Positions 1 through 64,000 of a stretch of DNA of 64,000 bases are shown here, piece after piece. The stretch spans positions 273,193 to 337,192 of the forward strand of contig NZ_JAHTKU010000004.1 in assembly GCF_019192965.1 (NCBI RefSeq). The letters are read 5' to 3'. The DNA comes from Nocardioides daeguensis (lineage in GTDB: Bacteria > Actinomycetota > Actinomycetes > Propionibacteriales > Nocardioidaceae). Made by a program: the position numbers and the translations under genes. The first letter of the stretch is position 1, and each line of letters begins with the position of its first letter. The notes beneath the pieces are model-generated. The model saw nothing but the letters and a program-made list of their open reading frames with translations, made no database searches and was not told where the DNA came from.

Positions 1-224
1 CCTTCGACTCCGTGGACGCGCTGACCACGCTGATCTACGGCGTGCCCAAGCTGGCCCGCGGCCTGACCGTCGAGGACGCCCCCACCGACGAGGTGAAGGC
101 CGACCAGAAGGCGTTCTTCAAGCTGCTCTACGACCTGCTGGTCGACGCCGAGCGCGGCCCGCGGCTGCCCACCCTGTTCGCCGCGCTCGGTCCCGACCGG
201 GTGCGGGCACTGCTGGCTCGCTGA
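1..224 (+). CDS. lysS: Lysine--tRNA ligase, class I (C-terminal fragment)
   Basis: The window opens inside this gene; only about the last 74 codons are present, in the frame ending at the TGA at 222-224. The tail reads like the C-terminus of actinobacterial class I (Rossmann-fold) lysyl-tRNA synthetases: a helix with YGVPKLARGL, then KADQKAFFKLLYDLLV, then the closing GPRLPTLFAALGPDRVRALL. The enzyme charges tRNA-Lys with lysine in the cytoplasm. The catalytic HIGH and KMSKS regions lie outside the window, so the class assignment rests on resemblance of the tail alone. Confidence 0.72.
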   Translation, partial: FDSVDALTTLIYGVPKLARGLTVEDAPTDEVKADQKAFFKLLYDLLVDAERGPRLPTLFAALGPDRVRALLAR

Positions 225-226
225 GG

Positions 227-254
227 TCCCTCCGGGCTGCGGCCCGGGCAGGGA
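227..254. terminator. GC-rich hairpin between convergent genes
   Basis: CCCT-CCGGGC pairs with GCCCGG-GCA-GGG around a short loop. It sits immediately after the lysyl-tRNA synthetase stop and just beyond the stop of the convergent DUF3151 gene, so it could terminate both. There is no U-tract, which is common for actinobacterial terminators. Confidence 0.5.
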
Positions 255-677
255 TCAGGCCAGCAGCTCGTCGTACGCCGTCGGGCTGGAGTCGCGCAGG
301 AAGGTCGAGCAGCGCTCCCACTCCTCGGTCTCGCCGATCGCGCGGGCCGTGAGGGCGAGCAGCGCGAGCGCGCGCAGGAAGCCCCGGTTGGGCTCGTGCT
401 CCCACGGCACCGGGCCGTGCCCCTTCCAGCCGTTGCGGCGCAGCAGGTCGAGCGAGCGGTGGTAGCCGACCCGGGAGTAGGCGTAGACCGTCACGTCGTC
501 CGCACCGCCGTCGCGGGCCTCCTCGGCGAGGGCCGCCCAGGCGAGCGGGGAGGCCGGGAGCCGGCGGACGACGGCCGCGGGCGCGTGGCCCTCGGCGAGG
601 AGCGCCTCGGCGGGGTCGACGGGCAGGTGCGTGGGCGGGGGGCCGGCCATCAGGTCGGTGCCGGGCGTGATGCTCAT
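255..677 (-). CDS. DUF3151 family protein
   Basis: A 140-residue soluble protein. The start is the ATG at 677 (MSITPG); the longer open frame upstream is not needed, and family members begin close to the GPPPTHLP motif. The signature is clear: PLAWAALAEEA, then YAYSRVGYHRSLDLLRRNGWKG, then VPWEHEPNRGFLRALALLA and a final ETEEWERCSTFLRDSSP. This family is widespread in actinobacteria and has no established function; the alpha-helical layout resembles TPR-like proteins. It is transcribed towards the lysyl-tRNA synthetase gene and divergently from the MFS exporter. Confidence 0.85.
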   Translation of the reverse strand: MSITPGTDLMAGPPPTHLPVDPAEALLAEGHAPAAVVRRLPASPLAWAALAEEARDGGADDVTVYAYSRVGYHRSLDLLRRNGWKGHGPVPWEHEPNRGFLRALALLALTARAIGETEEWERCSTFLRDSSPTAYDELLA

Positions 678-729
678 GGCCCCATTGTTGCCGGATCGGG
701 AAGCGGTGTCGGCGCCCGGGTGTTGACTG

Positions 730-2238
730 GTGTTCGTGACGCAGAGTGCACCCACGTCCCCCGCGACGAACCCGCCCGCGACTGCCGAGGTCAACCCCTG
801 GCCGGCCCTGTGGGCCCTGGTCATCGGGTTCTTCATGATCCTGGTCGACCTGACCATCGTGACGGTCGCGACGCCGACGATCATCGAGGACCTCGACGCG
901 TCCGTGAACGACGTCGTGTGGGTGACCAGCGCCTACATGCTCGCCTACGCCGTCCCCGTCCTCATCATGGGACGCCTCGGCGACCGGTTCGGCTCGAAGT
1001 ACCTCTACCTCGCCGGGCTCACCGTCTTCACCCTCGCCTCGCTGTGGTGCGGCCTGACCACCACGGTCGACGGCCTGATCCTGGCCCGGGTGGTGCAGGG
1101 CTTCGGCGCCTCGATGATGACGCCGCAGACGATGGCGATCATCACCCGGATCTTCCCCCCGGCACACCGCGGCAGCGCGATGGCGGTCTGGGGCGCGACG
1201 GCCGGTGTGGCGATGGTGGTCGGCCCGATCCTCGGCGGCGTGCTCACCGACGGCCTCGGCTGGGAGTGGATCTTCTTCGTCAACATCCCCGTCGGCCTGG
1301 TCGCCTTCGTGATGGCGTGGCGCCTGGTCCCGGCGCTCCCGACCCACGCCCACAAGTTCGACTGGCTGGGCGTCGCGCTGTCCGGTGCGGCCATGTTCCT
1401 GCTCTGCTTCGGCATCCAGGAGGGCCACCAGATGGACTGGGCGGGCTGGATCATCGCGATGATCGCCGCCGGTGTCGCGCTGTTCGTCGTGTTCATCGTG
1501 TGGCAGCGCTACAACCGGGCTGAGCCGCTGGTGCCGCTCAGCCTGTTCCGCGACCGCAACTTCTCGGTCTCCAACGTCGCCATCACCTGCATGGGCTCGA
1601 TCGGCGCCTCCTTCGGCTTCCCGCTGATGCTCTACGCCCAGGCGGTCCGCGGGAACTCCCCGACCGAGGCGGCACTGCTCATGGTGCCGATGGCCGTGAT
1701 GTCGATCTTCCTGGCCCAGCCCGTCGGCCGGCTGACCGACCGGCTGCACCCGCGCCAGGTCGTCGGTTTCGGGTTCGCCGCCAGCCTGGTCGGCTTCCTC
1801 CTGCTCATCTGGCGCCTCGAGCCGGGGATCGCGGTGTGGGAGATCGCCGTGCCCATGGGCGTCATCGGCATCGGCAACGCCTTCATCTGGGCGCCGACCG
1901 CCGCCACGGCCAACCGCAACCTGCCGCTGCACCTCGCCGGTGCGGGCGCGGGCGTCTACAACGCCACCCGCCAGGTCGGCTCGGTCCTCGGCGCGGCCGC
2001 GATCGCCGTCCTCATGGACAGCCGCCTGGCCCACTACCTGCCCGGCGCGGCCGCCCACGGCGAGGCCGGGGCGGCCCAGATCCCCGACCCCTACGTTGCC
2101 GAGCTGTTCAGCAAGGCGATGCAGCAGTCGTTGTGGCTGCCCGCGGCGATGTACCTCGTCGGCCTGATCGCCGTGATGTTCTACGAGGTTCCGCGGCACG
2201 AGGGGTTCGGCGCGCCCCAGCCGGCTGCGGCGGAGTGA
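730..2238 (+). CDS. MFS drug-exporter, DHA2 (EmrB/QacA) family
   Basis: A 502-residue inner-membrane protein with about 14 predicted hydrophobic segments, as expected for the 14-helix DHA2 proton antiporters. The first helix is rich in LVIGFFMILVDLTIV; the loop after helix 2 carries the MFS motif A variant GRLGDRFGSKYLYL; the middle has the antiporter motif C type stretch GPILGGVLTDGLGWEWIFFVNIP. The start is the GTG at 730; the GTG at 736 is equally possible. The family exports hydrophobic or cationic toxic compounds; the substrate here cannot be told. No adjacent TetR/MarR regulator is present. It ends at a palindromic repeat. Confidence 0.9.
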   Translation: MFVTQSAPTSPATNPPATAEVNPWPALWALVIGFFMILVDLTIVTVATPTIIEDLDASVNDVVWVTSAYMLAYAVPVLIMGRLGDRFGSKYLYLAGLTVFTLASLWCGLTTTVDGLILARVVQGFGASMMTPQTMAIITRIFPPAHRGSAMAVWGATAGVAMVVGPILGGVLTDGLGWEWIFFVNIPVGLVAFVMAWRLVPALPTHAHKFDWLGVALSGAAMFLLCFGIQEGHQMDWAGWIIAMIAAGVALFVVFIVWQRYNRAEPLVPLSLFRDRNFSVSNVAITCMGSIGASFGFPLMLYAQAVRGNSPTEAALLMVPMAVMSIFLAQPVGRLTDRLHPRQVVGFGFAASLVGFLLLIWRLEPGIAVWEIAVPMGVIGIGNAFIWAPTAATANRNLPLHLAGAGAGVYNATRQVGSVLGAAAIAVLMDSRLAHYLPGAAAHGEAGAAQIPDPYVAELFSKAMQQSLWLPAAMYLVGLIAVMFYEVPRHEGFGAPQPAAAE

Positions 2239-2310
2239 CAGTTTCACCGGCCGGCCGGTGAAACTGGCGCTGGGACGAGGAAACTTCCTCGTCCCAGCGC
2301 CAGTTTTCTC
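2239..2310. repeat. Dispersed palindromic repeat, family 1, copy 1 (two hairpins)
   Basis: 2239-2266 is a perfect 28-bp palindrome whose arms read CAGTTTCACCGG. It is followed by a second inverted repeat (2267-2300) with arms GCGCTGGGACGAGGAA and its complement around AC; the second stem can extend through AAACTG/CAGTTT. It lies between the MFS gene and the end of ilvA, which converge. Closely similar sequences occur at 27202-27233 and 41825-41893. Confidence 0.9.
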
Positions 2311-2323
2311 GTCCAGGCTCGCG

Positions 2324-3622
2324 TTATGACAGCACGAAGCCGAACAGCGGGCTGTCCGGCGGCACCTTCTCGACGCGCAGCCGCGACTCCTCCATCCGGG
2401 CCAGCAGGCCGGGGAGGTCGTCACGCGACTGCATCTCGATGCCGACCAGCGCGGGGCCGGTCTCGCGGTTGTTGCGCTTGGTGTACTCGAACAGCGTGAT
2501 GTCGTCGTCGGGCCCGAGCACGTCGTCGAGGAAGCGGCGCAGCGCTCCCGGCTCCTGCGGGAACTCCACGAGGAAGTAGTGCTTGAGGCCCTCGTGGACG
2601 AGAGCCCGCTCGACGATGTCGGCGTACCGCGAGACGTCGTTGTTGCCACCGGAGAGGACCGCGACGACCCGGCTGCCGGGGGCGAGCCCCGCTAGGCCGG
2701 TGGCCGCGACGGGCAGGCGCAGCGCGGCGGGCGCCAGGGCACCGGCGGGCTCGGCGATGATGCCGTCGACCTGGTACAGGTCGAGCATCTCCACGCAGAT
2801 CAGGCCCTCCGGGACGGCCGCCAGCGCGAGGTCGATGGTGGCCCGGGCGTCGGCGACGACGCGGTAGGTGAGGTCCCCGACCCGGCGTACGGCGGCGCCG
2901 TCGACGAACGGGTCGACGGAGTCGAGCTCCACCGGGCCGCCAGCGGCCAGGGCGGCGGCGAGGGAGGGGGCGCCGGCGGGCTCGGCCGCGAGCACCCGGA
3001 CGCCGGGAAGCCGCTCACCGAGCACGGTGAGCGAGCCGGCGAGCAGGCCGGCGCCGCCGACCGGGAGGACGAGGGCGTCGGGCTGCCAGCCGAGCTCGGC
3101 GGACTGCGTCAGGATCTCGGCGGCGACGGTGCCCTGTCCGGCGATGATCCCGGGGTGGTCGAAGGCCGGGACGACGGTCGCGCCCGACGCTGCGGCGAAT
3201 TCGGCGGCGGCGACGGCCGCGTCGTCGTACTGGTCGCCGGCGATGACGACCTCGACCTGGTCACCGCCGAGGGCGGCGACCCGGTCGCGCTTCTGCCGAG
3301 GGGTGGTGCGGGGCAGGAAGATCGTGGCGTGCACGCCCGCCCGGGCGCAGGCGAAGGCGACACCCTGGGCGTGGTTGCCGGCGCTCGCGCAGGTCACGCC
3401 CCGGGACCGCTCCTCCTCGGTGAGGCCGGCGAGCACCGTGTAGGCGCCGCGGGCCTTGTAGGAACGGACCGGGGTGAGGTCCTCGCGCTTGAGCCAGACG
3501 TCGAACCCGGTGAGCGCGGAGAGCCGGTCGGCACGCTGCAGCGGGGTCGGCGCGATGACCGACCCGAGCAGGGCGGCTGCCCGGTCGACGTCCGCCGCGG
3601 TGGGGAGTGCCGTGCCGACCAA
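2324..3622 (-). CDS. ilvA: Threonine ammonia-lyase (threonine deaminase)
   Basis: About 432 residues. It converts threonine to 2-oxobutanoate, the first step of isoleucine synthesis. The PLP-lysine motif is seen as VRSYKARGAY near residue 60, the PLP-phosphate loop as PVGGAGLLAG, and the C-terminal serine-type glycine motif as VLSGGNND. A single ACT-like domain follows (HYFLVEFPQEPGALRRFLDDVL), so the protein is the shorter actinobacterial biosynthetic type, probably isoleucine-sensitive. I chose the TTG at 3622, four bases after the aldolase stop, because no ATG or GTG is well placed; upstream in-frame starts would lie inside fba. The start is uncertain. It is probably co-transcribed with fba. 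Confidence 0.9.
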   Translation of the reverse strand: MVGTALPTAADVDRAAALLGSVIAPTPLQRADRLSALTGFDVWLKREDLTPVRSYKARGAYTVLAGLTEEERSRGVTCASAGNHAQGVAFACARAGVHATIFLPRTTPRQKRDRVAALGGDQVEVVIAGDQYDDAAVAAAEFAAASGATVVPAFDHPGIIAGQGTVAAEILTQSAELGWQPDALVLPVGGAGLLAGSLTVLGERLPGVRVLAAEPAGAPSLAAALAAGGPVELDSVDPFVDGAAVRRVGDLTYRVVADARATIDLALAAVPEGLICVEMLDLYQVDGIIAEPAGALAPAALRLPVAATGLAGLAPGSRVVAVLSGGNNDVSRYADIVERALVHEGLKHYFLVEFPQEPGALRRFLDDVLGPDDDITLFEYTKRNNRETGPALVGIEMQSRDDLPGLLARMEESRLRVEKVPPDSPLFGFVLS

Positions 3623-3626
3623 CGGA

Positions 3627-4658
3627 TCAGCCGACGGTCTTGCCGGCCGAGCGCAGGTTCTCGGTGGCCTCGACGATGCGGGCAGCCATGCCGGCCTCGG
3701 CGGCCTTGCCCCAGGCACGCGGGTCGTAGGCCTTCTTGTCGCCGACCTCGCCGTCGATCTTCAGCACGCCGTCGTAGTTGCGGAACATGTGGTCCGCGGC
3801 CGGGCGAGTGAAGGCGTACTGCGTGTCGGTGTCGATGTTCATCTTCACCACGCCGTAGTCGACCGCCGCCGCGATCTCCTCGGCCGTCGAGCCCGAGCCG
3901 CCGTGGAAGACGAGGTCGAACGGCTTGGCGCCGTCGGCCAGGCCGAGCTCGGCCACGATCGCGGCCTGCGCGTCGCGCAGGATCTCCGGACGGAGCTTGA
4001 CGTTGCCGGGCTTGTAGACGCCGTGCACGTTGCCGAAGGTCAGGGCCGTCAGGTAGCGGCCCTTCTCGCCGATGCCGAGCGCCCGCACGGTCGCCAGCGC
4101 GTCCTCGGGGGTGGTGTAGAGCTTCTCGTCGATCGCGCCGACGACGCCGTCCTCCTCGCCGCCGACGACGCCGACCTCGATCTCGAGGATCACCTTGGCC
4201 GCGGCGGCCTTCGCGAGCAGCTCCTCGGCGATCTGCAGGTTCTCGTCGAGCGGTACGGCGGACCCGTCCCACATGTGCGAGCCGAAGAGCGGCGCCTCGC
4301 CCCGGGCGACCCGCTCGGCCGAGATGGCGAGCAGCGGCCGGACGAAGCCGTCGAGCTTGTCCTTGGGGCAGTGGTCGGTGTGCAGCGCGATGTTGACCGG
4401 GTAGTTCTTGGCGACCTCGGCGGCGTACGCGGCGAAGGCGACCGAGCCGGTGACCATCTCCTTCACCGACGGGCCGGAGAGGTACTCCGCGCCGCCGGTC
4501 GAGACCTGCAGGATGCCGTCGGAACCGGCGTCGGCGAAGCCCTTGAGCGCCGCGTTGAGCGTCTGCGAGGACGTGACGTTGATGGCCGGGAAGGCGAACG
4601 AGCCGGCCTTCGCGGCGTCGAGCATCTCGGCGTACTTCTCAGGGGTGGCGATGGGCAT
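3627..4658 (-). CDS. fbaA: Class II fructose-bisphosphate aldolase
   Basis: A 343-residue zinc-dependent aldolase that interconverts fructose-1,6-bisphosphate with glyceraldehyde-3-phosphate and dihydroxyacetone phosphate. The zinc-site region ALHTDHCPKD, the GSHMWDGSA loop, the glycine/HGGSGS phosphate loop (VFHGGSGSTAEEI) and the NIDTDTQYAFTRP segment are all visible. The length fits the class IIA enzymes of actinobacteria. The start ATG at 4658 has AGGAG just upstream. ilvA begins about 4 nt after its stop, suggesting a fba-ilvA transcript. Confidence 0.96.
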   Translation of the reverse strand: MPIATPEKYAEMLDAAKAGSFAFPAINVTSSQTLNAALKGFADAGSDGILQVSTGGAEYLSGPSVKEMVTGSVAFAAYAAEVAKNYPVNIALHTDHCPKDKLDGFVRPLLAISAERVARGEAPLFGSHMWDGSAVPLDENLQIAEELLAKAAAAKVILEIEVGVVGGEEDGVVGAIDEKLYTTPEDALATVRALGIGEKGRYLTALTFGNVHGVYKPGNVKLRPEILRDAQAAIVAELGLADGAKPFDLVFHGGSGSTAEEIAAAVDYGVVKMNIDTDTQYAFTRPAADHMFRNYDGVLKIDGEVGDKKAYDPRAWGKAAEAGMAARIVEATENLRSAGKTVG

Positions 4659-4771
4659 GCGATTGGCTCCTGCGCAGGGTGCGGTGACGTCCGCCTCAAC
4701 CTACCGTGACAACCGATCGCCGTCGGCGTGCGTATCCCTGCTTGAGTGAACCCCCACCCCTGGAGGACCAG

Positions 4772-5383
4772 ATGCAGGACATCACGGACCGGCTCGACGC
4801 CGAGCTGCGCACGCCGCCGCCGCCGACCTTCGACGTCAGGGCGACGGTGGGGGCCGGTCGGTGTGCCGTACGACGGCAGCGGCTCGTCCGGGGCGGCGCG
4901 GCGCTCGCCCTGGCGCTGGTGCTCGGCGGTGCGGGCGTGGCCGTGACCTCCCAGGTCGGCGACAGCCGTGGCCCGGCCCGCGAGCAGGTCCAGGTCGCCG
5001 CGGGCGTCTCCTCCGCGGGACTGGCTCCGACCGACAACCTCGTCGACGGCTTCCCCGCCGGCTACGACCCGCAGCACGACGACGTGGTCCTGGTGCGCGA
5101 CGGCTGGGAGGTCGTCGAGCGGATCGACCAGCCGGTCACCGGCCTGTACGCCAGCGGCCAGCAGGTGGCGATCAGGGACTCGGTGGCACTCGACCTGCGC
5201 AAGGGCGGCGAGGTCCGGTGGGTGATCCTGTACCGGATGCCGGCCGTGGACGAGGGCAACGGCAGCCACAGTCAGCCGGGCGGCGGCATCGCCGGCCCCG
5301 ACGACGGCACCGACTCCCCCGACCTGGCCAGCTGGCTCGCGGACCAGAAGGACCTCAGCTTCTCGAGCAAGGCGGCCGGCTGA
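4772..5383 (+). CDS. Membrane-anchored partner of SigE-type sigma factor (possible anti-sigma)
   Basis: A 203-residue protein with a short cytoplasmic N-terminus (MQDITDRLDAELRTPPPP), a single transmembrane segment at about residues 37-57 (GGAALALALVLGGAGVAV) and an extracytoplasmic C-terminal domain of about 140 residues. The ATG at 4772 is preceded by GGAGG. Its stop overlaps the sigma-factor ATG (TGATG), so the two are translationally coupled. Position and topology suggest control of that sigma factor, but the zinc anti-sigma motif HxxxCxxC is absent and the sequence has no cysteine. The role is inferred from context. Confidence 0.6.
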   Translation: MQDITDRLDAELRTPPPPTFDVRATVGAGRCAVRRQRLVRGGAALALALVLGGAGVAVTSQVGDSRGPAREQVQVAAGVSSAGLAPTDNLVDGFPAGYDPQHDDVVLVRDGWEVVERIDQPVTGLYASGQQVAIRDSVALDLRKGGEVRWVILYRMPAVDEGNGSHSQPGGGIAGPDDGTDSPDLASWLADQKDLSFSSKAAG

Positions 5384-5880
5384 TGAGGCGCGCGGAGCGC
5401 GAGGCGGCGTACGTCGAGTTCGCCACCGCCCGCCGCGACCAGCTGCGCCGGATCGCCTACGGCATGTGCGGCGACTGGCACCGCGCCGACGACCTGGTGC
5501 AGACCGCGCTGGTCCGGCTGTACGTCGCCTGGCCGCGGGTCTCCCGCAACGGCACCGAGGACGCGTACGTCCGCAAGATCCTGCTCAACGCGGTGATCGA
5601 CGAGTCGCGGCGCGCCGTACGCCGGGAGGTCCCGACCGAGACCCTGCCCGACCTGCCGGCCTCCCCCGGCCTGGACCCGGCGGAGCGCGACTCGCTGGTC
5701 GCCGCGCTGCAGACCCTGCCCGCCCAGCAGCGGGCGGCGGTGCTGCTGCGGCACTGGCTGGGGCTGCCGGTCGCCGAGGTCGCCGCCGAGCTCGGCATCT
5801 CCGAGGGGACCGTCAAGAGCCACACGTCGCGCGGGCTGCACGCGCTGCGGGGGAGGCTGGAGGAGGCGGAGCCCGCCTGA
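5383..5880 (+). CDS. ECF-type RNA polymerase sigma factor, SigE family
   Basis: 165 residues with region 2 (FATARRDQLRRIAYGMCGDWHRADDLVQTALVRLYVAWPRV, residues 8-48) and region 4 (LPAQQRAAVLLRHWLGLPVAEVAAELGISEGTVKSHTSRG, residues 108-148) carrying the helix-turn-helix. It directs RNA polymerase to a stress- or envelope-type promoter set. It overlaps the upstream membrane gene by one base. The downstream gene is convergent, so the operon ends here. Confidence 0.93.
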   Translation: MRRAEREAAYVEFATARRDQLRRIAYGMCGDWHRADDLVQTALVRLYVAWPRVSRNGTEDAYVRKILLNAVIDESRRAVRREVPTETLPDLPASPGLDPAERDSLVAALQTLPAQQRAAVLLRHWLGLPVAEVAAELGISEGTVKSHTSRGLHALRGRLEEAEPA

Positions 5881-5885
5881 TCCGG

Positions 5886-6623
5886 TCAGCCGCGCCAGGC
5901 CTCGTCGCTGCCGAGGTCGGCGTGCTGGCGCACCCACGAGTGCATCGCGATCGCGGCCGCGGCAGAGGCGTTGATCGACCGGGTCGAGCCGAACTGGGCG
6001 ATCGAGAAGGTGCCGTCGCAGGCCTCGCGGGCGCCTTCCGAGAGCCCCGGCCCCTCCTGCCCGAACAGGAAGCAGACCCGCTCGGGGATCTGCATCGTCT
6101 CCAGGTGGGCGGAGCCGGGGAGGTTGTCGATGCCGAGCAGCGGCACCCCGGACTCGGCGAGGTAGGCGTGCAGCTCCGCAACGCTGGGGTGGTGGCGGAC
6201 GTGCTGGTAGCGGTCGGTGACCATGGCGCCGCGGCGGTTCCAGCGCCGGTTGCCGACGATGTGCACCTCGGCGGCGAGGAAGGCGTTGGCCGAGCGGACG
6301 ATGGTGCCGATGTTGAAGTCGTGCTGCCAGTTCTCGATGGCGACGTGGAAGCCGTGGCGACGCTGGTCGAGGTCGGCGACGATCGCCTCGACCGACCAGT
6401 ACCGGTACCGGTCGACCACGTTGCGGCGATCGCCGTCGCGCAGCAGCGTCTCGTCGTACACCTCACTGCCGGGGCCCTGCGGCCAGGCTCCCGGCCAGGG
6501 CCCCACGCCGACCTCCGGCTGCCCGTGCGGCATCGGGTCGTACGGCGCCCGCTCGTCCTCGACCACGGGCTGGTCCGCAGGCTGGTCCGCGGGCTGGTCC
6601 ACCGGCTCGTCCACGGATGGCAC
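5886..6623 (-). CDS. TrmH/SpoU family RNA 2'-O-methyltransferase
   Basis: About 245 residues. The SPOUT fold signature is seen as HDFNIGTIVRSANAFLAAEVHIVG, then CFLFGQEGPGLSEGA and FGSTRSINASAAAAIAMHSW, the last forming the trefoil-knot SAM site. It methylates ribose in tRNA or rRNA; the substrate is not clear. The start is taken as the GTG at 6623 (VPSVDEP); a nearby GTG at 6614 is possible. The N-terminus holds a low-complexity tract in which DQPA is tandemly repeated (about residues 9-20), probably disordered. It is divergent from dedA with about 43 bp between starts. Confidence 0.85.
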   Translation of the reverse strand: MPSVDEPVDQPADQPADQPVVEDERAPYDPMPHGQPEVGVGPWPGAWPQGPGSEVYDETLLRDGDRRNVVDRYRYWSVEAIVADLDQRRHGFHVAIENWQHDFNIGTIVRSANAFLAAEVHIVGNRRWNRRGAMVTDRYQHVRHHPSVAELHAYLAESGVPLLGIDNLPGSAHLETMQIPERVCFLFGQEGPGLSEGAREACDGTFSIAQFGSTRSINASAAAAIAMHSWVRQHADLGSDEAWRG

Positions 6624-6666
6624 CCTAACCACCACCCCGTTGGGCACCGGCCGGTAGCGTGGCGTC

Positions 6667-7401
6667 GTGAACTCGCTGGTCGCGACCCCCTTCGTCGTGC
6701 CGATGCTGCTCGGGATCAAGTGGCTCGATCCTGAATGGCTGCAGCACGAATACGGCACCACCTTCATCTGGATCGCGATGGCCATCGTCTTCGTCGAGTG
6801 CGGCCTCTTCTTCCCGTTCCTGCCCGGCGACACGCTGCTGTTCGCCCTCGGCCTGTTCATCGCGGGCAGCAACAAGACCGGCTACTCCGTCGTCGGGATC
6901 TCGAACGAGCCCGTCGAGCTCGCCATCGCCTGCGTCCTGCTGGTGATCGCCGCGTTCGGCGGCAACGTCGCCGGCTACGAGATCGGGCGCAAGCTCGGCC
7001 CGCCGCTGTACCACCGCGAGGGCCGGATCCTGAAGAAGAAGTACTTCGACAACACGAGCGTGTTCTTCGACAAGCACGGCAACAAGGCGTTGGTCATCGG
7101 CCGGTTCGTACCCTTCGTGCGCACTTACATCACCGTGGTCGCGGGCGTGACGCTGATGGAGCGGCGCCGGTTCTTCCTGTGGAGCGCGGTCGGTGCCGTG
7201 CTGTGGGTCGTGTCGATCACCCTGCTCGGCTACTTCCTCGGCGCCGCCATCCCGGCGCTCGGCGAGAACATCGACTACGTGACCCTCGCCATCCTCGCCT
7301 TCTCGGCGGTCCCGCTCGCGTGGGAGTGGTGGCGGCACAAGCGCCCCGGCGCCAAGGCCCGCACCAATGACGCCGTCGAGGTCGACTCGCCCGTCGAGTG
7401 A
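6667..7401 (+). CDS. DedA family membrane protein
   Basis: A 244-residue polytopic membrane protein. The family core is visible: FVECGLFFPFLPGDTLLFALG (residues 40-60), the re-entrant RFVPFVRTYITVVAGVTLMERRRFFLWSAVGAVLWV (about residues 148-183), then a C-terminal helix and a basic, glutamate-rich tail. DedA/SNARE-associated proteins are thought to flip undecaprenyl phosphate or phospholipids and maintain membrane potential. The start is the GTG at 6667. A small hairpin follows at 7407-7426. Confidence 0.93.
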   Translation: MNSLVATPFVVPMLLGIKWLDPEWLQHEYGTTFIWIAMAIVFVECGLFFPFLPGDTLLFALGLFIAGSNKTGYSVVGISNEPVELAIACVLLVIAAFGGNVAGYEIGRKLGPPLYHREGRILKKKYFDNTSVFFDKHGNKALVIGRFVPFVRTYITVVAGVTLMERRRFFLWSAVGAVLWVVSITLLGYFLGAAIPALGENIDYVTLAILAFSAVPLAWEWWRHKRPGAKARTNDAVEVDSPVE

Positions 7402-7406
7402 CCGGT

Positions 7407-7426
7407 CGCCCGGTGGTCGCCGGGCG
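7407..7426 (+). terminator. Putative dedA terminator hairpin
   Basis: CGCCCGG and CCGGGCG form a 7-bp stem around a TGGTCG loop, six bases after the dedA stop. There is no T-run. Confidence 0.45.
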
Positions 7427-7525
7427 TTGGTGGTGACTGTCGGTGCTCGCCGCGATGATTTTCGAAGCGGGCGCCGGTCCAACCGGCATCCACCCCAACC
7501 GACCCAGCCACCCCCAGGAGTCACC

Positions 7526-7960
7526 ATGGCGATCAACCTCAACCCCTACATCAACTGGCGCGGCCAGGCCCGCGAGGCAATGGCGTTCTACCAGTCCGTC
7601 CTCGGCGGCGAGCTCACGATGATGACCTTCGCCGACATGGGCGGCACGGCGATGGGTGTCGCCGAGTCCGAGGTCGACTGGGTGATGCACTCGTCCCTGT
7701 CGGTCTCCGACGCCGTGCTCCTCATGGGCGCCGACCACCCCTCCCACGTGCCCGGCGAGCCGCAGACCCAGCAGGTCAGCATCAGCGGCCCGGCCGAGGA
7801 CGAGGCCACCCTCCGCGCCTGGTGGGAGGGACTCTCCGAGGGCGCGACCGTCCACCAGCCGCTCGAGAAGGCGCCGTGGGGCGACACCTTCGGGATGCTC
7901 TCCGACAAGTACGGCGTCGACTGGCTGGTCAACATCGCCGGCGCGCCGAGCGAGGGCTGA
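7526..7960 (+). CDS. VOC family protein, PhnB/glyoxalase-like
   Basis: A 144-residue protein of the PhnB/3-demethylubiquinone-like branch of the vicinal-oxygen-chelate fold. It starts MAINLNPYINWRGQAREAMAFYQSVLGGEL and contains VLLMGADHPS and EKAPWGDTFGMLSDKYGVDWLVNI, typical of this branch. The ATG at 7526 is preceded by AGGAG at 7516-7520. The family includes small metal-dependent lyases and resistance proteins, but most members are uncharacterised. It ends at a double-hairpin repeat. Confidence 0.9.
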   Translation: MAINLNPYINWRGQAREAMAFYQSVLGGELTMMTFADMGGTAMGVAESEVDWVMHSSLSVSDAVLLMGADHPSHVPGEPQTQQVSISGPAEDEATLRAWWEGLSEGATVHQPLEKAPWGDTFGMLSDKYGVDWLVNIAGAPSEG

Positions 7961-7968
7961 GCCCGGCT

Positions 7969-8030
7969 GCAGGGATCCCCGGATGTCCGGGGATCCCTGC
8001 GCTGGTCAGGGGTTGCAACACCTGACCAGC
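7969..8030. repeat. Dispersed double-hairpin repeat, family 2, copy A
   Basis: Two adjacent inverted repeats. 7969-8000 has arms GCAGGGATCCCCGGA around TG. 8001-8030 has arms GCTGGTCAGG around GGTTGCAACA. It lies between the stops of the VOC gene and pyrE, which converge. Copies B (10946-11010) and C (62842-62906) carry the same two hairpins in the opposite order, so copy A is inverted relative to them. Confidence 0.93.
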
Positions 8031-8052
8031 GCATGAATTGCCTGACCGGTGT

Positions 8053-8088
8053 GACGGCTGGTGCTGCTGGGACGCCTCGCCAGCCGTC
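8053..8088 (-). terminator. pyrE 3' hairpin
   Basis: GACGGCTGG pairs with CCAGCCGTC across an 18-base loop immediately downstream of the pyrE stop on its strand. It can act as the pyrE terminator, in addition to repeat copy A. Confidence 0.5.
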
Positions 8089-8094
8089 GCGACG

Positions 8095-8640
8095 TCAGGC
8101 CTGGGCGGCCGCCCGGGCCGCGTCCAGCTCGGCCTTGGTCAGCACGGCGCGGACCTCGAGCGCCACGTCGGCGAGCGGGTTCTCGCCGGCCGGGCTCCGG
8201 TCGATCGCGCAGACCACGGTCTCCACGACCGCGCCCCCCGCACGCAGCGCGTTGGTCGCGTCGCGGACCGCACCACCGGTGGTGATGACGTCCTCGATGA
8301 GGACCACCTTGCTGCCCTCGTAGGACGGCCCCTCGGCGAGCTTGGCGGTGCCGTACTCCTTGGCCTTCTTGCGGACGAACACGACCGGCAGGCCGACGAG
8401 CTGGCTGACCGCGGTGGCGATCGGGATGCCGCCCATCTCCAGGCCGCCGAGCAGCTCGGCGTCGGCCGGCAGCAGCTGGGCGACCTCGCGGGCGACGCGG
8501 GCGAGGAGGAGCGGGTCCGCCTCGAAGAGGTACTTGTCGAAGTACTCGTTGCTCACCTGGCCGGACCGGAGCACGAACTCACCGGTGAGGCGGCAGGTGG
8601 CGTCGATGTCGGCGGCGAGGGCGGTGTCGGTGGTCGTCAC
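8095..8640 (-). CDS. pyrE: Orotate phosphoribosyltransferase
   Basis: A 181-residue enzyme that joins orotate to PRPP to make OMP in pyrimidine synthesis. The PRPP-binding motif is seen as VVLIEDVITTGGAVRDA (about residues 112-128), the flexible catalytic loop as RKKAKEYGTAK, and the orotate-side region as GLEMGGIPIATAVS. The start is the GTG at 8640. The gene stands alone, divergent from an aminotransferase with only 18 bp between starts, which implies little or no 5' leader. Confidence 0.95.
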   Translation of the reverse strand: MTTTDTALAADIDATCRLTGEFVLRSGQVSNEYFDKYLFEADPLLLARVAREVAQLLPADAELLGGLEMGGIPIATAVSQLVGLPVVFVRKKAKEYGTAKLAEGPSYEGSKVVLIEDVITTGGAVRDATNALRAGGAVVETVVCAIDRSPAGENPLADVALEVRAVLTKAELDAARAAAQA

Positions 8641-8658
8641 GGTTCGACATTATCTATC
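8641..8658. promoter_or_regulatory. Candidate overlapping divergent promoters for leaderless pyrE and aminotransferase
   Basis: The only AT-rich core between the two GTG codons is CATTATCTATC. On the plus strand CATTAT ends five bases before the GTG at 8659. On the minus strand GATAAT ends eight bases before the pyrE GTG at 8640. These spacings suit -10 elements that place transcription starts at or next to both start codons. Neither start has a Shine-Dalgarno sequence. This is inference from sequence only. Confidence 0.45.
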
Positions 8659-9840
8659 GTGCAGGGCGTGCCTCCTGCAGCTCGCCGCGTCGCCGGGATG
8701 GGCGCGACCATCTTCGCCGAGATGTCCGCGCTCGCCGCCCGGACCGGCGCCGTCAACCTCGGCCAGGGATTCCCCGACACCGACGGCCCCCCGGTGATCC
8801 TCGACGCCGCGGTCGCGGCGCTGCGAGGCGGCGCCAACCAGTACGCGCCCGGGCCCGGTGTCCCCGCGCTGCGGCAGGCGATCGCGCGCCACCAGCGGCG
8901 CCGCTACGGCATCGACCTCGACCCGGACCGCGAGGTCGTGGTGACCACCGGCTGCACCGAGGCGATCGCCGGCGCACTCCTCGGCCTGGTCGACCCCGGC
9001 GACGAGGTCGTCGTGCTCGAGCCCTACTACGACTCCTACCCGGCGATGATCGACTTCGCCGGGGGCGTACGACGGCCGGTGACGTTGCGCGCACCCGACT
9101 TCCGCCTCGACCCGACCGAGCTCGCGGCGGCGGTGAGCGACCGGACGAAGCTGATCCTGCTGAACACCCCGCACAACCCCACCGGGCGGGTGCTCGACGC
9201 CGACGAGCTCGTGGCCGTGGCCCGGGTCGCGATCGAGCACGACCTGCTCGTGGTGACCGACGAGGTCTACGAGCACCTCACCTTCGACGCTCGCGCGCAC
9301 GTTCCGCTCGCGACGCTGCCCGGCATGGCCGAGCGGACCCTGACCCTGTCCAGTGCCGGGAAGTCGTGGTCGGTGACCGGCTGGAAGGTCGGCTGGGCGA
9401 CCGGGCCGGCACCGCTGGTCGCCGCCGTCACCGCCGCCAAGCAGTGGCTGACCTTCACCTCCGGCGCGCCACTCCAGCCGGCGGTGGCCGCCGCCCTCGA
9501 CGCCGGCGACGCCTTCCCCACGGCCCTCGCCCACGACCTGCAGGCCCAGCGCGACCAGCTCGTCACGGGCCTGCGTGCGGCCGGCCTGACGACGTACCTG
9601 CCCGAGGGGACCTACTTCGCCACCACGGACGTGAGCGATCTCAGTTGGGCCAGCGGCGGCGACTTCTGCCGCGCGCTGCCCGAGCGGGCCGGCGTGGTGG
9701 CTGTCCCGTCGGAGGTCTTCTACGACGACCCCGACGCCCCCGGCTGCGGCCGGCACCTGGTTCGCTGGGCCTTCTGCAAGCGGCCGGAGGTCATCGCCGA
9801 GGCGGTGCGCCGGCTCGGCGGCGCCGACCTGAGCGCCTGA
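8659..9840 (+). CDS. PLP-dependent aminotransferase, class I/II (DapC / MalY-like)
   Basis: About 393 residues. The PLP lysine lies in TLSSAGKSWSVTGWKVGWATG (near residue 240), the asparagine/tyrosine motif is LNTPHNPTGRV, and DEVYEHLTFD follows. The N-terminal segment IFAEMSALAARTGAVNLGQGFPDTDGP is typical of the actinobacterial subgroup annotated as succinyldiaminopimelate or methionine/kynurenine aminotransferases, so the substrate is unsettled. Candidate starts are GTG 8659, GTG 8668 and ATG 8698; 8659 fits a leaderless start behind CATTAT. Confidence 0.88.
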   Translation: MQGVPPAARRVAGMGATIFAEMSALAARTGAVNLGQGFPDTDGPPVILDAAVAALRGGANQYAPGPGVPALRQAIARHQRRRYGIDLDPDREVVVTTGCTEAIAGALLGLVDPGDEVVVLEPYYDSYPAMIDFAGGVRRPVTLRAPDFRLDPTELAAAVSDRTKLILLNTPHNPTGRVLDADELVAVARVAIEHDLLVVTDEVYEHLTFDARAHVPLATLPGMAERTLTLSSAGKSWSVTGWKVGWATGPAPLVAAVTAAKQWLTFTSGAPLQPAVAAALDAGDAFPTALAHDLQAQRDQLVTGLRAAGLTTYLPEGTYFATTDVSDLSWASGGDFCRALPERAGVVAVPSEVFYDDPDAPGCGRHLVRWAFCKRPEVIAEAVRRLGGADLSA

Positions 9841-9864
9841 GCCGCGGATCGGGCGCGGCCGGGG

Positions 9865-10896
9865 TCAGCGCCCGACGTACCACCGGGCCACCTCGGGCCG
9901 CATCAACAGGCTGGCGATGCCGGCGAAGGCGGCGACCAGGATGACCAGCGGCCAGGCACCGAGCGCGAGGAACAGCGAGAGGGCAGCGCCGCTCGCCGAC
10001 CCGATCGCGAGCACGATCCGCGCCCAGTTCTGTCCGACGAACGCCAGCGCGGCCAGCACGATGGCGCCCAGCGCGCACGCGGCGGCGCCCGCCACGAGCA
10101 CGTAGGTGCCGGCGACGAGGTCGTCCTCGGTGAGGTCCGAGGTGTTCAACCAGGACGGCTGGTCCTTCATCACCTCGGCGAACAGCTCCGCACTGTTGGC
10201 CGACACGTAGGCCGCCATCGCCGCGACCAGCAGCACCATGGCGACCGCCACGGCGCACGTGATCGCACACGCCGCCACCAGCGCGGGCGGCCGGGGGCCG
10301 ACCACGGGGCGCTGCCGGTCGAACGGAAGCGGGGCGTGGGGTACGCCGGGCGCCGGCACGGGCCGCGCCATCGGCGACGCCGACTGCGGCGGCACGGGGC
10401 CGGACTGCGGTGCCGGGGGCCGGAGGGCGGCGAGCCGGGCGGCGCGGCGCTCCTCGTAGCGCTGGATCCACGGGCGGCCGGCGTACCAGTCACGGGTCGG
10501 CTGGAGCCACAGCAGCGCGATCCCGGCGAGGACCATCGGCGCGAGGAAGCCCGCGGTGGCGAGGCCGCCGACGAACAGCAGCGGCGACAGGGCGGTCAGC
10601 GCGATCCGGGCGCTCGCGGAGCGGCGGAAGACCTGGATGCCGAGGATCGCCGAGGCGGTCGCGGCGCCCGCACCAATCATGCAGAGCACCCGGATCGTCG
10701 CGGAGAGGGCGTCGACGTCCATGCCGAGATCGGCGGTCATCGGCTCGGTGAGGATCCGCTGCAGCTCCTCCTGCACCTCGAGGGTGTGCAGGCTGGAGAT
10801 CCGCTGCCAGGCGGCGAGGACGACGAACACCGACCCGCCGACGATCAGCGCGCCCGCCAGCGTCGCCTGTCCCGGCCGGGGCTGCTCCTCGCTCAT
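9865..10896 (-). CDS. Hypothetical multi-pass membrane protein
   Basis: 343 residues from the ATG at 10896 (MSEEQPRPGQATLAG). There are about seven hydrophobic segments: one near residue 20, two or three between 65 and 130, then a proline-rich cytoplasmic linker (PPAPQSGPVPPQSASP, about residues 160-200), then four more towards the C-terminus (CAITCAVAVAMVLLVAAM, YVLVAGAAACALGAIVLAALAF, and others). I do not recognise the family. The internal proline-rich linker between two membrane halves is its most distinctive trait. It lies downstream of clpB on the same strand but is separated from it by repeat copy B. Confidence 0.7.
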   Translation of the reverse strand: MSEEQPRPGQATLAGALIVGGSVFVVLAAWQRISSLHTLEVQEELQRILTEPMTADLGMDVDALSATIRVLCMIGAGAATASAILGIQVFRRSASARIALTALSPLLFVGGLATAGFLAPMVLAGIALLWLQPTRDWYAGRPWIQRYEERRAARLAALRPPAPQSGPVPPQSASPMARPVPAPGVPHAPLPFDRQRPVVGPRPPALVAACAITCAVAVAMVLLVAAMAAYVSANSAELFAEVMKDQPSWLNTSDLTEDDLVAGTYVLVAGAAACALGAIVLAALAFVGQNWARIVLAIGSASGAALSLFLALGAWPLVILVAAFAGIASLLMRPEVARWYVGR

Positions 10897-10945
10897 GGCC
10901 CCATTCCACCAGACCGCCCCACACGTCACACCGGATGGGCGAGTC

Positions 10946-11010
10946 ATGCGCTTGTCAGGGGTTGCAACCCCTGACAAGCGCATGGATCCCCGGATGTCCG
11001 GGGATCCATG
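10946..11010. repeat. Dispersed double-hairpin repeat, family 2, copy B
   Basis: 10946-10983 is a perfect 38-bp palindrome (arm ATGCGCTTGTCAGGGGTTG). 10981-11010 is a second perfect inverted repeat with arm CATGGATCCCCGGA around TG. It sits eight bases past the clpB stop on clpB's strand, so it could act as the clpB terminator. It is the best-preserved copy in the window. Confidence 0.95.
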
Positions 11011-11018
11011 CACCAGCC

Positions 11019-13610
<2,592 letters not shown>

Positions 13611-13688
13611 GCAGTGCTCCTCAAGAGTGGTCTGGCTTCATCTTGGCCGGAGCTGGTCCGACCCGTCATCAGGCCAAACGTCCCGAAA

Positions 13689-13709
13689 GTTGAGTCTGTT
13701 CCACTCAAC
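13689..13709. promoter_or_regulatory. HAIR operator (HspR site) upstream of clpB
   Basis: GTTGAGT-N7-ACTCAAC, 79 bp upstream of the clpB start. It matches the known HspR inverted repeat CTTGAGT-N7-ACTCAAG except for the outermost base pair. A matching site precedes dnaK at 22197-22217. Confidence 0.88.
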
Positions 13710-14115
13710 TTTGGAATTTTCGGTGGGTACGCCGAACCGGACCGGGCGTCGGTGTCCGGAGCCGGGCGCCCGGCAGCCCGGCAGCCCGGGTGCCCGGGTG
13801 CCCGGGTGTCCGAAGGCCGGCTTCCGACGGCCGGTGTCCGACGGCCGGTGTCCGAGACCCGGCGCCGGGCGACGTGGCGGAGGGGACGCGGTGGGTGGAC
13901 AGGTCTCGGGCCCATCCACCCGCCGCGAGTCGTCGCGGCCGACCCGGGCCGTCCTCCTGGCCCCCAGAGCAGGACACGACCCCACACCGCGTTGGCCACG
14001 GGGCCGACCGCGCCGGAAACACGGTGGCACGCCCGGTGTCCGCGAATGCGATTGTTTCGGCGCCGAGCCGTCGTGAAACGCAGCGGACGGGCCGGGCCGC
14101 AGGCACGATGTCGGG
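13710..14115. other. Long intergenic region with short iterated repeats
   Basis: About 400 bp between the clpB promoter and the XRE-type gene with no credible coding frame. 13755-13865 is a run of short iterations: GCAGCCCG twice, GCCCGGGT three times in a row, and CCGACGGCCGGTGTC-type units twice. Near the right end TTTCGGCGCCGAGCCGTCGTGAAA (14047-14071) is a gapped inverted TTTC/GAAA pair. It presumably holds the promoter of the downstream gene; no clear -35/-10 was identified. Confidence 0.55.
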
Positions 14116-15609
14116 GTGGCTCGGCACACCGACGAGATCGACGACCCCACCCCGCTGGCCGGGGCACGGATCGACGTCGCGGCGCGGATCGGCTGGCTGC
14201 TGCGGGCCAGCCGGGTCGCGGCGGGGGTGCCGTTGCGCGAGCTCGCTGCCCGCGCCGGCGCCGGCAGCCACCTCTCCCCCGCCACCCTGTCCCGGGTGGA
14301 GACCACCGGACGACGCGGCGGCGCGGTGGTGGCGGCGTACGAGCGGGCGCTCGGGCTGCCTCCCGGGCACCTGCGCGTTCCGGTCGACGTGCTCTGCCGG
14401 ACCTTCTCCTACGCGCCGGCCGACACCGACCCGTACCTCCCCGAGCCGACCCTGGCCGGATTCACGGCCGCGGTCGACGCCGTCGCGTCGCCGTCGCCGA
14501 GCGCCCAGGACTGGCTGCGGTTCGCGGAGTACCACGTGCTCAGCCCGTTCGGGATGCCCGCGCACACCATCCGCCCGCTCCTCGCGCGCCTCGCCGACGA
14601 GGTGGGGCGGGCCGCCGGGCTCGCCTACCAGCTGCGCTACGAGGCGCTGAGCAAGCTGCGCTGCAGCGCGTACGCCGACGTGGTGGACGAGGTCGTCCGG
14701 GCGGCCGTCACCGAGCCGGGCATGCAGCGGCCCGCCGACCTGCTCAGCGCGGTCACCGAGAACCCGACGCCCGACCTCGTCGGCTGGTGCGGCGAGCTGC
14801 TGGGCCACGAGTCCTGGGTCGTGGCGCGCGCCGCGTGCCTCGGCATCCAGAACATGCGCAGCGTCGGCGGCCTGCGGCGCTCGGACTGGCTGCCGCTGGT
14901 TCCCGTGTTCGCCGACGCCTGCGACGCCGCCGCCGGCGACCCGCTGCGCCAGCCGATCCTCAGCGCCACCCTGGCCTGCTGCCCAGCCGAGTTCCGTACG
15001 GCGGTCCGCGACCGCCTGAGCGGGACGCTGGTCGCGCCGCGGCGGGCCGCCGCCTGGACCCGGACCCGCCGCAACCGGCACTTCGCCCATGCCGCCGGGC
15101 TCGCGGCCCGGATCACCGGCACCAGCGCGGGCGAGACGATGCTGGCGCGCCTGCTGTTCGAGGTGCTCTACGACTTCCGCGCCACCCATGTCGTGACGTC
15201 GTCGTTCCTGCTCGTGGCCTCGCCGTTCGCCGACGGGGTCCGCGAGCAGATGGTCCGCTCCGCGCTCGACGGGCCGGACGAGACCACGCGGCACGGTGCC
15301 GCCTTCGCGTTCGCGAACCTGATGATCCCGTTCGACAGCGCGGACCCGGCGCCCTGGCTGGCGTCGGCCGACCCCGTGCTGCGCGGCGCGGGACTCGCGA
15401 TCTGCGGCTTCGCCGGCCGGCCACTGGCCCCGGACCTGTTGCGCGAGCTGGTCGCGCACGACGACCAGGTCGGCCACGACGCGATGTTCGCGGCCGGGAT
15501 GGCCCAACAGCCGGAGCTGGCCGAGCTCGCCACGGCGCCGCACCTGCCGCCCGCCGTTCGTGCGGGCGCGGCCTGGTGGCGCGCGGCCGGCGGGCGGATC
15601 GTCGACTGA
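14116..15609 (+). CDS. XRE-family regulator with long helical-repeat C-terminus
   Basis: 497 residues from the GTG at 14116. Residues 17-75 form an HTH domain (ARIGWLLRASRVAAGVPLRELAARAG, then LSPATLSRVETTGRRGG and VVAAYERALGLPPGHLR). The remaining 400 residues are alpha-helical, with units of about 35-40 residues that resemble HEAT/ARM repeats (for example GHESWVVARAACLGIQNM and PVLRGAGLAICGFAGRP). No transmembrane, kinase or nuclease motif is seen. The build is that of a DNA-binding protein with a large protein-interaction scaffold; targets are unknown. It is monocistronic and ends at a bidirectional hairpin. Confidence 0.75.
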   Translation: MARHTDEIDDPTPLAGARIDVAARIGWLLRASRVAAGVPLRELAARAGAGSHLSPATLSRVETTGRRGGAVVAAYERALGLPPGHLRVPVDVLCRTFSYAPADTDPYLPEPTLAGFTAAVDAVASPSPSAQDWLRFAEYHVLSPFGMPAHTIRPLLARLADEVGRAAGLAYQLRYEALSKLRCSAYADVVDEVVRAAVTEPGMQRPADLLSAVTENPTPDLVGWCGELLGHESWVVARAACLGIQNMRSVGGLRRSDWLPLVPVFADACDAAAGDPLRQPILSATLACCPAEFRTAVRDRLSGTLVAPRRAAAWTRTRRNRHFAHAAGLAARITGTSAGETMLARLLFEVLYDFRATHVVTSSFLLVASPFADGVREQMVRSALDGPDETTRHGAAFAFANLMIPFDSADPAPWLASADPVLRGAGLAICGFAGRPLAPDLLRELVAHDDQVGHDAMFAAGMAQQPELAELATAPHLPPAVRAGAAWWRAAGGRIVD

Positions 15610-15640
15610 GTCGTCGGCCGACGGGCGGCCGACGGCTCAG
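15606..15640. terminator. Bidirectional terminator hairpin
   Basis: CTGAG-T-CGTCGGCC pairs with GGCCGACG-G-CTCAG. The stem overlaps the stop codons of both convergent genes (15609 and 15637), so it can serve both. Confidence 0.7.
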
Positions 15641-16554
15641 ACCCCGTCGATCTCCGGCGGCGCCTCGTGCTCGGGCAACTCGGCGCTGGCGGCCGTCTGC
15701 TCGTCGACCAGGGCCAGCTTGCAGAACTCCTCACCGAACGGCGTGAGGTGGATGCTGCGTCGTACGACCTTCGCGAACTTCACCGAGTGCAGCGCGGCCA
15801 GCACGTCGGGCTGAGCCTCCAGCACCTGGTACTCCAGGTGGTCGCGCACCGGCTCGCGGGAGAACCAGACCAGGCCCAGCCGGAACAGGTTGTTGAGGTA
15901 CGACGGCACCTGCTCCAGGTAGCGCAACCCGGCCCGCGGCCCGACCATGTTGAGCCCGGGGGCGATCAGCTGGCTGCTGACCATGCCGATCGGGCCGCCG
16001 GTGCGCACGTCGACCGACGGCTGCGGGCCGTCGCGCAGCAGCATCACGAGGACGCGGGCCTCGTCGGGCGCGAGCTCGTCGAGGATCCGGTCGAACGCGG
16101 GGTGCCGGTCGTCCTTGCTCCACACGTCGCGCGAGCGCTCGAGCAGCTCGTTGCCGCGCTCGCGCAGGGACTGCGGCCGCGACGCGACCACCTGGCCGTC
16201 GACCACCGGGGGCGCGACCGTCTCACGGGGCCGGTCGGCGCTGGCGCCGAGCGACTCCCCCGCACGCATCAGGGCGGTGGCGACGGGGACCCCGCCGGAC
16301 ACCTGCTTGGCGACCTCACCGAGCGCGCCGACGTACGAACCGACGTCGCGGACCAGCGACGCCGCCTCCTCGCGGTTGGTCACCGCGCGGCCCACCCGCA
16401 TCCAGCTGCGGGTGGTCGTGCGCAGTCCCCAGCCCGCGCTGTGCAGCGCGGCGGACCCGGCGACGCGGGCCAGGCCCGGCAACGACTCCGCCACCGCGGG
16501 GCCGGTCAGCGCAGGCAGCCGCGGCAGGCCGTCCTGGTCGAGGTCCTCAGTCAT
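15637..16554 (-). CDS. DUF4393 (Abi-alpha) family protein
   Basis: 305 residues from the ATG at 16554 (MTEDLDQDGLPRLPAL). The C-terminal two-thirds matches the DUF4393/Abi_alpha pattern: DILDELAPDEARVLVMLL-like segment near residue 160, then a region on loss of hydrophobic patches (GGPIGMVSSQLIAPGLNMVG) and paired winged-helix-like stretches ending LTPFGEEFCKLAL. The family takes its name from abortive-infection proteins, but chromosomal actinobacterial members are uncharacterised. It follows the DUF445 gene by 25 bp on the same strand, so the two are likely one operon. Its N-terminal 110 residues are weakly amphipathic and carry no clear motif. Confidence 0.72.
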   Translation of the reverse strand: MTEDLDQDGLPRLPALTGPAVAESLPGLARVAGSAALHSAGWGLRTTTRSWMRVGRAVTNREEAASLVRDVGSYVGALGEVAKQVSGGVPVATALMRAGESLGASADRPRETVAPPVVDGQVVASRPQSLRERGNELLERSRDVWSKDDRHPAFDRILDELAPDEARVLVMLLRDGPQPSVDVRTGGPIGMVSSQLIAPGLNMVGPRAGLRYLEQVPSYLNNLFRLGLVWFSREPVRDHLEYQVLEAQPDVLAALHSVKFAKVVRRSIHLTPFGEEFCKLALVDEQTAASAELPEHEAPPEIDGV

Positions 16555-16579
16555 GTCAGCCTTCCGTGCTCGGGATCGG

Positions 16580-17914
16580 TCACGCCGGCGGGAAGCCGGG
16601 GAGCCAGCCCCAGTTGAAGATGCCGAGGTGGAGGAAACCGCCGGCGGCACCCATGATCGCGCCGTGGGCGTAGAGCATCCACTCGTCCTCCTTGATCGCC
16701 GAACGCATCATCTCCACGAAGTCCTTGGGTGGGAGCTCCTTGGTCCGCCGGGCGATGAGCACCCGGATCTTCTCCGACTGCTGCTTGCTGAAGCCGGGGT
16801 CGCGGAACGGCGTGATGGTGCGCCCGACCGCCTCCTGCGCGAAGGAGTCCTTGATGCTGTCGTAGCGCCGCCCGCCCATCGCGACGTTGACCGCGCCGCG
16901 CAGCGGGCCGGCGGCCTTGTCGATCGCGGGCCGCATCGCGGTCGCGATCATCTGCCGGGTGCGGTCGCCGCGGGGACCGTCCATGAGGAAGTCGCCGATC
17001 CGTTCGAGCGTGATGACGTCGTCGGCGATGATCCGGGCGTAGACCTCCGCGCACTCGGCCTGGCGGCGCAGGAACAGGCCTTGCACCTTGATGCCGAGGA
17101 TCCGCCTCTCCTCCGGCGGGTCGAAGATCAGCCACATGCCGAGCAGGTTGGTGGTCCAGCCGACGACGATGCCGAGCAGCGGCAGCAGCCACCAGATGTG
17201 CCAGGTCTGGTCGATGACCGCGACCGGGATGCCGAGCAGGAAGCCGAAGATGAAGCCGAAGGCGACCATCAAGTTGAGCTCGCGCTGGCCGACGTCCTTG
17301 AAGACCTTGACCACCAGCTCGGGGTTGTTCCGGAAGTGGTCGATGACCATGATCTTCGGGTCCAGCAGCTGGTCGATGTGGACACCGATCTCGTCGGTGA
17401 TGGTCTTGACCACCCCGGGCAGCTGGGCCTGGACCCGGTCGATGACGGCCTGCCGCACCGGGCGCGGCAGGTCGCGCCACAGCCGGGGGTGCTCGCGCAT
17501 CATCACGTCGTCGACCAGGGCGGGCAGGTCGGGCCGGAAGACCGCGACGATGTGCTCGGCGATGTGGTCGGGCTCGAGCTGGGCGTAGAACTCGGCGGGC
17601 GTACCGAGCTTGGCGATCACCTTGTCGACCGCGATGCTGCCCATCTTGGCGGCACGCGCGGGGACGATGCCCTGCCAGCCGAAGCCGCCCTCCATCCAGC
17701 CCGGGACCTCCTGCAGCTTGCGCGGCAGCACCCCGGCCACCTCGCGCAGCCCGGCGACCTTGACGCCGTAGAAGTTGATCGGCTTGAACAGCATCCACAG
17801 GCCCGACCAGTTGATCAGCCAGCCGATGATGCCCGTGAAGAACGGGATCGACACGAAGGCGAACCAGTCGACGTGGTCGGCCCAGTCCCTGAGCCCGTCC
17901 AGCACTGCGTCCAC
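16580..17914 (-). CDS. DUF445 family membrane protein
   Basis: About 444 residues from the GTG at 17914, preceded by GAGGT. An N-terminal hydrophobic segment (FVSIPFFTGIIGWLINWSGLWMLF, about residues 16-40) leads into a long soluble region with the family's repeated helical units. Two central membrane segments follow (MVAFGFIFGFLLGIPVAVI and WWLLPLLGIVVGWTTNLLGMWLIF, about residues 215-265), then another soluble region and a C-terminal hydrophobic tail (AIMGAAGGFLHLGIFNWGWL). The duplicated helix plus TNLL/NWSG pattern is characteristic of DUF445 (YheB/YjiN type). The function is unknown. It forms a pair with the DUF4393 gene. Confidence 0.85.
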   Translation of the reverse strand: MDAVLDGLRDWADHVDWFAFVSIPFFTGIIGWLINWSGLWMLFKPINFYGVKVAGLREVAGVLPRKLQEVPGWMEGGFGWQGIVPARAAKMGSIAVDKVIAKLGTPAEFYAQLEPDHIAEHIVAVFRPDLPALVDDVMMREHPRLWRDLPRPVRQAVIDRVQAQLPGVVKTITDEIGVHIDQLLDPKIMVIDHFRNNPELVVKVFKDVGQRELNLMVAFGFIFGFLLGIPVAVIDQTWHIWWLLPLLGIVVGWTTNLLGMWLIFDPPEERRILGIKVQGLFLRRQAECAEVYARIIADDVITLERIGDFLMDGPRGDRTRQMIATAMRPAIDKAAGPLRGAVNVAMGGRRYDSIKDSFAQEAVGRTITPFRDPGFSKQQSEKIRVLIARRTKELPPKDFVEMMRSAIKEDEWMLYAHGAIMGAAGGFLHLGIFNWGWLPGFPPA

Positions 17915-18077
17915 GCGTACCTCTCGTCCTCCTGCGGGTCCCGGCCGTGCCCCCATGCACCCGACCAACCCGACGGGTGGAGGTTAACGCCTGTGGTGGT
18001 AACCGGGCAGAGGGATCTCAGGTCACGGTGTCGCGGGAACCGGGCCGCTCACGACCGGGTACGCGACGAGCGCGATG

Positions 18078-18527
18078 TCAGGGACTACGGCGCCACACGA
18101 CCACGGACTGGCCGACGCTCGCGCCGGGCAGCGCCGGCAGGTTGCTGCGGGGGGCGGCGGGTCGTGCGGCGACCGCCTGCCGGAGCGCATCGCGGGTCGC
18201 CTCCAGCTCGGCGACCAGCTCCGCGTTGCGCGCCCGAAGCGCCGTGACGGCGTTCTCCAGGTCGAGGATCCGCTTGACGCCCTCGATCCCGATGCCGGAG
18301 GCGGTGAGGTGCGCGATCTCGCGCAGCCGCTCGATGTCGCGGTAGGAGTACCGCCGGCCGCCGCCCCCCGTGCGGCCGGGCGTGATCAGCCCGACCCGCT
18401 CGTAGGTCCGCAGCGTCTGCGGGTGCAGGCCGCTGAGCTGGGCCGCCACGCTGATGACGTAGACGGCCTCCTCCTCGCCGGGAGGACCGAGGGACCCCGG
18501 GCTGCCCGGCATGCTGCGACCGGCCAT
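18078..18527 (-). CDS. hspR: Heat-shock repressor HspR (MerR family)
   Basis: About 149 residues. An N-terminal MerR-type winged HTH (YVISVAAQLSGLHPQTLRTYERVGLITPGRTGGGGRRYSYRDIERL) is followed by a coiled coil (residues about 90-120) and a short basic tail. HspR binds HAIR elements, with DnaK as co-repressor, and releases chaperone genes when DnaK is titrated. The ATG at 18527 overlaps the dnaJ stop; a GTG at 18530 is also possible. It is the last gene of the dnaK operon, and HAIR sites lie upstream of dnaK and clpB. Confidence 0.95.
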   Translation of the reverse strand: MAGRSMPGSPGSLGPPGEEEAVYVISVAAQLSGLHPQTLRTYERVGLITPGRTGGGGRRYSYRDIERLREIAHLTASGIGIEGVKRILDLENAVTALRARNAELVAELEATRDALRQAVAARPAAPRSNLPALPGASVGQSVVVWRRSP

Positions 18528-19708
18528 CACTTCGCCTCTTCGAACAGGCCCGACCGCAGCCGGGTGTCGGCCGTGGCGGCGGCGTACGCCTCCAGGGCCT
18601 GCTTGGCCTCGGCACCGAGGCTGCTCGGGACCTGGACCTCGACCGTGGCCAGCAGGTCGCCCCGCGAGCCGTCGGCCTTGGCGGCACCCTTGCCGCGCAC
18701 CCGGAAGGTGCGCCCGTTGGGCGTGCCGGCCGGGACCTTGAGGGTCACCGGGCCGCCCCCGAGCGTGGGGATCTTGATCTCCGCGCCGAGCGCGAGCTCG
18801 GTGAACGACACCGGTACGTCGATCGTGAGGTGCTCGCCCTTGCGGCCGAACACCCGGTGACCGGTGACCTTGACGGTGACGTAGAGGTCCCCGGCAGGGC
18901 CGCCGTTGTCACCCGAGCCGCCCTTGCCGCGCAGCCGGATCCGCTGGCCGTCCTTGACCCCGGCGGGGATCTTGGCCTGGATGGTTCGCGTGGCGCGGCC
19001 CTGGCCGGTGCCGTGGCAGGCGGGGCACGGGTCGTCGTACACGAGCTGGCGACCGCCGCACGTCGGGCACGTCTCGTTCATGGAGAACCCGCCGCCGACC
19101 GAGGCCGTGACGACACCTGCGCCGTCGCACGTCGGGCACACGTGCGGCTGGGTGCCGGGCTTGCCGCCCGTGCCGCGACAGGTCGCGCAAGCACCGTCGG
19201 AGCTGACCCGCAGCGACACCGTGGCGCCGTCGAGCGCCTCGGTGAAACCGATGGTCGCGGTCGTCTCCAGGTCCGCACCGCGGGTCGCCCGCGGAGCACG
19301 GGTCCGGGCCCGTCCACCGCCGCCGAACAGGTCGCCGAACAGGTCGCCGAAGCCACCGCCGCCGCCCGCGCGGTCACGGAGCAGGTCCTCGAGGTTCACG
19401 CTGCCGCCGAAGCCCCCGGCGCCGCCGCCGAAGCCGGCCCCCGCGGGGAACCCGCCACGGCTGAACATCTCGCGGGCCTGGTCGTACTTCTTGCGCTTCG
19501 CAGGCTCGCCGATGACGTCGTACGCCTCGGCCACCGCCTTGAACTTCTCGTGCTTGGCGGTGTCGTCGGGGTGCGAGTCGGGGTGGTTGGCGCGCGCGAG
19601 CTTGCGGTAGGCCTTCTTGATCTCGTCCTGCGACGCGGTCTTCGCGACCCCGAGCTCCTTGTAGAAGTCCTTGGTCGCCCAGTCCGACCGGATTCCGTCG
19701 TCACTCAT
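18527..19708 (-). CDS. dnaJ: Chaperone DnaJ (DnaJ1)
   Basis: A 393-residue Hsp40. Residues 8-75 form the J domain with the HPD motif (RANHPDSHPDD). A Gly/Phe-rich linker follows (FSRGGFPAGAGFGGGAGGFGG). The zinc-finger region has four CxxC pairs (CATCRGTG, CPTCDGAG, CPTCGGRQ, CPACHGTG), the third with a variant tail. The C-terminal substrate-binding domains follow. It stimulates the DnaK ATPase and delivers substrates. It starts 39 bp after grpE and its stop overlaps hspR. Confidence 0.97.
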   Translation of the reverse strand: MSDDGIRSDWATKDFYKELGVAKTASQDEIKKAYRKLARANHPDSHPDDTAKHEKFKAVAEAYDVIGEPAKRKKYDQAREMFSRGGFPAGAGFGGGAGGFGGSVNLEDLLRDRAGGGGGFGDLFGDLFGGGGRARTRAPRATRGADLETTATIGFTEALDGATVSLRVSSDGACATCRGTGGKPGTQPHVCPTCDGAGVVTASVGGGFSMNETCPTCGGRQLVYDDPCPACHGTGQGRATRTIQAKIPAGVKDGQRIRLRGKGGSGDNGGPAGDLYVTVKVTGHRVFGRKGEHLTIDVPVSFTELALGAEIKIPTLGGGPVTLKVPAGTPNGRTFRVRGKGAAKADGSRGDLLATVEVQVPSSLGAEAKQALEAYAAATADTRLRSGLFEEAK

Positions 19709-19747
19709 CGCGCACCTCCCTCCTCGTCGTTGCTGTCGTTTCCGTCA

Positions 19748-20299
19748 TCAGGCGGGGTCGACCACCAGCACCTGTGCTGCGCGGACCACCCGGTCACCGA
19801 TCTTGTAGCCGGCCTTCGCGACCACCTTGCACGTGGTCACCTCGACCTCCGCGTCGGTGCCGATGTGCGAGAGCGCCTCGTGCACGGTGGGGTCGAACGC
19901 GTCGCCGACCTCGCCGAACTTGACCAGCCCGAGCCCGGCGACGACCCGCTCGAGCTGCTCGGCGGTCGCCTTGAAGCCCCCCTCGAGCGGCTCGTGCTCC
20001 CGGGCCCGGTCGATCGTGTCGAGCACGTCGATGATCGGCGTGAGCGCGGCGTACGTCGCGTTCTCGCGCAGCAGCTCGCGGTCGCGCTCGACCCGGCGCT
20101 TGTAGTTGAGGAACTCCGCCTGCAGGCGCTGCAGGTCGAGGGTCCGCTCCTCCAGCTCCATCTTCGTCACGGCGAGCTCGTCCGCCTCCGCCTCGGGCAC
20201 CTCGGGGCTCTCGGCCGCCTCGGGCCCGTCGCCCTCGGGCGAGGGAGCTGCAGTCTCCTGCAGCTCCCCCTCCTCCGGGTTGAGGTTGTCCTCGGTCAC
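19748..20299 (-). CDS. grpE: Nucleotide exchange factor GrpE
   Basis: 183 residues: an acidic disordered N-terminus (residues 1-42), a long coiled coil ([27 protein letters not shown]), and the C-terminal beta domain ([28 protein letters not shown], then [20 protein letters not shown]). It exchanges ADP for ATP on DnaK. The start overlaps the dnaK stop by four bases (ATGA), so the genes are translationally coupled. Confidence 0.97.
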
Positions 20300-22155
20300 T
20301 TGGCGTCGCCCTCGGTGTCCTCGTCGACGATCTCGGCCTCGACGACGTCGTCGTCGGCCTCGCCAGTCGCGCCGGTGGAGCCGCCCGCGGCCGCGGAGTC
20401 GGCCTCGGCGGCGGCGTACATCGCGGCACCCATCTTCTGGCTGGACTCGCCCAGCTTGGAGATGGCGGCGGTGAGGTCCTCGGCGCTCGCCTCGGCGTTC
20501 TCGAGGACGCTCTTGAGCGCCTCGAGGTCGGTGGTCACCTCGGCCTTGACGTCGTCCGGGATCTTGTCGCCGTTGTCGGCGAGGAACTTCTCGGTCGTGT
20601 AGACGAGCTGGTCGCCCTGGTTGCGGACCTCAACGGCCTCGCGACGCTTGGCGTCCTCCTCGGCGTACTGCTCGGCCTCCTTGACCATCCGGTCGATGTC
20701 CTCCTTCGACAGCGCGCTGCCGCCGGAGATGGTCATCGACTGCTCGCGGCCGGACGCCTGGTCCTTGGCGGAGACGTGGACGATGCCGTTGGCGTCGATG
20801 TCGAAGGTCACCTCGATCTTCGGCACGCCGCGCGGAGCCGGCGGGAGACCGGTCAGCTCGAAGTTGCCGAGGCCCTGGTTCTGCGACCAGATGGCCCGCT
20901 CGCCCTGGGCGACCTTGATCTCGACCGACGGCTGGTTGTCGTCGGCGGTGGTGAAGATCTCCGAGCGCTTGGTCGGGATCGTGGTGTTGCGCTCGATCAG
21001 GGTGGTGAAGACACCGCCCTTGGTCTCGATGCCGAGGCTGAGCGGGGTGACGTCGAGGAGCAGCACGTCCTTGACCTCACCGGCGAGGACACCGGCCTGC
21101 AGGGCGGCGCCGACGGCGACGACCTCGTCCGGGTTGACGCCCTTGTTGGGCTCCTTGCCGCCGAGCATCTCCTTGACCAGCTCGGTCACCGCAGGCATGC
21201 GGGTCGAGCCGCCGACCAGGACCACGTGGTCGATCTCGGAGAGCGCGACGCCGCCGTCCTTGAGGACGTTCTGGAACGGCGCCTTGGTGCGCTCGAGCAG
21301 GTCGGCGGTCAGCCGCTGGAACTCCGAGCGGGTGAGCCGCTCCTCGAAGTGCAGCGGGCCGTTCTCGCCGTGAGTGATGTAGGGCAGGTGGACCGTGGTG
21401 TCGCTCGACGAGGACAGTTCGATCTTCGCCTTCTCGGCAGCCTCCTGCAGACGCTGCGCGGCGATCTTGTCCTTCGACAGGTCGACGCCGTTGGCGTCCT
21501 TGAACTTCTTGACCATCCACTCGACGATCGCGTTGTCCCAGTCGTCGCCACCGAGGTGGTTGTCACCGCTGGTCGCCTTGACCTCGACGACACCCTCGCC
21601 GATCTCGAGCAGGGACACGTCGAACGTGCCGCCACCGAGGTCGTAGACGAGGATCGTCTGGTCGTCGCCCTTGTCGAGGCCGTAGGCCAGCGCAGCCGCG
21701 GTCGGCTCGTTGACGATCCGGTCGACCTTGAGGCCCGCGATCTCGCCGGCCTCCTTGGTGGCCTGGCGCTGGGCGTCGGAGAAGTAGGCCGGGACCGTGA
21801 TCACCGCGTTGGTGACGGTCTCGCCGAGGTAGGCCTCCGCGTCGCGCTTGAGCTTCTGCAGGATGAACGCCGAGATCTGCTGCGGCGTGAAGTCCTTGTC
21901 CACCGGGTCGCCGATGTGCTGGGTCCAGTCGGTGCCCATGTGGCGCTTGACCGACCGGATGGTGCGGTCGACGTTGGTGACGGCCTGGCGCTTCGCGACC
22001 TCGCCGACGAGCACCTCACCGCTCTTCGCGAAGGCGACGACGGACGGCGTGGTCCGGGCACCCTCCGCGTTGGCGATGACCGTGGGCTCGCCGCCCTCGA
22101 GGACCGCGACGACGCTGTTCGTCGTACCGAGGTCGATGCCGACAGCTCGTGCCAT
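20296..22155 (-). CDS. dnaK: Chaperone DnaK (Hsp70)
   Basis: 619 residues. The nucleotide-binding domain has [16 protein letters not shown] at the N-terminus, [17 protein letters not shown] near residue 170 and the [10 protein letters not shown] loop. The linker region [16 protein letters not shown] leads to the substrate-binding domain and the helical lid, ending in an acidic tail DEDTEGDAK. It is the central ATP-dependent chaperone of the operon dnaK-grpE-dnaJ-hspR. Repression by HspR is expected from the HAIR site 42-62 bp upstream. Confidence 0.98.
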
Positions 22156-22196
22156 GTGTGTTTCTCCTCCGTGCGTGAAGATCGGGATTCAAGTTA

Positions 22197-22217
22197 GTTG
22201 AGCCGGATGGACTCAAG
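22197..22217. promoter_or_regulatory. HAIR operator (HspR site) upstream of dnaK
   Basis: GTTGAGC-N7-ACTCAAG, 42 bp upstream of the dnaK ATG. The right arm matches the HspR consensus exactly and the left arm has two differences. A further ATTCAAG half-arm lies immediately to the left (22188-22194), so HspR may bind more than once. Confidence 0.88.
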
Positions 22218-22353
22218 TCTGACACAGACCACAACCGGCCGCCACGGGGGGATGTTCCCGACCGCACGACCGAATTTCCGGCGCGCCGTCCGCGCTCCCC
22301 GAGGAGCGGCACGTGGCGTCCGAGCGGTGTCCCCGGACGGTCTCGCCCGGCGG

Positions 22354-22583
22354 CTTGTAACTAAGGGTTACAGCACGGAAATCGGCGCAACAGCGCCCGG
22401 GTAGGCGTCGTAACGCCCGGGTAGTCAGGCGTCTCGCGGCACGCCTCGGCGACCCGGCACCTCGCGGACGAGCCGGGGGCGTGGGGCACCCGCGGTGGCG
22501 GCACGGCCGCAACCACCACGGCGCTGTGACATCCTCCCGGGCGCTGTGGCACCCGATTTGGCGATGTAACACTTAGTTACAAG
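22354..22583. repeat. 230-bp segment bounded by 19-bp inverted repeats
   Basis: The left end CTTGTAACTAAGGGTTACA (22354-22372) and the complement of the right end (22565-22583) differ at one base of 19. Inside, the sub-terminal CAGCGCCCGGG is mirrored by CCCGGGCGCTG, with further CGCCCGGGTAG copies near the left end. Each 19-mer is itself palindromic (GTAAC-N5-GTTAC). No coding frame is credible. It may be a miniature inverted-repeat element or a pair of operators; no target-site duplication is evident. It lies upstream of dnaK and downstream of the next gene. Confidence 0.7.
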
Positions 22584-22607
22584 GCGGTTCAGGTGCGGGA
22601 GGAACGA

Positions 22608-23210
22608 TCAGCCGACGGTGACGCTGATCTCGTTGCTGATCGTGCCGCTGTCGCGGTCGACGACACGGAACCGGTTGACGCCGCTGACGCCGGTGAAGAT
22701 GTAGCTGGAGAAGGTGCCGTTGGTGACGCCGACGCTGGCCGGGAAGTCGGCCCAGTCGCCGTTCTCGAAGCGCTGGACCCACAAGATCGCGCCCTCGCCG
22801 CCGGGGTAGACACCGCTGAAGTAGATCCGCTCGCCGCTGGCGACCGTGGTCGCGAGGGCCTGCAGCGAGATCTGGCCGGCACTGGGGCTGTCGCTGGGGA
22901 GCTCGGTGGTCGGCTCGTCCTCGGGCAGCTCGGTGTCGTCGCCCTCCTCGGGCACGTCGGTGCCCTGGGTGTGCAGGGTGACCAGCGGGCCGGAAGCCTC
23001 GTCGGTCTCGACCGGCGTCGGCAGGTACATCGACTGCCGCACGGTGGCGTCCGCCGCAGACTCGCCGCTGTCACCGCCGATGCCGAGCACCTTGGTGCCG
23101 ACGAGGACGACCACCGCCAGGATCAGGCCGACGCCCAGCGCCACCGCGAGCAGCGCCACCAGCCCGTTGACCACGGGACGTTCGGCGGGGGGCCGCTGCT
23201 GCTCGCTCAC
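22608..23210 (-). CDS. Hypothetical single-pass membrane protein with Ig/PKD-like extracytoplasmic domain
   Basis: 200 residues. A short cytoplasmic N-terminus is followed by one transmembrane helix (NGLVALLAVALGVGLILAVVVLVGT, residues 15-40). Next comes an acidic Thr/Pro/Asp-rich linker (EEGDDTELPEDEPTTELPSDSP, about 90-112) and a compact beta domain of about 85 residues (LQALATTVASGERIYFSGVYPGGEGAILWVQRFENGDWADFP, ending ISVTVG). The beta domain resembles bacterial Ig-like domains. The exact family is not recognised. It is probably surface-exposed. Confidence 0.7.
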   Translation of the reverse strand: MSEQQRPPAERPVVNGLVALLAVALGVGLILAVVVLVGTKVLGIGGDSGESAADATVRQSMYLPTPVETDEASGPLVTLHTQGTDVPEEGDDTELPEDEPTTELPSDSPSAGQISLQALATTVASGERIYFSGVYPGGEGAILWVQRFENGDWADFPASVGVTNGTFSSYIFTGVSGVNRFRVVDRDSGTISNEISVTVG

Positions 23211-23239
23211 CCGCCCATTGTCCCGTGGGGCCGAGGAAA

Positions 23240-23680
23240 TCAGAAACCGCGCGTCCAGACGACCTGCTCGTGCAGCCGCTTCGAGCGCCAGCCGTCCGTC
23301 GTCCGGACGAAGGCATGGCGGTAGAGGCCGCCGACCTCGACCACCCGCTCGCCGTCCCGTCCTCCCGGGCCGCTCGGGATCCGCATCGGGTTGTGGAAGT
23401 ACGCCGCCACGGCGGCCTCGTCGCCGCCCTGGGCGAACTCATAGGAGATCTGCCCGAGCATGTGGATCCGGTGCGTCGAGAAGCCCGGCAACGCCTCGGC
23501 GAGCCACGCCTTGACGACCGGGAAGACGTCGGCGACGCCGCCGCTCTCGGTGTAGTCGATGTGCGCGTCGGCGGTGAAGACGGTGTCGAGCCGGTCGAAG
23601 TCGCCCTCGTCGACGGCGAGCGTGTAGCGGGTGATCGCGTCCGCGATCTCGGCGCGGTCGATCAGCTGCTGGACGTCCAT
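23240..23680 (-). CDS. SnoaL-like / NTF2-fold protein
   Basis: 146 residues from the ATG at 23680, with GGAG just upstream. The cone-shaped NTF2-like fold is indicated by AEIADAITRYTLAVDEGDFDRLDTVFTADAHIDYTESGG and the later HRIHMLGQISYEF and GGLYRHAFVRTTDGWRSKRL. Family members include polyketide cyclases, ketosteroid-isomerase-like enzymes and ring-hydroxylating dioxygenase small subunits. It lies just downstream of a Ddn-like reductase on the same strand, near a KstR-like operator, so a part in steroid or lipid metabolism is possible but unproven. Confidence 0.8.
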   Translation of the reverse strand: MDVQQLIDRAEIADAITRYTLAVDEGDFDRLDTVFTADAHIDYTESGGVADVFPVVKAWLAEALPGFSTHRIHMLGQISYEFAQGGDEAAVAAYFHNPMRIPSGPGGRDGERVVEVGGLYRHAFVRTTDGWRSKRLHEQVVWTRGF

Positions 23681-23702
23681 CCGGGGCTCCTCGTCGGTCG
23701 GG

Positions 23703-24188
23703 TCAGCGGGGCTCGAGGACGACGACCGGGATCTCGCGGTCGGTCCAGGCCTGGTAGTTGTCGAAGTCGGCGTACAGGTCGACCAGCCGGGGCCACAGCC
23801 CGGCGCGCTCGTCGGGTCCGGCGACCCGGGCGCGGACGGCGCGGCTGCGCTCACCGGGCACGGCGACCGTGGTCTCGGGGTTCGCGACCAGGTTGTGGAA
23901 CCACTGGGGGTTCTTCGGCAGCCCGCCCTGCGAGGCGACGATCACTAGGTCCGCCCCGTCGGCGAGATAGAGCAGCGGCGTGGTGAACCGGGTGCCGCTC
24001 TTGCGGCCGACGTGGTCGAGGAGCAGCACGGGCACGGGCTTCTTCCAGCCCGCGCCGATCCGCCACTTCGCGCCCACGCGGCCGTTGGTCAGCCGATAGA
24101 TCGCCACGTTGGCCCTCGCGCCGTACTTGATGATCTTCGCGACGATCGGCTTGTCGAGCCCCTCGGGCTTGGGCTTGGTCGCTGGCAT
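23703..24188 (-). CDS. Deazaflavin (F420)-dependent nitroreductase family protein
   Basis: About 161 residues from the ATG at 24188; a GTG at 24197 is an alternative. The split-barrel Ddn/FGD-like signature is seen as PVLLLDHVGRKSGTRFTTPLLYLADGADLVIVASQGG and the downstream HNLVANPETTVAVPGERS. It probably reduces quinones or nitro/enone substrates with F420H2. The N-terminal helix (PIVAKIIKYGARANVAIYRLT) is the usual membrane-facing segment. It is divergent from the LLM oxidoreductase, and the KstR-like palindrome at 24211-24224 lies between the two. Confidence 0.85.
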   Translation of the reverse strand: MPATKPKPEGLDKPIVAKIIKYGARANVAIYRLTNGRVGAKWRIGAGWKKPVPVLLLDHVGRKSGTRFTTPLLYLADGADLVIVASQGGLPKNPQWFHNLVANPETTVAVPGERSRAVRARVAGPDERAGLWPRLVDLYADFDNYQAWTDREIPVVVLEPR

Positions 24189-24210
24189 AGGACTCACTCT
24201 GGCAGAAATC

Positions 24211-24224
24211 TAGAACGCGTTCTA
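24211..24224. promoter_or_regulatory. KstR-like operator, site 1
   Basis: TAGAACGCGTTCTA, a perfect 14-bp palindrome matching the KstR consensus TnnAACnnGTTnnA from mycobacteria. It lies 10 bp before the LLM oxidoreductase ATG and 22 bp beyond the Ddn-like ATG, between divergent starts. Confidence 0.75.
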
Positions 24225-24234
24225 GTGTGCGTCC

Positions 24235-25125
24235 ATGCGCTTCTCCTTCGCCGAGGGCATGACCCACGCCGACTACTACGCCCCGCTCGCCCAGGCCTGC
24301 GAGGCCGCCGGCTACACCTCGATGACGATCGCGGACAGCCTGATCTACCCGCAGGAGTCGGACTCGAAGTACCCCTACACCGACACGGGCGACCGCGAGT
24401 TCCTGCTCGGCAAGCAGTTCATCGAGACCTTCATCCTGTGCGCGCACCTGTTCGCGGTCACCGAGACGCTCCGGCTCACGCCGTTCGTGCTGAAGCTCCC
24501 GATCCGCCCGCCGGTGCTCGTCGCCAAGCAGGCCTCGTCGCTGGCGCACCTCTCCAAGAACCGCCTCGGCCTCGGCGTCGGCCTCTCCCCCTGGCCCGAG
24601 GACTTCGCCGCCCTCGGCGTGCCGTGGGAGCGGCGTGGCAAGCGGATGGACGAGTGCATCGACATCCTGCGCGGCCTCACCCAGCCCGGCGACGAGCCAA
24701 CCTTCTTCGGCTACCACGGCGAGTTCTTCGACATCGAGCCGCTCCAGCAGTGCCCGGCGCCGACCGAGAGGATCCCGCTGCTCGTCGGCGGTCACTCCGA
24801 CGCCGCCCTGCGCCGCGCCGTACGCAAGGGCGACGGGTGGATGCACGCCGGCGGCGACGGCGAGGAGCTCGACCGGCTGCTCGCCCGTCTCGCGGAGATC
24901 CGCAAGGAGGAGGGCGACACCCGCGACGACTTCGAGGTCCATGTGATCTCGTACGACGCCTACACCCTCGACGGCATCAAGCGCCTCGAGGACAAGGGCG
25001 TCACCGACTGCATCGTCGGCTTCCGGGTCCCCTACATCAAGGGCCCCGACACCGAGCCGCTCGAGACCAAGGTCAAGCACCTCGAGCAGTACGCCGAGAA
25101 CATCATCGCGAAGGCCAACGGCTGA
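24235..25125 (+). CDS. LLM-class F420-dependent oxidoreductase
   Basis: A 296-residue luciferase-like TIM-barrel protein. Family hallmarks are the N-terminal MRFSFAEGMTHADYYAPLAQACEAAGYTSMTIADS, SLAHLSKNRLGLGVGLSPWPEDFAALGVPWERRG, and the later LLVGGHSDAALRRAVRKGDGWMHAG. These enzymes use reduced F420 or FMN to oxidise or reduce lipid-like substrates. A member (Rv3520c) sits in the cholesterol-catabolism region of M. tuberculosis; that parallel is from memory. The gene starts 10 bp after a KstR-like palindrome and overlaps the next gene by one base. Confidence 0.9.
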   Translation: MRFSFAEGMTHADYYAPLAQACEAAGYTSMTIADSLIYPQESDSKYPYTDTGDREFLLGKQFIETFILCAHLFAVTETLRLTPFVLKLPIRPPVLVAKQASSLAHLSKNRLGLGVGLSPWPEDFAALGVPWERRGKRMDECIDILRGLTQPGDEPTFFGYHGEFFDIEPLQQCPAPTERIPLLVGGHSDAALRRAVRKGDGWMHAGGDGEELDRLLARLAEIRKEEGDTRDDFEVHVISYDAYTLDGIKRLEDKGVTDCIVGFRVPYIKGPDTEPLETKVKHLEQYAENIIAKANG

Positions 25126-26294
25126 TGACGCAGGCATCGGCCGCGCTCGGGCTGACCAAGCCGCTGCAGGACGCGATCGCGGAGGCCGAGGAGCTGATCG
25201 CGAACGCGCCGTTCATCCGGACCGAGGCCGACCGGCTCGAGGGCTACGACTACCTCTCCGGCCGGATCCGGATGGCGATGCAGACAGCGTTCGACTACGA
25301 CCTCGACCAGCCGGTCTTCATCAACCCCACGCACCAGTTCTCCCGGCAGGGCCTCGACAACCCCGACGCCGTCTACCTCAACGCCTACCTGCGCGAGGGC
25401 GTCGAGTACGTCGTCCGCGGCACCCGCGGCACGTCGGCCGACCTGTCCTTCCAGGTGATGGGCGGCAGCTACAGCGCGACGTCGGCCGCGACCTCGCTGA
25501 TGGCCTTCGACGAGCGTGAGCTCTCGATCGGCCCCGACGGGAGCTTCGAGTTCACCTACGTCGCCGAGCCCGGGGCGAAGACCCTGATCGTGCGCGAGGT
25601 CTTCAACGACTGGGACACCGAGGTCCGCGGCACGCTCACCATCGAGCGGGTCGACACCCTCGGCCGGCCGCGCCGGCCGCTGTCCGAGGCGACGCTGCGC
25701 AAGAAGTACGAGGTGGCCGCCCGCTCACTCACCAGCTCGATCCAGACCTGGTTCGCCTTCCCGCACTTCTTCCAGTACAAGGAGCCGGTCAACACCTTGA
25801 CCGTTCCCGCCTCGACGCCCGGCGGCCTGTCGTCCCAGTTCTCCTCGATCGGCCACTACGAGCTCGCCGAGGACGAGGCGATGATCGTGAGCGTCCCGCG
25901 CTGCGACGACTGCACCTACCAGGCGATCCAGGTCGGCTCGGACTGGTACGCCTCGACCGACTACGAGACGCACCAGACCTCGCTGACCAAGGCCCAGGCG
26001 GCCTGCGACGAGGACGGGATGATGCGCTTCGTCATCTCGGAACGCCCGCCCGGCCCCGCCGGCGCCCCCGTCGCGAACTGGCTGGAGACCACCGGCCACC
26101 GCACCGGCCCGATCATGCTGCGCTGGCAGCAGCTCACCCGCGCGCTCGCCGCCGCGGACGGGCCGACGGTCGAGGTCGTGCCGGTTGCCGAGGTCCCCAA
26201 GCACCTGCCCGACCTGGTCGGGCTGTCGGCGGAGGAGTACGCCGAGCGGATCGCCGCACGCCAGCGCGCGGTCGCGCGCCGGATGATCTCCTGA
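25125..26294 (+). CDS. DUF1214 domain-containing protein
   Basis: 389 residues, starting at the ATG that overlaps the LLM gene's TGA, so translation is coupled. The C-terminal half holds the DUF1214 pattern: EAMIVSVPRCDDCTYQAIQVGSDWYAS (about residue 250-275), then GAPVANWLETTGHRTGPIMLRWQQL (about 325-350). The N-terminal 100 residues include EGYDYLSGRIRMAMQTAF. There is no signal peptide. The function is unknown; homologues occur beside lipid and steroid catabolic genes. From memory, Rv3531c of the M. tuberculosis KstR regulon has a similar length. Confidence 0.78.
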   Translation: MTQASAALGLTKPLQDAIAEAEELIANAPFIRTEADRLEGYDYLSGRIRMAMQTAFDYDLDQPVFINPTHQFSRQGLDNPDAVYLNAYLREGVEYVVRGTRGTSADLSFQVMGGSYSATSAATSLMAFDERELSIGPDGSFEFTYVAEPGAKTLIVREVFNDWDTEVRGTLTIERVDTLGRPRRPLSEATLRKKYEVAARSLTSSIQTWFAFPHFFQYKEPVNTLTVPASTPGGLSSQFSSIGHYELAEDEAMIVSVPRCDDCTYQAIQVGSDWYASTDYETHQTSLTKAQAACDEDGMMRFVISERPPGPAGAPVANWLETTGHRTGPIMLRWQQLTRALAAADGPTVEVVPVAEVPKHLPDLVGLSAEEYAERIAARQRAVARRMIS

Positions 26295-26307
26295 GGCGGC
26301 GCCTCAG
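26291..26307. terminator. Hairpin at convergent gene ends
   Basis: CTGAGGC-GGC-GCCTCAG spans the stops of the DUF1214 gene (26294) and the convergent aldo/keto reductase (26304), so it may terminate both. Confidence 0.5.
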
Positions 26308-27152
26308 GCGGGGATCCAGTCGAACACGTCCGGATTCGGGCCCTGCCGGCCCGCCTCACCCTTGTCGAGCGCGGCCAGGGCGGCAACCTCGTCGGCCGTG
26401 AGTGCGAAGTCGAAGACGTCGAAGTTCTCCGCCAGCCGCACCTTGCTCAGCGACTTCGGGAACACGATGTCGCCGCGGTCCAGCGCCCAGCGCAGCAGCA
26501 CCTGGGCGGGCGTCTTGCCGTGGCGCTCGGCGAGCGCGGTCACGGCCGGGTCGGTCAGCTCGCCGCCACCCTGACCCAGCGGGGACCAGGCCTGGACGCG
26601 GGCGCCGTGGCCGGTGGTCGCCGCCCGGACCGCCTCGTTGGCGAAGTAGGGGTGCACCTCGACCTGGTTGACGGCCGGGACGACGCCGGTCGCGGCGACG
26701 ATCCGGTCGAGGTGGTCGGGCTGGAAGTTGGAGACGCCGACCGAGGTGGTCAGGCCGGCCTCGCGCAGCTCGAGGAGCGCCTCCCAGGTCGAGACGAAGT
26801 CGCCGTCGTACTGCGTCGGCAGCGGCCAGTGGATGAGGAACAGGTCGACCCGCTCGAGGCCGAGCTTGTCGAGGGAGACCCGCAGCGAGTCCTTCGCGAC
26901 GGCCGGGTCGTGGCGGTTGTTGTTGAGCTTGGTGGTGACGTACAGGTCCTCACGGGCGAGGCCGGAGCGCGTGATCGCGGCTCCGACGCCCTCCTCGTTG
27001 CCGTACATCTGGGCGGTGTCGACGTGGCGGTAGCCGATCTCGAAGGCGTCGGACACGACCCGCTCGGTGTCCGCCTGCGGCACCTGCCACACGCCGAGGC
27101 CGAACTGCGGGATGGAGGTCTGGTCGTTGAGCTCGATGCGCGCAATGGTCAC
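26304..27152 (-). CDS. Aldo/keto reductase (DkgA-type)
   Basis: About 282 residues from the GTG at 27152. The NADPH-dependent AKR tetrad is in place: RHVDTAQMYGNEEGVG (Asp, Tyr), VTTKLNN (Lys) and DLFLIHWPLP (His). The cofactor site appears as AWSPLGQGGG and IVFPKSLSKVRLAENFDVFDF. The length fits the 2,5-diketo-gluconate-reductase-like group, which reduces aldehydes and ketones broadly. The gene has no strong SD sequence. Between it and the SDR gene lie family-1 repeat copy 2 and a KstR-like site. Confidence 0.92.
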   Translation of the reverse strand: MTIARIELNDQTSIPQFGLGVWQVPQADTERVVSDAFEIGYRHVDTAQMYGNEEGVGAAITRSGLAREDLYVTTKLNNNRHDPAVAKDSLRVSLDKLGLERVDLFLIHWPLPTQYDGDFVSTWEALLELREAGLTTSVGVSNFQPDHLDRIVAATGVVPAVNQVEVHPYFANEAVRAATTGHGARVQAWSPLGQGGGELTDPAVTALAERHGKTPAQVLLRWALDRGDIVFPKSLSKVRLAENFDVFDFALTADEVAALAALDKGEAGRQGPNPDVFDWIPA

Positions 27153-27201
27153 ACCAGGAGACAACCCGGATCGGGCTGGCGTATTCCGCGCGGCCCGTCG
27201 C

Positions 27202-27233
27202 GACAGTTTCACCGGCCGACCGGTGAAACTGTC
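27202..27233. repeat. Dispersed palindromic repeat, family 1, copy 2 (single hairpin)
   Basis: A 32-bp inverted repeat with arms GACAGTTTCACCGG and its complement around CCGA. It matches the first hairpin of copies 1 and 3 but lacks the second hairpin (CTGGGACGAGGAA). It sits between the divergent AKR and SDR starts, unlike the other two, which are at gene ends. Confidence 0.9.
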
Positions 27234-27255
27234 TTCACGACACCTTCCCGAAAAC

Positions 27256-27269
27256 TGAAACACGTTCTA
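27256..27269. promoter_or_regulatory. KstR-like operator, site 2
   Basis: TGAAACACGTTCTA matches TnnAACnnGTTnnA at every fixed position; the outer dyad is imperfect (TGA versus CTA complement). It lies 10 bp before the SDR ATG, the same distance as site 1. Confidence 0.65.
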
Positions 27270-27279
27270 CTCTTTCGCC

Positions 27280-28074
27280 ATGGTGGATCTGCTGACCGAC
27301 AAGGTCGTCGTGCTCTCCGGCGTCGGGCCGGGCCTGGGCCGCTCCCTCGGCGAGGAGGCGGCCAAGATGGGCGCCGACCTGGTGCTCGCGAGCCGGACGC
27401 CCCAGCGCCTGGAGAAGATGGCCGAGACCGTGCGCTCCTACGGGCGCCGCGCGCTCGTGGTCCCGACCGACATCACCGACGAGGACCAGCGCAAGGCGCT
27501 GGTCGAGGCGGCGCTCGACGAGTTCGGCCAGGTCGACTGCCTGATCAACAACGCCTTCGGCATCCCGCCGATGGACCCGATCAGCACCCTCGACCTCGAT
27601 GGCCTGCGCAACGCGAACGAGACCAACGTCTTCGCGCCGCTGCGCCTGTCCGCGCTGTTCGCCGACGCGCTCGCGCAGACCGAGGACAAGGTCGGCGGCT
27701 CGGTGATCATGGTCAACTCGTGCGTCATCTACAGCAGCCAGCCCGAGTACTCCGGCTACAAGCTGTCGAAGGGCACCCTCGAGCACCTCGCCCAGTCGCT
27801 CGCCACCGAGCTCGGCCCGCGCGGCATCCGGGTCAACAGCATCGCGCCGTCCTACATCTACGAGGACGTGAACAAGGCCTACTTCGACTGGATCGCCCAG
27901 GAGTCGGGCCGCACCCACGAGGAGGTGTACGCCGAGAAGGCGGCGCCCACCGACCTGAAGCGCCTCGCGACGCCGGACGAGGTCGCCCGGGCCGCGCTGT
28001 TCCTCGCCTCGGACCTGGCCTCTGCGGTGACCGGCCAGATGCTGAACGTCGACTGCGGCGAGTTCCACGCATGA
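27280..28074 (+). CDS. SDR family oxidoreductase (KstR-regulon type)
   Basis: A 264-residue Rossmann-fold dehydrogenase. The cofactor loop VVVLSGVGPGLGRSLGEEAA (residues 8-27) replaces the usual TGxxxGxG with SGVGPGLG; NNAFGIPPM and the catalytic Ser..Tyr..Lys (NSCVIYSS, then YSGYKLSKG) follow. It likely oxidises or reduces a hydroxy/keto lipid with NAD(P). Length and order with the next gene resemble Rv3530c/Rv3529c of the M. tuberculosis cholesterol region (from memory). Its stop overlaps the next start. Confidence 0.88.
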   Translation: MVDLLTDKVVVLSGVGPGLGRSLGEEAAKMGADLVLASRTPQRLEKMAETVRSYGRRALVVPTDITDEDQRKALVEAALDEFGQVDCLINNAFGIPPMDPISTLDLDGLRNANETNVFAPLRLSALFADALAQTEDKVGGSVIMVNSCVIYSSQPEYSGYKLSKGTLEHLAQSLATELGPRGIRVNSIAPSYIYEDVNKAYFDWIAQESGRTHEEVYAEKAAPTDLKRLATPDEVARAALFLASDLASAVTGQMLNVDCGEFHA

Positions 28075-29228
28075 GCGAGCCTCGCCAGCGCCCGGACGTC
28101 GGCAGCTTCGAGGACATCTGCGAGGCCGCGACCCGGACGACCGGCCTGACCGACTTCGGCTTCGCCGACGCCCCCGGGCACGAGGAGGCGTTCCGGATCC
28201 TGGTCGAGGACCTCGGCTCCGCGGAGGCCGGGCTGACCGGGATCGGCAACTACTTCATGCGCTCGCAGGTGAAGAGCGCGCTCGTCGCCCGCCTGCTCAC
28301 CCAGGCCCGGTTCGCCGAGTTCCCGCAGCACGCCGACGTCGCCATCGAGCGGCCGATCTTCGTGCTCGGCCTCCCCCGCACCGGGACCACGGCCCTGAGC
28401 CGCCTGCTGTGCGCCGACCCGGCGAACCAGGGCCTCGAGATGTGGCTGACCGAGTTCCCACAGCCCCGTCCGCCGCGGGACACCTGGGAGGACGACCCGA
28501 TCTTCACCGCCATGCAGGCGGCGTTCCGGGAGCACCACGTCACCAACCCCGAGTTCATGGGGATCCACTACTCCGACGCCACCGAGCCCGAGGAGTGCTG
28601 GCGGGTGCTGCGCCAGACCGGCAAGTCGCTCGGCTTCGAGTCGCTGGCCCACGTGCCGGCGTACTCCCGCTGGCTGGCCACCCAGTCCTGGACCGACGCC
28701 TACGAGCGACACCGCCAGAACCTGCAGCTGATCGGTCTCAACGACCAGGACAAGCGCTGGGTGCTCAAGAACCCGTCGCACCTGATCGCGCTCGACGCGC
28801 TGCTCGAGGTCTACCCGGACGCCCTGGTCGTGATGACCCAGCGCGACCCGGTGACCTCGGTGGCCTCCGCCTGCTCGCTCTCCGCCGAGGCGACCGACGG
28901 CCATTCGACGACCTTCGTCGGCGAGACCCTCGGCCGCGACCAGCTCGGGCACCTGACCCGCCAGTGGGACGCGTTCTGGCAGGCGCGGGAGAAGGCCGAC
29001 GAGAGCCAGTTCTTCGACGTCGACTACCGCGCGTTCGTGCAGGACCCGGTCGGCACGGTCGGCGCCATCTACGACGCCTTCGGCCTGCCCTGGAGCCAGG
29101 ACGCCCAGGCCGCGGTCCGCCGGCTCGACGAGGAGTCGCGCCAGGGACCGCGCCGGCCCTCGCACCAGTACGACCTCGCGGACTACGGCATCACCGAGGA
29201 CGAGGTCAGGGAGTCGTTCGCCCGCTGA
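28071..29228 (+). CDS. Sulfotransferase-fold protein
   Basis: 385 residues, overlapping the SDR stop by four bases (ATGA). The PAPS 5'-phosphosulfate loop is seen as FVLGLPRTGTTALSRLLCADP (about residues 98-118) and the 3'-phosphate-binding region as TQRDPVTSVASACSL (about 260). The C-terminal EDEVRESFAR is typical of Sulfotransfer_3 proteins next to steroid catabolic genes. The expected reaction is sulfate transfer from PAPS to a hydroxyl, but no substrate is known for the actinobacterial steroid-linked subgroup and some may not be sulfotransferases. Confidence 0.85.
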   Translation: MSEPRQRPDVGSFEDICEAATRTTGLTDFGFADAPGHEEAFRILVEDLGSAEAGLTGIGNYFMRSQVKSALVARLLTQARFAEFPQHADVAIERPIFVLGLPRTGTTALSRLLCADPANQGLEMWLTEFPQPRPPRDTWEDDPIFTAMQAAFREHHVTNPEFMGIHYSDATEPEECWRVLRQTGKSLGFESLAHVPAYSRWLATQSWTDAYERHRQNLQLIGLNDQDKRWVLKNPSHLIALDALLEVYPDALVVMTQRDPVTSVASACSLSAEATDGHSTTFVGETLGRDQLGHLTRQWDAFWQAREKADESQFFDVDYRAFVQDPVGTVGAIYDAFGLPWSQDAQAAVRRLDEESRQGPRRPSHQYDLADYGITEDEVRESFAR

Positions 29229-29246
29229 GCCGCGCGGGCCCGGCCC

Positions 29247-29606
29247 TCACCCCTGGCACAGGCAGAAGGGGTGCCCGGCCGGGTCGAGGAAGACGCGGAA
29301 GGACGTTCCCGGCTGGTGGGGATGCTTGGTCGCCCCGAGCGCGAGGGTCGCCTCCTCGGCCTCGTCGAGGTCGTCGACGTCGACATCGAGGTGCACCTGC
29401 TGCGGAACGTCCTGCCCGGGCCAGTCGGGAGCCCGGTAGTCGTCGACGCGCTGGAAGTGGAGGTGCCGGTCGCCGTCGCTGACGGTGGCCCAACCTCCGT
29501 CGGCATCCACCTGGGGCGCCCAGCCGAGCAGGGCGCCGTAGAAGGCCGCGAGCGGCTGCGGGTCGGGGCAGTCGAGGACGAACTGGGGATTGCGTGCAAT
29601 GGCCAT
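29247..29606 (-). CDS. VOC family (glyoxalase-like) protein
   Basis: A 119-residue single-module VOC protein of the glyoxalase-like domain-6 type: NPQFVLDCPDPQPLAAFYGALLGWAPQ at the start, QVHLDVDVDDLDEAEEATLALGATKHP in the middle and FRVFLDPAGHPFCLCQG at the end. Single-module VOC proteins dimerise to build a metal site. The substrate is unknown. It is convergent with the sulfotransferase gene and divergent from the next gene. Confidence 0.88.
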   Translation of the reverse strand: MAIARNPQFVLDCPDPQPLAAFYGALLGWAPQVDADGGWATVSDGDRHLHFQRVDDYRAPDWPGQDVPQQVHLDVDVDDLDEAEEATLALGATKHPHQPGTSFRVFLDPAGHPFCLCQG

Positions 29607-29718
29607 GAACCGAACCTAGGCCGCACCTCCGACACCGCGGCGCGCCTTCTCCCGCTCCTGTCCACAGGCCGGCCCGGACGGTGTTTGTCCACAGCCACGT
29701 CGTGCCGACGCTGGCGCC

Positions 29719-30264
29719 ATGACCTCCTCCACGACCCCGCCCACCACCCCGTCCGTCTCGCTCGCGGTCCCCCGCCGCTGGACCGCCCACGACACCCCGG
29801 CCCCGGGGGTCCTCCTCGTCGCGCGCGCACCCGCCGCCACACCCTGCGGCGTCACCCCCGAGCTCGCGCTGCGCACCGGTCCGGTCGACCCCGCGCTGTC
29901 CCTGGCCGCCTGGCGGGCCGAGGCGCTGGCCGCGCTCGCCGGCCAGCTCGACGCCCTCGAGGTCGAGGACACCGACGTCGTCGACCTCGACGACCTCGAC
30001 ATCGACCTCGGCGGCGAGGCGGTCGCCTACGCCCGGTTCTCCCACCGGCTCGACGGGATCGGCGGGCTCGACGGGATCGACGGGATCGATGTCGTGTGCG
30101 ACCAGTGGGCCTGGCTGCGCGACGGCGTCGGCGTCACCCTCACCGGGACCGTCGCGCGCGAGGACTACGCCGACTACGCGGACCTGTTCGAGCAGGTCGC
30201 CGCGACGGTGGAGGTCAGCGCGCGCGGACCCGGATCCGCGCCCCCCGCCGCGGCACGCTGGTGA
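29719..30264 (+). CDS. Hypothetical protein, PsbP/LpqN-like fold possible
   Basis: 181 residues, soluble, with no signal peptide. It opens with a Thr/Ser/Pro tract and then VSLAVPRRWTAHDTPAPGVLLVARAPA, which resembles the start of PsbP/LpqN-type domains. The region at residues 75-125 is a run of acidic tandem units (VEDTDVVDLDDLDIDL, then LDGI/GGLDGI/DGIDV encoded by repeats of CTCGACGGGATC-like 12-mers). The last 50 bases overlap the convergent P450 gene. The family is not recognised with confidence. Confidence 0.6.
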   Translation: MTSSTTPPTTPSVSLAVPRRWTAHDTPAPGVLLVARAPAATPCGVTPELALRTGPVDPALSLAAWRAEALAALAGQLDALEVEDTDVVDLDDLDIDLGGEAVAYARFSHRLDGIGGLDGIDGIDVVCDQWAWLRDGVGVTLTGTVAREDYADYADLFEQVAATVEVSARGPGSAPPAAARW

Positions 30265-31633
30265 TGTTGCGGACCTTCGGGACGTCGGTGCCGACCGCGC
30301 TGACGTCGTACCGACCGAAGACCTCGCGGAGCACCTCGACGCCCTCCATCAGCGAGAACCCGGCACCGATGCAGCGCCGGACGCCGCCACCGAACGGGAT
30401 CCACACGGTGAGCGCCGGGACGTCGTCGCCGAGGAAGCGCTCGGGCCGGAACACGCCGGGGTCCGCGAAGTTCGACTCCTGCTGGTGGCTCATGATGATC
30501 GACGGGCCGACCGTCGTGCCGGCCGGCAGGTCCCAGCCGCCGACGGTCGCCGGCGCCATCAGGGTGCGCACCACCATCGGGATGATCGGGTGCAGCCGCA
30601 TCGACTCCTTGAGCACCGCCTCGAGCCAGGCGTCGTCGCCCTCGTCGACCGCGCGCTGGGTGCGCGCGAGCAGGTCGGGGCTGCGGCCCACCTCCACCAG
30701 TGCCCACGACAGGGCCGAGGCGGTCGTCTCGTGACCGGCGAGCAGCAGGGTGACCAGCTGGTCGCGCAGCTCGGTGTCGTCGAGCCCGCGGTCCGGGTCG
30801 TCGGGGCGATCGGGGTCGCTCGACGCGAGCAGCCGCGACAGTACGTCGGAGCGCTCGGCGAGGTCGGCCGCCGTACGCCGCTCGCGGATCTCGGCATACA
30901 TCAACCGGTCGAGCTCGACCTGGTTGTCGACCGTCCGCCGCCAGGGGCCGAGCCTCTGCAGCCGCGGGTAGGCCCAGCCGAGCAGGATCGCCGGGTGGAT
31001 CTCGACCGTGCGGTTGACCGCCGGGCGCAGGCGGGCGAGCCGCTCCTCGTCGGTGACGCCGAAGACGACGCGGAGGATCACCTCGAGCGTGAGGGCGTTC
31101 ATCCGCTCGAGCGCACGGAACGGCTCGCCCTCCCGCCAGGTGTCGACCTCCGCGGCGGCGACCTCGGCGACCAGGCCGCGGTAGCCGCGCAGCGCGTGCC
31201 CGAGGAACGCGGGCATGAGCAGCTTGCGGGCGCGGTGGTGCTCGGTTGAGTCCTGCAGGAGCAGCGAGTGCTCGCCCATGATCGGGCCGAGGATCGCGTT
31301 GCCCTTGCCGGCGTGGAAGACCTCGGGGTCGGCGGCGAAGATCTCCTTGGTGACCTCGGGCCGGGTGAACAGCACGAGGGGCCGGCCGCCGGGGACCAGG
31401 TGGACCGTGTACGCGTCGCCGTACTTCTTGTGCAACCAGGGGTGGAACTGGTGCCGGAAGCGCATCAGTGCCACGGTCTGCAGCAGCGCCGGCCAGCGCG
31501 GGCCGGGCGGCAGCTGGTCGACGGGCACCGGCGCCGCGCCCCGGCCCCCGACGACGCTGCTGTGCCGGAACCGCCGCAGGGTGAGCTCGCGGGTGTCGCC
31601 GTCGAGCGCCGCGCGCTCCGCATGGGTGGTCAC
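30215..31633 (-). CDS. Cytochrome P450
   Basis: 472 residues. Heme-binding loop FGGGVRRCIGAGFS (about residue 402-415) with the thiolate Cys; I-helix oxygen-activation motif LLLAGHETTASALSW; ExxR as LKESMRLHP; C-helix HHRARKLLMPAFLGHALRGY. The overall pattern resembles the CYP110/CYP138-like long-chain-lipid group, but subfamily is uncertain. It needs ferredoxin and a reductase, neither of which adjoins it. The GTG at 31633 is the likely start. It lies 40 bp downstream of the LAL regulator on the same strand, so it may be in the same transcript. Its 3' end overlaps the convergent hypothetical gene by 50 bp. Confidence 0.93.
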   Translation of the reverse strand: MTTHAERAALDGDTRELTLRRFRHSSVVGGRGAAPVPVDQLPPGPRWPALLQTVALMRFRHQFHPWLHKKYGDAYTVHLVPGGRPLVLFTRPEVTKEIFAADPEVFHAGKGNAILGPIMGEHSLLLQDSTEHHRARKLLMPAFLGHALRGYRGLVAEVAAAEVDTWREGEPFRALERMNALTLEVILRVVFGVTDEERLARLRPAVNRTVEIHPAILLGWAYPRLQRLGPWRRTVDNQVELDRLMYAEIRERRTAADLAERSDVLSRLLASSDPDRPDDPDRGLDDTELRDQLVTLLLAGHETTASALSWALVEVGRSPDLLARTQRAVDEGDDAWLEAVLKESMRLHPIIPMVVRTLMAPATVGGWDLPAGTTVGPSIIMSHQQESNFADPGVFRPERFLGDDVPALTVWIPFGGGVRRCIGAGFSLMEGVEVLREVFGRYDVSAVGTDVPKVRNITSVPRRGARIRVRAR

Positions 31634-31673
31634 CCGCCCGACGCTACGCCGCCGCCCGGGGCCGGGCACCCTC

Positions 31674-34664
31674 CTACGGTAGGAGATCGTCGCGCCGCGC
31701 GATCGCCGCCGCCTCGGTGCGTCCGGAGGCCCCGAGCTTGCCGAGGATGTTGGAGACGTGGACGCTGACCGTCTTCGTGCTGATGAACAGCTGCTTGCCG
31801 ATCTCGCCGTTGGAGCGGCCCTCGGCGACGAGGGCGAGGATCTCCAGCTCGCGCGCGGTGAGGGAGGCTCCACCGGAGTGGCTGGTCGCGGCGGCGCCGC
31901 GACCCCCGCCGGGCTCGGTCGCGAGGTCCGCGACGAGCAGGGGCGCGCGCAGGTGGTCGGCGAGGGCACGGGCCTGCTCGGCCTCGTCGCGCGCGCGGGC
32001 GGTGTCGCCGGTCAGGCGCAGCAGCTGGGCGTACGCCGCGCGCACGCGCAGCAGCTCGGGCACGTTCCCGACCTTCACGGTGGAGTCGAGCGCCGCCTGC
32101 CACGCGGCCAACAGCTCGTCGCGACGAGACTCATCGGCACCGCCGAGCCACCGCACCCTGAGGTGCTCGGCGACCAGCCGGTCGCTCCACATCCTGCCCT
32201 CGGGACCCCACGGGCCGCTGCGCTCGCAGATCGCGGCGAGGACCGCCTCACCGTCGGCCAGCAGCCGGTCCGCGCGCGTGACCAGGGCCCGGCGCTCGAC
32301 GGCGCTGGCGCGGGCCATCGCGCGGGCGATGGCCGCGAGGGTGGCGGCGGCCAGCCGGATCCGGCCGCCGAAGAACTCGCCCCAGATCCGCCCGAGGACC
32401 TCGACGACGTCGTCGTAGACCGCGATCGCCGCCGTCGCGTCGGCACGGTCACCGTGGAGCTCGATCTCGGCGCCGGAGCTGTAGACGGCGACACCGCCCT
32501 CGTCCTCCCAGAGCGGGCGCAGCGCGAGCAGGCGGTCGAGCACGTCCTCGCCGCGGGCGGCCAGGACGGAGAGCCGGGCCGGCTCGATGATGCCGCGCGG
32601 GATGGGCGGACCGCTCAGCCCGTCGACGTGCTCGACGAGGGCCAGGACGTCGTCCCAGTCGCCGAGGAGGTAGCTGATCCGGGTGAGCTGCCAGCGGGAC
32701 TCGATGCTGAACGGCGCCCACACCAGGCCGGCCTGCTCCCCTAGCGCCATCGCCGAGCGGAACCACCGCGCGGCCTGCTCCCAGTCGCCGGAGTCCTGGT
32801 AGGAGCGGCCGAGCAGCCAGCGCCCGCGGATCTCGGCCTGGAAGGCGCCGGCCCGCACGGCGCTGTCGACCGACGACTCGAGCGCCCGGCGCAGGGTGTC
32901 CTGCTCGGAGCCCGCGACGGTCTGCACCCGCAGTCCGCTCAGGGTCGTGACGATGTCGGAGGCCAGCTCGGGCAGCGCGAGCCGCTCGGCCAGCGCCAGC
33001 GCCTCGGTGAGGTAGGCCTCGGCCTCGTCCTGCTGGTCGCGCCGGTAGGCGCCCAGGATCCGGGCGTGGGCCGCCAGCGCCTTGGCCCGCAGCGGGCTCT
33101 CACCCTCGGGAGCCAGGGCGAGAGCCTCGGCGGAGATCTCGACCGGGTCGAGCTCGGTCTCGGTCATCGCGAGCACCTCGGCCAGGCTGACGAGCAGCCG
33201 GGAGCGGGCGATCGCGGGTGCGTCGGGCGGCAGCTGCGCCAGCTGGGTGGCGACGAGATGGCCCGCCCGCACCGCGTTGCCCCCGGTGATCAGGGCGTTG
33301 GCCGCGCGGACGACGAGCTTGGCGTGGTCGACCTCCAGCCGGGCGACGCGCTCGGGGTCCTCGAGCAGCTCGAGCGCCTGCTGGTAGTGGTCGGCGGCCT
33401 CGTCCGGACCGCCGACGGCCATCGCCTCGTCCCCCGCCTCGATGCTGGCCGTCACCGCCCGGTCGAGGTCGTTTGCCCGGCGGGCGTGACGGGCCAGCTC
33501 GGCCGACGTACCGCGGGCGGCGCCGCTGGACAGTGCGGCGACGTAGCGGGCGTGCAGCCGGACCCGCTCGCCGGGCAGCAGGTCGTCGTAGACGGCCTCG
33601 CCGAGCAGCGCGTGCCGGAAGGAGTAGAGGTGGCTGCCCACCTCGACGACGTTCATCTCGACGGCCTGGCGGATGCCCGAGTCGAGCTGGTCGACGGGGA
33701 CGTCGGCCGTGGCGGCGAGCAGGTCGTGGCTGACCCGGCGGCCGGCGACGCTGGCGACCCGGACCACGTGGCGGGCCTCCTCGGAGAGGCGGTCGAGCCG
33801 GACGAGCAGCAGGTCGGCGAGATCGCCGGGAACCTCGCCCTCGGCGCAGGCGCCGGACGCCACCAGCTCCTCGACGAAGAAGGCGTTGCCCTCGGCCCGC
33901 TCGACGATCCGGGCGATCGAGCGCTCGTCGAGGCCGGCTGGCGCCAGCTCGCCGACGAGCGCCCGCACGGCCTCCGCCGGCAACGGGCCGAGGGCGAGGC
34001 GGCCGACCTGCGGGAGGCGCGTCCACTCGGCGACCTGGCGACGCAGCGGGTGGCGCCGGTGGAGGTCGTCGGAGCGGTACGACGCCACGATGGCGACCGG
34101 GCGCGCGAAGGCGCGGGTGAACAGGAAGCCGAGCATGTCGCGGGTCGACTGGTCGGCCCAGTGGAGGTCCTCGACGACGAGCAGCACAGGGGCCTCGGTG
34201 GCTGCCGCCTCGAGCAGGGCGTGCACGGCCACGAAGGTGTCGCCGCGGTCGGCGCCGCGGCTGTGCTCGTCGGCGGAGTCGTCGCCCACGACGCGGGTAC
34301 GGCGACCGGGCTGGAGCCGTGCCAGCGCCGGGTGGACCGCCGCGACCGCCTCGATCAGCTCCGGGTGGCTGGCGTCGAGCCGGCCGAGCACCTCGCTGAA
34401 GGGGAGGTAGGGCAGGGCGCTGTCCCCGAAGTCGAGGCAATGCCCGGCCAGCACCTGCCAGCCGGTGTCGAGCGCGCGGTCGCGCAGCGCCCGCAGCAGC
34501 CGGGTCTTGCCGACCCCGGCGTCGCCGGACAGCAGCACGGCCCGCCGCGACGTCCCCGCCTCGGCGGCGCTGACCGCGTCGTCGAGCACGGCGATCGCCT
34601 CGGCGAGCTCGGTGTCACGCCCGACCATCGTCAGGCTGCTGTGTGCGACCACGGACACCATCAT
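31674..34664 (-). CDS. Large ATP-binding LuxR-family regulator (LAL)
   Basis: About 996 residues. N-terminal AAA-type ATPase with Walker A LLSGDAGVGKTRLL (about residue 50) and Walker B LLVVEDLHWADQST (about 165). A long helical TPR-like middle follows (about 330-900). A C-terminal LuxR HTH closes the protein (LTARELEILALVAEGRSNGEIGKQLFISTKTVSVHVSNILGKLGASGRTEAA). LAL regulators respond to small ligands and ATP; the regulon here probably includes the downstream P450. The start is the ATG at 34664 (MMVSVVAHSS); two adjacent ATGs are possible. A hairpin, CTCCTA-CGG-TAGGAG (31671-31685), overlaps its stop. Confidence 0.92.
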   Translation of the reverse strand: MMVSVVAHSSLTMVGRDTELAEAIAVLDDAVSAAEAGTSRRAVLLSGDAGVGKTRLLRALRDRALDTGWQVLAGHCLDFGDSALPYLPFSEVLGRLDASHPELIEAVAAVHPALARLQPGRRTRVVGDDSADEHSRGADRGDTFVAVHALLEAAATEAPVLLVVEDLHWADQSTRDMLGFLFTRAFARPVAIVASYRSDDLHRRHPLRRQVAEWTRLPQVGRLALGPLPAEAVRALVGELAPAGLDERSIARIVERAEGNAFFVEELVASGACAEGEVPGDLADLLLVRLDRLSEEARHVVRVASVAGRRVSHDLLAATADVPVDQLDSGIRQAVEMNVVEVGSHLYSFRHALLGEAVYDDLLPGERVRLHARYVAALSSGAARGTSAELARHARRANDLDRAVTASIEAGDEAMAVGGPDEAADHYQQALELLEDPERVARLEVDHAKLVVRAANALITGGNAVRAGHLVATQLAQLPPDAPAIARSRLLVSLAEVLAMTETELDPVEISAEALALAPEGESPLRAKALAAHARILGAYRRDQQDEAEAYLTEALALAERLALPELASDIVTTLSGLRVQTVAGSEQDTLRRALESSVDSAVRAGAFQAEIRGRWLLGRSYQDSGDWEQAARWFRSAMALGEQAGLVWAPFSIESRWQLTRISYLLGDWDDVLALVEHVDGLSGPPIPRGIIEPARLSVLAARGEDVLDRLLALRPLWEDEGGVAVYSSGAEIELHGDRADATAAIAVYDDVVEVLGRIWGEFFGGRIRLAAATLAAIARAMARASAVERRALVTRADRLLADGEAVLAAICERSGPWGPEGRMWSDRLVAEHLRVRWLGGADESRRDELLAAWQAALDSTVKVGNVPELLRVRAAYAQLLRLTGDTARARDEAEQARALADHLRAPLLVADLATEPGGGRGAAATSHSGGASLTARELEILALVAEGRSNGEIGKQLFISTKTVSVHVSNILGKLGASGRTEAAAIARRDDLLP

Positions 34665-34705
34665 GGCGTCCGCCGCCGACAAGGTGGACAAGGGTCGATG
34701 ACCGT

Positions 34706-34858
34706 TCAGCGCGAGCGTCGCTCCACGCTGGGGTCGGTGGCGGCGATGCGCCGCAGCCAGGAGGCGCGGCTGCGCCCGGCCCGGCTGGCGGCCATCCCGC
34801 GGGCCGCCTGCTGGCGGCGGTAGTCGTTCTCTGCGGTGAGGAAGTAGTTGCTGCTCAT
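34706..34858 (-). CDS. Conserved-looking 50-residue basic protein
   Basis: Starts at the ATG at 34858 (MSSNYFLTAENDYRRQQAAR) and ends at the TGA at 34706. The composition is an N-terminal NYFLTAENDYRR box, then Arg/Ala-rich (GRSRASWLRRIAATDPSVERRSR). It has no membrane segment or Cys. The frame ends 41 bp before the LAL regulator, and the N-terminal part is polar and natural-looking rather than a shadow of the opposite strand. Similar miniproteins may exist in relatives but I cannot verify this. The function is unknown. Confidence 0.55.
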   Translation of the reverse strand: MSSNYFLTAENDYRRQQAARGMAASRAGRSRASWLRRIAATDPSVERRSR

Positions 34859-34876
34859 GACGAAGAGACTCGTCCT

Positions 34877-34994
34877 CTGAGGTAGGCCGCCACATCGGAC
34901 AAGGTCCCTATGTTCGGGACCTCCCTACCTCAGGTTCCCGGCGCGGGCACCTCAGGCCGCGGTCCCCCAGATCGTTCGATCGAACGGCCTGAGG
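34877..34994. promoter_or_regulatory. Two nested inverted repeats in a divergent intergenic region
   Basis: CTGAGGTAGG (34877) is mirrored by CCTACCTCAG (34924); inside, AGGTCCC (34902) pairs with GGGACCT (34916). A second set, CCTCAGGCCG (34950) with CGGCCTGAGG (34985), encloses the palindrome CGTTCGATCGAACG (34973-34986). The region separates the minus-strand miniprotein/LAL unit from the plus-strand nitroreductase. These may be operators; I cannot assign a regulator. Confidence 0.5.
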
Positions 34995-35025
34995 GCCCCA
35001 CGACCTCCGCCCCTAGGCTGGCCCC

Positions 35026-35685
35026 GTGGAGTTCGCCGAGGTGGTACGACGACGGCGGATGACGCGCGCCTACACATCGGCCCCGGTCGACCCGGCGGTG
35101 CTCGAGCGGGCGCTCGACCACGCCACCCGGGCGCCGAGCGCCGGCTTCTCCCAGGGTTGGGCGTTCGTCGTGCTCGACACCCCGGAGTCGGTGCGCGGCT
35201 TCTGGGCGGCGCAGACCGACGCTGCCTTGCCCGGCGGTACGCCGGACCGCTGGCTGGCCGGGATGATGAGCGCCCCGGTGGTGGTCGTCCCGTGCAGCCG
35301 CCGCGATGCGTACCTCGACCGCTACGCCGAGCCGGACAAGCGGCGCGCCGGCCTCCACGAGCACGACGAGAGCCGCTGGGCGATGCCCTACTGGCACCTC
35401 GACACCGCGATGGCGTCGTTGCTGCTCCTCCAGTCGGTGACCGACGCCGGCCTCGGCGGCTGCTTCTTCGGGCTGGTCCCCGGCCGTGTCGACGCGGTGA
35501 AGGAGCTCCTCGGCCTGGTCGACACCGCCGACGAGGCGGCGCCGCACCCGATCGGCGCGATCACGATCGGCCACCCGGCCCCACGCACGACGGGCGCGCA
35601 GGGCTCGGCGAGTCGCCGTCGTCGTACGCCGTGGCGGGAGGTGGCCCACCGCGGCCGCTGGGGTGCGGGCTGGGGGGAGGCCTGA
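35026..35685 (+). CDS. Nitroreductase family protein (FMN-dependent)
   Basis: 219 residues from the GTG at 35026. FMN-binding features: VVRRRRMTRAYTSAPVD at the start, TRAPSAGFSQGWAFVVLDT, and the C-terminal GGCFFGLVPGRVDAVKELLGL with IGAITIGHPAP. The family uses FMN and NAD(P)H to reduce nitro compounds, quinones or enones. The C-terminal 30 residues are Arg-rich (SRRRRTPWREV). Its TGA overlaps the ABC transporter ATG by one base. Confidence 0.88.
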   Translation: MEFAEVVRRRRMTRAYTSAPVDPAVLERALDHATRAPSAGFSQGWAFVVLDTPESVRGFWAAQTDAALPGGTPDRWLAGMMSAPVVVVPCSRRDAYLDRYAEPDKRRAGLHEHDESRWAMPYWHLDTAMASLLLLQSVTDAGLGGCFFGLVPGRVDAVKELLGLVDTADEAAPHPIGAITIGHPAPRTTGAQGSASRRRRTPWREVAHRGRWGAGWGEA

Positions 35686-37652
35686 TGCGGCCGAGCCCCG
35701 TCGTGACCCACCTGACGGCCGCCGACCTGCGCAAGCGTGAGCCGGTGCTGCCCCGGATCGCCCACCTGCTGCGGCCCTACCGCGGCAAGATCGCCCTCGT
35801 CCTGGTGGCTGTGCTGGCCGCGGCGGCGCTGCAGTCGATGGTGCCGTTCCTGACCCGGGCGGTGTTCGACGACGCGTTGTTCCCGCTCGACGGCAGCGGA
35901 CCGGACCTCGGCCTGCTGGCCTGGCTGATCGGGGGCATGTGCGCGATCCCGGTGGTCGCGGCGCTGATCGGCATCGTGCAGATGTGGCTGACCTCGACGG
36001 TCGGGAACTCCGCGATGGCCGACCTGCGCGGGGACCTCTTCGAGCACCTGCAGAAGATGGAGCTGGCGTTCTTCACCGCCACCAAGACCGGCGCGATCCA
36101 GTCCCGGCTGGCCAACGACGTCGCCGGCGTGCGGACGGTGCTCACCGACACCGCCACCACGATCGTGCAGAACTCGGTCACCGTCACCGCGGCATTGGTG
36201 TCGATGGTCGTGCTGTCGTGGCAGCTGACCGTGCTCACGCTGTTCTTGATGCCGCTGTTCGTCGGCCTGCAGTTCCGGGTCGGGCGGGCGCGGCAGCGGC
36301 TCGCGCGCCGTACCCAGGAGTCGCTCTCCGAGATGACCGCCATCACCGAGGAGGCCCTGTCGGTGAGCGGGATCCTGCTCGCCAAGGTGTTCAACCGGGC
36401 CGAGTCCGAGGTCGAGCGCTACCGCGAGGCGAACCGCAGGCAGACCCGGCTGCAGGTCGAGCAGGCGATGACCGGCCGCACCTTCTTCGCGGTGGTGCAG
36501 ACCTTCTTCGCGATCACGCCCGCGCTGATCTACCTGGTCACGGGCTGGATCATCACCGGGAACGTGCCCGTCGGCGCCGACACCATCACCGCCGGCACCC
36601 TGGTCGCGTTCACCACCTTGCAGAGCCGGCTGCAGATGCCGCTGCTGCAGCTGATGCGCGTGACGCTCGACGTACAGACCTCGATGGCGCTGTTCCGGCG
36701 GATCTTCGAGTACCTCGACCTCGAGCCGGCGATCACCGAGAAGGCCGGCGCGGTCGCCCTCGACCCCGACCGGCTGCAGGGCCGGGTCGAGTTCCGGGGC
36801 GTGCGGTTCCGCTACCCGGAGCCGCGCTCGCTGTCCGGCACCGTCACCCGCGACCGCTTCGGCGAGACCGGGGTCCGGATCGAGGGCGACACCGAGGGCG
36901 AGGACCGGGCCGTCGGCTCGTCCTGGGCGCTCGACGACGTGTCGCTGGTGGTGGAGCCCGGCCGGCTGGCCGCGATCGTGGGTCCGTCGGGCAGCGGCAA
37001 GACGACGGCGACCTACCTCGTGCCCCGGTTCTACGACGTCACCGAGGGTGCGGTCCTCATCGACGGGTACGACGTGCGCGACCTCACCCTCTCCTCGCTG
37101 GCCGACGCGGTCGGGATGGTCACCCAGGAGCCGTACCTCTTCCACGGCACGATCCGCGACAACATCGCCTACGCCCGGCCCGGCGCGAGCTCGGAGGAGA
37201 TCGTGCAGGCGGCCCGCGACGCCAACATCCACGACCGGATCATGAGCTTCCCCGAGGGCTACGAGACGATCACCGGCGAGCGCGGCTACCGGCTGTCGGG
37301 CGGCGAGAAGCAGCGGCTCGCGATCGCCCGGGTACTGCTCAAGGACCCGCGGATCCTGATCCTCGACGAGGCCACCTCCGCCCTGGACACCGAGACCGAG
37401 CGGCTGGTCCAGGAGGCGCTGGAGCGCGCCACCCGGTCTCGCACCACCATCGCGATCGCCCACCGGCTCTCCACGATCCGCTCCGCCGACGTCATCTTCG
37501 GGCTCGAGGACGGGCACCTGGTCGAGCAGGGCTCCCACGACGAGCTGCTGCTCGCGGGTGGCCTCTACCGACGGCTGTACGACGAGCAGTTCTCCCGCAC
37601 GCCCGCGGAGACGCCGTGGTGCGACCCGCGCCGCGCCGACGTCCCGCTGTGA
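35685..37652 (+). CDS. ABC exporter (MsbA/multidrug type), permease-ATPase fusion
   Basis: A 655-residue half-transporter. Six transmembrane segments lie in residues about 35-310. The nucleotide-binding domain has Walker A GPSGSGKT (about 439-446), signature LSGGEKQR, Walker B ILILDEATSALD, and the H-loop IAHRLST. A stretch of about 25 residues (SLSGTVTRDRFGETGVRIEGDTEGEDRAV) is inserted before the Walker A in the first strands of the domain, which is unusual. It would work as a homodimer exporting lipids or drugs. It is translationally coupled to the nitroreductase. Confidence 0.92.
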   Translation: MRPSPVVTHLTAADLRKREPVLPRIAHLLRPYRGKIALVLVAVLAAAALQSMVPFLTRAVFDDALFPLDGSGPDLGLLAWLIGGMCAIPVVAALIGIVQMWLTSTVGNSAMADLRGDLFEHLQKMELAFFTATKTGAIQSRLANDVAGVRTVLTDTATTIVQNSVTVTAALVSMVVLSWQLTVLTLFLMPLFVGLQFRVGRARQRLARRTQESLSEMTAITEEALSVSGILLAKVFNRAESEVERYREANRRQTRLQVEQAMTGRTFFAVVQTFFAITPALIYLVTGWIITGNVPVGADTITAGTLVAFTTLQSRLQMPLLQLMRVTLDVQTSMALFRRIFEYLDLEPAITEKAGAVALDPDRLQGRVEFRGVRFRYPEPRSLSGTVTRDRFGETGVRIEGDTEGEDRAVGSSWALDDVSLVVEPGRLAAIVGPSGSGKTTATYLVPRFYDVTEGAVLIDGYDVRDLTLSSLADAVGMVTQEPYLFHGTIRDNIAYARPGASSEEIVQAARDANIHDRIMSFPEGYETITGERGYRLSGGEKQRLAIARVLLKDPRILILDEATSALDTETERLVQEALERATRSRTTIAIAHRLSTIRSADVIFGLEDGHLVEQGSHDELLLAGGLYRRLYDEQFSRTPAETPWCDPRRADVPL

Positions 37653-37653
37653 A

Positions 37654-37716
37654 CCGCGCCCCATCCGTTCTGGTCGTGATTTCGCCGAGATCACGACCAG
37701 ACCGCATGGGGTGCGG
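37654..37716. terminator. Long hairpin at the convergent ABC / PucR gene ends
   Basis: A stem of about 27 bp with three mismatches: CCGCGCCCCATCCGTTCTGG... pairs with ...CCAGACCGCATGGGGTGCGG around TTCGCCGAG. It lies between the stop of the ABC gene (37652) and the stop of the PucR-type gene (37725), so it may terminate both. It is as large as the repeats but has no second copy in the window. Confidence 0.7.
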
Positions 37717-37724
37717 TCCTGGGG

Positions 37725-38906
37725 TCATCCGAGGCCGAGGATCCGCACGCACTCCAGCGCGACGTACAGCTCCGCGGCGTCGACGGGGCGGGCCAGGTCG
37801 CGGCCGGTGATCTCCTCGAGCCGGCGGATCCGGTAGCGCACGGTGTTGCGGTGCACGTGCAGCCCGCGGGCCGCGGTGGACGTGGAGCCGCCGGCGGCCA
37901 ACCAGGCGCGCGCGGTCGCGAACAGCACCGCCCGGTCGTCGGCGGGCAGCGCCATCACCGGCGCGAGCACGGCGTCGACCAGTACCCGGGCCTGGTCCGG
38001 GCTCGCGGCCAGCAGTACGGCGAGCGGGTCGGCGCCGAACCGGCCGACGACCGCCGACCCCGGCGACACCGCGGCGCACGCGACCCGGGCCTGGCGCCGC
38101 GCCTCCTGGATGTCGTCGAGCCGGCCGACGACGCCGCTGACCCCGACCCGGGCCCGGGCGAGGCCCGCGAGCAGCTCGACCAGCTGCTCGGCGCCGAAGC
38201 CGAGCCGCAGCGCGACCACGCCCTCCTGGTGCTCGTGGTCCAGCCGCCAGGCCGAGCGGACGTTGACGCGCCGCAGCGCCCGCTCCACGTCGGGCAGCCC
38301 CTCGGCGCCTGGGGACGGCGACTCGGCCGAGACCACGACGTACTCGGTGGCCCGGCCGAGGTCGAGCATGCCCGCCGTCTCGCCGACGTAGGCGGTCGCG
38401 TCGGCGTCGCCGTCGAGGAGCGAGCCGACGAGGACCGCCCGCATCTGCCCGTCGCGGCGGGCCCGGTCGGCGAGGGCACGGCGGTAGGCGTCGGTGACAT
38501 CGGCGGCGAGCTGGTCGCTGACCGCCCAGATGTCGGCGGCGCCGAGCAGCAGCCGGTCGCGGTCCTCGGGGTCGGCCCGCTCGACGAGGACCTCCCAGAT
38601 GAACCGCGTACCGACCCGGAAGGCCTGCAGCACGACGGCGTACGGGACCCCCTGCTCGGCCCGGGCGGTCCCGGTCTCGGTGGGCGTCTCGCTGACGGCG
38701 ACGTCGCCGGCCAGGGTGCCGAGGATGTAGCGGGTGTTGACCGTGCACGACGCGACCAGCTCGTCGTGGGCGACCGTCTCCCCCGTGTCGTACACGGGGA
38801 TCTCGGCCCGGATCCGCTCGGCCATCGCCGCGCCGAGCTGCTCGGACTCCGGGAGCAGCCGTGCGCTGAGCTTGCGCACCTCGGGGTTCACGTCCGGTCC
38901 ACTCAC
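37725..38906 (-). CDS. PucR-family transcriptional regulator (copy 1)
   Basis: 393 residues from the GTG at 38906. N-terminal helical domain with [28 protein letters not shown], a central CdaR/GGDEF-like domain (about residues 180-310, ending near [20 protein letters not shown]), and the C-terminal HTH_30 ([32 protein letters not shown]). Members regulate purine, sugar-diacid or fatty-acid genes. The target is unknown. A second member lies at 42768-43958; the two share domain layout but only modest sequence similarity by eye. Confidence 0.9.
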
Positions 38907-39004
38907 ACCCTCGAGAGTAGGCCTCCGGTTGTGCGGGCGCACACACGATGGCCCGGGAGCTCGGGTCCTGCGGCCGCCGCCACCGGCGGCCGGCTCCGCC
39001 GCCC

Positions 39005-39193
39005 TCAGGACCCGGCAGGCACCACGTGCGCGTCCGGCCCGGGGAAGGCCAGGGACTCGTGGCCATCCTCCCACCGGACGAGGTACGGCGGACCGCCGTC
39101 CTCGCCGCGCACCTCGAGCACCTCCGCCTCGCGGCGGTGCAGGGAGACCGTCCGTCCCTCGACCACCAGGTGATCGCCCTTGCTCGCGCGCAT
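39005..39193 (-). CDS. DUF1918 domain-containing protein
   Basis: 62 residues from the ATG at 39193 ([28 protein letters not shown]). The single small beta-barrel matches DUF1918: KGDHLVV, then [26 protein letters not shown] at the end. It is found widely in actinobacteria and its function is not known. The longer frame beginning at 39226 adds [11 protein letters not shown] but lacks family support. Confidence 0.85.
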
Positions 39194-39264
39194 ACCTCCA
39201 CCATGCGCCTGCGGCCGACCCGGCACAAGACCCGACCTCGCCCCCGGTGCCTATCGTTGAGGAC

Positions 39265-39756
39265 ATGGACGAACAGCCGGACCCGCGCGCGGAGAAGGCA
39301 GCCGCCCGCGCCCGGATCGAGCAGCAGCAGACCTGGGTCGACCTCCAGGTCCGGCAGGCGATGGAGCTCGGCGAGTTCGACGACCTCCCCGGCGCCGGGA
39401 AGCCGATCGCCGACCTCGGCACCACCCACGACCCCGACTGGTGGGTCAAGCGCCTCGTCGAGCGCGAGCACATCACCGTCCTGCCGCCCGCCCTCCAGCT
39501 CCGCAGGGACGACGCCGAGCTCGATGCCGCCCTCGACCGGCTCGCCTCGGAGCGCGAGGCCCGCGCGTTCGTGGAGGACTTCAACGCTCGCGTCATCCGG
39601 GCCCGCTACACCCCCGTCGACGGCCCGCCGCTGATCACGATGCCCCGCGACGTCGAGGCGACGATCGCCGCCTGGCGGGAGCGCCGGGCCGCGCGCCGCC
39701 GTACGACGCCCGCCGAGCCCGTGCGCGAACCCCGCCGCCGTCGGTGGAGGCGCTGA
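39265..39756 (+). CDS. DUF1992 (DnaJ-C28 type) domain protein
   Basis: 163 residues from the ATG at 39265. The core [17 protein letters not shown] (residues 40-56) and [25 protein letters not shown] followed by [20 protein letters not shown] are characteristic of DUF1992. The C-terminus is Arg-rich (RRRRWRR). The family is also fused to J domains in eukaryotes; its bacterial role is unknown. The next gene starts about 85 bp downstream on the same strand. Confidence 0.88.
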
Positions 39757-39841
39757 GGCTCCGCCCGGCGCCCTGCCCGGGGTGTCTCGCGAGACATCCG
39801 TCATACCCGGACGGGGTGGCTCCCGGGTAGGTTCAGCAAAC

Positions 39842-40930
39842 GTGAGTCACAAGAGCGCCAAGGACTTCTTCCGACCGCTGGCCGTGGGTGCGCCCCAGCC
39901 GCTGCGCGAGATCCCCGCCCGGCCGAGCCGCGCGATCCACTTCTTCGATCCCAGCAACGAGAAGATGGCCGCGAAGATCCCCGCGATGGTCGGCACCGTC
40001 GACGTGCTGCTGGGCAACCTCGAGGACGCCGTCAAGGCCGACAACAAGGTCGCCGCGCGCGAGGGCCTGGTCAAGATCGCCCAGGACACCGACTTCGGGC
40101 CGACCCAGCTGTGGACCCGGATCAACGCCCTCGACAGCCCGTGGGTCCTCGACGACCTGACCACGCTGGTGCCGGCGATCGGCGAGAAGCTCGACGTGAT
40201 CATGGTCCCGAAGGTGCAGGGCGCCGAGGACATCCACTACGTCGACCGGATCCTCGCCCAGCTCGAGGCGAAGGCCGGCATCAGCAAGCCGATCCTGATC
40301 CACGCGATCCTCGAGACCGCGCGCGGCGTGGCCAACGTCGAGGAGATCTGCGGCGCGTCCCCGCGCATGCAGGGCCTCTCGCTGGGCCCGGCCGACCTCG
40401 CGGCCGACCGCAAGATGAAGACCACCCGCGTCGGTGGCGGCCACCCCGGCTACCTCGTCCGCGAGGACGCCCCGCGCGGCGCGGACGGCCTGCCCGACCT
40501 CGACGCGAAGCGTGCGATCTTCCAGCAGGACCTGTGGCACTACACGATCGCCAAGATGGTCGACGCCTGCGCGACCCACGGGATCTACCCGTACTACGGG
40601 CCGTTCGGCGACATCAAGGACACGGTCGCCTGCGAGGACCAGTTCCGCAACGCGTTCCTGCTCGGCTGCGTCGGCACCTGGTCGCTGCACCCGGTCCAGA
40701 TCAAGATCGCCAACCGGGTCTTCTCCCCGAGCGTCGAGGACATCGCCCACGCCCGCCGGGTGGTCGCCGCGATGGGCGACGGCACCGGTGCGGTCATGAT
40801 CGACGGCAAGATGGAGGACGACGCCTCCCTCAAGCAGTGCCTGGTCCTCGTCGAGCTGGCCGAGAAGCTGGCCGAGATCGACCCCGACCTGAAGGCGACG
40901 TACGACGCCATCGAGACCCCGGAGGCCTGA
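39842..40930 (+). CDS. mcl: Malyl-CoA / citramalyl-CoA lyase
   Basis: 362 residues from the GTG at 39842. The sequence closely follows the HpcH/HpaI-fold malyl-CoA lyases of Chloroflexus type: [47 protein letters not shown] (catalytic Glu region), [27 protein letters not shown] and the C-terminal [13 protein letters not shown]. It cleaves malyl-CoA to acetyl-CoA and glyoxylate. It is 5 bp ahead of a CitE-like lyase, suggesting a two-enzyme unit in glyoxylate or C5-dicarboxylate metabolism. No ethylmalonyl-CoA pathway genes adjoin it. Confidence 0.88.
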
Positions 40931-40935
40931 CCACC

Positions 40936-41802
40936 ATGAGCGACTTCAAGCCCCTGCGCTCCGTCCTCTACATGCCCAGCTCCAACGAGCGGGCCCTGGA
41001 GAAGGCGAAGACGCTGCCCGCCGACGCGATCATCTTCGACCTCGAGGACGCGGTCGCGCCCGACGCGAAGCCGGAGGCCCGCAAGGCCGCCGCGGCCGCC
41101 GTCCAGTCCGGTGAGTACGGCGACCGCCACCTCATCATCCGGGTCAACGGCATCGGCACCGAGTGGCACGCCGACGACATCCGCGCCGCCGCGCAGGCCG
41201 GCCCCGACGTCGTCCTCGTCCCCAAGGTGAACTCCGCCGAGGAGGTCCGCGAGCTCGTCGACGCCCTCGCCGCCGCCGGCGCGCCCGAGAAGACCACGCT
41301 GTGGGCGATGGTCGAGACGCCGATCGGCATGCTGAACGCGCTCTCGATCGCCACCGCCTCCGAGCGCCTGACCGGCTTCGTGATGGGCACCAACGACCTC
41401 GTCAAGGAGCTGTACGCCGAGCACGTGCCCGGCCGCCAGCCCGTGATCACCGGTCTCGGCCTGGCGCTGCTCGCGGCCCGGGCCGCCGGCATCGTGATCA
41501 TCGACGGCGTCTACAACGACGTGAAGAACGTCGAGGGCTTCCTCGCCGAGGTCGAGCAGGGCCGGCAGATGGGCTTCGACGGCAAGACCCTGATCCACCC
41601 GGGCCAGGTCGAGGGCGCCAACTCCGGCTTCGCCCCGAGCGAGCAGGCCGTCGAAGACGCCCGCGGCCTGATCCAGGCCTGGGAGGACGGCAAGGGCGCC
41701 GGTGTGGTCACCTACAACGGCAAGATGGTGGAGAGCCTCCACGTCGAGTCCGCCGAGCGCACGCTCGCGATCCACGAGGCGATCCAGGCCCTGCAGGCCT
41801 GA
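40936..41802 (+). CDS. CoA ester lyase, CitE-like
   Basis: 288 residues, ATG at 40936 preceded by an indistinct SD. It has the classic CitE features: LRSVLYMPSSNERALEKA, DLEDAVAPDAKPEAR, IRVNGIGTEWHADD, VETPIGMLNALSIA, and MGTNDLVKELYAE, ending KTLIHPGQVEGANSGFAPS. Members cleave citramalyl-CoA, malyl-CoA or hydroxymethylglutaryl-like esters. It is only 5 bp after the malyl-CoA lyase, so the two act in one pathway. A family-1 repeat lies immediately downstream. Confidence 0.9.
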   Translation: MSDFKPLRSVLYMPSSNERALEKAKTLPADAIIFDLEDAVAPDAKPEARKAAAAAVQSGEYGDRHLIIRVNGIGTEWHADDIRAAAQAGPDVVLVPKVNSAEEVRELVDALAAAGAPEKTTLWAMVETPIGMLNALSIATASERLTGFVMGTNDLVKELYAEHVPGRQPVITGLGLALLAARAAGIVIIDGVYNDVKNVEGFLAEVEQGRQMGFDGKTLIHPGQVEGANSGFAPSEQAVEDARGLIQAWEDGKGAGVVTYNGKMVESLHVESAERTLAIHEAIQALQA

Positions 41803-41824
41803 TCTTCAGAGATCCGGCCGGGGA

Positions 41825-41893
41825 CAGTTTCGCCGGCCGGCCGGTGAAACTCACGCTGGGACGAGGAAGCTTCCTCGTCCCAGCGTGAGTTTT
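41825..41893. repeat. Dispersed palindromic repeat, family 1, copy 3 (two hairpins)
   Basis: First hairpin 41825-41852 (CAGTTTCGCCGG... with one mismatch relative to copy 1). Second hairpin with arms AACTCACGCTGGGACGAGGAA around GC and its complement. It lies between the stops of the CitE-like gene and the convergent SGNH-lipoprotein gene. Orientation is the same as in copy 1. Confidence 0.9.
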
Positions 41894-41904
41894 GTCGTCC
41901 AGGC

Positions 41905-42771
41905 TCAGCGCAGCTCGTCGACCAGCAGGTCGGCGACGACCTGCTGCTCCCGGGCGTACGGGTGGTACTCGAGGCCCGCCTCGGCGGGGACCAGCCCGGC
42001 GATCCACGGATCGGTGGAGCAGATGTCGTGGCCGTCGGTGGCGGTCCAGACGTCGACGTACGCGACGCCCGCCTGGTCGGCCGCGGCGGCCAGCCCCTCG
42101 TTGATCCGGCTGACGTAGTCGCGCGCGTACGGGTAGTCGCCGCGGGCGAGCGGCAGCAGGTCGCAGGTGCCGGCGGCCGGGAAGATCGCCGGGTACCCGA
42201 CGACGATGACCGTCGCCTTCGGCGCACGCTCCCGGACCGCCTCGATGGACTCGACCATGCGGGCGGGAAGCCGGCCGAGCTGCCGCTCCACCTTGGTCCG
42301 GAAGGACGCGCCCGGCGCCGTGCACGGCGCGCCGTCGGGGTCCTTGACCGCCTTGCCGACGCAGGTCGTCATCAGCTCGGAGAAGGTCTTGCCGTCGTTG
42401 CCGCCGATGCCGATCGTCACCAGGTCGGTGGACGCGCTCAGCGCGTCGAGCTGGGGCGGCACCGGCTCGCCGTTCGGCGGGGTCTGCGACTGCGCGAGGT
42501 CGGCGCTCGTCGCACCACCGCAGGTGACGTCGGTGAGCTCGAGGTCGAGCCGCTCGGCCAGCAGGTGGGGGTAGTTCCCCTTCGTCTGCTCGCAGCCGAC
42601 CGGTCCCGTGTTCGGGCCGAGCCGGGGCCCGGCGGCGTAGGAGTCCCCCAGGGCGACGTACGACGCCCCGTCCCGCGCCGCGTCCGCGCGGCTGATCTTG
42701 GACTCCGGCGGGTCGGAGCACCCGGCGAGCAGGACCGCGGCCACGACCAGCAGGGAGGCGGCACGCCTCAT
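41905..42771 (-). CDS. SGNH/GDSL-family lipoprotein esterase
   Basis: 288 residues. A lipoprotein signal peptide with lipobox LLAGCSDPP (Cys about residue 18) is followed by the SGNH blocks: GDSYAAGP (catalytic Ser), GIGGNDG (oxyanion Gly/Asn) and the C-terminal DxxH (residues EAGLEYHPYAREQQVV). Six other Cys residues may form disulphides. It is a surface-anchored lipase or esterase. Its ATG overlaps the stop of the upstream PucR-type gene (ATGA), so both are translationally coupled. Confidence 0.9.
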   Translation of the reverse strand: MRRAASLLVVAAVLLAGCSDPPESKISRADAARDGASYVALGDSYAAGPRLGPNTGPVGCEQTKGNYPHLLAERLDLELTDVTCGGATSADLAQSQTPPNGEPVPPQLDALSASTDLVTIGIGGNDGKTFSELMTTCVGKAVKDPDGAPCTAPGASFRTKVERQLGRLPARMVESIEAVRERAPKATVIVVGYPAIFPAAGTCDLLPLARGDYPYARDYVSRINEGLAAAADQAGVAYVDVWTATDGHDICSTDPWIAGLVPAEAGLEYHPYAREQQVVADLLVDELR

Positions 42772-43958
42772 CCGCTCACCTCCTCGACCGCGAGAGCAAT
42801 GGTCAGGGCAAGGACGGTATCGGGGTCCTCCAACCGGTCGCCGTACAGGTCCCGCAGCTGGGTCATCCGGTACCGGATCGTCTGCGGGTGCACGAACAGC
42901 GCGGCGGCGACGTCGTCGCGCCGACCCTGGTGCAGCAGCCAGGCCCGCAGCGTCTCGCGCAGCTTCGTGGCGGCGGCCGGACGCAGCTCGTCGAGCGGCG
43001 CGAGGACGCTGGCGCGCAGGTCCGCCAGCGCCTGCGGGTCGGCGGTGAGCACCAGCCGCGACAGGTGCTGCTCGGTGTCGCCGGTCAGCCCGAGCGCCCG
43101 GGCCCGGACCGCCCGGTCGTAGGACTCGCGCACCGAGAGCCACGGGCGGGCCGGGCCGACCAGGGCGTCGCGGCCGCCGACCGCCCGCAGCAGGGTCCCC
43201 CTCCGCCTGCCGTGGGCGTCGGGGACCATCAGCAGCGCCGCGCCGTCGAGCTCGGGCAGGTCGGTGGTCAGCAGCGTGCCGCGCCGCAGCACCTGCAGCA
43301 GCGCGCCCGCCCGGGACTCACCCACCAGGACGGCGGTGAGGGTGACCGGCGGCGTCCACTCGGCCCGCTCGGCCGAGGCCAGCACGGTCGCCTCGGGCGC
43401 ACCGGTCAACAGGTGGCGGGCCAGCCGCTCGACCAGCCGCTGCCGGATCCGGCCCTCGCTGGCCGACTCGTCGCGGTGGCCGGCCACGCTCGCCGCGGAC
43501 AGCTCGTCGATGTAGGCGAACACCAGCTCGGCGAAGGAGGCCATGGTCGCCGGGTCGATGCCCTGCTCGACGGCCTTCGCCGACAGGTGCCGCCAGGAGA
43601 TCCGGGCCCCGATCCGGTACGCCGACAGCAGCGCGTCCGCCGTCCGCCCGCTGCGGACCTCGCCGCGCCCGAGCTGGTAGGCGCCGTCGAACGCCGAGGC
43701 CCGCGGCGCCAGCGCGTCCGGGCCGCGCGAGTCGCTGATGAGGGACAGGAAGCCGCCGAGCGCGACCTGCACCGCACCGCGGATGGTCTCGCCCATCGGC
43801 CCGCTGAACGCGTCCTCGTAGGCCGGCACCTCGCGGATGATCTGCTCGACGACGTCGTCGGCCACCCGGGCCAGCTCGCCGCGCAGCGCGGACACCGTCT
43901 CAGGGGGCAGCAGCACACTGCCGCCGGTCCGTGGCCGGCGCAACACTCGACGGGGCAT
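42768..43958 (-). CDS. PucR-family transcriptional regulator (copy 2)
   Basis: 396 residues from the ATG at 43958, with GAAGG five bases upstream; a GTG at 43964 is the other candidate. The N-terminal domain (EQIIREVPAYEDAFSGPMGETIRGAV) and C-terminal HTH (DVAAALFVHPQTIRYRMTQLRDLYGDRLEDPDTVLALTIAL) are clear. The centre is CdaR-like. It is divergent from the ferredoxin-reductase/desaturase operon with about 93 bp between starts, so it may control that operon. It is co-transcribed with the SGNH lipoprotein. Confidence 0.9.
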   Translation of the reverse strand: MPRRVLRRPRTGGSVLLPPETVSALRGELARVADDVVEQIIREVPAYEDAFSGPMGETIRGAVQVALGGFLSLISDSRGPDALAPRASAFDGAYQLGRGEVRSGRTADALLSAYRIGARISWRHLSAKAVEQGIDPATMASFAELVFAYIDELSAASVAGHRDESASEGRIRQRLVERLARHLLTGAPEATVLASAERAEWTPPVTLTAVLVGESRAGALLQVLRRGTLLTTDLPELDGAALLMVPDAHGRRRGTLLRAVGGRDALVGPARPWLSVRESYDRAVRARALGLTGDTEQHLSRLVLTADPQALADLRASVLAPLDELRPAAATKLRETLRAWLLHQGRRDDVAAALFVHPQTIRYRMTQLRDLYGDRLEDPDTVLALTIALAVEEVSG

Positions 43959-44051
43959 CGGCACCTTCTTTGTCTCTCAGGTACAAAACCAGCGAGTAGA
44001 TTCACCGGCTCCGGTCATGAGTTTAGCGCCAGCGGCTGGGACTCTAGAGGT

Positions 44052-45206
44052 GTGAGTACGACGACCGCCGCCCCCGACGCGTCCGCCCGCACCGGACGCC
44101 TCCGCACAGGCTTCCGCTCGCTGCTCGACGCCGCGGTGACCCCGCTCAGCGTCGACGACCTCCTCGACCACTTCGCGCCGCTGCGCACCGGCGCCGCCAC
44201 CGGCCTCCAGGGCCGGATCGTCTCGGTGCACAAGGAGACGGCCGACGCCGCGACCCTCGTGATCAAGCCCGGCCGGGACTGGGCGGGCCACATCCCCGGA
44301 CAGTACGTCCGCGTCGGCGTCGACGTCGACGGCGTGCGCCTGTGGCGCACCTACTCGCTGACCCACGGCCCGCGCCGTGACGGCCGCATCTCGATCACCG
44401 TCAAGGCGATCCCCGGCGGCGCCGTGTCGCAGCACCTCGTCCGCCAGGCCCGCGCCGGCCAGATGATCCAGCTCGCGCAGGCCGAGGGCGACTTCGTCCT
44501 CGCCCCGCCGGTCGCGGGCCGCCGGCAGAAGCTGCTGCTCGTCACCGCAGGCTCCGGCATCACTCCGGTGATCGGCATGCTGCGCAACCTCTACTCGCGC
44601 GACGAGGCCGCCCAGGAGGCTGCCCGCGCGGCGTACGACATCGTCCTCGTGCACTCCGCGATGAAGCGCGACGAGGTCATCTTCGGCGCCGAGCTGCGCG
44701 CCCACGCCGCGGCCGGCCGGCTGCGGCTGATCGAGCGGCACACCGACACCGACGGCCTGCTGACCACCGCCGACCTCGAGGCCGAGGTCCCCGACCTGGC
44801 CGAGCGCACGGCGTACGCCTGCGGTCCGGCCGGTCTCCTCGACGCCCTCGAGGCGTTCTACGACGAGCGCCGGCTGACCCTGCACACCGAGCGGTTCCGT
44901 CCGACGGTCGTCGACGTCGACGCCGAGGGCGGCACGCTCACCTTCGCCGGCGCGGCCGCCACCACCGTGGAGACCGACGGCTCGGTGCCGATCCTCGACG
45001 CGGCCGAGTCGGCCGGCGTCCTCATGCCGAGCGGCTGCCGAATGGGCATCTGCATGGGCTGCGTGCTGCCCATGAGGTCCGGCGCGGTGCGCGACCTGCG
45101 CACCGGCGAGCTCACCGTCGCCGTCCCCGGGGAGACCCACCCCGACGGCGTGAAGATCCAGACCTGCATCAGCGCCGCCGCCGGCGACTGCACCCTCGAC
45201 CACTGA
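44052..45206 (+). CDS. Ferredoxin reductase-type flavoprotein with C-terminal 2Fe-2S domain
   Basis: 384 residues from the GTG at 44052, with GAGG upstream. FAD site as RTYSLTHGPRRDGRISITVKAIPGG; NAD site as LLVTAGSGITPVIGMLRNL and YACGPAGLLDAL; C-terminal ferredoxin cluster CRMGICMGCVLPM...QTCISAA (C-X4-C-X2-C...C). It carries electrons from NAD(P)H to the desaturase encoded next. The pair matches the M. tuberculosis Rv3230c-DesA3 arrangement. A repeat at 45216-45258 separates the two genes. Confidence 0.93.
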   Translation: MSTTTAAPDASARTGRLRTGFRSLLDAAVTPLSVDDLLDHFAPLRTGAATGLQGRIVSVHKETADAATLVIKPGRDWAGHIPGQYVRVGVDVDGVRLWRTYSLTHGPRRDGRISITVKAIPGGAVSQHLVRQARAGQMIQLAQAEGDFVLAPPVAGRRQKLLLVTAGSGITPVIGMLRNLYSRDEAAQEAARAAYDIVLVHSAMKRDEVIFGAELRAHAAAGRLRLIERHTDTDGLLTTADLEAEVPDLAERTAYACGPAGLLDALEAFYDERRLTLHTERFRPTVVDVDAEGGTLTFAGAAATTVETDGSVPILDAAESAGVLMPSGCRMGICMGCVLPMRSGAVRDLRTGELTVAVPGETHPDGVKIQTCISAAAGDCTLDH

Positions 45207-45215
45207 CCACCGCGG

Positions 45216-45258
45216 GGTTTCGAGGCTCGTCGCTGGCGCTCCTCGCACCTCAACCACC
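45216..45258. repeat. Dispersed repeat, family 3, copy 1
   Basis: GGTTTCGAGGCTCGTCGCTG... to ...CTCCTCGCACCTCAACCACC; the outer arms GGTTTCGAGG and CCTCAACC are complementary apart from the T/A centre. It lies inside the reductase-desaturase operon gap. Related sequences appear at 51972-52015 and 57486-57572. Confidence 0.7.
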
Positions 45259-45270
45259 GGAAGGGATCCC

Positions 45271-46512
45271 ATGACGACGATCACCAACAAGGCCGAGAAC
45301 CCCACGGCCCACCTGTCCGCCGAGCAGATCGAGGCGCTCGGCGCCGAGCTCGACGCCATCCGCCAGGAGGTCCTCGACGCACGTGGCGAGACCGACGCGG
45401 CCTACATCCGCAAGATGGTCGACATCCAGCGCAAGCTGGAGCTCGCCTCCCGCGCCGCCCTGCTCGTGAGCATCTTCCCGCCGGCGTGGATCGCCGGCAC
45501 GGTCGGCCTCTCGGTCGCGAAGATCCTCGACAACATGGAGATCGGCCACAACGTCATGCACGGCCAGTGGGACTGGATGCGCGATCCCAAGATCCACTCG
45601 ACCACGTGGGAGTGGGACAACGCCTCGACGTCCGACGGCTGGAAGCACTCCCACAACGAGGTGCACCACACCTACACCAACATCGTCGGCAAGGACAACG
45701 ACCTCGGCTACGGCATCATGCGCGTCGACGAGGAGCAGCGCTGGTACCCGCTCTACCTCGCACAGCCGCTGTGGAACTTCATCAACGCCTGCTTCTTCGA
45801 GTACGGCATCGCGGCCTACGACCTCGAGCTCGGCCGCAACCTGCGCCTGCCGAAGGAGAAGCGCAGCGAGAAGTTCAAGGCGGACCTCGCCAAGACGCTG
45901 AAGAAGATCCGCAAGCAGGCGACCAAGGACTACGTCGTCAACCCGGCGCTCGCCCTGCCGACCGGCTCCTTCCTCCCGGCCCTCGCCGCGAACTTCACCG
46001 CCAACGTGGTGCGCAACATCTGGTCGCACTCGGTCATCATGTGCGGCCACTTCCCCGAGGGCGTCGAGACCTTCGAGCTGAAGTCGATCCCGGAGAAGGA
46101 GACCCGGGGCGAGTGGTACCTGCGCCAGATGCTCGGCTCCGCCAACATCTCCGGCTCCAAGCTGATGCACACCATGACCGGCAACCTGTCGCACCAGATC
46201 GAGCACCACCTCTTCCCCGACCTGCCGAGCAGCCGGTACGCCGAGGTCGCGCCGAAGGTGCGCGCCGTCTTCGACAAGTACGGCCTCAACTACCACTCCG
46301 CCCCGCTCCCCCAGCAGGTCTACAGCGCCTGGCACCGGGTGGTCCGGCTGTCCTTCCCGAACGGCTGGCTCGCGACGACCAACGCGAAGAACCTGCCCTC
46401 GCAGCTCAAGCTGCTCTACGCCATGACCACGGCCGACAAGCGCAAGCGCCGCGTGCTGCAGCGCCTCCTGGAGAGCGCGGCGGCGAAGAAGGAGATGGTC
46501 AAGGCCGCCTGA
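45271..46512 (+). CDS. desA3: Stearoyl-CoA-type fatty-acid desaturase (DesA3-like)
   Basis: 413 residues, membrane-bound. The three histidine boxes that bind the di-iron centre are visible: GHNVMHGQ (about residue 92), HSHNEVHHTY (about 126), and HQIEHHLFPDLPSSRY (about 310). Hydrophobic segments flank the first box (LLVSIFPPAWIAGTVGLSVA). It adds a double bond to acyl chains using oxygen and the upstream reductase. The start is ATG 45271. A strong terminator hairpin follows at 46531-46574. Confidence 0.93.
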   Translation: MTTITNKAENPTAHLSAEQIEALGAELDAIRQEVLDARGETDAAYIRKMVDIQRKLELASRAALLVSIFPPAWIAGTVGLSVAKILDNMEIGHNVMHGQWDWMRDPKIHSTTWEWDNASTSDGWKHSHNEVHHTYTNIVGKDNDLGYGIMRVDEEQRWYPLYLAQPLWNFINACFFEYGIAAYDLELGRNLRLPKEKRSEKFKADLAKTLKKIRKQATKDYVVNPALALPTGSFLPALAANFTANVVRNIWSHSVIMCGHFPEGVETFELKSIPEKETRGEWYLRQMLGSANISGSKLMHTMTGNLSHQIEHHLFPDLPSSRYAEVAPKVRAVFDKYGLNYHSAPLPQQVYSAWHRVVRLSFPNGWLATTNAKNLPSQLKLLYAMTTADKRKRRVLQRLLESAAAKKEMVKAA

Positions 46513-46530
46513 CGGGCGCCCGAGCACCCA

Positions 46531-46574
46531 GGGCGTTTCGGACGGTGTCCCGCGGGGCACCGTCCGGGACGCCC
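46531..46574 (+). terminator. Desaturase operon terminator hairpin
   Basis: GGGCGT-TTC-GGACGGTG-T-CCC pairs with GGG-CACCGTCC-GGG-ACGCCC. It is a strong stem of about 17 bp located 19 bases after the desaturase stop, separating it from the next gene. Confidence 0.75.
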
Positions 46575-46601
46575 TGACGCCTCTTCGAAGGACCGACTCG
46601 G

Positions 46602-48002
46602 ATGTCCTCCTACGACGACCTCGACTCCCTCATCGTCGCCCTCAAGATCGCCCGCATCAGTGCGTGGATGAAGTCCGAGGGCTGGATCGGTCACGCCAGC
46701 TACGGGTGGTTCCGCCTGCGCGTCGCCGGCACGACCGGCTACCAGGAGGAGGTGACCGGCACCGACAGCAACGGCGAGGGCGGCGGCAAGTACAGCCTGT
46801 CGAACGTCGACCAGGACCACATCCACGACTACATCGACGCCTTCAACGAGATCCGCAGCGCCGTCGACGAGCACCTCAGCCCGTGGCGGACCCTGCCCGA
46901 TCCCGCCGTCATCCAGAAGTGGATCGAGCCGATGCGGCTGGCGACCTCCGAGATCGCCATCTCGGCCATCGACCAGGACGGCGGCCCGACCGGCGGAGGC
47001 GAGATCGTCGGCGCGATCGAGCTCGCGATGACCGCCGCCAAGGAGTGGGCGGGCCACACCGCGGCCGCCTTCAAGCTGAACTTCCTGTCGCAGCTGAGCA
47101 CCGCGGTCGGCGGCCAGTACGCCCTGTGCCTGTGCCTGGGCGGCCACCTCGAGGCGCAGAAGGGGATCTGGACCGAGGCACGCCAGGCGGTCGCCGACAT
47201 CGTCGTCAACACCACCAAGGCCTACGACGCCGTCACCTACGACAGCGGCCTGAGCTGGAGCCTGGCCTTCAAGGTCCTCGGGTACGCCGCCGCCGGCGCC
47301 GCCATCTTCGCCACCGGCGGGGCCGTGATCCCGGTCGCGGTCGCGGGCCTCGGCATCACCGTGGCCTCGGACGCCTACGAGGCGGTCACGACCGAGACCG
47401 AGAAGCCCAGCGTGAGCTACGAGTCCGTCCGCGACGCGATGCCGGGATACTTCACCCAGCTGAACGAGGACATCGTGAAGGAGGAGCGGGCCATCCAGAC
47501 CAACCTGAACCACAACCTGAACGTCGTGCTCAACAACAAGTCCAGCTTCGACCTGTCCCGGCCGGCGCTGCTCGACGTCGACGACGACAGCGACCTCAGC
47601 AACGACAACATCTTCTACCGCGACCAGGAGGTGCGCGACATGTGCTCGACGTACCTGCCCGCCGTCGCGCGGCACCTGTTCAAGGCGAGCCGCAACGTCT
47701 CCGACTCCTACGTCGGCAGCATCTTCAGCGACTTCGACCGCGGGCCGGGGATCGGGATCGACAGCAACGGTCCGATGGAGGAGTGGGACAACATCTGGCT
47801 CATCACCCGTGACCTGCTGGAGGACCTCGGCGAGGAGACCAAGGCCTCCGCGACCACCCTGGACCTCGCGATGAGCGACATCGGCCAGGCGGACACCAGC
47901 GGGAAGGACGCGCTCGAGAAGCACGCGGCCGCGTCGAAGGACATCGGCACGGGCGACAGCTTCGGACTGTTCTGGTCCGAGCACCGCGACCCCGAGGCAT
48001 GA
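46602..48002 (+). CDS. Hypothetical ESX/LXG-like protein with central hydrophobic region
   Basis: 466 residues from the ATG at 46602 (GAAGGA upstream). The N-terminal 215 residues are helical and rich in Asp/Glu, with helical hairpins that resemble WXG100/LXG N-terminal folds (for example AAKEWAGHTAAAF and GIWTEARQAVADIVV). A central Gly/Ala-rich hydrophobic stretch (VLGYAAAGAAIFATGGAVIPVAVAGLGITVA, about residues 222-252) looks like a membrane-inserting hairpin. The C-terminal 200 residues are acidic and again helical. There is no signal peptide. I do not recognise the family. It overlaps the next gene by four bases, so they form a pair. Confidence 0.6.
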   Translation: MSSYDDLDSLIVALKIARISAWMKSEGWIGHASYGWFRLRVAGTTGYQEEVTGTDSNGEGGGKYSLSNVDQDHIHDYIDAFNEIRSAVDEHLSPWRTLPDPAVIQKWIEPMRLATSEIAISAIDQDGGPTGGGEIVGAIELAMTAAKEWAGHTAAAFKLNFLSQLSTAVGGQYALCLCLGGHLEAQKGIWTEARQAVADIVVNTTKAYDAVTYDSGLSWSLAFKVLGYAAAGAAIFATGGAVIPVAVAGLGITVASDAYEAVTTETEKPSVSYESVRDAMPGYFTQLNEDIVKEERAIQTNLNHNLNVVLNNKSSFDLSRPALLDVDDDSDLSNDNIFYRDQEVRDMCSTYLPAVARHLFKASRNVSDSYVGSIFSDFDRGPGIGIDSNGPMEEWDNIWLITRDLLEDLGEETKASATTLDLAMSDIGQADTSGKDALEKHAAASKDIGTGDSFGLFWSEHRDPEA

Positions 48003-48997
48003 GCCCGGTGGCGAGGTCCCGACGGGCATCCCTCGTCGGCATCGCGGCGGTCGCCGCCCTCCTGGCCGGGGGCGTCGCAGCGTTCGCCGTGGTGTCGGGC
48101 GACGACGACGAGGCCGGGGCCCGCAGCGCGGCGCAGCGCTACCTGCGGATCCTCTCCGACGACGGCCGGGACCCGGACGACCTGACCGAGCTGGTGGCCG
48201 TCGGGGACCCGGAGGCCCTCGACCGCGCCGACACCCTGCTCGCGCAGGCGCGGGAGCGGATCAGCGACGTGTCGCTCGGGGAGTCGCGGGAGATCTCCAC
48301 CGCCGAGACGTCGAGCGACGTGGTGTTCGACCGGTTCGAGCGGGTGGAGGTCCGCTACCGCCTGGCCGGGGAGCGGCACCGCTCCGCGATCACGCTCGGC
48401 CTGCCGCGCACCGGCACGGACGGCGGCTGGCTCGTGGTGACGCCGCTGTCCGGCGAGGTCGACTGGAACGCGGCGAGCTGGGGGACGGCGCAGCTCGACG
48501 TCGAGGTCGGCGACGTCGCGGTGACCGAGCCCGGACGGACGACGTACGAGCCGGACGCCCAGCTCGTCCACCCGGGCGTCTACCCGGTGCGGGCGAGCGT
48601 GGGGCCCTACCTCACCTCCCCCGCGACCGACCTCGTCGTCGCCACCGGCTCGACGCCGCTGCCCACGTTCGACCTCGCGCCCACCGCCGACGGCACCGCC
48701 GCGATCACCGAGCAGGTGCTGGCCGCCTTCGAGCCCTGCACCCGCGGGACGGCGTACTGCCCCGCGACCACACTGGTGGACGACGACCCGCTGCCCGAGG
48801 GGTGGTGGCACGGGTTCACGACCGAGCCGACGGTCACCGTCGAGGGTACGACGATCACGCTGCGCGACGGAGCCTTCCGCTACGCGTCGGCCGCCGGGGA
48901 GCGGACGGTGCGGTTCGACGGCACCGGCCGGATGGTCGTCGACCCGGCCACGGGCGAGCCGGGCGTCGCCGTACCGCTGGAGCTCGAACGTCGGTAG
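47999..48997 (+). CDS. Hypothetical secreted or membrane-anchored protein, partner of the preceding gene
   Basis: 332 residues; ATG at 47999 overlaps the upstream stop (ATGA). One N-terminal transmembrane/signal helix (RASLVGIAAVAALLAGGVAAFAVV, residues 10-33), no lipobox. The soluble part has two halves: a helical NTF2-like segment (ARSAAQRYLRILSDDGRDPDDLTEL) and Ser/Thr-rich beta strands (FRYASAAGERTVRFDGTGRM). There are two Cys (CTRGTAYC). The gene may encode the external partner or immunity factor of the upstream protein; this is inferred from coupling. Confidence 0.6.
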   Translation: MSPVARSRRASLVGIAAVAALLAGGVAAFAVVSGDDDEAGARSAAQRYLRILSDDGRDPDDLTELVAVGDPEALDRADTLLAQARERISDVSLGESREISTAETSSDVVFDRFERVEVRYRLAGERHRSAITLGLPRTGTDGGWLVVTPLSGEVDWNAASWGTAQLDVEVGDVAVTEPGRTTYEPDAQLVHPGVYPVRASVGPYLTSPATDLVVATGSTPLPTFDLAPTADGTAAITEQVLAAFEPCTRGTAYCPATTLVDDDPLPEGWWHGFTTEPTVTVEGTTITLRDGAFRYASAAGERTVRFDGTGRMVVDPATGEPGVAVPLELERR

Positions 48998-49016
48998 GGC
49001 GACCTGGTCCGCCGAT

Positions 49017-49032
49017 GTTACCTACGGGTAGC
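49017..49032. promoter_or_regulatory. Operator-like palindrome before enoyl-CoA hydratase gene
   Basis: GTTACCTACGGGTAGC (GTTACY-N4-RGTAGC), ending nine bases before the ATG at 49042. A matching 16-mer in reverse orientation lies upstream of the FadE5-like gene (55984-55999). A TAGCAT hexamer overlaps its right arm and could serve as a -10. Confidence 0.55.
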
Positions 49033-49041
49033 ATCGGGGCC

Positions 49042-49839
49042 ATGAGCACCCACGTCAGCTGCACGATCACCGACGGCATCGCCCACGTCCGGCTGGACCG
49101 TCCCGACAAGCTCAACGCGCTGACGCTCGACATCCTCGACGACCTCGTCTCCACCGCGCACACCCTGCGCCGCGACAAGACGCTGCGCGCCGTCGTGGTC
49201 AGCGGCGAGGGCGACGCGTTCTGCGCGGGCCTCGACTTCGCCTCCGTGCTCCGCAACCCGGCGGGCGTCGCCAAGGCGTTCGTCCCGCGCCCGCTGCGCG
49301 GCACCAACACCTTCCAGGAGGCCCCGTGGGCCTTCCGCCGGATCCCCGTCCCCGTGATCGCCGCGGTCCACGGCCACTGCCTGGGCGGCGGCCTGCAGAT
49401 CGCGCTCGCTGCCGACTTCCGGATCGCCACCCCCGACTCGCGCTGGTCGGTGCTCGAGGGCAAGTGGGGCCTGATCCCCGACATGTCGGGCATCCAGGCC
49501 CTCAAGGAGCTCGTCGGCATCGACCAGGCCAAGCTCCTCACGATGACCGCCGAGGTCTTCGACGGCTCCCGCGCCCACGATCTCGGGCTGGTCACGCGTC
49601 TGGACAACGACCCGCTGGCCGGCGCCCTGCGCCTGGCCGACGAGCTCGCTCAGAAGTCCCCTGACGCGATCGCCGCGGCCAAGCGGCTGTTCAACGACAC
49701 CTGGACGTCCTCGCCCCGCCGTACCTTCGCCCGGGAGCGGATCGAGCAGGCCTACCTGCTCGCCGCGCGCAACACGAAGGCCGCCCGGGAGGCCGCGTTC
49801 ACGAAGGCCGAGGCCGTCTACGGTCCGCGCGGCCGCTGA
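49042..49839 (+). CDS. Enoyl-CoA hydratase/isomerase (crotonase) family protein
   Basis: 265 residues from the ATG at 49042. Crotonase fold: HVRLDRPDKLNALTLDIL, oxyanion loops SGEGDAFCAGLDFASV and VHGHCLGGGLQIALAADFRIATPDS, with a Pro-Asp in the site where hydratases keep Glu (VLEGKWGLIPDMSGI), so the activity may be isomerase, hydrolase or dehalogenase rather than standard hydratase. It acts on acyl-CoA esters in beta-oxidation. No obvious partner adjoins it; the operator-like palindrome 9 bp upstream is shared with a distant acyl-CoA dehydrogenase gene. Confidence 0.9.
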   Translation: MSTHVSCTITDGIAHVRLDRPDKLNALTLDILDDLVSTAHTLRRDKTLRAVVVSGEGDAFCAGLDFASVLRNPAGVAKAFVPRPLRGTNTFQEAPWAFRRIPVPVIAAVHGHCLGGGLQIALAADFRIATPDSRWSVLEGKWGLIPDMSGIQALKELVGIDQAKLLTMTAEVFDGSRAHDLGLVTRLDNDPLAGALRLADELAQKSPDAIAAAKRLFNDTWTSSPRRTFARERIEQAYLLAARNTKAAREAAFTKAEAVYGPRGR

Positions 49840-49979
49840 CTCCCCTCGGCCGGTCGGCTCCCCTCCTGGTCCTTCCGGGCCTCCCGGTTCAGGCCCGAAC
49901 AGCCGATGAGTCCCGACCCCCTCTCGGGTCATCCTGTCCGGGTACCGACCAGTCGGACCGAGCCGAGAGGAGGGCAGCC

Positions 49980-50120
49980 ATGGACCGCTCCGAGCACCTC
50001 AGCCACGACCTGCCCTGTCTGGTCTGCGGGCACGCGGCGCACACCTTCCTGGCCTGCAGCGACACCTGTGACTGCGCGCCCACGGTGATGCCCGGGTCCG
50101 CGGCCTTCGCCGCCGCCTGA
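49980..50120 (+). CDS. Cys-rich miniprotein, copy 1
   Basis: 46 residues from the ATG at 49980, with GAGAGGAGGGC upstream. The core HLSHDLPCLVCGHAAHTFLACSDTCDC contains a CxxCGH motif, a lone Cys, then CDTC/CDC-type Cys. Six Cys and two or more His suit a small zinc-ribbon or a redox peptide. It shares nearly the same core with the 51-residue protein at 50576-50731, including most codons, so they are paralogues. Between them lies a DUF1294 gene. I do not know the family. Confidence 0.75.
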   Translation: MDRSEHLSHDLPCLVCGHAAHTFLACSDTCDCAPTVMPGSAAFAAA

Positions 50121-50132
50121 CACGCTTCGCCC

Positions 50133-50459
50133 GTGGTCATCGAACGCGCGGACGTCCTGCTCGGGCTCGCCGCGGCGTACGCCGTCCTGAGCGTCGTCGC
50201 CCTCGTCCTGTACGGCGCCGACAAGCGTGCCGCCCAGCGCGGCGCGTGGCGCACCCGCGAGTCGACCCTCCACCTCGTCGCGCTGCTCGGCGGCTGGCCG
50301 GGCGCCCTCGCCGGGCGCCGCCTGTTCCGCCACAAGACCCGCAAGCAGCCGTTCGTCACGGTGCTGTGGCTGACCGTCGGCACCAACGTGGCCGGGGCCG
50401 CCGCCGTGCTGCTCGCCGCACCGCTCGACCTCGGCGGCCTCGCCGGCCTCGCCGGTTGA
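50133..50459 (+). CDS. DUF1294 family membrane protein
   Basis: 108 residues from the GTG at 50133, 12 bp after miniprotein copy 1. Core pattern: LYGADKRAAQRGAWRTRESTLHLVALLGGWPGALAGRRLFRHKTRKQPF, which matches DUF1294 (YdiT-type), with two hydrophobic ends (VLLGLAAAYAVLSVVALVLY and VTVLWLTVGTNVAGAAAVLLAA). It is an inner-membrane protein of unknown function. It is flanked by the two Cys-rich miniproteins on the same strand, suggesting a three-gene unit. Confidence 0.88.
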   Translation: MVIERADVLLGLAAAYAVLSVVALVLYGADKRAAQRGAWRTRESTLHLVALLGGWPGALAGRRLFRHKTRKQPFVTVLWLTVGTNVAGAAAVLLAAPLDLGGLAGLAG

Positions 50460-50575
50460 CCGCTCAACGGGACCGCCGGACTTCCTGCAAGGTTCCTGCG
50501 CCCACGATGTCGTATCAGGGCGACCTGCTTCGTCGTCCTCGTAGAAGCAGGCGAGACCACGAAGGAGACACGGCC

Positions 50576-50731
50576 ATGTGGAACACCATCCCGGACAGCC
50601 CGCACCAGCACCTCAGCCACGACCTGCCCTGCCCCGCGTGCGGGCACGCCGTGCACACCTTCCTCGCCTGCAGCGAAAGCTGCGACTGCGCGCCGACCGT
50701 GATGCCGGGCTCGCTGCCCCTGGCCGCCTGA
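50576..50731 (+). CDS. Cys-rich miniprotein, copy 2
   Basis: 51 residues from the ATG at 50576 (AAGGAG upstream). After a 9-residue leader (MWNTIPDSP) the core HQHLSHDLPCPACGHAVHTFLACSESCDC repeats that of copy 1 with substitutions at about six positions, and APTVMPGS follows in both. The 5' leader carries the hairpin CCTGCTTC...GAAGCAGG (50524-50551), about 25 bp before the start. The pair arose by duplication. Function is unknown; a metal-binding or redox role is inferred from Cys/His spacing. Confidence 0.75.
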   Translation: MWNTIPDSPHQHLSHDLPCPACGHAVHTFLACSESCDCAPTVMPGSLPLAA

Positions 50732-50748
50732 GCCGCGAGGACGCGACC

Positions 50749-51033
50749 TCAGGCGCGCGCGACGCGGGCCACCTCGGCGAGCAACGCGTCGACATCGGCC
50801 CGGCGGTAGCCCTCGCGGAAGCGGGTGGCGGTGAAGACCGCGCGGGCGATGGTCGACCGGACCGGTCGGCCGGCGTCGAGTGCCTCGACCAGCCGGTCGA
50901 GCAGCTGGTCGACCTCGCCCATGTCGTAGCCGGGCACGAACCGGACCGGCGTGAACCGGGCATCGCGGATCGTGGCCGCCACGCCGCCTTGCGCCCGGTT
51001 CGGGTAGTAGCGGTTGCTCCCGTCGTCGCTCAC
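50749..51033 (-). CDS. DivIVA domain-containing protein
   Basis: 94 residues from the GTG at 51033, whose codon overlaps the SDR stop. Residues about 20-45 (IRDARFTPVRFVPGYDMGEVDQLLDRLVEAL) and 65-85 (ARAVFTATRFREGYRRADVDALLAEVARV) are two copies of the DivI1A repeat seen in DivIVA-type proteins, FxxxxFxxGYxxxeVDxfLdxl. It lacks the long coiled coil of Wag31/DivIVA, so it may bind membranes or partners without forming polar scaffolds. Confidence 0.82.
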   Translation of the reverse strand: MSDDGSNRYYPNRAQGGVAATIRDARFTPVRFVPGYDMGEVDQLLDRLVEALDAGRPVRSTIARAVFTATRFREGYRRADVDALLAEVARVARA

Positions 51034-51956
51034 GGGTACCTCAGGTCCACGGTCTGCTCGCTGATCTCCCACAGCCGCCGGGCGTTGTCCTCGTTGCGGG
51101 CGAGTCGGCTGCGGCCGACCGTGCGGGGCCTGCCGGAGAGCTGGCGGAAGCCGCCGGGGCCGACGAAGGTGTCGCCGGGCAGGTCGGCGGTGGCGGCCAT
51201 GAGCGTCGGCCAGGCACCGGCCTCGGCGGTCTGGGACACCGCCTTCACACCGGCGTCGAGGATCGAGGCGATGCCACCCGAGGAGCGGCCGTACTGACCG
51301 TTGGCGGCCAGGTGGGTGCCGGCGAAGCCCGGGTGAGCGGCCAGGGCCCGCACCGGGAGGCCGGCCGCGCGGAGCCGCCGGTCGAGCTCGGCGGTGAAGT
51401 ACAGGTTCGCGAGCTTGGTCTGCCCGTAGACGCGCCACGTGCTGTAGCGGCCGGTCTGCTCGCGCGGCGGACCGAGCGGCGCCTTGCCGGCGAAGTTGTG
51501 GAAGAGCGAGGACACCGTCACCACACGGCCCTGCGCGCTCTGCACGAGCTGCGGCAGCAGCAGGCCGGTCAGCAGGAAGGGCCCGAAGTGGTTGGTGGCC
51601 ATCTGCAGCTCGAGGCCGTCGGCGGTGCGGGCGTACTTCGTGCCCATCACGCCGGCGTTGTTGACCAGGACGTCGATCGCGCCGACCTGCGCCACGGCGG
51701 CCGCGGCGGTGCGGACCGAGCCGAGGCTCGCCAGGTCGAGGTGGAGGGCCTCGAGCTGCGCGTCGGGCACCTGCGCCCGGATCGCGGCGACGGTCTCCTC
51801 GACCTTCGCCGGGTTGCGTCCGGCCAGGATCACCCGGGCGCCGTGGCGCGCCAGCTCCAGGCCCGTGTGGTGCCCGAGCCCGCCGAGCGTCGGGCCGGTG
51901 ACGACGATCGTGCGGCCGGTCTGGTCGGGCAGGTCGGCGACGTTCCAGTCAGACAT
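51030..51956 (-). CDS. SDR family oxidoreductase (retinol dehydrogenase-like)
   Basis: 308 residues from the ATG at 51956 with GAGGG just upstream. Rossmann loop VVTGPTLGGLGHHTGLELARHGARVIL (TGxxxGxG relaxed), DVLVNNAGVMG, catalytic Ser (VSSLFHNF) and YSTWRVYGQTKLANLYF (YxxTK instead of YxxSK). The C-terminal region carries GPGGFRQLSGRPR. The substrate is likely a lipid or aldehyde. Its stop overlaps the DivIVA-domain gene. A family-3 repeat lies just upstream. Confidence 0.88.
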   Translation of the reverse strand: MSDWNVADLPDQTGRTIVVTGPTLGGLGHHTGLELARHGARVILAGRNPAKVEETVAAIRAQVPDAQLEALHLDLASLGSVRTAAAAVAQVGAIDVLVNNAGVMGTKYARTADGLELQMATNHFGPFLLTGLLLPQLVQSAQGRVVTVSSLFHNFAGKAPLGPPREQTGRYSTWRVYGQTKLANLYFTAELDRRLRAAGLPVRALAAHPGFAGTHLAANGQYGRSSGGIASILDAGVKAVSQTAEAGAWPTLMAATADLPGDTFVGPGGFRQLSGRPRTVGRSRLARNEDNARRLWEISEQTVDLRYP

Positions 51957-51971
51957 GTTTCCCTCCAACTC

Positions 51972-52015
51972 GGTGGTCGAGGCGCGAGCTCGCGAGCCTC
52001 GCAGGGAGCCTCGGA
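51972..52015. repeat. Dispersed repeat, family 3, copy 2
   Basis: GGTGGTCGAGGCGCGAGCTCG... with inner palindrome CGAGGCGCGAGCTCGCGAGCCTCG-like (arms CGAGGC/GCCTCG) and a right end GAGCCTCGGAACC. It lies between the SDR and MDMPI genes and overlaps the promoter of the SDR gene. Confidence 0.6.
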
Positions 52016-52017
52016 AC

Positions 52018-52833
52018 CTACGGCGTGGTGGCGAGGCTGGCGACGATCCGCTCGCCCAGCTCCTGGTCGCCCGAGATGGTGATCGCCCCCGGGGCGGCGG
52101 TACGACGCCCGCCGGCGAGCACGATGAAGCTCTCCCGGTCCATGGCGACCCTCACCGTCGCCGCGTCCGGTACGTCGGCGAGCCGCTGCGCGCGCCCGTC
52201 CTCGCCCACCCGTACGGCGATCGGCGCGCTGCCCTCGACGGCGAGGATGGCCGTCGTACCCGCGGGCGGGGAGACCCGCTTGCCGACGATGAACCCGAAC
52301 GCCTCGACGAGGTAGTCGGCGGTGTGCTGCGCGCCGCGGCTGTCGAGGCCGCCGGGGCGACCCACGGCCCGGCGGATGTCCTGCTCGTGCATCCACACGT
52401 CGAGCGGCCGGTTGCGCAGCAGGGTGCGGGTGTTCCAGCCGATCAGGCCGAAGATCCCGTCGGCCGGTGCGGCCGCGTCCTCGGGCGGCGCGGCGTCCAG
52501 CGCCGCACGGCGGCTCGCGGTCGTGGTCCGGATCTCCTCGATGATCGCGGCGGGGTCGCAATCGCGCCGGGTGACCACGCCGATCTCGGTGAACTGCCCC
52601 ATCGGACCGGTGACGTGCGCCGGCTCACCGATGTCGGCGCTCTCCTCGGGGCCGCCGGCGAGGATCGACTCCAGGTGGGCGGTGTGGGAGGCGACGGCCT
52701 TCACGTCCCAGCCGGCGAGGTCGGTCGGCGTGCTCCAGTCGTCGGGGTCGAGCTCCTCGAGCAGGGCGACGAAGTCACCCACCGCGCTCCACCAGTTCTC
52801 GACGTAGCCGGCCAGCAGCTCGCGGTCGCTCAT
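52018..52833 (-). CDS. Mycothiol-dependent maleylpyruvate isomerase-family protein
   Basis: 271 residues. An N-terminal DinB/MDMPI helical bundle (MSDRELLAGYVENWWSAVGDF, WSTPTDLAGWDVKAVASHTAHLESIL, RTLLRNRPLDVWMHEQDIRRAVGRPGG with the metal-ligand His residues) is followed by an SCP2-like C-terminal domain. MDMPI-type enzymes use mycothiol or act as metal-dependent S-transferases. The mycothiol requirement is typical of actinobacteria. It stands alone between the SDR and the GH43-like gene. Confidence 0.85.
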   Translation of the reverse strand: MSDRELLAGYVENWWSAVGDFVALLEELDPDDWSTPTDLAGWDVKAVASHTAHLESILAGGPEESADIGEPAHVTGPMGQFTEIGVVTRRDCDPAAIIEEIRTTTASRRAALDAAPPEDAAAPADGIFGLIGWNTRTLLRNRPLDVWMHEQDIRRAVGRPGGLDSRGAQHTADYLVEAFGFIVGKRVSPPAGTTAILAVEGSAPIAVRVGEDGRAQRLADVPDAATVRVAMDRESFIVLAGGRRTAAPGAITISGDQELGERIVASLATTP

Positions 52834-52858
52834 GCACCCGACCCTACCGATCGGGGCC

Positions 52859-53959
52859 TCAGTACGGCGCGGGAACGCGCGCAGGCACGCCCGTGCGGGT
52901 GAGGTACTTCTTCACCGTCGGTACGCCGCCCGGGAAGCTCAGCCGGGCGGCGTACATCGCCCGACGCCCGTACTTCTCTCCGCCGTTCCACGCCCAGTAG
53001 TCGGCGCCCTTCGGCTTGGACGAGTGCAGCCGCACCCAGCCGTGGAAGTAGAGGGTCGTGCGGCCGCGGTGCTGGAGGATGTCGCCGCCGGCGGGTCCGC
53101 AGAGCCCCTGGGTGACGGTGCTGTCGAGCAGCACGGTGGACACGGCGAGGGACCAGTCGGTCAGTGAGGCGGACTGGCGCCAGGTCTGCGCGTAGGAGCA
53201 GCGCGCGAAGTCGCCCTCGGAGGCGAACAGGTAGTACTGGCCGTCGTGGCGGGTCAGCACCGGGTTCTCGATGACGCCCTCCGAGCGCACCAGCTCCACG
53301 CTCGGGTTGGCCGGGTCCTGCCCGGGGCGGACCTTCCGGCCGTCCCTGCTCAGCGGCAGCAGCCGGATCGACGAGGGGCGACCGTCGGTCTTGTAGAGCA
53401 GGTAGTTCTGCTTGCCCTCGCGGTACAGCGACGGGTCGATGATGCCGCGGCTCGGCAGGTCCGGCGTCACGACGGGGTCCCGTGCGGGCGGCACCAGGGC
53501 CCGTGAGGGGCACACCAGCGGTCGGCGCCCGACCGGCCGGAACGCGTCGAGGGGCCTCTTCGCCACCGCGACGCCGATGCAGCGCCCGAAGTCGCCGAGC
53601 CCGGCGACCGGCACGGCGTAGTAGAGCACCCACCGGCGCCCGACCTTGGCGAGGTCGGCGGCCCAGATCCCGCCGTCGGCGATCGCCCACCGCGGCCGGT
53701 GCGTGAGCACCGGCTGCTGGTAGCGCCACGGGCGACCGGGGTCCTTGTAGGCCCGGTTGACCTGCGGCCCGGTCGCCACCACGACCATCCGCTTGCCGAC
53801 CATCGCGACGCTCGGGTCGCCGACGTTGCCGTTGAAGAACGGCTCGGGATACCGCTTCGCCGGGTCGTCGTCGGCACGCGCCGGCGTACCGCACAGCGTC
53901 AGGACCAGCGCGGCGAGGACGGCGAGGCAGCAGGCGAGACGGGGAGCAGACCGGGGCAC
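52859..53959 (-). CDS. Secreted GH43-like five-bladed beta-propeller protein
   Basis: 366 residues. Signal peptide: residues 1-30 (LACCLAVLAALVLTLCGTPARA with cleavage after ARA). GH43/GH62-type blades: GDPSVAMVGKRMVVVATG (first acid), RPRWAIADGGIWAADLAKVGRRWVLYYAV, PSRGIIDPSLYREGKQNYLLYKTDGRPSS (second acid) and GVIENPVLTRHDGQYYLFASEG (third). The enzyme would cleave arabinoxylan or related glycans. Cys residues suggest disulphides. It reads away from the FadE5-like gene on the same strand with a terminator hairpin between. Confidence 0.82.
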   Translation of the reverse strand: MPRSAPRLACCLAVLAALVLTLCGTPARADDDPAKRYPEPFFNGNVGDPSVAMVGKRMVVVATGPQVNRAYKDPGRPWRYQQPVLTHRPRWAIADGGIWAADLAKVGRRWVLYYAVPVAGLGDFGRCIGVAVAKRPLDAFRPVGRRPLVCPSRALVPPARDPVVTPDLPSRGIIDPSLYREGKQNYLLYKTDGRPSSIRLLPLSRDGRKVRPGQDPANPSVELVRSEGVIENPVLTRHDGQYYLFASEGDFARCSYAQTWRQSASLTDWSLAVSTVLLDSTVTQGLCGPAGGDILQHRGRTTLYFHGWVRLHSSKPKGADYWAWNGGEKYGRRAMYAARLSFPGGVPTVKKYLTRTGVPARVPAPY

Positions 53960-53991
53960 CCGCAGACCATAGGCGACGACGCGCCCCCGGC

Positions 53992-54034
53992 GTACGACGA
54001 CGGCCGCCCCGGTTGCCCGGAGCGGCCGTCGTAC
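53992..54034 (-). terminator. Acyl-CoA dehydrogenase terminator hairpin
   Basis: GTACGACGACGGCCGC pairs with GCGGCCG-TCGTAC with a small bulge, around CCCGGTTGCCCGGA. It lies 20 bp after the stop of the dehydrogenase on its strand. Confidence 0.7.
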
Positions 54035-54053
54035 AGACTGCGTCAGCCAGAGG

Positions 54054-55919
54054 TCAGAACGCGGCCTCGTCGAGCTCCATCAGGTCCAGGCCGGTGGCCT
54101 GGGCGATCTTGAGCTCGGCCGAGAGGCGCGGCAGGTTGAGCTGGGCGAACCACTGGGCGGCGGCGACCTTGCCCTCGTAGTAGGCCTGGTCGTTGCCGGC
54201 GCCGCCGTCGAGCTTGGCGAGCGCGACCTCGGCGCCGCGGAGCAGCAGCCAGGCGCAGACCACGTCACCGAGCGCCATCAGCAGGCGCGTGGTGTTGAGG
54301 CCGACCTTGTAGATGTTCTTGATCTCGCCCTGGGCGGACATGAGGTCGTTGATCATCAGGCTGACCATGGCCTCGGCGTCGGCGAGCGCGGTCGCGAGGA
54401 GCTCACGCTCGTTCTTGAGGCGACCGTTGCCGGCCTCCGACTCGATGAACGACTTGATCTCGCCGGCGATGTGGCCCAGCGCCTTGCCCTGGTCCTTGAC
54501 GATCTTGCGGAAGAAGAAGTCCTGGCCCTGGATCGCCGTGGTGCCCTCGTAGAGGGTGTCGATCTTGGCGTCGCGGACGTACTGCTCGATCGGGTACTCC
54601 TGCAGGAAGCCCGACCCACCGAAGGTCTGCAGCGACTCGGTGCCGAGCAGGACCCACGAGCGCTCCGAGCCGTAGCCCTTGACGATGGGGAGCAGCAGGT
54701 CGTTGACGGCCTCGGCGAGCTCGTTGCGCTCACCGGCGGCCTTGGCGAGCTGGACCTTGTCCTGCCAGGTGGCGGTGAACACGACCAGCGAGCGCATCGC
54801 CTCGGCGAACGACTTCTGGGTCATCAGCGAGCGGCGCACGTCGGGGTGGTGGGTGATGGTCACCCGCGGCGCGGCCTTGTCGGCGGACTGGGTGAGGTCG
54901 GCGCCCTGCACGCGCTCCTTGGCGAACTCCAGCGCGTTGAGGTAGCCGCTCGACAGGGTCGCGATGGCCTTGGTGCCGACCATCATCCGGGCGTTCTCGA
55001 TGACGTCGAACATCTGGCGGATGCCGTCGTGGACCTCGCCGAGCAGCCAGCCCTTCGCGGGCTCGCCGCCACCGACCTGCGGGTCGCCGAAGGTGACCTC
55101 GCAGGTGTTGGACACCTTGATGCCCATCTTGTGCTCGACGTTGGTGACGTAGACGCCGTTGCGCTCGCCGGTCAGCTCGCCGCTCTGGTGGTCGAAGTGG
55201 TACTTCGGCACGAGGAACAGGCTCAGGCCCTTGGTGCCCGGACCGCCCACGCCCTCGACGCCCTTCGGGCGGGCGAGGACCAGGTGCATGATGTTCTCCT
55301 GCAGGTCCGACTCGGCGCTGGTGATGAAGCGCTTGACGCCGGAGATGTTCCAGGAGCCGTCCTCGTTGGGCGTGGCGAAGGTCTTGCCGGCGCCGACGTC
55401 GGAACCCGCGTCGGGCTCGGTGAGCACCATGGTGGCGCCCCAGAGGCGCTCGACCATGATCTCGGCGATGCGGATGTCGCGGGCGACGCCGTTGGCGTTC
55501 TTGAAGACGACCGAGCCCATGGACGGGCCGGTGGCGTACATCCAGATCGGGGCCTGGGCGCCGAGAACCATCTCGCCGGTGGTCCACACCAGCGACGGCG
55601 GCGCGGTGGTGCCGCCGATCTCCTCGGGCAGGCCGAGGCCCCAGAAGCCCGACTCCATCCAGGTGTCGTACGACTTCTTGAACGACGCGGGGATGGGCGC
55701 GGTGTTCGTCTTGGGGTCGAACACCGGCGGGTTCCGGTCGGAGTCGACGAACGACGCCGCCAGGTCCTCGCGTGCGATGCGCTCGACCTCGGAGAGGATC
55801 TCGCGCGCGGTGTCGGCGTCCATCTCCTCGTAGAGGCCGGTGCCGAGGTAGTCCTGCACGTTGAAGAGCTCGAAGAGGTTGAACTCGATGTCGCGCAGGT
55901 TGCTCTTGTAGTGGCTCAC
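54054..55919 (-). CDS. Acyl-CoA dehydrogenase (FadE5-like, long)
   Basis: About 621 residues from the GTG at 55919 (family members start MSHYKSN), preceded by GGTGGGA; the ATG at 55976 gives a longer, less conserved N-terminus. FAD-binding dehydrogenase core: [17 protein letters not shown], then [19 protein letters not shown] and the catalytic region [39 protein letters not shown]. FadE5-type enzymes oxidise long-chain acyl-CoA in beta-oxidation. The length and the C-terminal DUF-like domain match this group. An operator-like palindrome lies 65-80 bp upstream. Confidence 0.93.
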
Positions 55920-55983
55920 AGTTCCCACCGTTTCCAGGTCCAGGGATTCATGGAGTGGCTTTGCCGTGTCCGTCATGAGCACG

Positions 55984-55999
55984 GCTACTCACCAGTAAC
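55984..55999. promoter_or_regulatory. Operator-like palindrome upstream of FadE5-like gene
   Basis: On the gene's strand it reads GTTACTGGTGAGTAGC, the same GTTACY-N4-RGTAGC pattern as at 49017-49032. It is 65 bp upstream of the GTG start (or 8 bp before the ATG alternative). Confidence 0.55.
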
Positions 56000-56184
56000 T
56001 TCATGATACGGGGGGTGCTAGCAGCGGGCAAGCACGGGGGTGGCGGGATGGCTCACACCGCCGCGGTCCCCTGCCCGGGTCCCGCCCGGCCCCGGTGGCG
56101 GCGTACCCGGCGGCGAGGTACCCGGTGGCCGCGAACCACGCCTAGGTCGACTGAATCGATCGAGCAATCTGACAGACTGGCCCC

Positions 56185-56643
56185 ATGCGCGTCTCCGCCA
56201 AGTCCGACTACGCACTGCGGGCCCTGATCGCCATGGCGAGCAGGTCCGACGGTCGGGCCGTGAGCGCCGAGGAGCTCGGACGCCTCCAGGACATCCCCCA
56301 CGGCTTCCTCCAGGCGATCCTCGCCGACCTGCGCCGCGCGGGCATCGTGATGTCCCAGCGCGGCCAGTCCGGCGGCTGGCGGATGGCCCGCGAGGCCACC
56401 ACCGTCTCCGTCGCCGACGTCATCCGCGCCGTCGACGGCCCGCTCGTCTCCGTCTACGGACTGCGCCCCGAGGCGGTCAACTACAACGAGGCCGCCGAGG
56501 TGCTCCAGCACGTCTGGATCGCCGCCCGCCGCGCCCTGCGCGAGGTGTTCGAGGACGTCTCGATCCAACAGCTCGCCGACGGCCAGCTCCCCGAGGCCGT
56601 CACCAGCCGCACCGCGGACGACGACGCCTGGGCGCCGCACTGA
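56185..56643 (+). CDS. Rrf2 family transcriptional regulator, cysteine-free
   Basis: 152 residues. Winged HTH: MRVSAKSDYALRALIAMASRSDGRAVSAEELGRLQDIPHGFLQAILADLRRAGIVMSQRGQSGGWRMAREATTVSVADVIRAVDG. Rrf2 regulators such as IscR and NsrR bind a [Fe-S] cluster through three Cys, but this protein contains no Cys, so it cannot hold that type of cluster. It may sense another signal, as in CymR or similar. It is convergent with the 56748-57416 gene and monocistronic. Upstream, TGAATCGATCGAGCAATCTGACAG holds a possible operator. Confidence 0.85.
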   Translation: MRVSAKSDYALRALIAMASRSDGRAVSAEELGRLQDIPHGFLQAILADLRRAGIVMSQRGQSGGWRMAREATTVSVADVIRAVDGPLVSVYGLRPEAVNYNEAAEVLQHVWIAARRALREVFEDVSIQQLADGQLPEAVTSRTADDDAWAPH

Positions 56644-56671
56644 TCGGCATCCACCGCCTGGTCCCCCTTTT

Positions 56672-56746
56672 CGTTCGATCGAACGGATAGGCGGACTTCT
56701 GCGCCGCAATCTCCCCCGAATCGTTCGATCGAACGAACAGGGGGAG
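56672..56746. repeat. Two copies of the CGTTCGATCGAACG palindrome between convergent genes
   Basis: CGTTCGATCGAACG occurs at 56672-56685 and 56722-56735. The second is enclosed by CTCCCCC (56711-56717) and GGGGGAG (56740-56746), forming a longer hairpin that may terminate the minus-strand gene. The same 14-mer is found at 34973-34986. Confidence 0.75.
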
Positions 56747-56747
56747 C

Positions 56748-57416
56748 TCAGGCCGCGCTGTCCAGGCGCCGCTTGAGCTTGCGCCGCTTGCGGTCCAGCT
56801 CCTCGAGCCGGATCTCGAGCGAGGCGTTGCGGCGGGCGAGCCGCTCGACCTCACGCAGCGCCTCGGGGAGGGTCTGCAGGGTCGCAGAGGCGCCGGGAAG
56901 GTCGTCGAGACCGAGGGACGCCGTACCGAAGCCGACGACCTTCCCGCATGCCTTCCAGACCTGGGCGGGCCCGAGGCCGTCGGTCTCGATGACGTGCAGG
57001 CGCTCGGGCTTGCGGCAGGCGGCCTGCCACTGGGCGATCGCGGGCGCCACGTCGTCGAGGCCGGTGGTCAGGACGACGTGGACCTGGTAGCCGGCGAGGG
57101 CGTCGACGAGGAGCGCGACCTGGTCCGCCGTGGCCGCCGCGAGGAGCGACTGGCTGAAGACGATGTCGCTCTTGGTCTTGTGGGCCCGGCGGACCAGTCG
57201 CGTCCACTGCCCCTCGACGTCCGCACGCTTGAGGCCCCAGTCCTTGTGGGAGCGGGTGATCTCGACGGCCGCGCGGAAGCTCTCCGCGGTCGAGTGCGCG
57301 AGCGAGGCGACGCCGAGCTCGACGAGCGCCGCGCGGTGGTGGACGAGGGCCGACTCGACGACGTCGCCGGCACCCGGCACGCCCACGTGGATCCAGGCCT
57401 TCTGCTTCTTCGCCAT
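56748..57416 (-). CDS. Hypothetical protein, sulfotransferase-like N-terminus and C-terminal coiled coil
   Basis: 222 residues from the ATG at 57416 (MAKKQKAWIHVGVPGAGDVVESALVHHRAALVELGVASLAHS). The start resembles bacterial sulfotransferase-like proteins (HIGAPKTGT type) but the P-loop is altered to HVGVPGAGD, with no GT(S/T). A middle region (SDIVFSQSLLAAATADQVALLVDALAGYQVHVVLTTG) follows, and the C-terminus is a charged coiled coil (residues 187-222, LARRNASLEIRLEELDRKRRKLKRRL). It may be a degenerate or divergent member of the family. Confidence 0.65.
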   Translation of the reverse strand: MAKKQKAWIHVGVPGAGDVVESALVHHRAALVELGVASLAHSTAESFRAAVEITRSHKDWGLKRADVEGQWTRLVRRAHKTKSDIVFSQSLLAAATADQVALLVDALAGYQVHVVLTTGLDDVAPAIAQWQAACRKPERLHVIETDGLGPAQVWKACGKVVGFGTASLGLDDLPGASATLQTLPEALREVERLARRNASLEIRLEELDRKRRKLKRRLDSAA

Positions 57417-57485
57417 GCGGGCACCGTGACAGCCTCCGATGAGCGCTTTGTGAACGGACGACGACGAGAAGCGGGCATACCGGCG

Positions 57486-57572
57486 GTCGTTGGGGAGGCC
57501 GCGAGGGACGAGCGAACCGTCACCACCGGTTGTTGAGGAGGTTCGCGAGGGACGAGCGAACCGTCTCGAACC
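57486..57572. repeat. Direct repeat block, family 3-like, upstream of NTF2-like gene
   Basis: The 21-mer GCGAGGGACGAGCGAACCGTC (its first 20 bases shown as GCGAGGGACGAGCGAACCGT) occurs at 57501-57521 and 57545-57565. Each is preceded by GGT-GTTG-GGAGG-like sequence, and CTCGAACC closes the second, as in the other family-3 repeats. It lies immediately left of KstR-like site 3. Confidence 0.6.
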
Positions 57573-57573
57573 A

Positions 57574-57587
57574 TAGAACACGTTCTA
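57574..57587. promoter_or_regulatory. KstR-like operator, site 3
   Basis: TAGAACACGTTCTA matches the KstR consensus TnnAACnnGTTnnA with complementary outer arms. It lies 21 bp before the ATG at 57609. Confidence 0.75.
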
Positions 57588-57608
57588 GATCCGTCCTACC
57601 ATGACCGC

Positions 57609-58061
57609 ATGATCACCTCCGACGCGATCGTCTGGAACGCCCCCAACGACCCGCACCCGGCCCGCGCCGCGTCCCAGCGGTCCTACTCCGCGGTCGCGAA
57701 GGGCGACCTGGCCGAGTGGCTCACGGTGTACGCCGAGGACGCGGTGCTCGAGGACCCCGTCGGCCCCTCGATGTTCGACCCCGAGGGCACCGGCCACCAC
57801 GGGCACGCCGGCATCTCGGCGTTCTGGGAGAAGGCGATCGCGCCGATCGCGACCTTCGAGTTCCAGATCAACGACTCGTTCGCCAACCCGGGCAGCAACA
57901 CCTGCGCCAACATCGGGCGGATCAAGACCTCCTTCGCCGACGGGTCACACACCACGACCGACCTGATCATGGTGTACGTCGTCGACGACGACGGCCGCGT
58001 CACGTCGATGAAGGCGTTCTGGGAGCCGGAGCGCACGATGGCGAGCTTCACCTCCGCCTGA
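57609..58061 (+). CDS. NTF2-fold protein, ketosteroid-isomerase-like
   Basis: 150 residues from the ATG at 57609. The NTF2-like fold is indicated by HPARAASQRSYSAVAKGDLAEWLTVYAEDAVLEDPVGPS, then GHAGISAFWEKAIAPIATFEFQIND and TDLIMVYVVDDDGRVTSMKAFWEPERTMAS, typical of SnoaL/KSI-like enzymes with an Asp at the first active-site position. The KstR-like palindrome 21 bp upstream suggests a role in sterol breakdown, for example isomerising a ring double bond. That role is not proven. Confidence 0.82.
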   Translation: MITSDAIVWNAPNDPHPARAASQRSYSAVAKGDLAEWLTVYAEDAVLEDPVGPSMFDPEGTGHHGHAGISAFWEKAIAPIATFEFQINDSFANPGSNTCANIGRIKTSFADGSHTTTDLIMVYVVDDDGRVTSMKAFWEPERTMASFTSA

Positions 58062-58110
58062 CCCTGCGCCAGCGGAAAATGGGTGGCGGGGGTTCGTAGT
58101 CTGGATCGAC

Positions 58111-58602
58111 GTGAGCCCCCTGACCGAGCAACAGATCCGCGCCTCCTTCGTGAACTGCTCGAAGGGCGAGGCGAAGCGACTGCCGGTCCCGCGCGGCCTG
58201 TCCGACCAGCCGTGGGAGCACCTCGACTTCCTCGGCTGGCGCGACCCGCAGTCGCGGGTCCGGGGGTACGTCGTGGCGGAGGTCGACGGGGCGCCACAGG
58301 GCATCGTGCTCCGGGCGACCGACGGCAGCGCCGGCGTACCGCGCAAGAACCTGTGCACGCTGTGCCTGACGCCCCACGGCTCGGGCGGGGTGGTGCTGAT
58401 GGTGGCGCCGCGGTCCGGCAAGGCCGGACAGAACGGCGACTCCGTCGGCACCTACATGTGTGCCGACCTGCAGTGCTCGCTCTACGTCCGCGGGAAGCTG
58501 GTCAGCGACCAGGGCCGGATGCCGGAGTCGCTGACCCTCGAGCAGCAGGTCACGCGGCTGACCGACAACCTGGCCGCCTTCCTGCGGCGCGTGCGCGGCT
58601 GA
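58111..58602 (+). CDS. FBP domain protein (FusB-type treble-clef zinc finger)
   Basis: 163 residues from the GTG at 58111, with TAGTCT eight bases upstream, so it may be leaderless. The FBP domain is recognised by VNCSKGEAKRLPVP, then CTLCLTPHGSGGVVLMVAPRSG and GDSVGTYMCADLQCSLYVRGK, whose C-x2-C and C-x4-C pairs form the treble-clef zinc site of EF-G-binding proteins (FusB/FusC). Those proteins rescue EF-G from fusidic acid. Chromosomal actinobacterial members have no proven role. Confidence 0.88.
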   Translation: MSPLTEQQIRASFVNCSKGEAKRLPVPRGLSDQPWEHLDFLGWRDPQSRVRGYVVAEVDGAPQGIVLRATDGSAGVPRKNLCTLCLTPHGSGGVVLMVAPRSGKAGQNGDSVGTYMCADLQCSLYVRGKLVSDQGRMPESLTLEQQVTRLTDNLAAFLRRVRG

Positions 58603-58614
58603 CCGGGCCGGACC

Positions 58615-59247
58615 TCACTCGGCGATCGCGTCGGCGACCCAGGTGACGAGCGGGCGCAGCCGGCGCCAGTCCTCGCGCACGCGGTCGAGCAGCTCAGCGG
58701 TGTGCACGAACGGCTCGAAGCCGTAGGAGCGCATGCCGAGCACGGTCTTCATCTTGAGCAGCTCGATGCGCGGGTGCTCCTTGTCGTAGCCGCGGGGCAC
58801 GGTCTTGAGCCGCTCCCCCGCCACCTCGAAGCCACCGCGCTCGAGGTCGCGCAGGATCCGCTGCAGCACCTTGCCGGTCTTCTCCTCGGCCATCGCCTCG
58901 CGCAGCCGGGCCAGGTACACCCCGGACGCCTCGTAGATCCCTCCGCCGACGCGGACGCCGGGCGCCGCGACCTCGACGTACCAGCCCGTGGCGGGGCCGA
59001 CGCCGACGAACGCGCCCTGGTGGGTCTTGTACGGCGTCTTGTCCTTCGCGAACCGGACGTCGCGGTAGGGCCGGAACACCTTGGCCGCCCCGAACTCCTG
59101 GCCGAGCGCGTCGGTCAGCGCGACCATCGGCGCCTTCACGTGCTCGGTGTAGACGTCCTTGTGGGCCTCCCAGAAGGACTTGGTGTTGTCGACCTCGAGG
59201 TCGTCGTAGAAGTCGAGGGCGGCCACGGGGAAACCAGCGAAGCTCAC
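58615..59247 (-). CDS. DUF2461 domain-containing protein
   Basis: 210 residues. Pattern of DUF2461/TIGR02453: DFYDDLEVDNTKSFWEAHKDVYTEHVKAPMVAL (residues 10-42), then FRPYRDVRFAKDKTPYKTHQGAFVG, GWYVEVAAPGVRVGGGIYEASG, and near the end EHPRIELLKMKTVLGMRSYGFEPF. Found in many bacteria; its function is unknown, though homologues lie near DNA-repair or stress genes. It is convergent with the FBP gene. Confidence 0.92.
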   Translation of the reverse strand: MSFAGFPVAALDFYDDLEVDNTKSFWEAHKDVYTEHVKAPMVALTDALGQEFGAAKVFRPYRDVRFAKDKTPYKTHQGAFVGVGPATGWYVEVAAPGVRVGGGIYEASGVYLARLREAMAEEKTGKVLQRILRDLERGGFEVAGERLKTVPRGYDKEHPRIELLKMKTVLGMRSYGFEPFVHTAELLDRVREDWRRLRPLVTWVADAIAE

Positions 59248-59322
59248 GCGGTGAGGGTACGCGCCGCGATGCAGGGATCCGCCGCGACCGTCTGCCGCAG
59301 GGCTGGCCGCCGTGTCGTCGTG

Positions 59323-60661
59323 CTACCCCAGCTCCGCTTCAAGATCCTTGAACGGGTAGTCCTTGGGGCGGAGGTACTCGCCACCGGGCACGGGACGCGC
59401 CGGATCCGCCGAGTTGACGTAGTTGTTGAGGCTACGCGGCGCCTGACGGTAGATCAGGTCGACCCACCTCGCGTACTTCGACGCCATGGCGGCGTCGTCC
59501 CAGAAGATGATGTCCTGCTCGTCGGAGTGCCATCCGAGACGGGTCCAGTTCTCGCTGCTCGACAGCACCACGCTTCCGTCCGGGCGGCCATTCACATTGC
59601 CCTGGACAGCCAGGCCCTTCATGTGGACGTAGCGATCCTTGAACCTGTTGGCGGTGGCTCCGACGATGTAGACCATCTGCTTCGCCCGCATTCCCCGGAG
59701 AATGGCGCGAATCTTGCTCTGCATCATCATGAAGACGACTTCGACGTCACAACCCGCGCGGTCGAGCTCGCGCACCTTTCGCGCGATCCGCGCGCCGCGC
59801 TCCTCGCCCCAGACAGCATTCGCGATGCGGATCTTCGTACGTCCGCTCGACGTGTTCGTCGCGCCCGTGCACTGCACCTTGTTGAGGACGGCCAGCGCTG
59901 GATCCACCTCACCCTTGTGCGGCGAAGACGGACGTGACGCCGCCGGTCGAGAAGCGGGCTGCGGGGAAGTCCCGGTCCTTGACAGCCTCGTTCCAGATGG
60001 CCGTCCAGCCGTCCCAGAGCGCCTTGTTCTCGGTCACCGTCGTCCAGTCGTTGAACTGCTGAACAGCAGCGGCGCCGGTGAAGTTCCCCGACCCTTGGGA
60101 GACCACCCAGCTCGTGGCTCCCGAACGGCTGACCAGCATGAACTTGAAGTGCATGGCGCCGCCCCCGCCTCGGCACGTGGACCGGCAGGTGCGAATCCAG
60201 CTGCGCATCGACGAGGGCCGGTCCGCGTTCCCTGCTGCCAGAGCGGACCGCAGGATCCGGTAGGAGCCACCTGCCCCTTGGGTCCGGGCCAGGCCGCGCG
60301 ACATGACGATCTGCACCGACACCCCTCGCCGGTGCGCGTTGACGAACACCTTCTCCAGCCTCGGTGAGTCGAAGTTCCAGGTCGCGAGCCGGATCGTCTC
60401 CCCCGCCGGCACGTTCCGGACGGTGTTGATGATCTTGCGCTGGATCCTCGCCCGGTTCTTCTTGCGGAAGGGATGGTTGAAGACGATTCCTGGCGCCACC
60501 ACGTATCCGGGGTCGGCAACCGCCCTCGCCGCGACTCGGCGCCCGTCGGCGTCCGCAGCCGAACTCGCACGAGCCGACCCGGCCGGGATCACCGACAACA
60601 CTGCAGCCACCACGACCATGGCCATCGCGGTGGCCACCGCGAAGCGCTGCCCAGCCCTCAC
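59323..60661 (-). pseudogene. Secreted phospholipase-D-like protein, interrupted by frameshift
   Basis: Two consecutive frames encode one PLD-family protein. The first (from about 60661) has a signal peptide (AVATAMAMVVVAAVLSVIPAGSARA), the segment NTVRNVPAGETIRLATWNFDSPRLEKVFVNAHRRGVSVQIVMSR, and HKD motif 1 (HFKFMLVS). It stops at 59909. The second continues with CTGATNTSSGRTKIRIANAVWGEERGARIARKVREL and HKD motif 2 (HMKGLAVQ...SSENWT). In the third frame the junction would read SPHKGEVDPALAVLNKV; loss of two C from a run (GCCCCG to GCCG) would explain the break, so a sequencing error is possible. GC is lower than around it. Confidence 0.75.
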
Positions 60662-61016
60662 CTGTCCGCCGTCAACGCACACTTCCGAACTCCCGTTCCG
60701 CTGCCCCGTCCCCGCGCGAAACGCAGTCGGACGAACAGACATCCAGCGAGGCCCGCGCTCGGCCCCCTCGAGTGGCGATCAGCTCGAGTGGCCCCGGCGC
60801 AGGCTCCGCGCCACCATTCACGTCGGGCTCCGTGCCCCACACCAGAGCGAGACGGATCGAGTGCCGCGTTCCTTACGAGGCTCGACGGCCCGGGCCCCGC
60901 GGGCCACGCGACAGGCTCCTGCGGCGCCGAGGCGAGGGGCGAGGCAAGGGGCGAGGCCGACCGGCGGTGGCTCCACGTGCACCATGGACCCCAACGCCCC
61001 CCGAAGGAGGAACGAC
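60662..61016. other. Intergenic region between divergent genes
   Basis: About 355 bp with no credible gene. It holds the direct repeat CTCGAGTGGC (60767 and 60783) and a GGGGCGAGGC-like run (60925-60960). The plus-strand gene at 61017 has a strong SD at its right end. No clear promoter hexamers were identified. Confidence 0.5.
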
Positions 61017-61244
61017 ATGGCCAAGAAGCGCTGGAAGGACCTCAGCCCGCGTACCCGCAGGATCATCCTGGTCGGCAGTGCCGTCGACGGCGCACTCAAG
61101 GCGGCGGCACTCGCCGACCTCAGGGGCCGCGACGAGAGCGAGGTCAACGGCTCGAGACGGACGTGGGCGCTCGCGCTGACCTTCGTGAACTCCGCCGGCG
61201 TCCTGCCGGTGGTGTACCTCCTCCGCGGCCGACGCCCGAGCTGA
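61017..61244 (+). CDS. Small membrane protein, PLDc_N/DUF5652-like
   Basis: 75 residues from the ATG at 61017, preceded by GAAGGAGG. Two hydrophobic stretches (RIILVGSAVDGALKAAALADL, and ALALTFVNSAGVLPVVYLL) with a basic linker (GRDESEVNGSRRTW) match the PLDc_N-type membrane domain pattern [..ADL(K/R).. W..L...N..G...YLL.GR]. The N-terminus is basic (MAKKRWKDLSPRTRR). It has no Cys or enzymatic motif. Function is unknown; it may be a membrane anchor. Confidence 0.72.
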   Translation: MAKKRWKDLSPRTRRIILVGSAVDGALKAAALADLRGRDESEVNGSRRTWALALTFVNSAGVLPVVYLLRGRRPS

Positions 61245-61299
61245 CGCCGGACGGGCGCCCATTCCCGCGCGGCGACACGCTCGCGCCAGTGAGAGTGGA

Positions 61300-61371
<72 letters not shown>

Positions 61372-61401
61372 AGACCCCGGCGAACCGGGGCGAAGAGGAT
61401 G

Positions 61402-62175
61402 CTACCCGATGGGTTGGAAGGTGCTGCGCTTCGGCTCCACCCCGTCGCCCGACGAGCGGCCGGTGACCCGGCGCTGGACCCACGGCGCGAGGTGGGTGCG
61501 GGCCCAGGCGAGATTGGCGGCGCGCCGCTCGCGGGCGCTCAGGAGGGGCGCCGGGACCGGCGGGATCGGCTGCAGGTCGTGGGCGACGCCGAGGGCGTCG
61601 AGGGCGGCGATGGCGACCGCCTGGTGACCGACGTCGTTGAGGTGGAGGCGGTCCTCGTCCATCACCTCCGCGACCTTCCACCCCCGCATCCGCCACATGT
61701 CGACCAAGGTCGCGCCGTGCTTCTCGGCGATCTCGCGGGCCCACTCGTTGAAGATCGCGGTCCGGCCGCGGATCAGCTTCATCACGGCGCTGTCGCCGGT
61801 GTCGGCGATGGTGAACATCATGACGTGGGCACCGCTGGCGGTGAGCCGGCCGATCGCCTCGTCGTACGACGCCGCGAGGGCGTCGAGGTCGACCTTGGGC
61901 CGCAGCACGTCGTTGCCGCCGCCGTGGATGCTGACCAGGTCGGGGCCGAGCGCGATCGCGGCGTCGACCTGCTCCTCGATGATCGCGGGAAGCTTGCGGC
62001 CCCGGATCGCGAGGTTGGCGTAGCCGAACTCGGCGCCCTCGGCGGCGGCCGCCGCGGCCAGCGCCTCCGCAGTGCGGTCGGCCCATCCCCGCAGACCGTT
62101 GGGACGCGCCGGGTCGGGGTCACCGACCCCTTCGGTGAACGAGTCGCCCAGAGCGACGTACGTGCGGAAGGTCAT
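61402..62175 (-). CDS. SGNH/GDSL hydrolase (intracellular)
   Basis: 257 residues from the ATG at 62175 (MTFRTYVALGDSFTEGVGDPDPARPNGLRGWADR). The SGNH blocks are GDSFTEG (Ser), NLAIRGRKL (Gly), GGGNDVLRP (Asn) and DRLHLNDVGHQ (Asp-x-x-His). There is no signal peptide, unlike the lipoprotein at 41905-42771, so it is probably cytoplasmic. It hydrolyses esters; the substrate is unknown. It is divergent from dcd with 76 bp between starts. Confidence 0.93.
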   Translation of the reverse strand: MTFRTYVALGDSFTEGVGDPDPARPNGLRGWADRTAEALAAAAAAEGAEFGYANLAIRGRKLPAIIEEQVDAAIALGPDLVSIHGGGNDVLRPKVDLDALAASYDEAIGRLTASGAHVMMFTIADTGDSAVMKLIRGRTAIFNEWAREIAEKHGATLVDMWRMRGWKVAEVMDEDRLHLNDVGHQAVAIAALDALGVAHDLQPIPPVPAPLLSARERRAANLAWARTHLAPWVQRRVTGRSSGDGVEPKRSTFQPIG

Positions 62176-62251
62176 CTGAGCATTCTGCGCCCGTGACCGC
62201 CGCCACTCGCCGGCAGGTGGGTCGACAGGCGGGGCCGGTAGGGTGCGGGGC

Positions 62252-62827
62252 GTGCTGCTCAGCGACCGCGACATCACCGCCGAGATCGACGCCGGACGGA
62301 TCGCCCTCGAACCCTACGAGCCCGCCATGCTGCAGCCGTCGTCCATCGACGTGCGCCTGGACCGGTTCTTCCGGGTCTTCGACAACCACAAGTACCCGTC
62401 GATCGACCCGGCCGCCGACCAGTCCGACCTCACCCGGGTGGTGGAGCCGGAGGGCGAGGAGCCGTTCATCCTGCACCCGGGCGAGTTCGTGCTCGGCTCG
62501 ACGTACGAGGTCGTCACCCTGCCCGACGACATCGCCGCACGCGTCGAGGGCAAGTCGTCCCTGGGCCGGCTCGGGCTGCTCACCCACGCGACCGCCGGCT
62601 TCGTGGACCCCGGGTTCTCCGGCCACGTCACGCTCGAGCTCGCCAACGTGGCGACGCTGCCGATCAAGCTCTACCCCGGCATGAAGATCGGCCAGTTCTG
62701 CTTCTTCCGGCTCTCCTCGCCGAGCGAGCACCCGTACGGCTCGGAGAAGTACGGCTCGCGCTACCAGGGCCAGCGCGGCCCGACGCCGTCGCGCTCGTTC
62801 CAGAACTTCCACCGCACGCAGATCTGA
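62252..62827 (+). CDS. dcd: dCTP deaminase
   Basis: 191 residues from the GTG at 62252, the usual family length. Motifs: [13 protein letters not shown] at the start, [16 protein letters not shown] (nucleotide-binding), [31 protein letters not shown] (catalytic Arg/Glu region), [18 protein letters not shown], and the C-terminal lid ending [14 protein letters not shown]. The enzyme turns dCTP into dUTP (or dUMP in bifunctional forms) for dTTP synthesis. Repeat copy C follows the stop. Confidence 0.96.
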
Positions 62828-62841
62828 CACGGACGCACTTC

Positions 62842-62906
62842 ATGCGCTGGTCAGGCGTTGCAACCCCTGACAAGCGCATGAATCCCCGGACATCCGGGGA
62901 TCCATG
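62842..62906. repeat. Dispersed double-hairpin repeat, family 2, copy C
   Basis: First hairpin (62842-62879) with arms ATGCGCTGGTCAGGCGTTG and the complement of CAACCCCTGACAAGCGCAT; it has a few mismatches relative to copy B. Second hairpin (62877-62906) with arms CATGAATCCCCGGA around CA. It is placed 14 bp after the dcd stop and ends four bases before the IdeR box. Confidence 0.92.
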
Positions 62907-62910
62907 CAGG

Positions 62911-62929
62911 TTAGGTTAGCCTGACCTGC
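62911..62929. promoter_or_regulatory. IdeR/DtxR iron box
   Basis: TTAGGTTAGCCTGACCTGC matches the 19-bp iron-box consensus TTAGGTTAGGCTAACCTAA at 15 positions. It ends one base before the ATG at 62930, so iron-loaded IdeR would block transcription and initiation directly. Confidence 0.82.
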
Positions 62930-63916
62930 ATGACCGTCGACCAGAACGAGTACGTCGCCACGCTGCCGATGCTCCTCACCGAGCTCGAGGTCGTGCGCGC
63001 CGAGCGGGTCTCGCCGTCCTTCGTGCGGGTCGAGCTCGGCGGCGACGCGCTGGCCGAGCTCGGTCCGGACGGGCCGGCGTACGACCAGCGGATCAAGCTG
63101 ATCTTCCCCAACACGGCGGGCGAGCTGCCGTCCTTCGCCGACGCCGACGCGTCGTGGTGGACCACCTGGATGAAGATCCCGGAGGACCAGCGGGGCTCGC
63201 TGCGGACCTACACGATCCGCGACCGGCTCGGCGAGGGCGTCGACACCCGACTGGTCGTCGACATCGTCGTGCACGAGGGTGACGAGCACAGCGACAACCC
63301 GCTCGACGGCGCCGGCAACCGCTGGGCACTCCAGGCCGCGCCCGGGCAGCGGCTGGTGACCCTGGCGCCGCGCAAGGGCCACGAGTTCGGGGGCATCGAG
63401 TGGTCCCCCGGTACGGCGACCCGGCTGTTGCTCGTCGGCGACGAGACCGCCGTCCCGGCGATCCGGGGCGTGCTGCGCGACCTGCCGGACGACGCGACCG
63501 GGGCGGCGTACGTCGAGGTGCCGGTCGACGCCGACGTGCAGGAGATCGTCTCCCCGGCCGGCGTCCGGGTCACGTGGCTGCCGCGCAACGGCAGCCCGCG
63601 CGGCGAGCGGCTGCACGCGGCGGTCCTCGACCACCTGACCGGCACCGCGCCCACCGAGTCGGTGGTCGTGACCGACGACGAGATCGACCCCGACCTGTGG
63701 GAGACGCCGGTGCACTCCTCCTCCGGCGAGGAGGTGGCCGCGGCGACCGCGGTCCCGACCGGGGACGCGCCCTACGCCGGGCTGTACGCGTGGATCGCGG
63801 GTGAGTCAAAGGTGGTGACCGGTCTGCGGCGCAAGCTGGTCAACGACCTCGGGCTCGACCGTCGCCAGGTCGCCTTCATGGGCTACTGGCGCGAGGGCGT
63901 GTCGATGCGGAGCTGA
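62930..63916 (+). CDS. Siderophore-interacting protein (FAD-dependent ferric reductase)
   Basis: 328 residues from the ATG at 62930. FAD-binding domain: VSPSFVRVELGGDALAEL, then RTYTIRD and VDIVVHEG; NAD-binding region: LLLVGDETAVPAIRGVLRDLP. The C-terminal KVVTGLRRKLVNDLGLDRRQVAFMGYWREG is the typical SIP ending. It reduces Fe(III) in siderophores to release iron in the cytoplasm. The IdeR box immediately upstream implies repression when iron is plentiful. Confidence 0.94.
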   Translation: MTVDQNEYVATLPMLLTELEVVRAERVSPSFVRVELGGDALAELGPDGPAYDQRIKLIFPNTAGELPSFADADASWWTTWMKIPEDQRGSLRTYTIRDRLGEGVDTRLVVDIVVHEGDEHSDNPLDGAGNRWALQAAPGQRLVTLAPRKGHEFGGIEWSPGTATRLLLVGDETAVPAIRGVLRDLPDDATGAAYVEVPVDADVQEIVSPAGVRVTWLPRNGSPRGERLHAAVLDHLTGTAPTESVVVTDDEIDPDLWETPVHSSSGEEVAAATAVPTGDAPYAGLYAWIAGESKVVTGLRRKLVNDLGLDRRQVAFMGYWREGVSMRS

Positions 63917-63937
63917 GGCGGCGGCTCGTCCCCCCGA

Positions 63938-64000
63938 TCGTGGGGGGGGGAGGGGGGGGGGGGGTGGGGGGCCCCAAAAACGCCCCCCCCAGCGGAGGGA
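63938..64000. other. Homopolymer-rich tail, probably unreliable sequence
   Basis: From about 63938 the sequence becomes runs of G interrupted by single A or T, then GGCCCCAAAAACGCCCCCCCAGCGG. Nothing coding is seen. The left part, CCCCCCGATCGTGGGGGG, may be a true terminator hairpin of the SIP gene, but the rest looks like base-calling or assembly error at a contig end. Confidence 0.75.

Follow-up and report, generated by a model that had tools for sequence, protein, structure and literature searches.

The closest described systems are the REP/REPIN-RAYT systems (REPtrons). REP sequences are palindromes at gene ends, found in both orientations, which carry a GTAG or CGTC tag at one palindrome end and show a convergent or tandem, terminator-like placement; the gene of a single DNA-processing protein, RAYT, is itself flanked by the repeats (available text of PMC3733652). 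The repeat family described here was found in a window of 64,000 nucleotides (the whole stretch of DNA analysed) of Nocardioides daeguensis. As in REPtrons, its palindromes lie at gene ends in both orientations, in convergent and tandem gaps, and a single gene, here for a predicted nuclease, is flanked by copies. It differs in three respects: the protein, AbiEi-like with a Vsr/EDxHD fold, is unrelated to RAYT and no Y1/HUH was found; the element is about 107 nt long with two or three hairpins; and the copies are strongly homogenised at sites common to several species.

The original prediction had called the family REP/BIME-like. This holds for the dispersed palindromes in both orientations at 3' gene ends, but not for the associated gene or the tag: the proposed search for RAYT (Y1_Tnp, PF01797), positive in control genomes, gave no match in the own genome or in any of the 37 Nocardioides searched (own included, out of 59), and neither end of the 23-copy consensus showed a GTAG or CGTC tag. 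Since neither RAYT nor the tag was found, the system is not classed as REP-RAYT, although it is REP-RAYT-like in its working. We propose a REP-like system with a homing-type nuclease as the cognate protein in place of RAYT.

Three other known systems were compared. Unlike the EDxHD homing endonucleases (I-Bth0305I) and Vsr, the predicted nuclease is free-standing; it is also fused to an AbiEi-like domain, and dispersed repeats bracket it. Unlike the AbiEi antitoxin (6y8q) and Rv2827c (1zel), it has an extra nuclease domain, and no second gene is seen inside the unit. The elements share with bidirectional intrinsic terminators the strong hairpins directly after the stops of convergent genes, but a T-tract is absent at copies A and B, and the sequence is conserved, repeated and homogenised genome-wide.

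Composite hairpins at gene ends

Re-reading of the sequence showed the three copies to be present as the original prediction described them (7969-8030, 10946-11010 and 62842-62906), with copy A oriented opposite to copies B and C, as claimed. The neighbouring genes, according to Pfam, are a glyoxalase-family and a phosphoribosyltransferase-domain gene (A), clpB (B) and dcd (C), in agreement with the siting after gene ends that had been put forward for the copies and which is common to the family. In copy B, H2 is the perfect 38-bp palindrome reported (10946-10983), whereas H1, described as a perfect 30 bp, is perfect in its arms only: 15 pairs surround a 2-nt centre (10980-11011). The features are collected in Table 1.

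Table 1. Elements and hairpins mapped in the window
Feature	Position	Strand	Setting	Basis
Copy A, whole element H1-H2-tail, 107 nt	7966..8072	+	convergent gap	family consensus -39..+67; covariance-model match G000:C25:281158-281229 +
Copy A, hairpin H1, GCAGGGATCCCCGG ATGT CCGGGGATCCCTGC	7969..8000	+		sequence, fold
Copy A, hairpin H2, core GTCAGGGGTTGCAACACCTGAC at 8005-8026	7999..8032	+		sequence, core search, fold
Copy A, tail, holds CCTGAC half-site	8033..8072	+		position conservation over 23 copies
Copy B, whole element	10908..11014	-	directly 3' of clpB (stop 11019-11021)	covariance-model match G000:C25:284135-284206 -; consensus; gene neighbours
Copy B, hairpin H2, perfect 38-bp palindrome	10946..10983	-		sequence
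Copy B, hairpin H1	10980..11011	-		sequence
Copy C, element, tail shortened	62828..62910	-	directly 3' of dcd (stop 62825-62827)	covariance-model match G000:C25:336031-336102 -; sequence; neighbours
Copy C, hairpin H2, two mispairs	62842..62879	-		sequence, fold
Copy C, hairpin H1	62876..62907	-		sequence
Sister family 1 element, same plan (H1 GTTTCACCGGCCGGCCGGTGAAAC, then H2)	2237..2320	+	convergent gap	
Sister family 1 element	41823..41906	+	convergent gap	

In the own genome (G000, 4.66 Mb) the H2 core was found at 28 places at up to three mismatches, and the H1 hairpin at 32 places exactly and 40 at up to three mismatches; the reversed-pattern control gave 0 for each. Because these counts are high and the controls empty, a chance origin of the repeats is excluded. 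The H1 and H2 patterns together, merged by hand, mark 29 distinct places, and the same 29 are among the covariance-model matches listed, so that the whole-genome search proposed earlier did not end with only the three copies of the window. The covariance model was built on an alignment (A1) of 65 copies, without L015, L055, 32 of the 59 named-genome copies and all N. limicola copies.

The element is longer than the original prediction described. Conservation covers positions -39 to +67 relative to the core, a total of 107 nt (23 of 29 copies aligned; the consensus omits five H1-H2-H3 triples and L055, and L049 was flipped), and begins abruptly, with a sharp left edge and an outer border at H1. 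The plan is hairpin H1, then hairpin H2, then a tail; five copies in G000 read H1-H2-H3, their two outer hairpins being alike. Three triples were folded: L060 (in the genome G053) and L015 (G000) fold as one long nested hairpin, and L013 as three. The tail holds another half-site (R') that resembles H2's right arm and exceeds shuffled tails in each of the seven genomes tested; it follows the genome's own H2 arm clearly only in G041, not in G013, and its tracking between species is weak. No Rfam family matched the elements (whole window; loci L012, L054 and L068).

The compensatory changes between copies A and B that had been pointed out are real, and the stems covary. Over 65 sequences the two stems hold 93.3% standard pairs, with one pair inside H2 unpaired in 35 of them; double-change cells in the stems number 136, against 47 in shuffles and 5 to 26 in slid controls, while stem pairs changed on both sides (11) are not above shuffles (10.2). 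The predicted folds of eight stretches lie 5.1 to 12.5 standard deviations below shuffles (z -5.1 to -12.5).

With genes called by a simple codon-model gene finder, 15 of the 29 places are in convergent gaps, 13 in tandem gaps and 1 in a divergent gap, against 7, 17 and 13 among 37 other gaps that measure 80 nt or more (convergent gaps p 0.008, divergent gaps p 0.002). The element is closer to the stop in 12 of the 13 tandem gaps, and the H1-side stop is usually about 4 to 20 nt from H1 (distances to the core minus the 36 nt that separate it from the edge of H1). The check on position relative to stops, which the original prediction had proposed, thus found the copies just past stop codons, mostly in convergent or tandem gaps, a siting that resembles that of terminators and has been described for REPs as well (available text of PMC3733652). 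A T-tract after the hairpin was not found at copies A or B in a scan of window positions 7000-12000. Termination of transcription by the hairpin is a plausible candidate role; we infer this function, or one at the mRNA 3' end, as a separate and further step.

Four of the six convergent window gaps of at least 80 nt hold one of three palindrome families (2238-2323, 7960-8094, 41802-41904 and 56643-56747). The third family, around TCGTTCGATCGAACGA, occurs at 34963-34996, 56662-56695 and 56712-56745. A lone H1 hairpin of family 1 lies at 27202-27231 in a divergent gap, unlike the gene-end copies.

Searches outside the own genome bore out the claim of a dispersed family in an actinobacterium, with Nocardioides as the host genus and both orientations seen. 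The exact core was found in 67 stretches of GTDB contigs, all titled Nocardioides except one Actinomycetota MAG; an IMG/VR scan of viral contigs gave 0 matches to the H2 core. By covariance model the family is present in at least 49 of 59 Nocardioides genomes and at least 1 of 37 other genomes of the order (at least 50 of 96 in total; up to 51 candidates were scored per genome and the counts are lower bounds). The core pattern at up to one mismatch was found in 4 of the 96 genomes, own included, and pattern scans therefore undercount.

A predicted nuclease gene between inverted copies

Two inverted copies, L012 and L054, lie 1.1 kb apart in G000, on another contig than the window, and enclose one plausible gene, which codes for a 326-aa protein. 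The interval was also considered as an RNA gene; Rfam found none and the ORF was found instead. The unit has H1-H2 in common with the dispersed copies; MITEs have the terminal inverted repeats of an autonomous element, which the unit would be if it moved by itself. The same bracketed plan occurs in the genomes G055, G041 and G053, at a different genomic site in G053. One plausible gene is present in each of the four units read, and a partner AbiEii toxin gene was not found between their repeats.

The protein is predicted to consist of an AbiEi-like domain and a Vsr/EDxHD homing-endonuclease-like domain. Both folds, the latter that of the catalytic domain, were found with the predicted structure (pLDDT 92), in which the nuclease domain lies outside the aligned AbiEi chain; in the structure comparison mitoribosome chains share the fold. 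Residues E214, D246, E257, D259, K263, E281 and R284 are invariant in 33 sequences. A profile search against PDB sequences gave no significant match (AbaSI at E 0.24), NCBIfam gave no match for the protein, and Pfam DUF559 was matched by 2 of 33 members (best E 0.016).

From each of 30 genomes the best homologue was taken and scanned with the covariance model (E up to 0.1); an inverted element was found on each side for 22, on one side for six and on neither for two. A strict self-BLAST test was applied to 41 homologous loci, made up of the 30 best homologues, G053 and ten second paralogues, and found 26 of them bracketed. Of 89 control genes it found one bracketed: 1 of 30 clpB loci, none of 28 window genes and none of 31 others. 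A looser setting gave the same counts. Adding covariance-model and repeat-finder evidence raises the bracketed loci to 38 of 41, the repeat finder having been run on 12 loci and not on controls, so that the like-for-like comparison is 26/41 against 1/89. Of the remaining three, L239 and L267 are truncated where their contigs end, and L262 has one side. The 31 first-type units fall into 15 site clusters and the 10 second-type units into 5, which makes 20 clusters for 41 units. With clpB distance controlled for, the distances between nucleases and those between repeats are correlated (partial r 0.35, p 0.002; 14 of the 22 two-sided units, those with the clpB locus compared). In the open-access literature, at the level of titles and abstract beginnings, no report of an association between repeat and nuclease was found.

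Should repeat and protein form a pair, each further palindrome family would be expected to have a paralogue of its own. Family 1 brackets the second nuclease homologue of G000 (C30:133150-134064), and over 78 nt the two arms are 94% complementary; the family 1 H1 occurs at 31 places in G000 at up to three mismatches. G048 has no match to the first model; the palindrome that brackets its nuclease is another one, distinct from the first two families, with 49 matches in that genome and about 21 near-full-length places. For G074, which belongs to a different family of the order, the bracketing repeat gave 70 matches on the two strands together. Among order-level homologues 10 of 16 are bracketed, several by arms of 60-69% identity, with controls at 1/89 at the same setting. 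Repeat families and nuclease paralogues are paired.

Concerted evolution at shared sites

The repeat sequence is homogenised within each genome, while sites and orientation are conserved between species. Flank comparison with G000 placed 10 of 14 copies compared from G055, and 6 of 8 from G041, at orthologous sites (one of the six by a single flank). Orientation is kept in every orthologous pair without a triple: 29 of 31 were scored so by script, and the two apparent opposite pairs, both involving L087, whose H1 has a one-base deletion, were corrected by eye; one triple pair was unscored.

Over the 72-nt H1-H2, copies at orthologous sites were no closer in sequence than copies at other sites (identity 0.828 versus 0.827, 0.738 versus 0.733 and 0.736 versus 0.736), and copies within one genome are 0.87-0.90 alike over the same stretch. 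Of 119 copies from 10 genomes, 116 have a nearest neighbour from their own species; the other three belong to the two species represented in the set by one or two copies (omitted were 25 copies of four other genomes, namely G053 with 19, B-3 with 3, RYN_210 with 2 and the UFO MAG with 1, and 3 copies near contig ends). The 25 nt immediately outside H1 retain orthology, and homogenisation therefore halts sharply at the H1 side. The tail retains orthology in G000-G055 and in the two G000-SLBN-35 pairs, but not in the G041 comparisons.

The 3' side of clpB was compared by eye in 30 genomes. G000, G055, G041 and G002 each have their own version of the element and G017 is half-like; in G034 the gap is 4 nt, and what follows clpB in the other genomes is an unrelated hairpin, a repeat or a short gap. 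A different repeat, GGTTGAGGTGCGAGGAGCGCCAGCG-like, was seen after clpB in other Nocardioides (L168, L181, L183). L166 (G033, 3' of clpB) consists of tail-like sequence without H1-H2, as if the hairpins had been lost.

Candidate mechanism and alternatives

The repeats bracket the nuclease gene, and we infer that the nuclease cuts, copies and homogenises them. Probably, this is a REP-like gene-end family whose element is recognised by the cognate homing-endonuclease-like nuclease encoded between inverted copies, which would drive both copying and homogenisation. The N-terminal part resembles AbiEi, where it is DNA-binding, and may bind the element, which the nuclease domain would nick or cut; repair from another copy would replace the old sequence (gene conversion) or move the unit. 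What would keep the copies in place is that the double hairpin can end transcription in both directions or stabilise mRNA 3' ends. Such nuclease-driven copying would account for the bracketing, the pairing of families with paralogues, the concerted evolution and the lack of RAYT. Counting against it, the repeats of the G055 unit are unlike the dispersed copies examined in that genome.

A wider reading, to which we give about an even chance, is that of "homing palindromes": Propionibacteriales-wide two-domain AbiEi-EDxHD nucleases would lie between inverted composite hairpins, each lineage spreading and overwriting its own gene-end family by cut-and-copy conversion, and terminators would be rewritten in concert as nuclease specificity drifts. 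If true, a second, unrelated kind of protein would be added to the REP-RAYT idea, a homing-type nuclease would act on non-coding gene-end repeats, and a selfish element would shape many of these bacteria's 3' ends. The title of Higgins 1988 asks whether REP sequences evolve by gene conversion; shared sites, within-genome homogenisation and a candidate enzyme between copies make the question testable.

Plain homologous gene conversion among terminator repeats, with the nuclease as a passenger or a selfish gene inserting at such repeats, is possible but unlikely. Homogenisation at conserved sites needs recombination alone. Across the 59 Nocardioides, genomes with elements tend also to have a close nuclease (counts 37, 6, 4 and 12; p 1.8e-5, with thresholds chosen after seeing the data and kinship not corrected), and the six of 43 genomes that retain elements without a close nuclease fit plain conversion and count against the nuclease-driven reading. 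On the other hand, ordinary recombination works poorly on repeats about 100 bp long at 90% identity; the bracketing is seen again in repeat families that are unrelated, each of which has a paralogue or homologue to itself, and it spans the 20 site clusters of the 41 units; and chance insertion would not match family to paralogue.

The siting just past stop codons, the stable folds of the eight stretches and the covarying stems would also suit ordinary intrinsic terminators, or a shared binding site co-evolving with a trans-acting factor, changed by point mutation at each site under selection. We consider this improbable, the T-tract being absent at A and B. At two old sites, L007 and L014, the G000 elements show at most one difference in 68 nt, yet each differs by about 17-19% from its G055 orthologue. 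In G013, 9 of the 16 copies examined have the same mispaired H2 stem, in one or other orientation, which selection on pairing would not give and which argues for copying instead of site-by-site selection.

It is very unlikely that the gene is an AbiE-like toxin-antitoxin or defence gene with the flanking inverted repeats as its own operators: the repeats lie on both sides and also dispersed at 20 to 30 other places, one plausible gene lies between them in the four units read, and the nuclease domain is not within the aligned AbiEi chain. Movement of a REP/BIME family by a RAYT (Y1, HUH) transposase, although it would fit the palindromes at 3' gene ends in both orientations and the convergent or tandem placement published for REPs (available text of PMC3733652), has a negligible chance given 0 Y1_Tnp matches in the own genome and in the 37 Nocardioides searched, and consensus ends without the tag.

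We prefer copying driven by the bracketed nuclease. G074 carries 9 Y1_Tnp matches, and another mover is thus possible in that genome. G055 has two element types, the nuclease-bracketing GTTGACGG type (L230) and the GTC[A/G]GG type of the dispersed copies examined (L193-L197); perhaps a replacement is under way.
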